The notes under the pieces are model-generated. The model was not told where the DNA came from. It saw only the letters and a list, made by a program, of their open reading frames with translations, and searched no databases. Below, one piece after another: positions 1 through 43,792 of a stretch of DNA of 43,792 nt; within the stretch, counting starts at the first letter, position 1; every line of letters begins with the position of its first letter. This DNA is from an uncultured Croceitalea sp. (GTDB lineage Bacteria; Bacteroidota; Bacteroidia; Flavobacteriales; Flavobacteriaceae). Location of the stretch: the NCBI GenBank assembly GCA_937959125.1, contig CALGQU010000021.1:1-43792 (forward strand), written 5' to 3'. The translations under genes were made by a program, and so were the position numbers.

Positions 1-2
1 TG

Positions 3-134
3 GACAGCACGGACGGATTGGCCGCTGCCGTTTGCCATTTTTATAACGAAGGCCGCATTGAGGTTGGGAAAAGCTATAGCGGTTGGGCCGCTTTTGTAAA
101 ACAAAATGAGAAAAGGGTGGACAAGAAACAATAA
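3..134 (+). CDS. ruvC: Holliday junction resolvase RuvC, C-terminal fragment (5' truncated by window)
   Basis: Frame from nt 3 reads DSTDGLAAAVCHFYNEGRIEVGKSYSGWAAFVKQNEKRVDKKQ*; DxxDGLAAAVCH is the conserved C-terminal RuvC segment. Confidence 0.85.
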   Translation, partial: DSTDGLAAAVCHFYNEGRIEVGKSYSGWAAFVKQNEKRVDKKQ

Positions 135-185
135 ACAATTAGCAATGAACAATACACACTACTATAAATACCTTAATCTACTTTT

Positions 186-539
186 ATGAAGAACAATCCC
201 TTAGCTGCTAAATCCTACAAATTTGCTTTGAACATCATTAAGCTATACAAAAATTTGAACGCTAACGAGTATATCTTATCAAAACAGTTAGTCCGTTCCG
301 GTACGTCCATTGGGGCAAATGTTGCAGAAGCAAACGGTGCTATTTCCAAAGCCGATTTTAGTTCAAAAATTTCAGTAGCGTATAAAGAAAGTCTAGAGAC
401 AAAATACTGGTTAAACCTTTTAAAAGATACAGATTATTTGGAAGAATCAACAGCAGACGCCCTAATTGAAGATGCTGATGAACTCTCTAAAATTATGTTT
501 TCCATTCTAAAGTCGACACGAATAAACAAAAAGACCTAA
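186..539 (+). CDS. Four-helix bundle protein (23S rRNA intervening-sequence / S23 family)
   Basis: 117 aa; SKQLVRSGTSIGANVAEANGA...KISVAYKESLETKYWLNLL is the family signature. Confidence 0.9.
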   Translation: MKNNPLAAKSYKFALNIIKLYKNLNANEYILSKQLVRSGTSIGANVAEANGAISKADFSSKISVAYKESLETKYWLNLLKDTDYLEESTADALIEDADELSKIMFSILKSTRINKKT

Positions 540-543
540 TCTT

Positions 544-578
544 GCTAATTGCTAATTGCTAATTGCTAATTGCTAATT
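544..578. repeat. Five tandem copies of the heptamer GCTAATT
   Basis: Direct reading: (GCTAATT)x5 immediately downstream of the 4-helix-bundle ORF. Confidence 0.97.
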
Positions 579-584
579 GTCCAC

Positions 585-1721
585 ATGTCCGGAATCTACA
601 TTCATATTCCTTTTTGCAAACAGGCATGTCATTATTGTGATTTCCACTTTTCTACCAGTATGGGTAAAAAGGAAGCCATGGTACAAGCTTTGGCCAAAGA
701 GCTCGTTTTGCGTAGGGAAGAATTTAATGACGAAACGGTGGAGACCATCTACTTTGGCGGTGGCACCCCTTCGGTTTTGGAAGTGAAAGAAATAGGGTTT
801 CTCTTAAATACGATCAATGAAAATTATCAAGTAACGGGGAGCCCAGAGATTACATTGGAGGCCAATCCCGATGACCTTACGGCGACTAAAATTTTAGCCT
901 TGGCGCATAGTCCCATCAATAGATTAAGCATAGGGGTACAGTCTTTTTTTGAAGAAGATCTTAAACTAATGAACCGGGCGCACAATGCCCAACAAGCAGA
1001 AGATTGCATCACATTGGCTACCCGGTATTTTGAAAATATCTCCATAGATCTCATTTATGGAATGCCCAATATGTCCAATGGGCGCTGGCGTCAAAATATT
1101 GAAAAAGCACTCTCTTTTGATGTTCCCCATATTTCCAGCTATGCCCTTACCGTAGAGCCCAAAACGGCCTTGGCCAAGTTTGTGGACAAAGGATTGGTAA
1201 AACCCGTTGATGATGAGGTTGCCCAAGAACAATTCAACATCTTGAATGAGGTACTGACCGATGTGGGATTTGACTGTTATGAGATATCCAATTTTGGAAA
1301 ACCGGGCTTTCATTCCAAAAACAATACTGCCTACTGGTTGCAAAAAAAATATATGGGGATAGGGCCATCGGCACATTCCTATGATGGCGTAAGGAGAGGA
1401 TGGAACTTGAATAACAACCCAAAATATATAACGACCATTACCCAAGGGGAACTCCCTATGGAAGTTGAAGTGCTTTCTACCAAAGACAAATACAATGAGT
1501 ATGTAATGACGGGATTGCGAACCATTTGGGGGGTTTCCCTACTGCGTATCGCCCAAGAATACGGTGAAAAATACAAGGAATACCTTTTGTTGCAATCCCA
1601 AAGGCATATAGAAGAACAGCTGTTGTACCTAGATGGGGATACCCTTTTGACCACTAAAAACGGAAAGTTCTTGGCAGATGGAATAGCATCAGACCTTTTT
1701 ATGGTAAATTTATCAGGCTAA
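585..1721 (+). CDS. hemW: Radical SAM coproporphyrinogen III oxidase-like / heme chaperone HemW
   Basis: MSGIYIHIPFCKQACHYCDFHFS (CxxxCxxC radical SAM), YFGGGTPS, SIGVQSFFEEDL; first ATG of the conserved N-terminus is at 585 rather than the ORF-caller start at 570. Confidence 0.93.
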   Translation: MSGIYIHIPFCKQACHYCDFHFSTSMGKKEAMVQALAKELVLRREEFNDETVETIYFGGGTPSVLEVKEIGFLLNTINENYQVTGSPEITLEANPDDLTATKILALAHSPINRLSIGVQSFFEEDLKLMNRAHNAQQAEDCITLATRYFENISIDLIYGMPNMSNGRWRQNIEKALSFDVPHISSYALTVEPKTALAKFVDKGLVKPVDDEVAQEQFNILNEVLTDVGFDCYEISNFGKPGFHSKNNTAYWLQKKYMGIGPSAHSYDGVRRGWNLNNNPKYITTITQGELPMEVEVLSTKDKYNEYVMTGLRTIWGVSLLRIAQEYGEKYKEYLLLQSQRHIEEQLLYLDGDTLLTTKNGKFLADGIASDLFMVNLSG

Positions 1722-1735
1722 TAACATTATCGGTC

Positions 1736-2482
1736 ATGATCGCTACGATAAAATACAATTCCAGAAACTACAAAATTGACCTTTCCAAACCCTTGGATAT
1801 CAGTATAGCGTTACAGGGAAACGATAAGAATGTCAGTGCTTGGTATTTAAAACCACCGACGATAACGCCCCATCAAGAAGATGGGTTTGTCGGGGCCGTG
1901 GCTTCCGGGGCATCGGTCAACTTTAATAACATCTGGTTCAATCCGCATTCCCACGTGACCCATACCGAGTGCGCGGGTCATATTACCAAGCAAGTACATT
2001 CCATTAACCAAAACTTAAAACAGTTTTTCTTTCTGGCGGAATTGATTACCGTGGCACCGGAAAAAATGGGGGACGATTTTGTGATTTCCAAGAAACAGCT
2101 ACAGTACGCCTTGGGGAACAAAAAAAGAAAAGCGATTGTGATCAGGACCTTACCCAATACAGAAAGCAAGAAAAATATGCAGTATTCCCATACCAATCCG
2201 CCCTACTTACAAGAAGACGCTATCGTATTTTTGCGTACTAAGGGAGTGGACCATTTGCTATTGGATCTGCCCTCTGTGGACAGGGAGAAGGATGAGGGGG
2301 TTCTTGCCGGCCACCATGCCTTTTGGGATGTTTACGGGAGCATTAGAATGGAAGCTACCATAACTGAATTTATTTTTGTGCCCAATGCTATTGCTGATGG
2401 CACCTATTTTTTAAACTTACAGGTAGCGCCCATTGATAACGATGCCAGCCCTAGCAGACCTGTATTATATGAAATAAGTTGA
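1736..2482 (+). CDS. Cyclase family protein (kynurenine formamidase-like)
   Basis: WFNPHSHVTHTECAGHI resembles the HxGTHxDxxxH metal motif of the cyclase family. Confidence 0.75.
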   Translation: MIATIKYNSRNYKIDLSKPLDISIALQGNDKNVSAWYLKPPTITPHQEDGFVGAVASGASVNFNNIWFNPHSHVTHTECAGHITKQVHSINQNLKQFFFLAELITVAPEKMGDDFVISKKQLQYALGNKKRKAIVIRTLPNTESKKNMQYSHTNPPYLQEDAIVFLRTKGVDHLLLDLPSVDREKDEGVLAGHHAFWDVYGSIRMEATITEFIFVPNAIADGTYFLNLQVAPIDNDASPSRPVLYEIS

Positions 2483-2847
2483 TGATGAAAACAACGATAC
2501 GGCTAGAGGAAGTTATGCTGTTGCTCTTAGGGTGCTACCTATTTATGCAATTGGATTTGGCGTGGTGGTGGTTTTTTGTGTTATTGCTGACGCCGGATGT
2601 AGGCATGTTGGGCTATCTTGCTGGTAATAAAGTAGGGGCTGTTACCTACAATGTGTTTCATCACCGAGGCTTGGCTATTGTATTGTTCTTGATCGGACGT
2701 AGTTATTTGGATATGCCTATTTTGGAATTGGTAGGGATCATCTTGTTTTCCCATGCTGCCATGGATAGGATATTTGGGTATGGGTTAAAGTATGAAAAAG
2801 GGTTTAAGTACACCCATTTAGGGGAAATAGGAAATAAGAATGGATAG
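2482..2847 (+). CDS. DUF4260 family membrane protein
   Basis: LLTPDVGMLGYLAGNKVGAVTYNVFHHRGLAIVLF...SHAAMDRIFGYGLKY. Confidence 0.75.
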   Translation: MMKTTIRLEEVMLLLLGCYLFMQLDLAWWWFFVLLLTPDVGMLGYLAGNKVGAVTYNVFHHRGLAIVLFLIGRSYLDMPILELVGIILFSHAAMDRIFGYGLKYEKGFKYTHLGEIGNKNG

Positions 2848-3466
2848 TTTGGTAGAAGCGTTTTTAGGATTGATTTTGGGGGCCATACTCATGTATTGGC
2901 TCTACGGTCTGTTTACCAGAAAAAAGCGCAAGGAATTAACACAACACCAATCTACCGTAATTTTGGATAAGATCAAGAGCGTATGCAAACTAGTATCCGT
3001 AGAAGGTGATTTTGCGGAAATCTATAGGTACGAGAATATTAAGGACGGTTTTATGAGCATTTTGAGCAGCAAGAAAAAAGCCTTAGTGGTCATTAATGCC
3101 AAAGCCCAAATAGGGTACGACCTTAAAAAAATACACTTAACGGCGGATACGGATAAAAAGAAGGTGGTACTTACCCAGTTTCCGCAGCCGGAAATCCTCT
3201 CCATAGAACCGGACATCCAGTTTTATGATGTTAAGAACGGTTTTTTCAATTCCTTTTCCCCGGATGACCTTACCCAACTTAACCAAAATGCAAAACAGCA
3301 TATACGGGAAAAAATTCCGGAAAGCGGATTGATAGATACGGCCAAGAAAGAAGCCTTACAAGCCGTTTTAATAATAGAGAACATGGTACAGACCATTGGC
3401 TGGACTTTGGATTATTCCGCTTTGGAAATTGAACAAAAAGAAAAACCTTTACTAAAAAAGAAATGA
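2840..3466 (+). CDS. DUF4230 domain-containing protein
   Basis: N-terminal TM plus LVSVEGDFAEIYRYEN...KKKALVVINAKAQIGYDL. Confidence 0.7.
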   Translation: MDSLVEAFLGLILGAILMYWLYGLFTRKKRKELTQHQSTVILDKIKSVCKLVSVEGDFAEIYRYENIKDGFMSILSSKKKALVVINAKAQIGYDLKKIHLTADTDKKKVVLTQFPQPEILSIEPDIQFYDVKNGFFNSFSPDDLTQLNQNAKQHIREKIPESGLIDTAKKEALQAVLIIENMVQTIGWTLDYSALEIEQKEKPLLKKK

Positions 3467-3861
3467 TGCGTAAATTATTGATACTAACAGTTTTTGCCCT
3501 TAACACCATACCTATGATGGCACAAGAATCAAACAATACAAAGAACTTTGACCCTGCCTTTGCCCATACCGTTTATTTTTGGTTTAAAAATCCGGATGCG
3601 CCGGAAGATCGCATAAAGTTTGAAAGCGAACTCAAAAAGTTCTTGGCTACTTCAGCCTATGCAAAAACCAATTTTATTGGAACCCCACCAAAGGCCACAA
3701 GAGAAGTTGTAGATGGCTCCTTTACATATTCCCTGATCGTCACCTTTGAATCCGCCGAAGCTCAAGAAGGTTACCAAACCGAACAGCCCCATTTAGATTT
3801 TATTGCTGCCTGTAAGGATCTCTGGGAAAAAGTAATCGTTTATGATTCCAACGGTATATGA
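3463..3861 (+). CDS. Dabb (stress-responsive A/B barrel) family protein with signal peptide
   Basis: Signal peptide; HTVYFWFKNPDAPEDRIKFESELKKF. Confidence 0.75.
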   Translation: MMRKLLILTVFALNTIPMMAQESNNTKNFDPAFAHTVYFWFKNPDAPEDRIKFESELKKFLATSAYAKTNFIGTPPKATREVVDGSFTYSLIVTFESAEAQEGYQTEQPHLDFIAACKDLWEKVIVYDSNGI

Positions 3862-4214
3862 ATGTAGAAGCATTTAGGGAATACTGCATGGCCAAAAAAG
3901 GGACAACGGAATCCTTTCCGTTTGATGCGGACACTTTGGTGTTTAAGGTATTGGGTAAAATGTATGCCTTGGTGCCCTTGGAACGGCTACCGCCCCAGGC
4001 CAATCTTAAATGCGATCCAGAACGTGCCTTGGAACTTAGGGAAGTTTACGATGGCGATATCATTGCGGGGTACCATATGAGTAAGAAGCATTGGAATACC
4101 CTTTTGTTAGAACGTTTAGAGCCTAAGCACATTATGGAACTTATTGATCATTCCTACGATTTAGTGGTAGCTAAAATGCCAAAATACAAGCGGGAAGAGC
4201 TGGAAAGAAACTAA
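3858..4214 (+). CDS. MmcQ/YjbR family protein
   Basis: MNVEAFREYCMAKKGTTESFPFDADTLVFKVLGKMYAL...PERALELREVYDGDIIAGYHMSKKHWNTL. Confidence 0.88.
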   Translation: MNVEAFREYCMAKKGTTESFPFDADTLVFKVLGKMYALVPLERLPPQANLKCDPERALELREVYDGDIIAGYHMSKKHWNTLLLERLEPKHIMELIDHSYDLVVAKMPKYKREELERN

Positions 4215-4368
4215 GAATCTTTGGGATAGCTTAAATTTGTAAGAATAATTTTACTAATTTAAACGAAGGAAAATTACCATTCATCTATGGCAATCGCCTA
4301 TTAATCTTTGTAAACCAAAAATTTGCGTTTGGATGTTCCATCTTTGTAATGTATAAAAATCCCTGGTC

Positions 4369-4767
4369 ATGAACGTACTTTTTATAGAAGATGATATGAT
4401 CGAGACCATGAAGTTGCAACGTGCAATCTCTAAGTTCGACACAAAACACCAAATTACCGAAGCTAAAAACGGAGAAGAAGCATTGGATATTTTAAAGAAT
4501 ACCCCACTTCCGGATATCATCCTATTGGACTTGAACATGCCCCGTATGAGCGGTATTGAATTTTTGAATATCCTTAAAGGGGACGAACGCTTAAAGTATC
4601 TTCCTACAATTATTTTGACCACATCTGAAAATAGGACCGATTTATTGAAATGTTTTGAGATAGGGATCGCGGGCTATATCATAAAACCTTTAAAATACGA
4701 GGATTACGAAAAAAAACTTAATAAAGTTTTTGAATATTGGGAGGTTAGCGAGCTTGTCAAAGCCTAA
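4369..4767 (+). CDS. Single-domain response regulator (CheY-like REC)
   Basis: FIEDD...IILLDLNMPRMSG...ILTTSEN...YIIKPLKYEDY; all REC catalytic positions present, no output domain. Confidence 0.93.
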   Translation: MNVLFIEDDMIETMKLQRAISKFDTKHQITEAKNGEEALDILKNTPLPDIILLDLNMPRMSGIEFLNILKGDERLKYLPTIILTTSENRTDLLKCFEIGIAGYIIKPLKYEDYEKKLNKVFEYWEVSELVKA

Positions 4768-4776
4768 CAAAATTCT

Positions 4777-4822
4777 GCGTTTCACAACAATATTTTTATA
4801 TTAAGTAGTATAATTCCTACTT
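4777..4822 (+). promoter_or_regulatory. Shared two-part upstream motif, copy A (before H-NOX)
   Basis: GCGTTTCACAACAAT (4777-4791) then AAGTAG-N8-CTACTT (4803-4822); near-identical arrangement at 14176-14221. Confidence 0.7.
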
Positions 4823-4844
4823 TTAAATCATAATATTCTGTATT

Positions 4845-5387
4845 ATGAAAGGAATTGTATTCACCGAATTTTTGGAAATGGTAGAGGCTGAACATGGTCT
4901 TGAAACCGTAGATGCCATTATTGAAGAATCCGATCTTCCCTCGGAAGGTGCGTATACTTCGGTAGGGACTTATGACTTTAATGAAATGGTCCTCCTTTTG
5001 ACCTCTTTAAGTGAAAAAACCAAGCTTTCCATTAAGGATTTGCAGTATTCCTTTGGACATTACCTTTTTAACGGTCTGGTAAAATCCCACCCAGAAGTGG
5101 TAAGTAGCTATAAAAATCCATTAGGGTTATTGTATAGCATAGAGGACCACATACACGTACATGTAAAAAAACTGTATCCAGAAGCGGAGCTGCCCACCTT
5201 TAAGATTTTAGAAAAAACGGAAAAAACGCTTTCTATGATCTACTGTTCCTCACGTGGACTTTATGCATTGGCCCATGGCCTGATCGTAAAGACCTTTGAG
5301 CATTTTTCAAAGGGGGTAAAGGTAGAGTACAAATTGTTGAATGAAGCAGGAACAGAAGTCCAATTTGAGATCCATCAAAATGAATAG
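4845..5387 (+). CDS. H-NOX heme nitric-oxide-binding protein
   Basis: MKGIVFTEFLEMVE...; H104 in DHIHVHVKKLYP, P117 in ELPTF, Y133-C-S135-S-R137. H-to-P spacing of 13 and H-to-Y spacing of 29 match canonical H102/P115/Y131-S133-R135. Confidence 0.93.
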   Translation: MKGIVFTEFLEMVEAEHGLETVDAIIEESDLPSEGAYTSVGTYDFNEMVLLLTSLSEKTKLSIKDLQYSFGHYLFNGLVKSHPEVVSSYKNPLGLLYSIEDHIHVHVKKLYPEAELPTFKILEKTEKTLSMIYCSSRGLYALAHGLIVKTFEHFSKGVKVEYKLLNEAGTEVQFEIHQNE

Positions 5388-7740
5388 TACGGATATCGCA
5401 CTTTTGGAACGTGCTTTGGAGCGGGAGAAAAAAGCAAGGAAGGCGGCCGAAAGGCTGTTGGAAAATAAATCCAAGGAACTTTATGATGCCTCATTACACC
5501 TTAAAGAAGCCAATGGAAAATTGGAAGCCCTATTGCAAAAGAAGGATACCAATGTAGAAAGTGCTTTTGTGAACATTATAGATCCCTATGTGGTTATGGA
5601 TATGACCACTAAGGTTGTCAATATGAACATAAGTGCCCGTGAATTCTTGGGGTTTGACCACACCAAGCAAGATGTAATGCTTGCAGAACTGGTTCATAAC
5701 GATTATGTGGAGTATACGGCGGAATCTTTTCAAACCCTGCTACAAGTAGGGATTTTAAAGAATTACAATGTTCGTATACAAACCAAGCATGGCACAGAAA
5801 AGTATGTAAACATCAATGCCAGCTTAATATATGATGAAAAAGGCAAACCCATAGCCGCACAAGGGGTAATTAGGGATATTACCAGAGAAGAAGAAATAAA
5901 ACAATTGCTGGAGCAACAAAAGCGTCAGCAAGATATTATCGTGGAAAACTCATCTTTGGGCATTCTTCTTATTGTGGACAACCATATTGTAAAGGCCAAC
6001 CAAACCTTTACGGCACTCATGGGATATTCAGAGCTGGAACTAAAAAAAGCGACCCTGGATGATATTTCCACCATAGAAGATATTAGCCTTTACCAAGACA
6101 TTTTAGAGGATAATGAACGTGGGGAATCGGATAAATTTGTCATTATTAGGAAATTCCATAAGAAAGACGGTACTACCATTTACGGCAAAACATCGGTAAG
6201 TACGGTACGTAATGAAAAAGGGGCTATCGATTATAAGGTGGCCATGATCGATGATATTACCCATGACAAGATATCCGAGGAAAAATTACGTGCCTCGGAA
6301 GAGCGGCTTACTTCCCTTATTAGTAACCTACAGAACGGTATTCTTTTAGAGGATGAAAACCGGAAAATGGTGTTGACCAACCAGAAATTCTGTGATTTGT
6401 TCCATATTCCCTTGGCACCAGAAAAACTAAAAAGCGTGAATTGTGAACGCTCTTTGGAAAAATACAAACATCTTTTTATGGATCCGGAACATACCGTAAA
6501 AAGAATAAACCACGTCTTGCAAAAAAGGGAACTCGCCCTTTCCGATGAACTGGAATTGGTAGATGGGAGAACCTTTGAGCGCGATTATATCCCGTTGTTC
6601 ATAGATGATGTATATAAAGGCCATCTATGGAGTTATACCGATGTTTCCCTAAAAAAGAACTATCGTAAAAACCTGGAAAAACAAAAGGAAAAGTACGGTA
6701 GCATCATTGCCAATATGAATCTGGGTTTGGTAGAAATAGGGTCCAAGAACGAAATTTTATCAGTAAACAACAGGTATTCCGAAATGATCGGGATACATGT
6801 GGATGATCTTGTGGGCAGGAACGTCATGGAGGTGATGAATTTAGATGAGGGGAACAGGAAAAGAATACAGGAACAATTTGAAAAACGAAGAAACAACAAC
6901 ACGGACTCTTATGAGGTAGCGATCCGTTTGCATACCGGTGAAACCCGTCATTGGTTGATCAGTGCCGCACCACGTTATGATGAGGCAGGAAAAGTCATTG
7001 GTTCCATAGGTGTCCATTTGGATATTACCAAACAGAAAGAATTGGAGATTCAAAAACAAGCTTTGGTCAATGAATTGGAAGAAAGCAATAAGGGCTTGCA
7101 AGAATATGCGCATATTGTTTCCCATGACCTTAAATCGCCTTTGCGCAGTGTGAGTGCTTTGGCTACTTGGTTGTATGAGGATTATAAGGATAAATTGGAT
7201 GATGGTGGTAAATATAACCTGCAGATGATGGTGGAGAAAGTAGAGGGAATGGACAAACTTATTACGGGTATTTTAAAGTATTCCACCATAAACAATAAAG
7301 CCCTGGACAATACGGATGTGGATGTCAATGAAATCATTAACAGTATTGAGGAAATCATCTTTATACCCGATCATGTACGTATAAGAAGGACCAATAAATT
7401 ACCGGTAATCCGTGCAGATAAAACCAAGATCCACCAACTGTTTCAAAACTTCATTAGCAATGCCGTAGTAAATATTGATAAAAAGGACGGTTTGGTGGAA
7501 ATAGCATATGAAGAAACCGCTACCCATTGGCAGTTTAGCATAAAAGATAACGGGGTAGGAATCCCAAAGGAATACCATGAGAAAATCTTTCAAATATTCC
7601 AGTCCATTGGAAATAATGAACGTTCCACGGGAATAGGACTCTCCATAGTCAAAAAAATCATCGATATCTATCACGGAAGCATTTGGTTAGAAAGTGAAAT
7701 AGGTGTGGGAACAACCTTTTACTTCACCCTTAAAAAATAA
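5380..7740 (+). CDS. Multi-PAS sensor histidine kinase, HnoK-like candidate
   Basis: About four PAS repeats, YAHIVSHDLKSPLRS H-box, HQLFQNFISNAVVN and DNGVGIPKEY HATPase motifs; starts inside the H-NOX tail (ATG 5380). Confidence 0.9.
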   Translation: MNSTDIALLERALEREKKARKAAERLLENKSKELYDASLHLKEANGKLEALLQKKDTNVESAFVNIIDPYVVMDMTTKVVNMNISAREFLGFDHTKQDVMLAELVHNDYVEYTAESFQTLLQVGILKNYNVRIQTKHGTEKYVNINASLIYDEKGKPIAAQGVIRDITREEEIKQLLEQQKRQQDIIVENSSLGILLIVDNHIVKANQTFTALMGYSELELKKATLDDISTIEDISLYQDILEDNERGESDKFVIIRKFHKKDGTTIYGKTSVSTVRNEKGAIDYKVAMIDDITHDKISEEKLRASEERLTSLISNLQNGILLEDENRKMVLTNQKFCDLFHIPLAPEKLKSVNCERSLEKYKHLFMDPEHTVKRINHVLQKRELALSDELELVDGRTFERDYIPLFIDDVYKGHLWSYTDVSLKKNYRKNLEKQKEKYGSIIANMNLGLVEIGSKNEILSVNNRYSEMIGIHVDDLVGRNVMEVMNLDEGNRKRIQEQFEKRRNNNTDSYEVAIRLHTGETRHWLISAAPRYDEAGKVIGSIGVHLDITKQKELEIQKQALVNELEESNKGLQEYAHIVSHDLKSPLRSVSALATWLYEDYKDKLDDGGKYNLQMMVEKVEGMDKLITGILKYSTINNKALDNTDVDVNEIINSIEEIIFIPDHVRIRRTNKLPVIRADKTKIHQLFQNFISNAVVNIDKKDGLVEIAYEETATHWQFSIKDNGVGIPKEYHEKIFQIFQSIGNNERSTGIGLSIVKKIIDIYHGSIWLESEIGVGTTFYFTLKK

Positions 7741-7744
7741 GTGT

Positions 7745-8869
7745 ATGAAAATTAATCAGGCAAAAAAAATAAAAGGCGTATGGGAGTTGGACCATGTCCA
7801 TACATTGAAAAAACCCTTAGTTCTTGTCTTTGGGGACCGTTTTCTTCTAGAAGACCCATCGATCTATGGTGAGGTACGTAAAATGTACCCCCATGGCGAG
7901 CTGGTTTTTGGCTCTACTTCTGGTGAGATTTTAGGGGAAGAAGTCCTAGATGATACCATTACCGTAACGGCCATTGAATTTGCCAAGACAAGCTATCATA
8001 TTGTCAGTAGGAATTTTATGGATTATGAAAATATTGAGGATATGGGTAGGGCCATATCCAAAGAATTCGACAAAGAGGGCTTACGCCATTTGTTTGTGGT
8101 GTCCGATGGCAGTTTTGTAAATGGTAGCGGATTAATAGAAGGTTTGGAAGCAGATGATGATTTTACATCCTCTATTACCGGAGGGCTATGTGGTGATGGG
8201 GCGCGTTTTGAAAAAACCTTGGCCTCCCATAATGAAAACCCCAAACAGGGAGAGGTGGTATCCATAGGTTTTTATGGATCGTCTTTAGAGGTCTCTTACG
8301 CCAATTATGGTGGTTGGACCCCTTTTGGACCGGAACGGACCATAACACGTTCCGTGGGCAATGTGCTTTATGAAATTGATGGTCAACCCGCATTGGACCT
8401 GTACAAAACATATTTAGGGGAAAAAGCGGCAGAATTGCCGCAAGCAGCATTGTTATACCCATTGCGGGTGCAGCAATCAGAAGATTCCCAAGCTTTGGTG
8501 CGTACCATTTTAAATATTGATGAAGAACAGAATTCCATGATACTTGCCGGTGACGTACCTGTGAATTCCAAAGTACAGTTGATGATGTCCACCATGGATG
8601 ATATTGCCAATGGGGCCTGCACTGCCGCAAAACAAGCTATGGAAGGCCGCAATAAATCGCCAGAACTGGCATTGTTGGTCAGTTGTGTTGGCAGAAAATT
8701 AGTGCTGGCCGGTAGGGTAGAGGAAGAAGTAGAGGAAGTTGTGGACATCGTTGGTCAACAGGCAAAGGTCACCGGGTTTTATTCCTATGGGGAAATGGCC
8801 CCTTTTACCGGGAGCAAAGCATGTCAATTGCATAACCAGACCATGACATTAACCTTAATGAGTGAATAG
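7745..8869 (+). CDS. FIST N- and C-domain protein (NosP-family candidate)
   Basis: PLVLVFGDRFLLEDPSIYGEVRKMYPHGELVFGSTSGEIL...GGLCGDGARF...LALLVSCVGRKLVLAGRVEEEVEEV; FIST architecture; likely ATG at 7745. Confidence 0.87.
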   Translation: MKINQAKKIKGVWELDHVHTLKKPLVLVFGDRFLLEDPSIYGEVRKMYPHGELVFGSTSGEILGEEVLDDTITVTAIEFAKTSYHIVSRNFMDYENIEDMGRAISKEFDKEGLRHLFVVSDGSFVNGSGLIEGLEADDDFTSSITGGLCGDGARFEKTLASHNENPKQGEVVSIGFYGSSLEVSYANYGGWTPFGPERTITRSVGNVLYEIDGQPALDLYKTYLGEKAAELPQAALLYPLRVQQSEDSQALVRTILNIDEEQNSMILAGDVPVNSKVQLMMSTMDDIANGACTAAKQAMEGRNKSPELALLVSCVGRKLVLAGRVEEEVEEVVDIVGQQAKVTGFYSYGEMAPFTGSKACQLHNQTMTLTLMSE

Positions 8870-9919
8870 ATGCATAGGTTGTTAGGACGACAAATAAAAA
8901 ACTATCTCCCGGAGGAACTAAAGGACCACCCGGGTATTGCTGCTTTTTTTGAGGCCGTGGACAAGTCCTATTCAGATTATGACGAAAAATTACGAATGAT
9001 CCAACGTGCCACGACATTAAGTTCCAAAGAGCTTTATGAAGCCAACAAAAGGCTAAATAAAGAAACGGAGAGCCAACGAAAGGTGCTGGACACCCTAAGC
9101 AAAGCAGTGATGTACATGGAGAACAAATCCAGTAAAAGGCAATCTGAACTTGGTTTTGACCCGCAGCGTTTGGTAGAAAACATAGAAAACCAAACCTATA
9201 AAATTGTGGAGATGACGGCGGAAAAGGATTCGCTGCTACGCAATTTGGAACAGCAAAACGAGTCTTTGAACAATTATGCCCATATGGTCTCGCACGATCT
9301 TAAATCACCTATACGGAACATCCATTCCTTGGTGAGCTGGGTGCTGGAAGATGGCCATGCGGAAATTAAGGAAGGCAACAAAAATAGCTTTGATCTTATC
9401 TTTCAAAATTTGGCCAAAATGGACAATCTCATTGACGGCATTTTACGCCATGCGACCATTGATTCCCTAGAAGAGGAAATGGTCAATGTGGATTTAAATA
9501 TGTTGATACGGGAGATCGAGCATACCATGTACGTGCCATCGACCATTAAGATTCTTATCAAAGGCCAATTGCCAGAGCTGTATACTGGAAAATACCGTTT
9601 GGAACAGTTGTTCAAAAATTTGATCATGAACGCGGTAAACGCCCTTGAAGATGAAGACGAAGGATTTATAGTAATTGAAGCCCAAGAAGAAGGGAACAAT
9701 TGGCTATTTAGCATAAAGGACAATGGAAAAGGAATTCCACCACACCTACAGACTGGGATTTTTGGTATGTTCAAAAAGCTGGAAAACAAAGCCAATACCA
9801 CCGGAATAGGTTTAGCCTTGGTAAAAAAAATCATCAATTACTACAAAGGCGATATCTGGCTCTCTTCTGAAGAGGGTATAGGAACCACATTTTTCTTTAC
9901 CATTAAAACCCAAATATAA
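8870..9919 (+). CDS. Sensor histidine kinase without PAS/TM sensor domain, predicted partner of the FIST protein
   Basis: Coiled-coil N-terminus RATTLSSKELYEANKRLNKE, NYAHMVSHDLKSPIRNIHSL H-box, DNGKGIPPHLQTGIFGMF, TTGIGLALVKKII. Confidence 0.9.
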   Translation: MHRLLGRQIKNYLPEELKDHPGIAAFFEAVDKSYSDYDEKLRMIQRATTLSSKELYEANKRLNKETESQRKVLDTLSKAVMYMENKSSKRQSELGFDPQRLVENIENQTYKIVEMTAEKDSLLRNLEQQNESLNNYAHMVSHDLKSPIRNIHSLVSWVLEDGHAEIKEGNKNSFDLIFQNLAKMDNLIDGILRHATIDSLEEEMVNVDLNMLIREIEHTMYVPSTIKILIKGQLPELYTGKYRLEQLFKNLIMNAVNALEDEDEGFIVIEAQEEGNNWLFSIKDNGKGIPPHLQTGIFGMFKKLENKANTTGIGLALVKKIINYYKGDIWLSSEEGIGTTFFFTIKTQI

Positions 9920-10248
9920 TGACTGAAACACCAAATCTTAACTATATCAAAGAAGTTGCGGGAGGCAATGAGGAATTCGAAAAGAAATTTCTGAATATCA
10001 TTCAAGATGAATTCCCTAGGGAAAAGGAAGAGTACCTCAAATTTTTAGGTTCCGGTGAGCTGGAGGAGGCCGGAAAAGTAGTCCATAAGATAAAGCACAA
10101 GCTGGGCATATTAAGTATGAACGGCAGCTATCACATGGCCATACAATATGAAGAAGATTTAAAATATGGGGAGATGAAATTAAAGGAAGACTTTTTTAGG
10201 ATACTCCAGACAGTTGAAGCATTCATTTTTAAAAATTACGTATCGTGA
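9919..10248 (+). CDS. Free-standing HPt phosphotransfer protein
   Basis: 109 aa helical; GELEEAGKVVHKIKHKLGILSM resembles the HPt AHxLKGxxxxxG motif. Confidence 0.8.
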   Translation: MTETPNLNYIKEVAGGNEEFEKKFLNIIQDEFPREKEEYLKFLGSGELEEAGKVVHKIKHKLGILSMNGSYHMAIQYEEDLKYGEMKLKEDFFRILQTVEAFIFKNYVS

Positions 10249-10967
10249 AGTGTATTATCGTAGATGACGAAGCAACGGCCAGGGCCATAGTTGCCGGGTT
10301 GTGCGAAAGCAGTCCAGAACTGGAGGTTGTTGCACAGTTCCCAAACGCAGTGGAGGCACTCAAGTTTTTAAGCCAACATACGGTGGATGTTATTTTTTTG
10401 GACATCCATATGCCCATTTTAAAAGGAGTGGATTTTATCCAAACCTTAAAAAACCCACCAAAAGTGGTTTTTACGACCTCGGATACGGAGTTTGCGGCAG
10501 AAGCCTATTCCTATGAGTTTATCGTTGACTATTTGGTTAAGCCCATCAACCCGGAACGCTTTCAAAAAACCTTGGTAAAACTCAAAAACGCATCGCGTTT
10601 GCTTAGGGCGAGTGAGGATAGTACCACCTTGGCAAATAACGATACCTCCGTTAGGGAGCAATATCTCTATATTAATATTGATAGACGGTTGATAAAATTG
10701 AACTTTAAGGATATCCTATTGATCCAAGCGCAGGGCGATTATATTGAAATAAAGACCGTTGATGGGACCCACCGGGTACATTCTACCTTAAAAAAAATAA
10801 AGGACAAGCTGCCACAGACCGTATTTATGCAAATCCACCGATCATATATTATCAACTATACAAAAATCATTGATATTCAAGACAATAGTGTATTGATAGA
10901 TAGGAGCGTTATTCCCATAAGTAGGTCGCAACGCCCTAACCTTATGGAAAGACTCAATTTACTTTAA
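10245..10967 (+). CDS. LytTR-family response regulator
   Basis: REC: IIVDDE, VIFLDIHMPILKG, VVFTTSDTEFAAEAY, YLVKPI; LytTR: DILLIQAQGDYIEIKTVDGTHRVHSTLKKIKDKLP...MQIHRSYIINYTKI; GTG start overlapping the HPt stop. Confidence 0.95.
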   Translation: MKCIIVDDEATARAIVAGLCESSPELEVVAQFPNAVEALKFLSQHTVDVIFLDIHMPILKGVDFIQTLKNPPKVVFTTSDTEFAAEAYSYEFIVDYLVKPINPERFQKTLVKLKNASRLLRASEDSTTLANNDTSVREQYLYINIDRRLIKLNFKDILLIQAQGDYIEIKTVDGTHRVHSTLKKIKDKLPQTVFMQIHRSYIINYTKIIDIQDNSVLIDRSVIPISRSQRPNLMERLNLL

Positions 10968-10998
10968 TAACCAATTATAACTTTAAATTAGGAAAACT

Positions 10999-11301
10999 AT
11001 GGCCTTAGAAATTAGGGAAAATCATGGACTTTTTGAAATTAGCGGAAGCGTAACCACCCATAACCTGGGAGTACTCAAGGTATACTTTGATTCGGTGTTC
11101 GAGTCACACGAAATTGTAGTACTCAGTATTGAAAAAGTGGTGGAAATGGATGCTACCGCCGCACTTTTTTTTGAAAAACTTTACCGTGAAGTAGCAGAGA
11201 ATCAAAAAGTACTGTCCATTGTTGGAAGGGAGAATATTGATATTGCGGATATAATGAGCCTAACGGGGACAGATTATATTTTAAGTTCAGATAGAGTTTA
11301 A
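10999..11301 (+). CDS. STAS-domain (anti-sigma-factor antagonist-like) protein
   Basis: MALEIRENHGLFEISGSVTTHNLGVLKVYFDSVF...EIVVLSIEKVVEMDATAALFFEKLY; STAS-like strand/helix pattern. Confidence 0.65.
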   Translation: MALEIRENHGLFEISGSVTTHNLGVLKVYFDSVFESHEIVVLSIEKVVEMDATAALFFEKLYREVAENQKVLSIVGRENIDIADIMSLTGTDYILSSDRV

Positions 11302-11308
11302 AACCATT

Positions 11309-12154
11309 ATGATGCACGTAACTTTTTATAAAAAATACTTTGATCGTACGCCAAGTGCATTGGATACCGAGGAACTTTCCCGTTTGACCCATTATTTTGG
11401 ATTACTGTCCAAAGTAGCGCATCCGGTAGCCAGTTTGATCGTACCCGTATACCGGGCAAAACAGCACCTATTGGCCCATCTTTTTTCGCTTTCCTATCTA
11501 AAGACCATAATTCCGTATGAAGTGATCTTTGTCGATAATAACGCGGATAGGGAAACCTTGGATATTTTGGCGCAAGTGGGGGCAAAAGTGGTAAAGGAAA
11601 AGAGGCAAGGCATAACCCATGCCAGACAGCGCGGTTTAGAAGCCGCGCGCGGACAGATTATCTGTACCATGGATCCAGATTCTATTTATGATCCTTATTA
11701 CATTGATAAAATGGTATTGCCCTTTTTTGAGGAAGAAGACTTGGTCCTATGCTATTCCGTGTCCAAGAGTTATATCCATGATTTTGGTTTGACACCAAAA
11801 ATGAACCTTAGGAATTGGTTAAAAGTGCGTTATTTTAAATGGAAACTTTCGCAAAGTTTTATCAACAAAATAAAGTTCGTTAGGGCTGTGACCATGTCCT
11901 ATAGAAAAGAAGCCTTGGCACCAATTGGCTACCCCATAGATTTAAAAGCGGTATCTGGGTGCGATGATGGCATGGTGGCCATGCATTTGAACAATTTAGG
12001 TGTTTTTAAATATGTTTCCGTAGATGTCTATACGGCTTTGCCACCACCTAGGGAACCTGGAAAACCCTTTCCGTTCTGTAATGAACGTTTCTATAAGAAA
12101 TCCTCCATTATGGAAGAGACCATAAAAGCCTTGGAAATAGAAACGCTTACCTAG
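11309..12154 (+). CDS. Glycosyltransferase family 2
   Basis: SLIVPVYRAKQHLLAHLFSL...YEVIFVDNNADRETLDIL...ICTMDPDSIYDPYYI. Confidence 0.88.
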   Translation: MMHVTFYKKYFDRTPSALDTEELSRLTHYFGLLSKVAHPVASLIVPVYRAKQHLLAHLFSLSYLKTIIPYEVIFVDNNADRETLDILAQVGAKVVKEKRQGITHARQRGLEAARGQIICTMDPDSIYDPYYIDKMVLPFFEEEDLVLCYSVSKSYIHDFGLTPKMNLRNWLKVRYFKWKLSQSFINKIKFVRAVTMSYRKEALAPIGYPIDLKAVSGCDDGMVAMHLNNLGVFKYVSVDVYTALPPPREPGKPFPFCNERFYKKSSIMEETIKALEIETLT

Positions 12155-12158
12155 CTTG

Positions 12159-13880
12159 TTAAGGAACTATCAAACGATGCGTCTCTTGTTTATTCCCCAA
12201 TATCAATTGGATAATATAATGCCCAGAGGGGAATGCCGTTACTGGAAACGTCTTGTTCATATCATAGTTACCATTATATAGAAGCGTGCCGTCCAAAGAA
12301 CGGATCTGCATTCTTGCCTTTACAAAATTTGTGTTGACCAACCTGAAACCATGGTTTGTGGGATTGGGATAAAACAAAGAAGCATTTCTAGTTCTATCAC
12401 CATCCGTTCCACCGGGAATCCTTGCCCTAAAATTAGTGGTTTGTAGATATTCATAGGCCCCAATATCAAAAGTGGTGCCGGAAGGCCTAGCAAGGTTGTC
12501 AAGGTCAAAAGTGATGCTCCAATTGCTATGGTCGGTACCAGTATCTACCAAAGCAGAAGTAGTTCCATTGGGACTATAATCATGGTTTGGAATGTCCGTT
12601 AGGAGCAAGGTGTCCGCATCCCTTGTTAGAAGATTGGTGTAAATATTACCCAACAGGCTGTCACGCGTAATTTTTTCATTAAAATCAATATAACTTTCCT
12701 GGTTTCCTTTCCAGGTATTCCCATTTTCAAAATCATACCCAGGATCTATGATGAGGTTATTGGTAAAATAGCTGGGTACATCTGGCTGGGGTTGGTGCAG
12801 ATCAGCTGGATCAATTGGATGTAAAATGGTAGTATTGTAATGGATGCCCGCCCGTTCTGGGGTTACTATGGTGTTGTTGGCCACATAATACCCTTCTTGG
12901 GTATTGGAAAACTCATGCCTAGGATGCAGAAAAATACCGTGCAATTCTGGATCAATGATGACATTGTTGAATATTTTGGTCCCACTGTCCCCATTAATAA
13001 GTTGCATGCCCCAACCTTTTTTTAAAGGCCCGTTTTCGCAATAGTTGTTATAAATCTCATAAGTACCCCCTCCAATGCTTAGGGCATAGGCTTGTGCCCA
13101 TCTGCCCTCCGTGCCATAATTGTAGATATGGTTATCCCTAACCGTGCCATTGGTCCGCACAAGATTGAGTTGAATGGCATCCCAAGCCGTATTTTCTACA
13201 ATATTATGGTGCACGTCCACATCCTCTAGCCAATGGCCATAAATGGGAATCCCGTCACAGGTACGGCCAATATCCAATTTGTAGCCCAGCGTAAAGCCTA
13301 TATAGATACCCTCTCCGCCGGTATCATGGATATAGTTGTGGTGGATGTCCAGATTCTTCATAACAAAACCATTACTTCTCCAAGTGTTGGGGTCCCCGCA
13401 GTGGGGATCGGTTTTTGCCATGATTCCTGCAAAGCCGGCATTGGCAATTTCCAGATGGTCCACTTCAATATCGGAACTAAACTTACTTAAATCCAAGCCC
13501 ATACCCCAAGAACTAGTGCCGTTGACTTTAATACCGTAGGTAGTGTTTGCATCCCCGGTACCGGTTAAATGAATGTATGTGCTACCTCTTAGTTCTATGG
13601 CAGAGTAGCCGGTTTCGTTAAGGACAACTTGACCGCCACAATTGGTAATGGTCAGTGGATCGCTGGCGGTACCTTCAAAATCATAAAAACGGATACCGGC
13701 ATAGTTTCCGGCCGGGATACAAATGGTATCACCAGGAGCGTAAGTGATTTGGCTGGCCCATATCAGATTTAAAGATGTAGCGGATAATCCTGTTAAGGTA
13801 ACATCGCAATTGCAATTTTGGGCCTGTAAAAAAGGGAATGCACAAAGGCATGTCAAAAGGTAGAAAAACAAATGTTTCAT
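12159..13880 (-). CDS. Secreted right-handed parallel beta-helix protein with T9SS type A C-terminal sorting domain
   Basis: Signal peptide; repeated beta-helix turns (LDIHHNYIHDTGGEGIYIG, VDVHHNIVENTAWDAIQLN, NGTVRDNHIYNYG); C-terminal FYPNPTNHGFRL...MQIRSLDGTLLYNG...YIIQLILGNKQETHRLIVP. Confidence 0.88.
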   Translation of the reverse strand: MKHLFFYLLTCLCAFPFLQAQNCNCDVTLTGLSATSLNLIWASQITYAPGDTICIPAGNYAGIRFYDFEGTASDPLTITNCGGQVVLNETGYSAIELRGSTYIHLTGTGDANTTYGIKVNGTSSWGMGLDLSKFSSDIEVDHLEIANAGFAGIMAKTDPHCGDPNTWRSNGFVMKNLDIHHNYIHDTGGEGIYIGFTLGYKLDIGRTCDGIPIYGHWLEDVDVHHNIVENTAWDAIQLNLVRTNGTVRDNHIYNYGTEGRWAQAYALSIGGGTYEIYNNYCENGPLKKGWGMQLINGDSGTKIFNNVIIDPELHGIFLHPRHEFSNTQEGYYVANNTIVTPERAGIHYNTTILHPIDPADLHQPQPDVPSYFTNNLIIDPGYDFENGNTWKGNQESYIDFNEKITRDSLLGNIYTNLLTRDADTLLLTDIPNHDYSPNGTTSALVDTGTDHSNWSITFDLDNLARPSGTTFDIGAYEYLQTTNFRARIPGGTDGDRTRNASLFYPNPTNHGFRLVNTNFVKARMQIRSLDGTLLYNGNYDMNKTFPVTAFPSGHYIIQLILGNKQETHRLIVP

Positions 13881-14065
13881 CACATTACAGATTTGGTTGG
13901 CTTATGAAATGCACTTAAGCGAACGGTTCAAGAAATGTGGGGAACGGTCAAAATTAAAAAATAAAGAAAGAAAAAACTTACAAATTATTAAACATTAACA
14001 TTTTGCTAGTAGTTTTAATGATAAGCTTTTGTAAAAACGAGGGGATATTTTCTGCTGGGATAAAA

Positions 14066-14077
14066 CTGGGGCCCCAG
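14066..14077. repeat. Perfect 12-bp palindrome CTGGGGCCCCAG
   Basis: Direct reading; self-reverse-complementary, within AT-rich intergenic DNA. Confidence 0.95.
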
Positions 14078-14175
14078 GTTCTCATCAACATGATCATATT
14101 TCAATAGGCAGCAGTAGGTTGTGGAAAAATAGGAACTATGACTAACATATATACTGCTCTTACCACATTTACCCA

Positions 14176-14221
14176 GCGTTTTACAACAATGAATTTATAT
14201 AAAGTAATATAAATCCTACTT
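14176..14221 (+). promoter_or_regulatory. Shared two-part upstream motif, copy B (before REC / sugar transferase operon)
   Basis: GCGTTTTACAACAAT (14176-14190) then GTAA-N8-CTAC (14204-14219); same spacing as copy A. Confidence 0.7.
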
Positions 14222-14254
14222 TTCGTTTATATAAATACTACAAATCTTACAATT

Positions 14255-14620
14255 ATGAAAATATTGGTTGTTGATGACAAGCAATCGCTTAGCGAACTGG
14301 TGGCACAATTTTTAGGTCAGTCCTACCAAGTAAACACTACGGAAAACGGAATGGATGCCATGACCTGGTTACAGGAGGGCAATATACCGGATTTAATTAT
14401 TACCGACTTGGAAATGCCGGAAATGGATGGATTTGAACTAATAAGACAGGTAAAAAGGTCTGGTTTGTTCTCAGATATCCCCATCATCGTATTGAGTTGC
14501 AGGGATAACTCCGTTGACCGTGTGGAATGCCTTCGTTTAGGGGCAGATGACTATATGGTAAAACCTTTTAATCCAGAAGAGCTCCTTATACGGGTGGATA
14601 AGCTGCTAATTAGAAGTTAA
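14255..14620 (+). CDS. Single-domain response regulator (REC)
   Basis: ILVVDDKQSL, LIITDLEMPEMDG, IIVLSCRDNSVDR, YMVKPFNPEELLIRV. Confidence 0.94.
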   Translation: MKILVVDDKQSLSELVAQFLGQSYQVNTTENGMDAMTWLQEGNIPDLIITDLEMPEMDGFELIRQVKRSGLFSDIPIIVLSCRDNSVDRVECLRLGADDYMVKPFNPEELLIRVDKLLIRS

Positions 14621-14621
14621 T

Positions 14622-15851
14622 ATGGAAGTTTTAACACAACAGACAACACAAATTCTCTATTTGGGAACCAATACCCGTTTGGCCCAAGAATTCCACAGAA
14701 ATGATGGACATGTTGAGGTGTACATGGTAGAAAACGTCTCGCAAGCATTAAAATGGCTACATAACCAAAGCGATTTTAAAGATGGAAAATGGCAAGGGAT
14801 CAACAATAATCTTGATGCTTTTCTATGTGAAGAAAGTTTGTCCAACAATAGGGTTCTTGAGCTAAAATCCTATGTGGAACAAACCTTTGATCCCGCAGAA
14901 AAAATCCCGTTTTTATTGGTAGGGAATACGCTGAGCAAAGCGGACAAGGTTATGGCCATGGAAAATGGGTTTGACGATTTTTTTGTGCACCCGGTAGATT
15001 TCAAAAAATTGCTGGATAGGGTCAATTTTTTAAAGGAATTAAAGTCCAACCTTAGAAAACAAAAGATACGTTCCAGTAGTGGACAGCTTAAAAAGTATAA
15101 AATAGGTTTTTGGAAGCGCAGTTTTGATGTCCTTTTGGCAGGTTCCGTCTTGTTGCTTGCATCCCCATTTTTACTGCTGGTCATACCGGCCATACGCTTA
15201 GAGTCCAAAGGAAAGGTATACTATATCTCCAAAAGGGTAGGAACAGGTTATAAAATATTCAACTTCTTAAAGTTGCGATCCATGTACCCAGATGCGGACA
15301 AACGCTTAAAGGAGTTTGAGCATTTGAACCAATATGCGCATGAAGATGCGGAGCCTATTGAAATCGTACCACAAGATACAGATGATAACCCCATGGGAAC
15401 CATGCTTATTGGTGATGATTCCCCCGTGGATGAGGTAGCACACAACCAGAAGCGAAAAGCGAGTGCCAAAAGTGCATTCATAAAATTTGATAATGACCCC
15501 CGTATTACCAAAGTGGGAAAGATCATAAGAAAGCTGAGTATAGATGAGCTGCCCCAATTGATTAATGTGCTCAAGGGGGATATGTCCATAGTGGGGAACA
15601 GGCCTTTACCGTTGTACGAAGCAGAAATGTTGACTACGGATGAGTGGACGGAACGTTTTAACGGCCCTGCAGGGATTACGGGACTTTGGCAAGTGGAAGC
15701 ACGGGGGCGTAGTTCAAAAATGTCTACGGAAGAGCGTAAACAGTTGGATGTAAAATACGTAGGGTATGCCAATGGTAAGTATGCCTTTTTAATTGATATG
15801 TGGATTATTTTAAGAACGTTCAAAGCGGTTTTTCAAAAAGAAAATGTTTAG
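14622..15851 (+). CDS. REC-like domain fused to a polyprenyl-phosphate hexose-1-phosphate transferase (bacterial sugar transferase)
   Basis: N-term ILYLGTNTRLAQEF...LDAFLCEESL...IPFLLVGNTLSKADKVMAMENGFDDFFVHPVDFKKLLDRV (degenerate REC); C-term FWKRSFDVLLAGSVLLLASP...FNFLKLRSMYPDAD...DPRITKVGKIIRKLSIDELPQLINVLKGDMSIVGNRPLP...GITGLWQV. Confidence 0.92.
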   Translation: MEVLTQQTTQILYLGTNTRLAQEFHRNDGHVEVYMVENVSQALKWLHNQSDFKDGKWQGINNNLDAFLCEESLSNNRVLELKSYVEQTFDPAEKIPFLLVGNTLSKADKVMAMENGFDDFFVHPVDFKKLLDRVNFLKELKSNLRKQKIRSSSGQLKKYKIGFWKRSFDVLLAGSVLLLASPFLLLVIPAIRLESKGKVYYISKRVGTGYKIFNFLKLRSMYPDADKRLKEFEHLNQYAHEDAEPIEIVPQDTDDNPMGTMLIGDDSPVDEVAHNQKRKASAKSAFIKFDNDPRITKVGKIIRKLSIDELPQLINVLKGDMSIVGNRPLPLYEAEMLTTDEWTERFNGPAGITGLWQVEARGRSSKMSTEERKQLDVKYVGYANGKYAFLIDMWIILRTFKAVFQKENV

Positions 15852-15853
15852 GG

Positions 15854-16594
15854 ATGAAGATTCGGAAGATTTTGATTCTGTTACTGTTAATACTTGGAAA
15901 TGTTGGCAGTGCGCAGTCTATTAATGAGTTTATTGTCAAAGGTTTAAAAGACAATGACATCAGCAAAAAATTACCGCCATTAGATACGTTAATAGCGCGG
16001 GCAAAGGCGCATTCGCCTTTTTTAAAAGTGACCCTTAACGAACAGCAGTATCGAGATGGCGTGGTATCCTTTGAGCAAAGGGCGTGGTTGCAATACATTA
16101 ACCTGGAAGCCGGCTATAATTATGGCGTCTTTGATAATTTAAGCAATTCCCAAATTGCGGGGGATCCCCAAAGTCAAGCCTTGTTTTCAACGGAACAGAG
16201 CAGGTATCAAGTAGGTGTTTCCTTAAGGTTGCCACTTTCTGCAATTATCAATAGACGGGCCAATATCCTCAGTAAAAAAGGAGAAGCAAAAAAAGCGCGT
16301 TTTGAAACCGAAGTGGCAGAAATGGAGCTGGCGCAAAAAGTGGTCTCCATGTACAACGATTTACTTAAAATCCATCGCATGTTCTTTATTTCCAGCTCTA
16401 TCGTAGACAATTTTAGGGTACAGTCCTTACGGGCAGAAAAAGACTTTGCCAATGGAACCATCAATGTTACGGAATACACAAGGCTGCAACAGATGATGAA
16501 CCAGGCCACCATGAATTACGAGCTATTGCGATCGGATTTTGTGGCAGCGGTAATGGCGCTCCGAGGTATCTCGGGGTATGATTTTGAGATCTAA
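15854..16594 (+). CDS. Half-length TolC-family (outer membrane efflux protein-like) protein
   Basis: Signal peptide (MKIRKILILLLLILGNVGSAQ); TLIARAKAHSPFLKV...RYQVGVSLRLPLSAI...EVAEMELAQKVVSMYNDLLK; about 247 aa rather than about 450. Confidence 0.7.
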   Translation: MKIRKILILLLLILGNVGSAQSINEFIVKGLKDNDISKKLPPLDTLIARAKAHSPFLKVTLNEQQYRDGVVSFEQRAWLQYINLEAGYNYGVFDNLSNSQIAGDPQSQALFSTEQSRYQVGVSLRLPLSAIINRRANILSKKGEAKKARFETEVAEMELAQKVVSMYNDLLKIHRMFFISSSIVDNFRVQSLRAEKDFANGTINVTEYTRLQQMMNQATMNYELLRSDFVAAVMALRGISGYDFEI

Positions 16595-16596
16595 AA

Positions 16597-18828
16597 ATGA
16601 AATTCAACTTACTCTTTTTTGTTAGGCTCTTATTACGGCACGCCGGACTGCTTGTTATCATGCCCATCATCTTGGCATCTTTGGTTTTCTTTCTTACACG
16701 GAACGAACCCAAGGTGTATAATTCCAAAGCAAGGGTATATACGGGTATCGCTTCCGGTTCCAGCATAGAATTGGAAAATACCAAAGTAGACTTTAGGGCC
16801 GCCAATACGGCCTATGATAATTTATTGAACCTCATTAAAGCTAGAACCAATATTGAAATGGTAGGCTTACAGCTTTTTGCACAGCATATGGCGTTGGATA
16901 GTGCAAATCCCAAAATCATTTCCCAGGCCAAAATGGAAAGCCTTCAAGAGTCGGTGCCGGAAGTAATAAAACAGGTAGTGGTAAAGGGCGACGTAGAGAA
17001 GACCTTGGAAAACTTTAAGGCACTCAAGAATTCCAATCACTCCAATTTTATTTACAAACTCATCAATCTAGATCATCCAGATTACAGTATCGAGAAAATT
17101 ACCGGAAAAATAGGACTTAGAAGAATATCGAACAGTGACTTTGTAGATATTGAATACGAGTCCGATGATGCCGCCATCTGCCAAAATACCTTGGTCATCC
17201 TTTGTGAGGTATTCGTAAAACTCAATGCCGATATAAAAGTGAACCAATCGGATGCCGTGGTGAAGTATTTTCAAAACCAACTGGACAATTCCACAAACGA
17301 CTTAAAAATTGCAGAGGACGATCTACTCAATTTTAACCGTACCCATAATGTTATCAATTATTACGAGCAGACCAAGCATATAGCAGCGGAAAAAGAAGAA
17401 TTTGAAATTAAATATTTTGAAGTCTACAGAAAGTTCCACGCTGCAAGGGCCATTATCCTCAATTTGGAAACCAAACTGGAGACCCATGAGAAAAAACGGA
17501 TTGCCAGTGAAAGCATTATGGATCTTAGGAAGAAATTGTCCGCACTTAATTTTGAGATTTCCATGGAAACCTTGGGTATTGAAAATGATTCCATAAAAGT
17601 ATTGGAAAGCACTAAAAAAGTAGCTGATAGAATCGTGCAAGTAGAAGAAGTGGAGCGCGAGTTGGCCCAGGAAGTAGAACAATTGTATCAAACCGATTTT
17701 GATAGTAAGAGCATAGCATCTACGAGTATTTTATCAGATTGGTTACGCTATACCACCGACTATGAAGGCTATGGTGCCCAGCTTAAGGTCATGGAGCAAA
17801 AACGAAAGGAGTTTGATGCCCTGTACCAGCGCTTTTCGCCCTTAGGGGCTACTATGAAACGCTTGGAGCGAAAGATTGATATTGCGGAACGGGAATACCT
17901 TAGTCTATTGCACAGTTTGGGTCTGGCAAAATTGCGTCAACAGAACGTAGAATTAAAATCCAATATTAAATTGACAGAGGTTCCTTTTTATCCTATTAGC
18001 CCTAAACCCAGTAAACGAATGATGCTAGTAGCCGTTGCTGGAATTGTTGGGTTTCTATTGGTGGCCATAACCGTTTTGGTGCTGGAATTTTTGGATGGCA
18101 ATATTAAAACGGCAGCAAGGGCCGAAGATAAGATCGGGTTAAAGGTATCCTCCATTTTTCCGGTGATCAATTTAAAGGATAAAAAAATAGATTATGAATT
18201 CATCCAAAACAAAGCGGTTACCGCAATTTCCAGGAATGTCTTGCTCAATCAGTTTAAAAAAACCGAGGGCAATCAACCCGTAGTGAATATGCTGTTTTCA
18301 ACTCAGGATGATGAGGGAAAAACGTTTATTTGTCAAAACCTTATTGCCAAACTCTGCGAATTGGGGTACAAGACCTTACACATTACCTATGATGAGTTTG
18401 ACTTGGGTATTGACAGTGCACAATACCATAAAATCAACTATGAAGTTAGCGATCAATTGTATAAGATAGGCCGTATTGAAGAGTTTGACGGGAATGCCAA
18501 TATCTATAGTTCCCAAGAGTTTGATTTTGTGATTTTGGAAATCCCAAGCATTATACGAAACCCTTTTCCGGTGAAATTGGCAGCTACCATGGACTACACC
18601 TTTTTGGTAACGCGGGCAAATCGCGCTTGGGGAGAGGCAGATGAGAACGCGTTGACACTCTTTAACCAAGCCACAACAGGTCCAGAACCGACCATCATAC
18701 TAAATGGGGTCAAAGTTTTGGAAATGGAAACCGTTCTAGGGGAACTGCCCAAGAAAAGATCCTTGATACGTAGAGCTGTAAAGCAGATCGTTCAATTTAG
18801 GTTCTTCAATAAAAAATCGATAGCCTAA
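16597..18828 (+). CDS. Wzz/chain-length determinant protein with degenerate BY-kinase-like C-terminus
   Basis: N- and C-flanking TMs, long coiled coil, proline-rich FYPISPKPSKRMMLVAVAGIVGFLLVA; C-term MLFSTQDDEGKTFICQNLIAKLCELGYKTLHITYDEFDLG...FDFVILEIPSI. Confidence 0.82.
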   Translation: MKFNLLFFVRLLLRHAGLLVIMPIILASLVFFLTRNEPKVYNSKARVYTGIASGSSIELENTKVDFRAANTAYDNLLNLIKARTNIEMVGLQLFAQHMALDSANPKIISQAKMESLQESVPEVIKQVVVKGDVEKTLENFKALKNSNHSNFIYKLINLDHPDYSIEKITGKIGLRRISNSDFVDIEYESDDAAICQNTLVILCEVFVKLNADIKVNQSDAVVKYFQNQLDNSTNDLKIAEDDLLNFNRTHNVINYYEQTKHIAAEKEEFEIKYFEVYRKFHAARAIILNLETKLETHEKKRIASESIMDLRKKLSALNFEISMETLGIENDSIKVLESTKKVADRIVQVEEVERELAQEVEQLYQTDFDSKSIASTSILSDWLRYTTDYEGYGAQLKVMEQKRKEFDALYQRFSPLGATMKRLERKIDIAEREYLSLLHSLGLAKLRQQNVELKSNIKLTEVPFYPISPKPSKRMMLVAVAGIVGFLLVAITVLVLEFLDGNIKTAARAEDKIGLKVSSIFPVINLKDKKIDYEFIQNKAVTAISRNVLLNQFKKTEGNQPVVNMLFSTQDDEGKTFICQNLIAKLCELGYKTLHITYDEFDLGIDSAQYHKINYEVSDQLYKIGRIEEFDGNANIYSSQEFDFVILEIPSIIRNPFPVKLAATMDYTFLVTRANRAWGEADENALTLFNQATTGPEPTIILNGVKVLEMETVLGELPKKRSLIRRAVKQIVQFRFFNKKSIA

Positions 18829-20174
18829 TGTGGAGTAAACTTAAAAAACTGGGAAAGGAAAAAAACTTGGCTTCATTGCTCTCCAATGTAAGTGTGGCCG
18901 CCTCTGGACTATTAAGTTTTATGCTGTTGACAAGGCAATTGCCCAAAGAGGCCTTTGGGGACTGGGTATTGTTCATCACCTTGGCCACCTTTATAGATCT
19001 CTTACGTTTTGGCCTTACCCGGACCGCCGCCGTACGGGCATTATCCGGGGCAGATGATTTAGTGCAGCAAACCGTATTGGGAGCTACTTTTAAGATAAAC
19101 ACCATTTTGGTGTTGGTCATTGCCACCTTGTGTTGGTCGTTATTGGGTTTGAAAACCTTATTAAAGGTAGAAATCACTTATGGGTACCATCTTTTTTTAG
19201 TCTGGTATCCACTATTGGCATTGGGAAACTTAAGTTGGAACAATGCCATGGCACTCTTTCAAGCACAGCAGAATTTTAATAGAATGATGGCGGTACGGCT
19301 TGCCAATGTTGGTCTTTTTCTGGTGTTTTTGGTTGCCAACCATTGGATATTCCGTTTGGGGCTTGTGCCTATTATTATGGTTAATATTTTGGTCAACCTA
19401 GTTTCGGGCTTGTGGTGTACAATTAAGCAGTGGGACGGCCTTACCTATGTAAGGCATACCCATAGAAAGATGGAGAAGGAATTGATCAATTTTGGCAAAT
19501 ACTCCATGGGCACCTTAATAAGTTCCAGCCTATTAAAAAGTGCGGATACGTTTATCATTGGATTAAGCCCCTTTCTGGGATCCGCAGGTATCGCCATGTA
19601 TGCCATTCCCTTAAAATTGACCGATTTATTGGGGATACCCCTGCATAGTTTTTCCATGACGGCCTACCCCAGAATGTCCAAAAAATGCGTGGAAGGTGAT
19701 AAGTTGGGTGCCAGAACCTTGTTCTATACCTACTCTGGAACGGTGACCCTATTGTTTTTACCTATAGCCTTGATCAGCTTTGTTTTTGCGGAAGAGCTTA
19801 TCCTTATTCTGGGCGGTGAAGCGTATAAAGAGGCACTACCATTACTCACCTTGATCTTTAAAGTGTTTACGCTTTACGTAATGTTGTTGCCCATTGACCG
19901 TTTTACCGGGGTATTGTTGGACAGTTTAAACCGGCCCAAGTATAATCTTTATAAAGTCCTGGTGATGACCACTGCCAATATTCTGGTGGATATCATAGCG
20001 GTTTTCGTTTTTAAGAGCCTTGTGGCCGTAGCGGTGGGTACGGTACTCTTTACGCTCATTGGTATCTTTTTGGGTTTCTTTTATGTGCGAAAAGAACTGA
20101 AGATCCACATAAGACAATTGTTTGTAGAGAGCTTTTCCTTTTTTAAAAATATTAAAACGCAGCTACCCCAATGA
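18828..20174 (+). CDS. Oligosaccharide flippase (Wzx-like)
   Basis: Multi-TM; SNVSVAASGLLSFMLLTRQLPKEAFGDWVLFITLATFIDLLRFGL. Confidence 0.88.
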   Translation: MWSKLKKLGKEKNLASLLSNVSVAASGLLSFMLLTRQLPKEAFGDWVLFITLATFIDLLRFGLTRTAAVRALSGADDLVQQTVLGATFKINTILVLVIATLCWSLLGLKTLLKVEITYGYHLFLVWYPLLALGNLSWNNAMALFQAQQNFNRMMAVRLANVGLFLVFLVANHWIFRLGLVPIIMVNILVNLVSGLWCTIKQWDGLTYVRHTHRKMEKELINFGKYSMGTLISSSLLKSADTFIIGLSPFLGSAGIAMYAIPLKLTDLLGIPLHSFSMTAYPRMSKKCVEGDKLGARTLFYTYSGTVTLLFLPIALISFVFAEELILILGGEAYKEALPLLTLIFKVFTLYVMLLPIDRFTGVLLDSLNRPKYNLYKVLVMTTANILVDIIAVFVFKSLVAVAVGTVLFTLIGIFLGFFYVRKELKIHIRQLFVESFSFFKNIKTQLPQ

Positions 20175-21664
20175 ATCCTTTTTTAAGAACATATGGGGCA
20201 GATCTTATGAAAAAACCGGTACCGGTTTTATTATTGCTCTCCGTGGTTTTGCTCACCGCCCACTTAACCGCTACCAAAGGTTTGGTTGCCGGTATTGCCA
20301 TCGTTGTTTTACCGCTGGTGGCCATTTACGTAGGGGCTCTTTTTGTCAATCCAAGGATTGGCATTGTCACCGTACTTATTTTTAATTTTTTTGTTTTGGG
20401 CATTGGCCGCTACATTCCCATGACCTGGGGCCTATTGATGGATGGCCTTATGGTATTGATGTACCTATCACTTTTTTTTAAGGCTTTTAAAATAAAAGTG
20501 CCTTGGAACAGGGCCGGTTCACAGCTTACCTTATTGGTATCCATTTGGTTTGGTTATGCCGTATTGCAAATCGTAAATCCAGAAGCGGTAAGTGTTGCTG
20601 CATGGTTTTATGCCATGCGGGGTTTGGCCTTATACCAATGGTTGTTCGTCCCCCTTTTGTTTATTTTATTCAATAAGCGGGCAGACATGCAACTTTTCTT
20701 TTTGATTTGGGGGGCACTCTCTTTGTTGGCCACCATGAAGGGAATGCAACAGCTTATTTTTGGTGTGGATAAGTGGGAGCAAGCATGGCTGGATGCAGGT
20801 GGGGACGTGACCCACATTCTCTTTGGAAAACTTAGGATTTTCTCTTTCTATTCAGATGCTGGTCAGTTTGGGGCCTCACAAGGGCATACCGGTGTCGTTT
20901 TTGGTGTATTGACCCTTTTTGCAAAGAACAGAAAGTTTCAAATATTTTGTGCCGTAGTTGCAATGGCCGGGTTATTGGGAATGATGATTTCCGGTACCCG
21001 AGGTGCCATTGCCGTTCCAGCAATGGGCGGCGTGATGTTTATTTTGGTGCGCAAGCATATTCCCAGTATCGTGTTGGGGGTCGTGGCCGGAATAGGCGTC
21101 TTTGTCTTTTTTAAGTACACGACCATTGGAAACGACAATGACCAAATACGGCGAATGCGTACTGCTTTTGATCCTAACGATGCCTCCTTGGAAATGCGCA
21201 GGATCAATCAAAGAAGGCTGAGCGAGTATTTGAAAACAAGACCGTTGGGAGGCGGTATTGGATCCACGGGAAATTGGGGCAAACGCTTTTCCCCAAATAC
21301 GTTTTTGGCCAATACCGCAACGGATAGTTGGTTTGTAGCGGTGTGGGCAGACACTGGTATAGTAGGGCTGTACCTGCATCTCTTCATCCTCTTTTTTATC
21401 CTGGTTACAGGGTCGTATAATGTGATGTATAAAATACGTGACGATTGGCTAAAAGGGCAAATAACAGCCTTGGTCTGTGGAATGGCCGGGATCATGCTGG
21501 CCTCTTACGGTAATGGCGTATTTGGGCAGTTTCCAACCTGCTTGCTCATGTATACGACCATGGTCTTTATTTTTTGGTCGCCCAAATGGGATAAAGAAAT
21601 ACAAGCAGTCAAGGAAGAATCCAATGAAAATATGGAGCGAGTTTCAGGGGCGGTAAGCGCCTAA
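20171..21664 (+). CDS. O-antigen polymerase/ligase-like membrane protein (Wzy-like)
   Basis: About 10 TMs; GMMISGTRGAIAVPAMGG and large periplasmic loop RRLSEYLKTRPLGGGIGSTGNWGKRFSPNTFLANTATDSWFVAVWADTGI. Confidence 0.85.
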   Translation: MNPFLRTYGADLMKKPVPVLLLLSVVLLTAHLTATKGLVAGIAIVVLPLVAIYVGALFVNPRIGIVTVLIFNFFVLGIGRYIPMTWGLLMDGLMVLMYLSLFFKAFKIKVPWNRAGSQLTLLVSIWFGYAVLQIVNPEAVSVAAWFYAMRGLALYQWLFVPLLFILFNKRADMQLFFLIWGALSLLATMKGMQQLIFGVDKWEQAWLDAGGDVTHILFGKLRIFSFYSDAGQFGASQGHTGVVFGVLTLFAKNRKFQIFCAVVAMAGLLGMMISGTRGAIAVPAMGGVMFILVRKHIPSIVLGVVAGIGVFVFFKYTTIGNDNDQIRRMRTAFDPNDASLEMRRINQRRLSEYLKTRPLGGGIGSTGNWGKRFSPNTFLANTATDSWFVAVWADTGIVGLYLHLFILFFILVTGSYNVMYKIRDDWLKGQITALVCGMAGIMLASYGNGVFGQFPTCLLMYTTMVFIFWSPKWDKEIQAVKEESNENMERVSGAVSA

Positions 21665-21776
21665 AATTTCCTTTGGCGTATGCCATTTTATGCTTCTCCA
21701 AGTAACGGAAAAGAACAAGGAATCGAAAATTAATTTTGCCGCCAGCAATGTGGGCTGCAAAGAAAAACGCGATACA

Positions 21777-22685
21777 ATGACAAAAGACAATGCACAACCG
21801 CTGGTATCCATTATTACCATAAACTACAATGAAGCTGCCGTAACCCTGGATATGTTGGCATCATTGGAACAGTTGACGTATTCCAATTATGAGGTCATTG
21901 TGGTAGATAATGCCTCGCCCAACGAAAAACCTGATATCATCAAAGAACGATATCCAACGGTACAATTGATCAAGAGTGCCACCAATCTTGGATTTGCAGG
22001 AGGAAACAATCTTGGCGTAAAAGTAGCCCAGGGAGAATTCTTATTGTTCGTTAATAACGATACCATAGTCCCTGCGGATTTTCTGGAACCCTTGGTCAAA
22101 ACCCTGCAAGAGGATACCGCTATTGGTATGGTGAGCCCTAAGATCAAATTCCATTGGAATCCTACCTTGATCCAATATGCGGGCTACAGCCCTATGAACC
22201 ATTGGACCATTAGGAACAATAGTATTGGCTACCACCAAAAGGATGATGGTAAATATGATACCCCAGGGGAAACGGCCTCCATCCACGGTGCTGCCATGAT
22301 GGTCCCTAAAAAAGTCGTGGATGAGGTAGGGATGATGGCGGAGCTCTACTTTCTGTACTATGAAGAGCATGATTGGGCAGAAATGATCAAAAGGGCCGGA
22401 TATAAAATTTATTACCAACCAAAGTCATATATCCTGCACAAAGAGTCTTTGGCTACTGGAAAATTCAGTCCTCTAAAAACGTATTACATCGCCAGAAATA
22501 GAATTGTTTTTGCAAGAAGGAATTTTAAGAAGACCCAACTGATAGTCAGCATGATATTTCAAGTGGCGGTATCCATTCCTAAAAACACCCTTCTCTTTTT
22601 GTTTAAAAGAGAATTTAAACACCTAAAGGCCCTTTGGTCAGCTATGCTATGGAACCTTAGCAATTATGAATTAAAAAATATGTAA
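21777..22685 (+). CDS. Glycosyltransferase family 2
   Basis: PLVSIITINYNEAAVTLDMLASL...YEVIVVDNASPNE...NLGFAGGNNLGVKVAQGEFLLFVNNDTIVP; likely ATG 21777. Confidence 0.92.
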   Translation: MTKDNAQPLVSIITINYNEAAVTLDMLASLEQLTYSNYEVIVVDNASPNEKPDIIKERYPTVQLIKSATNLGFAGGNNLGVKVAQGEFLLFVNNDTIVPADFLEPLVKTLQEDTAIGMVSPKIKFHWNPTLIQYAGYSPMNHWTIRNNSIGYHQKDDGKYDTPGETASIHGAAMMVPKKVVDEVGMMAELYFLYYEEHDWAEMIKRAGYKIYYQPKSYILHKESLATGKFSPLKTYYIARNRIVFARRNFKKTQLIVSMIFQVAVSIPKNTLLFLFKREFKHLKALWSAMLWNLSNYELKNM

Positions 22686-22703
22686 CCCTTAAAATCTCAA
22701 ATT

Positions 22704-24653
22704 ATGAATACCTACAAAACTTTATTGAACTATTTAGTGGCAATACTTGTAGTAAGCTGCGTTAATGAAAATGATTTAGACGACCCCACGAGCGGTGGTC
22801 CCCCCACAGATGATGGTCCTTTGGCAGGACTGAACGTATCAGCGGATTTTGATTATGCTACCAATAAAAGCGTAAACCTAACCTTGGATGCACCAAGTTT
22901 CTTGTCCAATGCCGTTTTTGAAGTTTATACCAAAAAATCTGAACAAGATAGCGTTCTGGTAGGTAAGGCCAAATTTGATGGGCTTGGTCATTTTGAGCAT
23001 ACCTATACGATAAGCGACCAAGCGGACAGTTTGCTTTTGTATACCAATTATATAGGTCTTATTGATAATATAAGACTTCCTATAGAAGATGGAGCGGTTT
23101 CCTTTGACTATCGTCCGTTTTATAGCAGGGAAGAAACATCCAATAGAAGATTTGAAACCCCGGAAAGAGCATTTTTTACAGCCTCAAATGCTGTGGACAA
23201 CTATACATTTATAGATTCTTTTGATTTTTTGGGTGTTCCTGATAATCTGGCATTTTCAGATGTAATTGAACAAAATTTGTTGGATGATATCAATGCGTCG
23301 CTACCTGAGAACGTTTCTGGCGGAATTCCAATATCGCATCCAGAGTATCTGGCAGGTAGGGAAACCAGTTTGGTGGTGACCAAAGAAGCTGATGTATGGG
23401 TGACCTTTGTTTCAGAAGGAGCGGGCTATCGCAATGTTCTTGGGTATTATTCTTATCCTTTGGGCCAAGAACCATCATCAGTAGACGAAATAACAACGCA
23501 CAATGTAATTTTTCCAAACGTCTCGTTCTTGTTTTCCGGCGGTGGATTGATCCCTGGTGATCGCGTTTACTTGGGCAGATTTCCCGAAAATACTGTAATC
23601 TCTTGGTTTATCGCCGCTAACGGATGGATAGGCAATGGCGTAAACGATGGTAGGGGCGTTTATTATTCAAATCCGGATTTTAATCCAGAATCAACAGAAG
23701 CCTTACGTAACCATATGGTATTATTACATGATGAGGCTAGGGAACTTACCTTGTTAGGTTTTGAAGATTTAAATAGGGATGGCGGTTCTGATGACGACTT
23801 TAACGATGCCGTTTTTTATGCAAGGGCTAATCCTGTAGATGCAATACAAGTAGGCAATTTGGCTTCTATCGATGTTTCCAATGATGAAGATGGTGATGGT
23901 GTCAATGATGAGTTGGACGATTTTCCCTTTGACCCAAACCAGGCCTTCAACAATTTTGTGCCATCGGAAAACTCCAACGGTAAAATGGTATTTGAAGATT
24001 TATGGCCCAGTCAAGGCGATTATGATTTTAATGATCTATCAATGGCATATTCCTTTAATCTAATTGCAAACGCCAATAGTTTGGTCACCAAGATAGAAGC
24101 TTCTTTTATGGTCGATAATATTGGTGCTGCTCTGCAAAATGGCTACGCTTTTACACTTCCTATTGCTACAACCAAAATTTCAAGTGTTGAAGGGCAAGTT
24201 TTAAATGCAGATTATATACAGACCAATAGCAATGGTACGGAAACCGGAACTGTAGCCAATGAATCCGTAATTTTTGTAGTTGGTGATGTAACCAATATGC
24301 TTAATGTACCCATTACTATGACCATTAATTTTTCTGAACCTATAGATCCTATGGATTTGGGGGAAGTACCTTTTAATTCTTTCCTTATCGTAAATGGAGA
24401 TCGGGCCAGGGAAATTCATTTGCCGGATTTGCCACCCACTAGTAAGGCCGATTATTTGGGTACCGGAGCGGATTTTAGTGATGCAACAATAGGCCGCTAC
24501 TATAAAACGGAAAACAACCTTCCTTGGGCAATGAACATCTTTGAAGGTTTTAACCCTCCGCCGGAAGCTATCCCAATTACATTGCAATATCCTCGATTTG
24601 TGAACTGGGCAAACTCTGGAGGAACGCAAGACTTGGATTGGTACCAACAATAG
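22704..24653 (+). CDS. LruC domain / DUF4114-containing lipoprotein
   Basis: Lipoprotein-like signal (LVAILVVSC); DRVYLGRFPENTVISWFIAANGW...GFEDLNRDGGSDDDFNDAVFYA (DUF4114); DEDGDGVNDELDDFPFDPN...FEDLWPSQGDYDFNDLSMAYSF (LruC). Confidence 0.85.
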   Translation: MNTYKTLLNYLVAILVVSCVNENDLDDPTSGGPPTDDGPLAGLNVSADFDYATNKSVNLTLDAPSFLSNAVFEVYTKKSEQDSVLVGKAKFDGLGHFEHTYTISDQADSLLLYTNYIGLIDNIRLPIEDGAVSFDYRPFYSREETSNRRFETPERAFFTASNAVDNYTFIDSFDFLGVPDNLAFSDVIEQNLLDDINASLPENVSGGIPISHPEYLAGRETSLVVTKEADVWVTFVSEGAGYRNVLGYYSYPLGQEPSSVDEITTHNVIFPNVSFLFSGGGLIPGDRVYLGRFPENTVISWFIAANGWIGNGVNDGRGVYYSNPDFNPESTEALRNHMVLLHDEARELTLLGFEDLNRDGGSDDDFNDAVFYARANPVDAIQVGNLASIDVSNDEDGDGVNDELDDFPFDPNQAFNNFVPSENSNGKMVFEDLWPSQGDYDFNDLSMAYSFNLIANANSLVTKIEASFMVDNIGAALQNGYAFTLPIATTKISSVEGQVLNADYIQTNSNGTETGTVANESVIFVVGDVTNMLNVPITMTINFSEPIDPMDLGEVPFNSFLIVNGDRAREIHLPDLPPTSKADYLGTGADFSDATIGRYYKTENNLPWAMNIFEGFNPPPEAIPITLQYPRFVNWANSGGTQDLDWYQQ

Positions 24654-24692
24654 GGAATATGCTGGTGGTTTGTGGATAACAACGTAAATCCA

Positions 24693-24742
24693 GCATTTCA
24701 CAACAATATTTTTCATATTTAATTTTGTAAGATAATATTTAC
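24693..24742 (+). promoter_or_regulatory. Shared two-part upstream motif, copy C (before ugd), with TAATTTTG promoter-like element
   Basis: GCATTTCACAACAAT (24693-24707), TAATTTTG (24720-24727), GTAA-N8-TTAC (24727-24742). Confidence 0.7.
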
Positions 24743-24768
24743 AAAACATTAAGAAAAAACATAAAAAA

Positions 24769-26115
24769 ATGAATATTGCAGTAATTGGAACAGGGTATGT
24801 TGGTTTGGTTACCGGTACCTGTTTTGCAGAAACAGGAATCAATGTTACTTGTGTTGACATAGATAAGAAAAAAGTTGAAATGCTCCGCAATGGGAAAGTC
24901 CCTATTTATGAACCGGGTCTGGATGCCCTGCTGGAACGTAATATTGATAAAGGACGTATTTCTTTTACCACAAGCCTACAAAAGGCCATCCAAGGCTGCG
25001 ATGCAGTTTTTATTGCCGTAGGCACCCCACCGGATGAAGACGGAAGTGCGGATTTAAAATATGTTTTAGGGGTTGCAGGTGAGATTGGGCAGCATATGGA
25101 AGATTACAAGGTAATCATCACCAAGAGTACCGTGCCCGTAGGGACCTCCTATAAAGTAAAGAGTGCCGTAGAGAAAGAATTGGTAAAACGTGGCGTTCGT
25201 ATCCCGTTTGATGTGGCTTCAAATCCAGAGTTTTTAAAGGAAGGTAGTGCCGTTGATGATTTTTTAAAGCCGGATCGTATTGTGGTCGGTATTGAAAGCA
25301 AGCGCGCGGAAAAAGTAATGAAACGCCTTTACAAGCCTTTTTTAATGAACGGCCATCCTTTGTTGTTCATGGATATATTTTCCTCGGAAATGACCAAATA
25401 TGCGGCCAATTCCATGCTGGCGACCAAAATTAGTTTTATGAATGATATTGCCAACCTATGTGAACTGGTAGGGGCAAATGTTGATTTGGTACGCAAGGGT
25501 ATAGGTTCTGATACTAGGATAGGAAACAAGTTCATTTATCCGGGCACCGGATATGGTGGTAGTTGCTTCCCTAAAGATGTACAGGCCTTGGTTCGTACCG
25601 CAGATGAATATGGACACTCCCTGGAAGTATTGAAAGCCGTAGAAGCGGTAAACTACAGACAGAAAACCACTTTGGTAGAAAAAATAAAGAAACACTTTGG
25701 GGAAAACCTCAAAGGAAAGCAGTTTGGGCTTTGGGGCCTGGCGTTCAAACCCAAAACAGACGATATGCGAGAGGCACCCTCTTTGGTCATCATAAAAGAA
25801 TTAAAAGCCTTGGGCGCCAGCATACGGGCCTATGATCCAGTAGCCATGGAAGAAGCAGAACGCATTTTGGGCAAGTCCATTGACTATGCCAAGGATGAAT
25901 ATGATGCGTGTATTGATGCCGATGCTTTGATCGTGGTTACGGAATGGTCAGAGTTTAGAATGCCCAACTTTAGGATTTTGGAAAAACTCATGAACGAACG
26001 TAGCATTTTTGACGGTAGGAACATCTATGATCGGGAAGAAATGGAAGACAACGGATTTAATTACTACAGTATTGGCAGGGAGCCAATTACCATTAAGGTT
26101 GCTGTGGAAGCGTGA
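24769..26115 (+). CDS. ugd: UDP-glucose 6-dehydrogenase
   Basis: MNIAVIGTGYVGLVTGTCFAETG...VGTPPDEDGSADL...SNPEFLKEGSAVDDFLKPDRIVVG...GTGYGGSCFPKDV. Confidence 0.96.
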   Translation: MNIAVIGTGYVGLVTGTCFAETGINVTCVDIDKKKVEMLRNGKVPIYEPGLDALLERNIDKGRISFTTSLQKAIQGCDAVFIAVGTPPDEDGSADLKYVLGVAGEIGQHMEDYKVIITKSTVPVGTSYKVKSAVEKELVKRGVRIPFDVASNPEFLKEGSAVDDFLKPDRIVVGIESKRAEKVMKRLYKPFLMNGHPLLFMDIFSSEMTKYAANSMLATKISFMNDIANLCELVGANVDLVRKGIGSDTRIGNKFIYPGTGYGGSCFPKDVQALVRTADEYGHSLEVLKAVEAVNYRQKTTLVEKIKKHFGENLKGKQFGLWGLAFKPKTDDMREAPSLVIIKELKALGASIRAYDPVAMEEAERILGKSIDYAKDEYDACIDADALIVVTEWSEFRMPNFRILEKLMNERSIFDGRNIYDREEMEDNGFNYYSIGREPITIKVAVEA

Positions 26116-26132
26116 TTTTTTGTATTCGCGTA

Positions 26133-26235
26133 AACTACCTTGGGGGAGGTCCCAAAAGGTAGTTGCGAGCAACAAGATTAGAATGTAAAGGCAAAGCCGT
26201 CTGCCGGACAGGTAGACCTTGGGGTAGTATACCCC
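26133..26235. repeat. Three consecutive inverted repeats (potential hairpins) between ugd and the next glycosyltransferase
   Basis: AACTACCTT(26133)/AAGGTAGTT(26156-26164); GTCTGCC-GGACA-GGTAGAC (26199-26217); GGGGTA-GTA-TACCCC (26221-26235). Confidence 0.85.
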
Positions 26236-26275
26236 TTTGGCAGGGCCAATAAAATGTAAATAAAACAAGACCCTT

Positions 26276-27481
26276 ATGCAGTTGTTCGATGTTTTTCCGG
26301 CCATTTTAGAAATTATACTGTTGGCTTATTTTGGCAGCGCGGCCCTGTATGTTTTTATTTTTTCCCTAGCAGGTCGTTTCCATCGGTTTTCAAAGCCCCA
26401 TACGGTTGACTTAAAACGAAAGGTTGCAGTATTGATACCGGGTTATAAAGAAGATGCGGTCATTGTTGAGGTGGCCAGAAGGGCTTTGGAGCAAAGTTAT
26501 CCAGAAGCCTTTTTTGAAGTAGTCGTTATTGCAGATTCTTTTCAAGAGCTTACCCTCCAAAAATTGGAACGATTGCCTATAAAACTGGTTAAGGTGACTT
26601 TTGAAAAAAGTACAAAATCTAAAGCACTTAACCGGGCGATGGAAGTCATTGGTGACGATTTTGATGTGGCCTTGGTCCTGGATGCGGATAATGTGATGGA
26701 ATTTGATTTTATTGAGCGTATAAATACCGCGTTCAATAGCGGATATCAAGTAGTTCAAGGACATCGAGTGGCCAAAAATACCAATACGCCAATGGCCATA
26801 TTGGATGCGATAAGCGAAGAAGTAAACAACCATATTTTTAGAAAAGGCCATCGCGTTTTGGGGTTATCCTCCGCGCTCATAGGTTCCGGTATGGCTTTCG
26901 AGTATCGTTTTTTTAAGGAAACCATGGCCAATGTAGAAGCAGTAGGTGGTTTTGATAAGGAATTGGAGCTTAAATTACTTAAAGGTAGGAATACTATTGA
27001 ATACTTGGAAGATGCCTTGGTTTTGGATGAGAAAGTCCAAAAAACCGAAGTTTTTGCCAATCAAAGAAAGCGATGGTTATCTGCCCAATTTATTTACTTT
27101 AAAAGGTTTGCCGTCTCTGGATTAAAAGAATTGCTCCTAAAAGGCAATATTGATTTTGCAGATAAGGTATATCAAATGATTTCCCCTCCAAGGGTACTTC
27201 TTTTAGGTATTGTTCTTGGCATAACGTTTTACTATTTTTTAATTGATAATAACGTTTTGCCTATTGCAGCCGTGGTTCCCCCGTACCTCTGGTATACGGC
27301 TGCTGGACTTACCTTTTTAGCATTTTTAATGGCCGTTCCAAAAAAGTATTATACCAAAGAAACGGTATCCGCCTTGTGGACATTGCCCAAAACGTTTGGG
27401 ATTTTGTTTTTATCGCTTTTTAAACTAAAAGGGGCCAATAAAAAGTTTATCCATACCCAACACGGTACGCTTAATACATAA
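26276..27481 (+). CDS. Membrane glycosyltransferase family 2
   Basis: KVAVLIPGYKEDAVIVEVARRAL...VALVLDADNVMEFDFIERI...KRWLSAQFIYFKRF; C-terminal TMs. Confidence 0.9.
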   Translation: MQLFDVFPAILEIILLAYFGSAALYVFIFSLAGRFHRFSKPHTVDLKRKVAVLIPGYKEDAVIVEVARRALEQSYPEAFFEVVVIADSFQELTLQKLERLPIKLVKVTFEKSTKSKALNRAMEVIGDDFDVALVLDADNVMEFDFIERINTAFNSGYQVVQGHRVAKNTNTPMAILDAISEEVNNHIFRKGHRVLGLSSALIGSGMAFEYRFFKETMANVEAVGGFDKELELKLLKGRNTIEYLEDALVLDEKVQKTEVFANQRKRWLSAQFIYFKRFAVSGLKELLLKGNIDFADKVYQMISPPRVLLLGIVLGITFYYFLIDNNVLPIAAVVPPYLWYTAAGLTFLAFLMAVPKKYYTKETVSALWTLPKTFGILFLSLFKLKGANKKFIHTQHGTLNT

Positions 27482-27490
27482 AAGAACATC

Positions 27491-28651
27491 ATGAAGATAG
27501 GCATTGAGGGACAACGACTTTTTAGAAAAAAGAAGCACGGTATGGATATGGTGGCCCTGGAACTCATTAAAAACTTACAAAAAATAGATAATCACAATAG
27601 CTATGTCATTTTTGTAAGGCCAGATGAAGATAGCACTTGTATTCCCGCTGCCAAGAATTTTAAGGTCGTAACGTTGACTTCCAAATTTGGGTATCCCGGT
27701 TGGGAGCAATGGGTGTTGCCAAGGGCGGCGTATAAAGAGGGTTGTGATGTGCTGCATTGTACCAGCAATACGGGCCCCATTTTTTCAAAGGTCCCCTTAG
27801 TGACCACTTTACATGATATTATCTATTTGGAAAGCATCAGCATATTTAAAAAAGAAGGAACATGGTACCAAAAACTAGGTAATATGTACCGTAGGTATTT
27901 TGTGCCTCCCGTAATACGGAAAAGCAAAAAAGTGATTACGGTTTCAAATTATGAGAAGAACCGCATCAATACCTATTTTGGTTTTAAGGACGATCGTCTA
28001 ACGGCAATATACAATGGTGTAGGCGAACATTTTAAAAAAATCGCCGATAAGAAAACCTTAACGTCCGTAACTAAAAAATTTGGGCTTCCAGAAGACTATT
28101 TCTTCTTTTTGGGGAATACGGATCCCAAGAAAAATACCATTGGTGTACTTAGGGCTTTTAATGCTTACAATACAGCTTATCCAAATAAATACACCTTGGT
28201 GATGTTGGATTATAATGAAGAGGAACTAGACCGACTCCTAAACAATATTGGTGCGCCGGAACTACGTAATAACATTCAGCTTTTAGGCTATGTGCCCAAT
28301 GCAGAACTTCCTGCCATTATTAACCAATGTGCAATTTTTCTTTACCCATCGTTACGGGAGAGTTTTGGAATTCCCATACTGGAAGGGATGGCTTGCGGAG
28401 TGCCGGTCATTACTTCGAACACCTCTTCCATGCCCGAGGTTGCCGGGGAAGATGCAGCCTTGATCGTTGACCCTTTGAACACAAAAGAAATAGCGGATGC
28501 CATGCGAAATTTGGTGGAGGACCGTATGTTGGCTTCCGTGCTGGCGGAAAAAGGGATCCTACGGGCAAAAGAATTTTCTTGGAAAGCTATGGCTGCCAAT
28601 GTTTTAGAACTGTATGAAGACGTATATAAAGAACTTAAAACAGCACCATGA
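27491..28651 (+). CDS. Glycosyltransferase family 4/1
   Basis: YFFFLGNTDPKKNTIGVLRAF...IFLYPSLRESFGIPILEGMACGVPVITSNTSSMPEVAGEDAALIVDP. Confidence 0.94.
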   Translation: MKIGIEGQRLFRKKKHGMDMVALELIKNLQKIDNHNSYVIFVRPDEDSTCIPAAKNFKVVTLTSKFGYPGWEQWVLPRAAYKEGCDVLHCTSNTGPIFSKVPLVTTLHDIIYLESISIFKKEGTWYQKLGNMYRRYFVPPVIRKSKKVITVSNYEKNRINTYFGFKDDRLTAIYNGVGEHFKKIADKKTLTSVTKKFGLPEDYFFFLGNTDPKKNTIGVLRAFNAYNTAYPNKYTLVMLDYNEEELDRLLNNIGAPELRNNIQLLGYVPNAELPAIINQCAIFLYPSLRESFGIPILEGMACGVPVITSNTSSMPEVAGEDAALIVDPLNTKEIADAMRNLVEDRMLASVLAEKGILRAKEFSWKAMAANVLELYEDVYKELKTAP

Positions 28652-29841
28652 TCACAAATCAAGATATCGTAGTTATCGGAATCCAAGCTTGGGATATTGA
28701 AATAGGGAGCAATTGCAAAAATATTGCGATGGAGTTTGCCAAGCACAACAGGGTGCTTTATGTAAACCCGCCCATGGACAGGGCATCCCTCAAACGGGAA
28801 AAACATACGGAGAAAATCCAAAAGCGAATCCAGATCAAAAATGGCCAAGAGGCAGATTTGTTAAAGGTGCAAGATAATCTGTGGAACCTCTATCCCAAAC
28901 GCATGACGGAATCTATCAATTGGATTCCTTTTCATGGCCTTTTTAAGCTATTGAACAAACGCAATAACAAAATTTTTGCCGGGGATATTAAATCTGCCAT
29001 GGATAGGTTGGGTTTTGGTAAGGTGCTTTTGTTTAATGACAGTTCTATGTTTTTAGGGTTCCACCTAAAAGAATTGTTGCCCGTTAGCAGGTATACCTAT
29101 TATATGCGGGATTACCTTATAAAAGTCCCCTATTGGAAAAAACACGGGGAACGTTTGGAACCCAAATTGATTGAGAAGGCGGATACCATAGTCAACAATT
29201 CCACGCTTTATGCGGAATATGGTGCCAAATACAACAAACAAAGTTATATGGTAGGGCAGGGATGCGATGTTTCCCTTTTTAACGATGCAAAGAATGCTAT
29301 CCAAATTCCCGATGAGTTCCAAGACATTCCCAAACCTATTTTGGGGTATGTTGGGTACTTGACCAGTATGCGGTTGGATATCCCGTTATTGGAACATTTG
29401 GCAAATGCCAAGAAAGACTGGAGCATTGTTTTGGTAGGTCCGGAAGATCAGGATTTCCGGAAATCCAAATTGCATGAGTTGGATAATGTCTATTTCTTGG
29501 GGAGTAAGCAAGCGAACGACCTTCCTGCTTATGTTAAAGGTTTTGATGTGGCCATGAACCCCCAAGTGGTCAACTTTTGGACCATAGGCAACTACCCCAG
29601 AAAAATTGATGAATACTTGGCCATGGGCAAACCTACATTGGCTACAAAGACAAAGGCTATGGAGATGTTTAAGGACCATGTGTACCTGGCAGAGACCAAA
29701 GAAGACTATGTGCAATTGGCAATGAAGGCCTTAGAAGAGAACTCCCAAAAATTGATCGCGGGACGCATTGCATTTGCAAAAAGCCATACCTGGGAAAATA
29801 ATGTAATGGCCATTTATAAGGCCATCAAAAAATCGGCTTAA
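28648..29841 (+). CDS. Glycosyltransferase (GT4-like)
   Basis: PILGYVGYLTSMRLDIPLLEHLAN...WSIVLVGPEDQDFRKSKLHELDNVYFLGSKQANDLPAYVKGFDVAMNPQ. Confidence 0.87.
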   Translation: MITNQDIVVIGIQAWDIEIGSNCKNIAMEFAKHNRVLYVNPPMDRASLKREKHTEKIQKRIQIKNGQEADLLKVQDNLWNLYPKRMTESINWIPFHGLFKLLNKRNNKIFAGDIKSAMDRLGFGKVLLFNDSSMFLGFHLKELLPVSRYTYYMRDYLIKVPYWKKHGERLEPKLIEKADTIVNNSTLYAEYGAKYNKQSYMVGQGCDVSLFNDAKNAIQIPDEFQDIPKPILGYVGYLTSMRLDIPLLEHLANAKKDWSIVLVGPEDQDFRKSKLHELDNVYFLGSKQANDLPAYVKGFDVAMNPQVVNFWTIGNYPRKIDEYLAMGKPTLATKTKAMEMFKDHVYLAETKEDYVQLAMKALEENSQKLIAGRIAFAKSHTWENNVMAIYKAIKKSA

Positions 29842-29842
29842 G

Positions 29843-30481
29843 ATGGGTTTTAAAGAAAACATAAAAAGCAGTACCCGGTTAAAAAAACTGGTCCATTGGA
29901 TGTTGGTCCCCAAGGGACAAGCAAGACCAAGGCTATGGGTAAAATGGTTGGTCAATCCCTTTTACCATAAGCTAGGGAAGAACGCAAGCATACGAAGGCG
30001 AACACGCATGGACGTTTTGCCCTGGAACAATTTTGAGCTTGGCACAAATTCTACTATTGAAGATTTTACCACGATCAATAATGGAGTAGGAGCAGTGGTC
30101 ATTGGCAGGAATACCAGAATTGGCTTGGGCAATACGCTCATAGGTCCGGTGACCATTGCAAATGATGTTCGTTTGGCGCAGAACGTAGTTTTATCTGGTT
30201 TAAACCATAATTATGAAGACGTTACCCGTCCTATCCATACACAAGGGGTATCCACAGCAATGATCACTGTTGAAGAAGCCACTTGGATAGGGGCCAATGT
30301 TACCGTGGTGGCCGGTGTAACCATTGGTAAACACTGCATTGTTGCCGGAGGCAGCGTAGTGACTAAGGATGTTCCCTCTTATTCGGTCGTTGTTGGGAAC
30401 CCGGCAAGGGTGGTCAAACAGTATAATTTCAGTTCCGATAGTTGGGAAAAAGTACAAAAAAGAGAGGCAGTTCTCCTCTAA
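29843..30481 (+). CDS. Left-handed beta-helix (hexapeptide) acyltransferase
   Basis: NTRIGLGNTLIGPVTIANDVRLAQNVVLSGLNHNYED...WIGANVTVVAGVTIGKHCIVAGGSVVTKDVPSYSVVVGNPARVVK. Confidence 0.93.
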   Translation: MGFKENIKSSTRLKKLVHWMLVPKGQARPRLWVKWLVNPFYHKLGKNASIRRRTRMDVLPWNNFELGTNSTIEDFTTINNGVGAVVIGRNTRIGLGNTLIGPVTIANDVRLAQNVVLSGLNHNYEDVTRPIHTQGVSTAMITVEEATWIGANVTVVAGVTIGKHCIVAGGSVVTKDVPSYSVVVGNPARVVKQYNFSSDSWEKVQKREAVLL

Positions 30482-30491
30482 AAAAATTGCT

Positions 30492-31703
30492 ATGGAAAAT
30501 TTAAAATTGTTTTTCTGGATGGCCCTGGCCATTATATTTTACTCTTATTTAGGCTATGGCCTAGTTTTATTTGCCATTATTAAGGTGAGACGACTATTAG
30601 GTCTTGGAAAACCCTTTGAAGGAAATGAGGACTATGAACCAGAGGTTACCCTCTTTGTTGCCGCCTACAATGAGAAAGATTACTTGGATCAGAAGGTAAA
30701 AAATTCCAGAAGTTTGGAGTATCCCAAGAAAAAGGTAACCCAATTATGGGTAACGGACGGCTCTGATGATGGAACTCCGCAAGAGCTTAAAAAATATGGT
30801 GATGTTACCATTCTGCACCAACCGGAACGTAAGGGTAAGATTGCCGCAATGAACAGGGGAATGCGACAGGTAAAAACACCCATCACCATTTTTTCCGATG
30901 GCAATACGGACTTGGGCAAGGATTCCATAAAGGAAATTGTAAGACTCTTCAGAAATCCTAAGGTAGGTTGCGTTTCCGGGGAAAAACGAATTTATTCCAA
31001 AGACGCGGACAGTGCCGCTGGGGCAGGGGAAGGCATGTATTGGAAGTATGAATCACAATTGAAGAAGTGGGATGCAGAACTGTATTCCGTTGTGGGTGCG
31101 GCCGGCGAACTTTTTGCCATTCGAACCGCATTATGGCAAGAGGTAGAAAAAGATACCCTTTTGGACGATTTTATGATTTCTTTGCGTGTCGCTATGAAGG
31201 GCAGCACCATACAGTACAATCCTAACGCCTATGCCATAGAAAACGCATCGGCCAATGTAAAGGAAGAACTAAAACGAAAAATTAGGATATCAGCTGGTGG
31301 GATCCAATCCGTTGTACGTTTGGCACCCCTATTGAATTTCTTTAAGTATGGGACCTTATCGTTTCAGTACATATCCCATAGAGTGCTGCGGTGGACGCTT
31401 ACACCATTGTTATTGCTATTGATCGTTCCCGTTAACTTTATCCTTGCACAACAAGAAGGTATTTTTGGTTTGGGCCTTTTTAGTTTCTTGTTTTGGGGCC
31501 AAGTTGTCTTTTATGCGGCTTCATTGCTTGGATGGTTTTTGGAGAATAGACAGATACGGTTAAAAGTGCTTTTTATTCCGTATTACTTTTTTATCATGAA
31601 TTTATCCGTGTTTTTGGGCTTTGCCCGATATCTTAAAGGCAACCAATCCGTGAATTGGGAACGGGCCAAGCGAGGAGGGGAAACCGCAGAGATTGCCGTT
31701 TAA
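30492..31703 (+). CDS. Membrane glycosyltransferase family 2
   Basis: EPEVTLFVAAYNEKDYLDQKVKNSRSLEYPKKKVTQLWVTDGSDDGT...ITIFSDGNTDLGKDSIKEIVRLF; likely ATG 30492. Confidence 0.9.
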   Translation: MENLKLFFWMALAIIFYSYLGYGLVLFAIIKVRRLLGLGKPFEGNEDYEPEVTLFVAAYNEKDYLDQKVKNSRSLEYPKKKVTQLWVTDGSDDGTPQELKKYGDVTILHQPERKGKIAAMNRGMRQVKTPITIFSDGNTDLGKDSIKEIVRLFRNPKVGCVSGEKRIYSKDADSAAGAGEGMYWKYESQLKKWDAELYSVVGAAGELFAIRTALWQEVEKDTLLDDFMISLRVAMKGSTIQYNPNAYAIENASANVKEELKRKIRISAGGIQSVVRLAPLLNFFKYGTLSFQYISHRVLRWTLTPLLLLLIVPVNFILAQQEGIFGLGLFSFLFWGQVVFYAASLLGWFLENRQIRLKVLFIPYYFFIMNLSVFLGFARYLKGNQSVNWERAKRGGETAEIAV

Positions 31704-32836
31704 GCCGGTTGTTTTTCATAGAGGGGCAAATCAAAACAAAAAGAACTGCCCTCACCTACGGTGCTTTTAATGTTCAACACGCCTCCGTTTTTTTGGATAA
31801 ATGCTTGGCATAACACCAGTCCTAGTCCGGTGCCAGGTTCATTTTCAGTACCTAGTTTACTAAAGTGTTCGTTAGGATTCAAGATTTTTTGAATATCCTC
31901 TTCGGGAATTCCCTGACCGTTGTCCGTAACCGAAATCGTAAGACGATCTTCGTTGGATACCCCATCAATGGAAATCACTCCTTTGATAGGTGTAAACTTT
32001 ATGGCGTTGGACACTAAATTTCGTAATACGGTTTTAATGGTATTCAGATCTGCATAGACGAACACCTCTTTTTCTATCGTATTCACCAGTTGTATTTGCT
32101 TTTGCTCGCTACCTAACTTCAATAACCTAAAGGTTTGCTCCACCAGCTCATGGATATCCACCTGTTCTGGTATGATCTGTATTTTATCACTTTCAGATTT
32201 TGCCCAACCCAAAAGGTTCTGCAACAGGTTTAGGGACTCGTCCATGGTTTTTAGGAGCTCCATAACTGTATTGTCCAAAAAATCATCGGTTTTATGATCA
32301 ATGATTCCCCTAAGGATAAAGTCCATCTTTAGTTTTGCCGCACTTAAAGGAGAGCGCAAGTCATGCCCAATAATGGAGAACATACGATCCTTGAGCATGT
32401 TGGATTGCTTAAGGTTTTCTGCTTGCAGTTCAATTTGGTTTTTTGCCCGTATGAGCTCTACATGGGTCTGTATCCGAGCAACAAGTTCATGTTCGTTAAA
32501 AGGTTTGGTCACATAGTCTACCCCACCCACTTCAAAACCTTTTACTTTGTCCCGTACCTGTACTTTTCCGGTTAGAAAAATAACAGGGATGTTTTTATAA
32601 GCGGGGATTTGTTTTAGTTTTTCGCAAAGATCAAAACCTTCAATTTCGGGCATGATGACATCCAAAAGGATAAGATCCGGAACGCCTTCGTCCAGTAATT
32701 CAAAAAATGTGCTTTCCGCGCTGGTACCTTTAAAGGTTATCTCATTTTTTTCCAGAATAAAACGGAGAAGTTCAATATTCAGCTGTTCATCATCAACAGC
32801 AATAATATAGGGTTTTTGGGTAGTTTTTTCTAGCAT
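31700..32836 (-). CDS. REC-histidine kinase (response regulator domain N-terminal to HisKA-HATPase)
   Basis: YIIAVDDEQLNIELL, LILLDVIMPEIEG, YVTKPFNEHEL; RMFSIIGHDLRSPLSAAK; DNGQGIPEEDIQKI; GTGLGLVLCQAFI. Confidence 0.94.
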   Translation of the reverse strand: MLEKTTQKPYIIAVDDEQLNIELLRFILEKNEITFKGTSAESTFFELLDEGVPDLILLDVIMPEIEGFDLCEKLKQIPAYKNIPVIFLTGKVQVRDKVKGFEVGGVDYVTKPFNEHELVARIQTHVELIRAKNQIELQAENLKQSNMLKDRMFSIIGHDLRSPLSAAKLKMDFILRGIIDHKTDDFLDNTVMELLKTMDESLNLLQNLLGWAKSESDKIQIIPEQVDIHELVEQTFRLLKLGSEQKQIQLVNTIEKEVFVYADLNTIKTVLRNLVSNAIKFTPIKGVISIDGVSNEDRLTISVTDNGQGIPEEDIQKILNPNEHFSKLGTENEPGTGLGLVLCQAFIQKNGGVLNIKSTVGEGSSFCFDLPLYEKQPA

Positions 32837-33155
32837 ATAAACTATAGTGAACAGCACTAAAGTAAGAAAAATACTTCATTACTATAACGTATAATGGTAA
32901 TGTTTGTCTTTGATTTTGTTAATTCATTGGCGGGCTTGTTTTTAAAGTAGTACCTTATTCCTTTGGGGAATGGCAGTAGGGTAGTAGTACTAATGATTTG
33001 TAACCCCTAGAAGTATTAAAAAAGGAACCCTAGTTTTGTTGTACAGGGATATATATGAACATGTAAGATGAATAAGGAAAGAAAATCTTGGTAGCTTAAG
33101 GAGTGGGCGGGTATCCATGGATTACTGGAATGCTGCCTTCTACCACCAAAAATTA

Positions 33156-33205
33156 GACTTTCACAACATTAATTGAAGTGACCTAATAAGTAAGATTATA
33201 TTTAC
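33156..33205 (+). promoter_or_regulatory. Shared two-part upstream motif, copy D (before rfbB)
   Basis: GACTTTCACAACATT (33156-33170) then GTAA-N8-TTAC (33190-33205); same spacing as copy C. Confidence 0.65.
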
Positions 33206-33226
33206 AAAAAATGTAATACAAAATTC

Positions 33227-34264
33227 ATGGTACCCATTTTAGTGACAGGCGGAGCAGGATTCATAGGCTCCAATTTTGTACCCTATTTTTTAAAGGCACA
33301 TGGTAATGTACAGCTCATCAATATCGATTTGCTTACCTATGCCGGTGATTTGGAAAATCTCAAAGAAATAGAAGAACATGAACGGTACACCTTTGTGGAA
33401 GGTGATATCTGTGATAGGGCATTAATAGCTTCCTTATTTGAGAAATACGATATTCAAGGTGTTATCCATTTTGCCGCGGAATCCCATGTTGACAATTCCA
33501 TCACCGATCCAGATGCTTTTATGCGGACCAATATTATGGGAACGTTCAATCTTTTGGACGTTGCTAAAAATCATTGGATGGTGGGTCCCGGTATTTATAA
33601 GGAAGCCTACAAACATTCCAGGTTTCATCATGTGTCAACGGATGAGGTTTATGGAACTTTAGGCAAAGAGGGACTGTTTATGGAAACGACACCCTATGCA
33701 CCCAACAGTCCATATAGTGCCTCCAAAGCGTCATCAGATTTTATCGTACGTAGTTATCACCATACCTACGGTATGAACGTGGTTACTACCAACTGCTCCA
33801 ACAATTATGGACCAAAGCAGCATGATGAAAAACTGATTCCGACCATTATACGTAAAGCCTTGGCCGGGGACGATATTCCCATTTACGGGGACGGTTCCAA
33901 TATTAGGGATTGGCTCTATGTCCTGGACCATTGTAAAGGTATCGATTTGGCGTACTATAAAGGAACCACCGGGGAAACCTATAATATTGGCGGGCGTAAC
34001 GAACGTAATAATGTGTATATAGCCCAAAAGGTCTGTGCCATTTTAGATAAAAAGCATCCTAGGGCAGGTGGCAAGGGATATCAAGAATTGATTACTTACG
34101 TTAAGGATAGGGCAGGGCATGATTTTAGATATGCCATAGATGCGACTAAAATTGAAAATGAACTGGGTTGGAAAGCCGACGAGAATTTTGAAACGGGAAT
34201 TGAAAAAACCGTGGACTGGTATTTGAACCGCTACGTAGAAAAGAAAAAATCAAGCCTAGCCTAA
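33227..34264 (+). CDS. rfbB: dTDP-glucose 4,6-dehydratase
   Basis: ILVTGGAGFIGSNFVPYFL...HFAAESHVDNSI...STDEVYGTLG...YSASKASSDFIVRSYHHTYG. Confidence 0.97.
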   Translation: MVPILVTGGAGFIGSNFVPYFLKAHGNVQLINIDLLTYAGDLENLKEIEEHERYTFVEGDICDRALIASLFEKYDIQGVIHFAAESHVDNSITDPDAFMRTNIMGTFNLLDVAKNHWMVGPGIYKEAYKHSRFHHVSTDEVYGTLGKEGLFMETTPYAPNSPYSASKASSDFIVRSYHHTYGMNVVTTNCSNNYGPKQHDEKLIPTIIRKALAGDDIPIYGDGSNIRDWLYVLDHCKGIDLAYYKGTTGETYNIGGRNERNNVYIAQKVCAILDKKHPRAGGKGYQELITYVKDRAGHDFRYAIDATKIENELGWKADENFETGIEKTVDWYLNRYVEKKKSSLA

Positions 34265-34281
34265 GCACATAGAATAACAGC

Positions 34282-35142
34282 ATGAAAGGAATAATATTAG
34301 CAGGGGGGTCTGGCACCAGATTACACCCATTGACCTTGGCAGTAAGCAAACAGCTGATGCCCATTTATGATAAACCAATGATTTACTACCCGCTTTCCAC
34401 CTTGTTGGAATCCGGGATATGGGAAATATTGATCATTTCTACACCCCATGACCTGCCTTTGTTCCAAAAACTATTGGGAGATGGTAGAAAATATGGATGT
34501 CGTTTTGAGTATGCCGTGCAAGAAGAACCCAATGGACTGGCGCAAGCTTTTTTAATTGGGGAAAAATTTATTGGAAAAGATAAAGTTGCCCTTATTTTGG
34601 GGGATAACATTTTTTATGGAACCGGCCTTGAAGACCTCTTGCAATCCAATAACAATCCGGATGGCGGCATAATCTACGCCTATCATGTGAACGACCCAGA
34701 GCGCTATGGGGTTGTGGAGTTTGATGAAAACGGGAAAGCCATTTCCATTGAAGAAAAACCGCAGCAACCAAAATCGAACTATGCGGTTCCGGGCATCTAT
34801 TTTTATGACAATGATGTGGTGGACATCGCAAAAAATATAAAACCAAGTTCGCGGGGAGAATTGGAAATTACCGATGTCAACCGGGAGTACCTAAGGCGTG
34901 GAAAATTAAAAGTGAGCATTATGGATAGGGGTACCGCTTGGCTGGATACCGGTACGTTTGCCTCCTTAATGCAGGCAGGTCAATTTGTACAGGTCATAGA
35001 AGAACGACAGGGGCTTAAAATAGGAGCCATTGAATCTGCCGCCTATAAAATGGGTTACATAACAAAAAACCAGTTTAAAAAGCTTACGGAACCCTTTTTA
35101 AAGAGTGGTTACAGCAAGCGATTGTTAGAAGTTATATCTTAA
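34282..35142 (+). CDS. rfbA: Glucose-1-phosphate thymidylyltransferase
   Basis: [46 protein letters not shown]. Confidence 0.98.
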
Positions 35143-35146
35143 GCTT

Positions 35147-35695
35147 ATGAAAATCATAAAAACGGCCATTAAGGATTGCCTGGTTTTGGAACCTACGGTT
35201 TTTGAGGATGAACGCGGTTACTTTTTTGAAAGTTTTAACCAAGAGAAGTTTGAACGGGAATCTGGGTTAAAACCCTACTTTGTGCAGGACAACCAATCGC
35301 TTTCCATAAAAGGGGTGCTTAGGGGACTCCATTTTCAGAAAGGGGAACATGCCCAAGCAAAATTAGTGCGTGCCGTAGCAGGGGAAGTATTGGATGTGGC
35401 CGTAGATATCAGAAAAGATTCCGAAACCTTTGGTAAGGTGGTCACCACGGTACTGTCTTCAGAAAATAAAAAACAAATGTTCGTTCCAAGGGGATGTGCC
35501 CATGGTTTTGTTACGCTCAGTGATGAAGCCATTTTCTTTTACAAATGCGATAATTTTTACAATAAAGCATATGAAGGAGGAGTTTTATTTAACGACCCGG
35601 AATTTGATATAGATTGGATCTTGGACGAGTCGGAATTGATTATTTCGGAAAAAGATAGGGCCTTGCCCAATTTTAACCGCCTTATTTTAACATAA
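35147..35695 (+). CDS. rfbC: dTDP-4-dehydrorhamnose 3,5-epimerase
   Basis: DERGYFFESFNQEKFE...VQDNQSLSIKGVLRGLHFQKGEHAQAKLVRAVAGEVLDVAVDIR. Confidence 0.97.
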   Translation: MKIIKTAIKDCLVLEPTVFEDERGYFFESFNQEKFERESGLKPYFVQDNQSLSIKGVLRGLHFQKGEHAQAKLVRAVAGEVLDVAVDIRKDSETFGKVVTTVLSSENKKQMFVPRGCAHGFVTLSDEAIFFYKCDNFYNKAYEGGVLFNDPEFDIDWILDESELIISEKDRALPNFNRLILT

Positions 35696-35713
35696 TAACC
35701 AAAAGCAATCCGC

Positions 35714-36580
35714 ATGAACATTTTAGTTACGGGAGCATCAGGACAACTGGGCAGTACCATAAAAGCTATGGTACGGGATTTGTCCGGGGATTTTAATTTT
35801 GTTTTTAAATCCTCAGCCGAATTGGATGTTACGGATTTTGAGGAAGTGCATACCGCCTTCCACCAAAAAAAGTTCGCCTATTGCATCAATTGTGCGGCCT
35901 ATACCCATGTGGACAATGCAGAGACGGAGACGGAAAAGGCGCAACGTATCAATAGTACCGGTGCGCGAAACTTGGCCTTGAATTGCAAGGATACCGCTAC
36001 GGTTCTGATCCACATTTCCACGGATTTTGTGTTTGATGGCTATTTGAACGAGCCTTATAAAGAAGATGATATTGCCAGGCCTATTGGTTTTTATGGCGAT
36101 ACCAAATACAAAGGGGAACGCGCCATCATCAACAATCTAGAAGAACATTTTATATTGAGGACGTCCTGGTTGTATTCAGAATTTGGCACTAATTTTATGA
36201 AGACCATGGTACGTTTAGGAACGGAACGAGACCAACTTTCCGTGGTTTACGACCAAGTGGGAACGCCCACCTACACTAAGGATTTGGTGCAGCTTATTTT
36301 TCATATCATCGCCTTAAAAAGTGAGGCTTACGGCGTGTACCATTATAGTAATGAAGGCGTAGCCAGTTGGTACGACTTTGCCAAAGCCATTTTTGATCAG
36401 CAACAGCTTACGGTTGCGCTGAACCCTATTTTATCATCCGAATACCCAACGGCTGCTGAGCGGCCAAAATTCAGCGTGTTGGATAAGGGCAAGGTAAAAA
36501 CCACCTTTGGTATTGGCATACCCCATTGGAAGGATAGCCTAACGGTGGCCTTAAAAGCCTACAACAAAATTCCTGTTTAA
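35714..36580 (+). CDS. rfbD: dTDP-4-dehydrorhamnose reductase
   Basis: MNILVTGASGQLGSTIKAM...CINCAAYTHVDNAETETEKAQRIN...STDFVFDGYLNEPYKEDD. Confidence 0.95.
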   Translation: MNILVTGASGQLGSTIKAMVRDLSGDFNFVFKSSAELDVTDFEEVHTAFHQKKFAYCINCAAYTHVDNAETETEKAQRINSTGARNLALNCKDTATVLIHISTDFVFDGYLNEPYKEDDIARPIGFYGDTKYKGERAIINNLEEHFILRTSWLYSEFGTNFMKTMVRLGTERDQLSVVYDQVGTPTYTKDLVQLIFHIIALKSEAYGVYHYSNEGVASWYDFAKAIFDQQQLTVALNPILSSEYPTAAERPKFSVLDKGKVKTTFGIGIPHWKDSLTVALKAYNKIPV

Positions 36581-37677
36581 AGCCCTTTGGTCTGGGTTTG
36601 ATGAAAAGCATTGGCTTGAAGACGTAAGAGCTCCTCCGCTTTTTCTTTTTTGTATCGATAGAGTTCTTCTTCGGATTTAATATCCTCATAAATTTCTTGG
36701 TTCATCGCAGAATCCGTGGCCATCAGTAGTTTTCGTTGCGCCACTTTTTGGGTCACCCAGGTAGCAACAACACTTTCGGCCTCCTCTACTTTAAAATCGT
36801 ATTCCCCTTTGGGGGCTAACAGCTTGGCAATGATAGGTGCCGTTTCTATAGACAAAAACAAAAGGAATATAAAAAAGGAAGGTAACCAGGGAAGTTTGTC
36901 CAATGCATTAATACGTGCCATAAGACCATCAAAACCATCAATGATGGGTTGCGAAGAAACTACAGCACTACCATACGCTTGATCTAAGGCTGTTATCTGG
37001 TTTTCCAAACCTGCAATTTTGGCCGCATTGGTCTCCTTTAAGGCCTGTAGCTCTTGCAGGTAAGCATCATGTTTTTCCCGTTTTTCCTTATAAACGGGAC
37101 CTTTACCTAAAAGGCCGGTACCGGCGGTACCTTCGGCTTCTGAAATATAGGTGTTATATAGGGCGTTGGTTTCCGCCTCTTTTGTGCTAATTTCATTTTT
37201 TAAAGCGGTAATTTCCCCTTGTAAGGCCTCCTTCTTGGGCGTATACTGTAGGGCCAACTGTTCCTTGTTTTCCAAGGTCATTGCATTCTTTTCTTCCAGT
37301 AAAACCTGATTGATTTCCTTTTCAAAAATCTTCATTTCCAAAGGTTTGGAAATTACTATGGCAATGATGACCGCTAGGACAATCCGCGGAGCCGCCTGTA
37401 GTAGTTCACTTTTAAAACTATCCTTTTTCTTAATGGTAGAAACAATATAGCGATCTAGGTTAAAAATTAGCAAGCCCCAAATAAAGCCAAAGAAAATAGC
37501 GGTATATACGTTGTCAAAAACAGTATAAAGGGCGTAACCACTGGCTATAAATGCCATTACGGCCGTAAAGAATACCGTGGCGCCAATGCCTGCATATTTG
37601 TTTCGCTCGCCATTGGAACAATTGGAAAGAATGTCCGTGTCCGCTCCGGAACAGAAGATAAAAAATCGTTGTAACAT
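36577..37677 (-). CDS. DUF4407 domain-containing membrane protein
   Basis: FIFCSGADTDILSNCSNGERNKYAGIGATVFFTAVMAFIASGYALYTVF...GFIWGLLIFNLDRYIVSTIKKKD. Confidence 0.88.
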   Translation of the reverse strand: MLQRFFIFCSGADTDILSNCSNGERNKYAGIGATVFFTAVMAFIASGYALYTVFDNVYTAIFFGFIWGLLIFNLDRYIVSTIKKKDSFKSELLQAAPRIVLAVIIAIVISKPLEMKIFEKEINQVLLEEKNAMTLENKEQLALQYTPKKEALQGEITALKNEISTKEAETNALYNTYISEAEGTAGTGLLGKGPVYKEKREKHDAYLQELQALKETNAAKIAGLENQITALDQAYGSAVVSSQPIIDGFDGLMARINALDKLPWLPSFFIFLLFLSIETAPIIAKLLAPKGEYDFKVEEAESVVATWVTQKVAQRKLLMATDSAMNQEIYEDIKSEEELYRYKKEKAEELLRLQANAFHQTQTKGL

Positions 37678-37811
37678 GATAGTGCTCGTTTTGGTTTTAT
37701 CCTTCGACTGGGCTTAGGACAGGTTCTTTATATGGAACGCAAGTATTGGAGAATTGTTACAGAAAAAGCCTTCTAAATGAAGGCTTTAACATGGATTTAT
37801 GTAAATCCGGC

Positions 37812-39557
37812 TTATAGATTTTTACTGATTTTGACCACGGGCCGCTCTTTATTCCTTTTTGTGGTGCTAATACTTAAATCCGGATTTTTCTTTAGCAGGG
37901 TGATTGCCTCGTCCGCACTGATTTCTTTGCGTTTATAATAAAAGGTAGCGTCCTTTTTGGCCATTTCAATAATATGGTCCAATGGATTTGGCTTTGGTGG
38001 TGCTGGGGGTTGTGGTGGTGCAGGGACAACACTTTTTCTACTTGGAACTACTTTAGGTGCTTCGGTTTTTTGCGGAGTTGGGGTTTTGGTACCCTTTACC
38101 GTCTTAGGGGCCTGTGTACTTTTTGGTGAATGGAATTTTTCTATTGAGATAGGTTGGGGTGGTTGTGGCGGTTCTGGAAAATCCGGGAAAGGCTCGGCAT
38201 CCGCTTTCTGCTTGTCAGACATTATGCTATAGATATACTCCAACCGTTCTACATCACCTTTAAGGATACGCATCTTACTGCGGTCCATCTCATTGTATTT
38301 TTTTGCCAAGGCGTTGTATTCCGCCATAAGCTTCCTAGAGGCGCCTTCCTGAATATTCTTTTCATATCCATCGGGAAAAATACGCGTTCCCTCGTTCGAT
38401 TTTGAAAAGTGGGTTTTTTGGAATTCCGTCTCTACCTTTTTCAAAAAGGAAAGCGGGGTATTGCTAAAGTTGGCCATTACGGGAATGGCGGTGTATTCCG
38501 TTTCTTCCCAACTTTTGGTCAAGGCGTCAACAGTTGTCGCAAAGGAATTTAAAGGTACTTTTTTACCGTTAAGGATGATTTCGCCATTTGCGATCAACAG
38601 TATGAATTGTTTATCGACAGGGTTTTGAATTGTCAGAATGTTATCCAATGTTGATTGTTCTTGGATAGTTTTTGTTTCACTAAACCCAAACAATAAAAGG
38701 GCTACTACGGGCAAGGCCAACGCGCTGCGAAGTGCCAAGGCTTTTTTAGAACTTGTTTTTTTCATGATTTTAAATCGTTTTTTGATTGATGAATAATTTA
38801 TGGCATTGGCCATACTGACTGACTGATATTTACGCGCACTTTCCTGTGATAAGTAAGAAAGCAGTGTATTTTGATAGTGGTTGGGCGTTTGTGTCTTTTT
38901 GATGACTTCACTGTCCGCTAGAAATTCGTGATTGAGTTTTACCGCATTTTTGATCAAGTATACCATAGGATTAAACCAAAAGACGACTTGCAGGATTTCC
39001 ATAAGAACCACATCCAAGCTATGACGTTGTCTGGCATGGACTTCCTCATGCAATAGCACCTCTTTGGGAATACGGTTTTCTTCAAATTGCTTTTTGTTTA
39101 AAAAGATGTAGTTAAAAAAAGTATGTGGAGGTAATAATGGTTGGAGCAAGACTTTGGTGACCAATTTTTCCTTTAGCTTGGTATTGTTCCGAACACGCTT
39201 TAGAATCTGGTAAAGATTCTTAAGAAAACGAAATCCGAACAAAAGTACGCCCAAACCATATATTGTAAACAATAGCAGGTTCCAATTAATGGTGTCCATA
39301 TCTGTTGCTGGAGCAGGCATTATGGGCGTTTCGATGAACATTTCTACACCATCGGAGGGTTGCACCGTACTAATAACGGGAGCCTCATAGCGAACATATT
39401 CCGTAAAAACAAGGGATGGAATAATTAGGGAACAAAGCACGGCAAAGAGCAAAAACCCTCTCTTAAAATGATGATGGCTTAAGTTTTCCAAGAAAAGCTT
39501 GTAAAAACCCCAGAGAACAAAAAGGCAGGCAATGGACTTTAAAATATACGTTTCCAT
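37812..39557 (-). CDS. M56 family BlaR1-like antirepressor metalloprotease with proline-rich C-terminus
   Basis: N-terminal TMs; VLLHEEVHARQRHSLDVVLMEILQVVFWFNPMVYLIKNAVKLNHEFLAD (HExxH-like HEEVH). Confidence 0.92.
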   Translation of the reverse strand: METYILKSIACLFVLWGFYKLFLENLSHHHFKRGFLLFAVLCSLIIPSLVFTEYVRYEAPVISTVQPSDGVEMFIETPIMPAPATDMDTINWNLLLFTIYGLGVLLFGFRFLKNLYQILKRVRNNTKLKEKLVTKVLLQPLLPPHTFFNYIFLNKKQFEENRIPKEVLLHEEVHARQRHSLDVVLMEILQVVFWFNPMVYLIKNAVKLNHEFLADSEVIKKTQTPNHYQNTLLSYLSQESARKYQSVSMANAINYSSIKKRFKIMKKTSSKKALALRSALALPVVALLLFGFSETKTIQEQSTLDNILTIQNPVDKQFILLIANGEIILNGKKVPLNSFATTVDALTKSWEETEYTAIPVMANFSNTPLSFLKKVETEFQKTHFSKSNEGTRIFPDGYEKNIQEGASRKLMAEYNALAKKYNEMDRSKMRILKGDVERLEYIYSIMSDKQKADAEPFPDFPEPPQPPQPISIEKFHSPKSTQAPKTVKGTKTPTPQKTEAPKVVPSRKSVVPAPPQPPAPPKPNPLDHIIEMAKKDATFYYKRKEISADEAITLLKKNPDLSISTTKRNKERPVVKISKNL

Positions 39558-39559
39558 AG

Positions 39560-39925
39560 TTATTTTTTTTCCAGTTCGTTGTCAATGATTTTTTTTAATT
39601 CTTCCAACTCACTTTTGCTTAGATCTGTGGATCGGGTAAAGAACGAAGCAAATTGGGAAGGACTATCGTTAAAGAAGTTTTTGATGAGCCCGTTGACGTG
39701 TTTGGAAAAGTAGTCCTTCTTTTTGACCAAAGGATAGTATTCCCTGGAGCGTCCAAAACTTTTATAGGCCACAAAACCTTTATCCGTCATTCGCTTTAAT
39801 AGCGTTGCTACCGTAGTGGTGGCAGGCTTTGGTTCTTGGTAGGCATCCAGCAAATCTTTCATAAAAGCTTTTTTTTGCTTCCATAAAATATTCATCAACT
39901 CTTCTTCTGATTTTGACAACTGCAC
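39560..39925 (-). CDS. BlaI/MecI/CopY family repressor
   Basis: (V/M)QLSKSEEELMNILWKQKKAFMKDLLDAYQEPKPATTTVATLLKRMTDKGFVAYKSFGRSREYYPLV; no ATG upstream in frame, GTG at 39925 matches family N-terminus. Confidence 0.92.
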   Translation of the reverse strand: MQLSKSEEELMNILWKQKKAFMKDLLDAYQEPKPATTTVATLLKRMTDKGFVAYKSFGRSREYYPLVKKKDYFSKHVNGLIKNFFNDSPSQFASFFTRSTDLSKSELEELKKIIDNELEKK

Positions 39926-39989
39926 TTCTACATGATTAGAATTAACTCTACAAACATAGAGCAAATATTTCAATTCTACAAATGTAGAG
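39926..39989. promoter_or_regulatory. Three candidate BlaI-type operators upstream of blaI-like gene
   Basis: TTCTACATGATTAGAA (39926-39941), CTCTACAAACATAGAG (39946-39961), TTCTACAAATGTAGAG (39974-39989): three imperfect dyads sharing YTCTA-N6-TAGAR. Confidence 0.75.
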
Positions 39990-39997
39990 TATTTAAA

Positions 39998-40867
39998 TTA
40001 GTTTTTTTGCGAACGAATAGCTTCTACTACTACCGTTATCATAATAAGAGATCCACCCAAAAATGTGTTTGTAGCCGGGATTTCATTCAGAAAAAAATAG
40101 GCAATGACAATACCGTAGATAGGGAGCATACTGCTAATGATGCTTGCAGTACTTGCCTTAAAGTGCTTAAGGCTATGCACCAGCATGGTATGCCCTAATG
40201 CGGTCGTTAAAACACCCAATAGAATCACATACGGATATTGCGTACTTATGTTCGTTGTTTTATACACAACCAGAACGGGGGCCAGTACTACTGCCACTAT
40301 TAGCAATTGGTGGAACATGAGCATGGTACCGTTATAGTTTTTGACATGTTGTTTGATAATCAACGTTCTAAAGGCCAAGCAAACTGCCGATAATAATCCC
40401 AATAAGATGCCTTGGGTATATTGGCTGTCCAAATCCAACTCTGGTGCCAAAATAGCCACTCCTATGAGCACGAAGCCCCCTAAAATCAAATGGATGCGGT
40501 CCATTTTGGTTTTAAAAAAAAGAGGCTCCATTAAAGCGGTGATTATGGGGTAGGTGTACAAGGACAATAGTGCAATGGCCACATTGGAGAGTTTTAGGGA
40601 GTAGAAATACGTAATCCAATGCCCACCCATAAGCAGTGCGCTAAGCATAAAACTGGGCCAATCTTGTTTACGGTGTAGTTTGAGACTAATGTTTTTATAA
40701 CGACAGTACCCGTATAACAGCACCAAGGCAATGATGCATCGCCACCAAATAACTGCCGGTATAGGCATCTCTATATACTTACCCAGCGCCCCGGATGTAC
40801 TGATCAGTACATTGGCCAAATTAAGCCATAGCAGATTGTGGAGGTGGTTGGTTTTCATTGAGCTCAT
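39998..40867 (-). CDS. DMT superfamily (EamA) transporter
   Basis: About 10 TMs; WWRCIIALVLLYGYCRYKN...GGHWITYFYSLKLSNVAIALLSLYTYPIITALMEPLFFK. Confidence 0.93.
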   Translation of the reverse strand: MSSMKTNHLHNLLWLNLANVLISTSGALGKYIEMPIPAVIWWRCIIALVLLYGYCRYKNISLKLHRKQDWPSFMLSALLMGGHWITYFYSLKLSNVAIALLSLYTYPIITALMEPLFFKTKMDRIHLILGGFVLIGVAILAPELDLDSQYTQGILLGLLSAVCLAFRTLIIKQHVKNYNGTMLMFHQLLIVAVVLAPVLVVYKTTNISTQYPYVILLGVLTTALGHTMLVHSLKHFKASTASIISSMLPIYGIVIAYFFLNEIPATNTFLGGSLIMITVVVEAIRSQKN

Positions 40868-40916
40868 TTAAACTTTTCCAATACCTCAAATGTTGTTATA
40901 GCATCCGGAAACAAGA

Positions 40917-41993
40917 TTAAAAATCGTCCCGCGTAATGGCATCTTCACTATTCATCATGCTACTTGCATTACGATTGTTAATAATGGCCACGTCTGCTCC
41001 CGGCCAACTATGCCATTGCAAAAAATAGGCTGCTTTACCTTTTAAAACATTGATTATCTGGTTCTCATCCCAATTCCCGTAGGCTTCGGCGATGGGTCCG
41101 GCTTCTGTCAAGGCCGTAATTTTACCGGTGGCATTAAATTTCTCAAAATCCGGGAAATCTGGTGTACTGCCATAATAATCCAGGCCTACGATATCTACAT
41201 AATCGTTTCCGGGATAATAGGCCATGACCTCCCCGTTCCATCCAAAAAACTCAGCTGTTCCGTAAGCCCATAAGAGGTTTTCCAATTGGTATTCCACGGT
41301 GAAGGTATCGTACATATCTTGCCAGAGCGCTCTATAGTCCGCTTCATTCGACTGATTGTTGTTATAATCATCAATGCCCCACCAGAACCAGTCTCCATTC
41401 ATTTCATGAAAAGGTCTCCAAATAACGACCACTCCCGCATCCTGTAATCTTTTTAAAACTAGTGCCACCTTATCCAAGGCATTTCTATAATTGGTTTTTG
41501 CAACGCTTTGGGGAGCGTTTTTTATGAGGGATAAAAAGTTGATATTGGCCTTGTTGTCCACAGAATTTTCCCTAAAACTAAAACCGTCTGTAAATGGATT
41601 GTCCGCATGCCAACTGATACTCACCAACCCTCCTTTATTCCAATGGTCAATAAGCGTTTGTACAGGGTAGGTAGTTCCTGGGACGAATCCTAGATCTGCA
41701 CCAACGATTCCTACATATTTTCCGGATTGATTGGCCAAAGCCTCAACATAGGTGTCATAAAAAGTTGCGTTCTGGTCAAGACCATCACCACAATGTTGTC
41801 CCGTAATTACTTTGTTGGAGTTTATGGCATTGATAAGAACATTGGCCACCTCTTTTTTTGTGCGGATCTCAAAAGCTTCACCGACATCCAGATCTTCCAC
41901 GGAATCCGCAGGATTTACAGCCGAATCTTCGGTACATGCCACGAACACAAAAAGAACCAATAAAAAAGAAAAGAATACTAGATTTGTCTTCAT
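40917..41993 (-). CDS. Glycoside hydrolase family 26 (beta-mannanase-like) lipoprotein
   Basis: LVLFVFVACTEDS lipobox; GLVSISWHADNPF, VVIWRPFHEMNGDWFWWG, ITALTEAGPI. Confidence 0.88.
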   Translation of the reverse strand: MKTNLVFFSFLLVLFVFVACTEDSAVNPADSVEDLDVGEAFEIRTKKEVANVLINAINSNKVITGQHCGDGLDQNATFYDTYVEALANQSGKYVGIVGADLGFVPGTTYPVQTLIDHWNKGGLVSISWHADNPFTDGFSFRENSVDNKANINFLSLIKNAPQSVAKTNYRNALDKVALVLKRLQDAGVVVIWRPFHEMNGDWFWWGIDDYNNNQSNEADYRALWQDMYDTFTVEYQLENLLWAYGTAEFFGWNGEVMAYYPGNDYVDIVGLDYYGSTPDFPDFEKFNATGKITALTEAGPIAEAYGNWDENQIINVLKGKAAYFLQWHSWPGADVAIINNRNASSMMNSEDAITRDDF

Positions 41994-42006
41994 TATCAAA
42001 TTTATC

Positions 42007-43398
42007 CTATTTCTCGCTTAATTCCGTAAAATAGGTATAGAAATAGGGAATGGTCTCAATACCTTTTAAATAATTCCAAACCCCAAAATGTTCGTTGGGG
42101 GAGTGGATAGCATCACTGTCCAGGCCAAAGCCCATAAGGATGGTCTTACTGCCCAAAACCTGTTCAAAAAGGGCAACTATAGGGATGCTACCTCCAGTCC
42201 GTTCCGGAATGGGGGTTTTGCCAAAGGTTTTTTCATAGGCTTTGGCAGCGGCTTTATACCCTAAACTGTCCATATTGGTCACGTAGGGTAGGCCACCATG
42301 GTGTGGGGTGACTTTTACCTTAACGCTATCTGGCGCAAGGGCTTTAAAATGTTTGGTGAAAAGTTCCGTGATTTCATCCGGGTCTTGGTGGGGTACCAAG
42401 CGCATGGAAATTTTTGCGTAGGCCTTGCTGGCAATAACGGTTTTAGCCCCTTCCCCCGTATAGCCGCCCCAAATGCCGTTGACGTCCAAGGTTGGCCTAA
42501 TACTGTAGCGTTCTGCCGTAGAAAAGCCTTCTTCCCCTTGTACATTGCCAATATCCAATGCCTTTTTATAATCGTCTAAACTAAAAGGGGCTTTTGCCAT
42601 TTCGGCACGTTCTTCCGTGGATACTTCTTCTACATTATCGTAAAAATTGGAGACGGTAATCTTCCCGTTTTCATCATGCAAAGAGGCAATCATTTTGCTA
42701 AGGACGTTAATGGGATTGGGAACTGCACCGCCGTAAATCCCGGAATGCAAATCCCTATTTGGCCCAGTGACTTCAACTTCTACATAACTTAACCCTCTAA
42801 GTCCGGTGGTAATTGAAGGCACGTCATTGGCAATCATCCCAGTATCTGAAATAAGAATGATATCATTGGAAAGTTTTTCCTTATTGTCCGCTAAAAAGTC
42901 GGCCAAACTATCGCTCCCTACTTCTTCTTCCCCTTCGATCATAAATTTAAGGTTACAGGGCAGGCAATCGTTTTTGATCATAAACTCTGCCGCTTTCACA
43001 TGCATATACATCTGTCCCTTATCATCACAGGCACCACGTGCAAAAATGGCCCCTTCTGGGTGCAGTTCCGTTTTTTTGATGACGGGTTCAAACGGGGGGG
43101 AGGTCCATAAATCCATAGGGTCTGGTGGCTGTACATCATAATGGCCGTACACCAATACCGTGGGAAGCTGGGGATCTATCATCTTTTCACCGTACACCAC
43201 GGGATACCCTTTGGTCTCGCAGATTTCGGTGGTATCGCAACCAGCCTCCCTAAGGGAAGCTTCTACCATTTGAGCGGTTTTGACCACGTCCTTGGCATAG
43301 GCGGGATCTGCGCTAATGGAGGGAACTTTAAGTAAATTGATAAGCTCATCCAAGAACCGATCTTTATGTGTTGCAATGTAATTTTTTATAGTATCCAT
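42007..43398 (-). CDS. M20 family dipeptidase
   Basis: VLVYGHYDVQPPDPMDLWTSPPFEP...FARGACDDKGQMYMHVKA...FMIEGEEEVGS. Confidence 0.95.
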   Translation of the reverse strand: MDTIKNYIATHKDRFLDELINLLKVPSISADPAYAKDVVKTAQMVEASLREAGCDTTEICETKGYPVVYGEKMIDPQLPTVLVYGHYDVQPPDPMDLWTSPPFEPVIKKTELHPEGAIFARGACDDKGQMYMHVKAAEFMIKNDCLPCNLKFMIEGEEEVGSDSLADFLADNKEKLSNDIILISDTGMIANDVPSITTGLRGLSYVEVEVTGPNRDLHSGIYGGAVPNPINVLSKMIASLHDENGKITVSNFYDNVEEVSTEERAEMAKAPFSLDDYKKALDIGNVQGEEGFSTAERYSIRPTLDVNGIWGGYTGEGAKTVIASKAYAKISMRLVPHQDPDEITELFTKHFKALAPDSVKVKVTPHHGGLPYVTNMDSLGYKAAAKAYEKTFGKTPIPERTGGSIPIVALFEQVLGSKTILMGFGLDSDAIHSPNEHFGVWNYLKGIETIPYFYTYFTELSEK

Positions 43399-43525
43399 GT
43401 GTGTTTTTAAGTGGCTTAAAATTACGAAACCTACTGCTGTTACCTCAAATTTTTAATCGGCAAATTGAAATTATCGATTTTGCTATTTTACAATTGGAAA
43501 TTTGAATTATATTTGCAGTCCTTTT

Positions 43526-43607
43526 GCGGGCGTGGTGGAATTGGTAGACACGCTAGACTTAGGATCTAGTGCCGCGAGGTGTGAGAGTTCGAGTCTCTCC
43601 GCCCGCA
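43526..43607 (+). tRNA. tRNA-Leu (anticodon UAG)
   Basis: GCGGGCG/CGCCCGC acceptor stem, CTAGA-CTTAGGA-TCTAG anticodon stem-loop, GAGAGTTCGAGTCTCTC T-arm, variable arm. Confidence 0.96.
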
Positions 43608-43614
43608 CGAAACG

Positions 43615-43676
43615 GAAAGCTTCTTGGAAACGAGGAGCTTTTTTTATTTGGGATATTTTGGTTTGCGAAAATGTAG
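43615..43676 (+). terminator. Terminator-like hairpin and flank, copy 1 of a 62-bp direct repeat
   Basis: AAGCTTCTTGGAAACGAGGAGCTTTTTTT hairpin plus T-run; repeated at 43731-43792. Confidence 0.75.
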
Positions 43677-43730
43677 GAGAGCCATGTCTCGTAGTTTATA
43701 CTGAGCGAAGCCGAAGTACCCGCACAGATT

Positions 43731-43792
43731 GAAAGCTTCTTGGAAACAAGGGGCTTTTTTTATTTGGGATATTTTGGTTTGCGAAAATGTAG
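43731..43792 (+). repeat. Copy 2 of the 62-bp direct repeat (runs to window end)
   Basis: 60/62 identical to 43615-43676 by direct reading. Confidence 0.95.

Follow-up and report, generated by a model that had tools for sequence, protein, structure and literature searches.

How could bacteria that lack cyclic-di-GMP couple nitric oxide (NO) to the formation of a biofilm matrix? Most accounts of biofilm control by NO invoke c-di-GMP, and because the Flavobacteriaceae are nearly devoid of this messenger, NO-matrix coupling in these abundant marine and freshwater bacteria has hitherto been a question. The stretch of DNA analyzed here (43,792 nucleotides, referred to as the window) belongs to the 3.5 Mb draft genome of an uncultured Croceitalea sp., whose nearest named relatives at the operon locus are Croceivirga, Allomuricauda and Flagellimonas. 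The gene cluster it carries suggests how such coupling could be achieved, and we consider it probable that the cluster represents a modular, self-regulated Flavobacteriaceae phosphorelay linking NO to the transcription of exopolysaccharide (EPS) and surface-protein genes. Translation and Pfam searches placed nine genes, from a stand-alone receiver (REC) to a GT2 glycosyltransferase, on one strand, with the following features in and around the run:

4277-4314, + strand: predicted LytTR operator; half 1 CCATTCATCTATGGCAA at 4277-4293, half 2 CTATTAATCTTTGTAAA at 4298-4314 (at +21)
4369-4767, + strand: stand-alone REC, CheY-like (PF00072, E 1.8e-21), a likely phosphorelay intermediate; acceptor Asp54
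4845-5387, + strand: predicted H-NOX NO sensor (PF07700, E 1.5e-37); His104, Pro117, Y133-x-S135-x-R137
5380-7740, + strand: histidine kinase 1; 3-4 PAS domains, HisKA and HATPase, without receiver
7745-8869, + strand: FIST protein with FIST (PF08495, E 5.7e-41) and FIST_C (PF10442, E 3.7e-34)
8870-9919, + strand: histidine kinase 2 (HK2); without PAS or receiver, with its own FIST-associated N-terminal segment
9919-10248, + strand: HPt phosphotransfer protein; His56, orthologue over the Pfam Hpt cut-off
10245-10967, + strand: REC-LytTR response regulator (PF04397, E 8.4e-20; PF00072), predicted output transcription factor; Asp53
10999-11301, + strand: STAS-domain protein (PF01740)
11309-12154, + strand: GT2 glycosyltransferase (PF00535), final gene of the run
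14255-36580, + strand with a few genes on the other: EPS locus beside the operon, the presumed physiological target

A first-pass annotation of this DNA had described the order from H-NOX to glycosyltransferase, with overlapping or nearly abutting genes and each sensor next to its own kinase. Every gene it named was borne out, the successive distances being -8, +4, 0, -1, -4, +31 and +7 bp, and so was the sensor-kinase pairing. The interval it had delimited (4369-12154) does contain the genes named, but position 4369 is the start of the stand-alone REC, which had been overlooked, and not of H-NOX; the distance from REC to H-NOX is 77 bp. With both kinases, the REC, the HPt protein and the LytTR regulator in place, the gene content supports a complete relay within the window.

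The first sensor could be assigned with little ambiguity. The window H-NOX matches the HNOB domain with 129.5 bits (curated cut-off, 25.5), and the residues expected of the family are strongly conserved among the sequences compared—His104 in 97/98, Pro117 and Tyr133 in 98/98 each, Ser135 in 96/98 and Arg137 in 90/98. Judged by its sequence, retention of the proximal His, the Pro and the YxSxR motif supports the window protein as a bona fide heme-type H-NOX. The closest solved structure is that of the Kordia algicida H-NOX (PDB 6BDD/6BDE, E 1e-55), which by inspection has the sequence of the H-NOX in the dual operon of K. algicida OT-1 (L161), past two extra start residues. That protein thus belongs to the same dual operon type as the one in the window, although it is known as an isolated structure and not as part of an operon; no open-access paper describing the operon around it was found.

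To establish how widespread this arrangement is, we surveyed 200 genomes of the family, taken to be Flavobacteriaceae on the basis of the named relatives at the locus. H-NOX occurred in 78 of them and FIST of this class in 51, with both present in 47 (Fisher p 3e-20). FIST lay 2.4-3.6 kb downstream of H-NOX on the same strand in 40 loci, so that the co-occurrence raised by the first-pass annotation lies far beyond chance. The distances between the two genes step by ~385 bp, which we read as a varying number of PAS domains in kinase 1. Gene maps were drawn for 120 loci, including the 78 family H-NOX loci. Two main operon forms emerged: REC-H-NOX-HK-FIST-HK2-HPt-LytTR in 36/78 H-NOX loci, and the same order without FIST-HK2 (REC-H-NOX-HK-HPt-LytTR) in 27/78, with a stand-alone REC before H-NOX in 75/78. 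These two forms show the FIST-kinase 2 pair to be optional: about half of the loci have it, inserted at the same point of a conserved core, REC-[H-NOX]-kinase-HPt-LytTR, and its two members are nearly always jointly present or jointly absent. The full form is found, for example, in Kordia algicida OT-1, Cellulophaga, Maribacter, Flavobacterium, Winogradskyella, Algibacter, Zunongwangia and Leeuwenhoekiella. Three loci (L134, L169 and L174) keep FIST in the absence of H-NOX, and two (L246 and L247) lack both. On the core-gene tree the FIST label switches at least 11 times on well-supported branches; the tree cannot decide between gain and loss, but repeated loss is the likelier course because the distances of the FIST pair follow those of the rest of the operon. 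The circuit is thus not confined to this genome but is a family-wide module with an optional FIST pair, and the operons with and without the pair provide natural controls for the FIST branch.

Neither kinase of the window operon carries a receiver domain, which makes the stand-alone REC the likely intermediate of the relay. Across the operons compared, the acceptor residues are invariant—REC Asp54 in 122/122, HPt His56 in 124/124 and LytTR Asp53 in 124/124. The HPt protein of the window has no Pfam match of its own, but the orthologue from Kordia scores 30.7 bits, above the Hpt cut-off of 24.6. In other families, H-NOX or, separately, FIST precedes a single fused hybrid HK-REC-HPt protein beside an NtrC-type regulator; these fused hybrids are the same modules, with H-NOX and FIST in interchangeable positions. 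Since HK, REC and HPt are joined there in that order, we infer the order HK-REC-HPt-LytTR for phosphate transfer in the operon as well.

Whether the second kinase feeds this relay at all bears on an alternative that we regard as improbable, namely that two independent two-component systems share the operon, with the partner of kinase 2 encoded elsewhere and the relay serving kinase 1 only. The optional nature of the FIST-kinase 2 pair would fit such an arrangement, as would the 27 loci in which the core works without it. The operon, however, holds no other response regulator for kinase 2, and the insert always sits between kinase 1 and HPt. Both kinases carry an SHDLKSP motif and have a common DHp consensus, YAH(I/M)VSHDLKSPLRSI...W, and in a search of its own genome kinase 2 found kinase 1 as its best match (197 bits; the next match, 68 bits). 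By sequence comparison the two thus appear to be mutual closest paralogues in the genome, a similarity that shows paralogy and is not proof of a shared partner. Kinase 2 also co-varies with HPt, REC and LytTR in distance correlations. The same correlations show H-NOX tracking kinase 1 best (r 0.71), whereas FIST tracks kinase 1 and kinase 2 about equally (0.68 and 0.69), and we rejected them as proof of a FIST-kinase 2 pairing. We retain the reading in which both kinases would converge on one relay.

The nature of the second input is the point on which the remaining explanations differ. The FIST protein had been called NosP-like, and it is conceivable, if rather doubtful, that the operon holds two NO sensors, with FIST a NosP-like heme protein and NO read twice, e.g., at different affinities. 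The NosP proteins described in the literature belong to the FIST proteins and bind both heme and NO (PMC12570481); FIST is co-localized with H-NOX in the 40 loci above and fills the architectural slot of H-NOX in the hybrid systems; and the FIST group has one invariant His, His363 (LHNQTMT). Against this stands the score of the window protein with the NosP equivalog model (NCBIfam NF041558), 35.5 bits at a cut-off of 450, with homologues from other phyla scoring at most 96 bits and a NosP over the cut-off in 0/160 Flavobacteriaceae genomes. Kinase 2 likewise reaches 56.6 bits with the NahK/ErcS-family hybrid kinase model (cut-off, 400), in a match limited to the generic kinase core, and a model of its N-terminus finds no match in an annotated NahK. 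Azospirillum lipoferum keeps both types as separate pairs: a FIST-kinase pair in which the FIST protein has 39% identity to that of the window and the kinase has the HK2-type N-terminus, and, on another plasmid, an annotated NosP-NahK pair in which NosP has 19% identity to the window FIST, with its His one residue out of register relative to His363, and NahK lacks the HK2-type N-terminus. The AlphaFold2 model of FIST (pLDDT 93.7) has human FBXO22, not a heme protein, as its closest structural match, next to cyclic amide hydrolases; a heme fold was rejected as none of the structural matches is a heme protein, and a PDB sequence search with FIST returned no relative. On the scores and the kinase N-terminus, identity with NosP was rejected, and the NosP-like label is not supported for this large FIST group, which is now separated from NosP. 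Tandem low-scoring FIST arrays of other genomes were excluded as another system.

Every point against membership in NosP speaks for the explanation that we moderately favor, in which FIST senses a different small molecule, such as a metabolite or free heme, which the relay would integrate with NO. It fits, moreover, with the loss or retention of FIST-kinase 2 independently of H-NOX, and with stand-alone loci of FIST and a hybrid kinase, alongside which NO genes were not found. What weighs against a different signal is that it comes with no candidate ligand, and that the strict co-localization with H-NOX could mean one common signal.

The output of the relay was approached through its promoter regions. 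A 17-bp motif, CCATTCGTC[T/G]ACACTTA, recurs upstream of REC: motif discovery found one word pair common to 61 loci (shuffled sequences reach 26), and the motif is present in 107/122 upstream regions when up to 5 mismatches of 15 are allowed. Operons with FIST (78/88) and without it (29/34) carry it at 12 bits or more, and tandem copies are spaced by exactly 21 bp in 62/64 pairs. LytTR regulators recognize repeats of 9-11 nt that are separated by 11-13 nt (PMC4847170), rules that the 21-bp spacing appears to fit, and the half-site CCATTCGTC differs by one base from the core bound by AlgR, CCGTTCGTC (PMC4064291). Over the 200 genomes, the motif was found at 98 sites, whereas the reversed pattern gave 8. 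Of the sites in H-NOX genomes, 42 belong to the operon promoter, and another 25 are located within 30 kb, each of them downstream of the operon (3.5-23 kb). The motif accompanies the regulator: it occurs in 53/83 genomes with a LytTR orthologue vs 9/117 without (OR 21, p 9e-18), in 6/10 genomes with LytTR and without H-NOX, and in 0/5 with H-NOX and without LytTR, and we take the LytTR regulator to be its putative binding protein. Among genomes that lack LytTR as well as H-NOX, about 8% still carry a site. In one genome (G173) the operon is without LytTR, and the motif is located at a second cluster of REC-LytTR, flippase and glycosyltransferase genes.

A scan of the loci placed the motif upstream of the operon in 113 of them and, near the operon, upstream of genes for a DUF6923/T9SS secreted protein (42 loci), STAS (17), glycosyltransferase (10), REC or REC-glycosyltransferase (9) and flippase (7), with rare occurrences before Wzc-like, OEP, UDP-glucose/GDP-mannose dehydrogenase and mannose-phosphate nucleotidyltransferase genes; the distance to the target start is mostly 40-220 bp. 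The window has a site at the position that the motif occupies in relatives, 75 bp before REC begins, and it is weak: half 1 scores 10.4 bits with the matrix derived from relatives, and the weak second half was assigned by eye only. The window scan found this site at the operon promoter and no other, including upstream of the EPS locus, which holds REC, sugar transferase, OEP, Wzc-like, flippase, polymerase, glycosyltransferase, UDP-glucose dehydrogenase and rhamnose genes. Since the predicted operator is weak and none precedes the EPS locus, the case for an output in this genome depends on the relatives and on STAS and GT2 as probably co-transcribed genes. In other genera STAS heads an EPS cluster behind its own predicted operator, whereas in the window lineage it is probably co-transcribed with the relay; here, the STAS gene has joined the operon together with GT2. 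The transcriptional polysaccharide output proposed by the first-pass annotation is thereby upheld for relatives, where a LytTR-type predicted operator precedes EPS and secreted-protein genes, and is weaker for the window itself. Its observation of no GGDEF gene extends to the whole source genome, where we found 0 GGDEF proteins, and 2/120 relatives have one over the cut-off; with GGDEF nearly absent, a transcriptional rather than a c-di-GMP output is therefore expected. Together, these data support a transcriptional NO-to-matrix circuit.

Gene order, conservation, domains, acceptor residues and the motif were observed, as were the spacing of its copies and the way it co-occurs with LytTR; our scheme adds to these, as inferences, the ligands, the direction of phosphate flow, the convergence of the two kinases and the binding of the motif by LytTR. 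NO bound by H-NOX would change the activity of kinase 1, and some ligand, possibly NO, bound by FIST would change that of kinase 2. Both receiver-less kinases would phosphorylate the same stand-alone REC, from which phosphate would pass to HPt and on to the LytTR regulator. The latter would bind direct repeats of CCATTCGTC-type half-sites, spaced by 21 bp, before its own operon and, in most relatives, also before genes for STAS, glycosyltransferase, flippase and secreted matrix proteins. NO would thus tune the production of exopolysaccharide and surface proteins via transcription, independently of c-di-GMP. Because relays without H-NOX carry the same predicted operator, NO is not the sole possible input of kinase 1.

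Parallels exist in several known systems. In Vibrio, NO enters quorum sensing through H-NOX/HqsK (V. harveyi and V. parahaemolyticus) or NosP/VpsS (V. cholerae), both acting on the HPt protein LuxU (PMC7595309, PMC8738867); there, as proposed here, an NO sensor governs an associated kinase, an HPt protein leads to a transcriptional regulator and relays of one kind receive input from different types of sensor. The Vibrio sensors, however, enter a shared quorum-sensing HPt and LuxO, whereas the window type is a self-contained operon—sensor, both kinases, separate REC, HPt and LytTR—with its own predicted operator. H-NOX/HnoK of Shewanella and Legionella likewise combines H-NOX and a kinase with a biofilm output, and Legionella Hnox2 is grouped with a kinase and a CheY-like REC (PMC11237717); outputs in these genera are GGDEF/EAL or HD-GYP enzymes, in contrast to the LytTR output predicted here, where GGDEF is absent. 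A FIST protein also adjoins a soluble kinase in NosP/NahK of Pseudomonas, Legionella and Burkholderia, but the window pair falls below the NosP and NahK cut-offs, has another kinase N-terminus and comes without a c-di-GMP regulator. AlgR is a REC-LytTR protein as well, with polysaccharide genes as targets and a near-identical half-site (PMC4064291), yet it is fed by AlgZ, while the window LytTR would be fed by an HPt phosphorelay and has strict tandem 21-bp sites. A 2022 review listed FIST among the gene neighbors of one H-NOX group and describes no Bacteroidota operon or output for it (PMC8738867), and our search of open-access papers turned up none that reports a LytTR output of H-NOX in Bacteroidota. 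What is new here is the 17-bp motif, together with the proposed routing of H-NOX signals through a modular relay of REC, HPt and LytTR that has a predicted operator and matrix regulon.

A broader reading, to which we give even credence, is that of a plug-in chassis: a single core of REC, kinase, HPt and LytTR, equipped with an operator of its own and an EPS/T9SS regulon, would operate in bacteria without c-di-GMP, and lineages would have gained and lost sensors on it time and again (none, H-NOX, H-NOX together with FIST-kinase, or FIST-kinase alone). NO and a separate FIST ligand would then be integrated at one HPt that sets matrix production, and the FIST branch would constitute a new sensor class set apart from NosP. 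The candidate circuit is complete: its predicted operator has a named sequence, its candidate target genes form a short list, and the H-NOX of one such operon (Kordia algicida) has a known structure. This makes the question of NO-matrix coupling directly testable by DNA-binding and phosphotransfer assays.

As to where the NO might come from, denitrification was rejected as a general source: nirK, of which the source genome has none, is over the cut-off in 37/200 genomes, comprising 12/78 with H-NOX and 25/122 without, and is not associated with H-NOX. Separately from this, nitrate-assimilation genes lie upstream of the operon in about 9 loci.

Two relatives' loci carry a REC-kinase-HPt-LytTR operon that lacks both H-NOX and FIST:

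L246:6261-9783, sensor-less operon, predicted operator kept
L247:6497-10000, sensor-less operon, predicted operator kept

Because both operons keep the operator in the absence of either sensor, some other input appears to serve the relay core; at L247, the gene neighbourhood is the same as that of the window. Just 5' of the operon and on the same strand, about nine loci altogether carry molybdopterin nitrate-reductase-like and rubredoxin/nitrite-sulfite-reductase-like genes (e.g., L045:1-2994, L009:11513-12949 and L246:9911-11350)—a possible link of the operon to nitrogen oxides.

Apart from the operon itself, the most frequent operator target is a DUF6923 and Por_Secre_tail protein of ~860 aa, preceded by the predicted operator at 42 loci (L047:1341-3953, L236:6237-8837, L241:2887-5487 and relatives) and probably secreted, as a component of the surface or matrix. 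We also observed, in several genera, a REC domain fused to a glycosyltransferase directly 3' of a predicted operator:

L129:17843-19009, fusion
L248:5009-6196, fusion
L249:6604-7785, fusion
L235:6320-7507, fusion

The EPS sugar transferase at window 14622-15851 likewise has a receiver-like N-terminus, and phosphorylation might control these enzymes directly. In one Flavobacterium lineage, the strand that does not encode the operon holds several strong matches to the operator (L107:1771, 2053 and 2593; L136:5021), none of them with an assigned gene 3' of it.

Lower-scoring FIST genes, unlinked to H-NOX, form tandem arrays of three to four genes each:

G101:C1:3102815-3107010, array
G069:C15:41545-45456, array
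G440:C4:176544-180944, array

Finally, two Flavobacterium-like genomes (G446, locus L104; G408, locus L105) contained a third kinase between kinase 2 and HPt, 430-452 aa long and with no recognised sensor.
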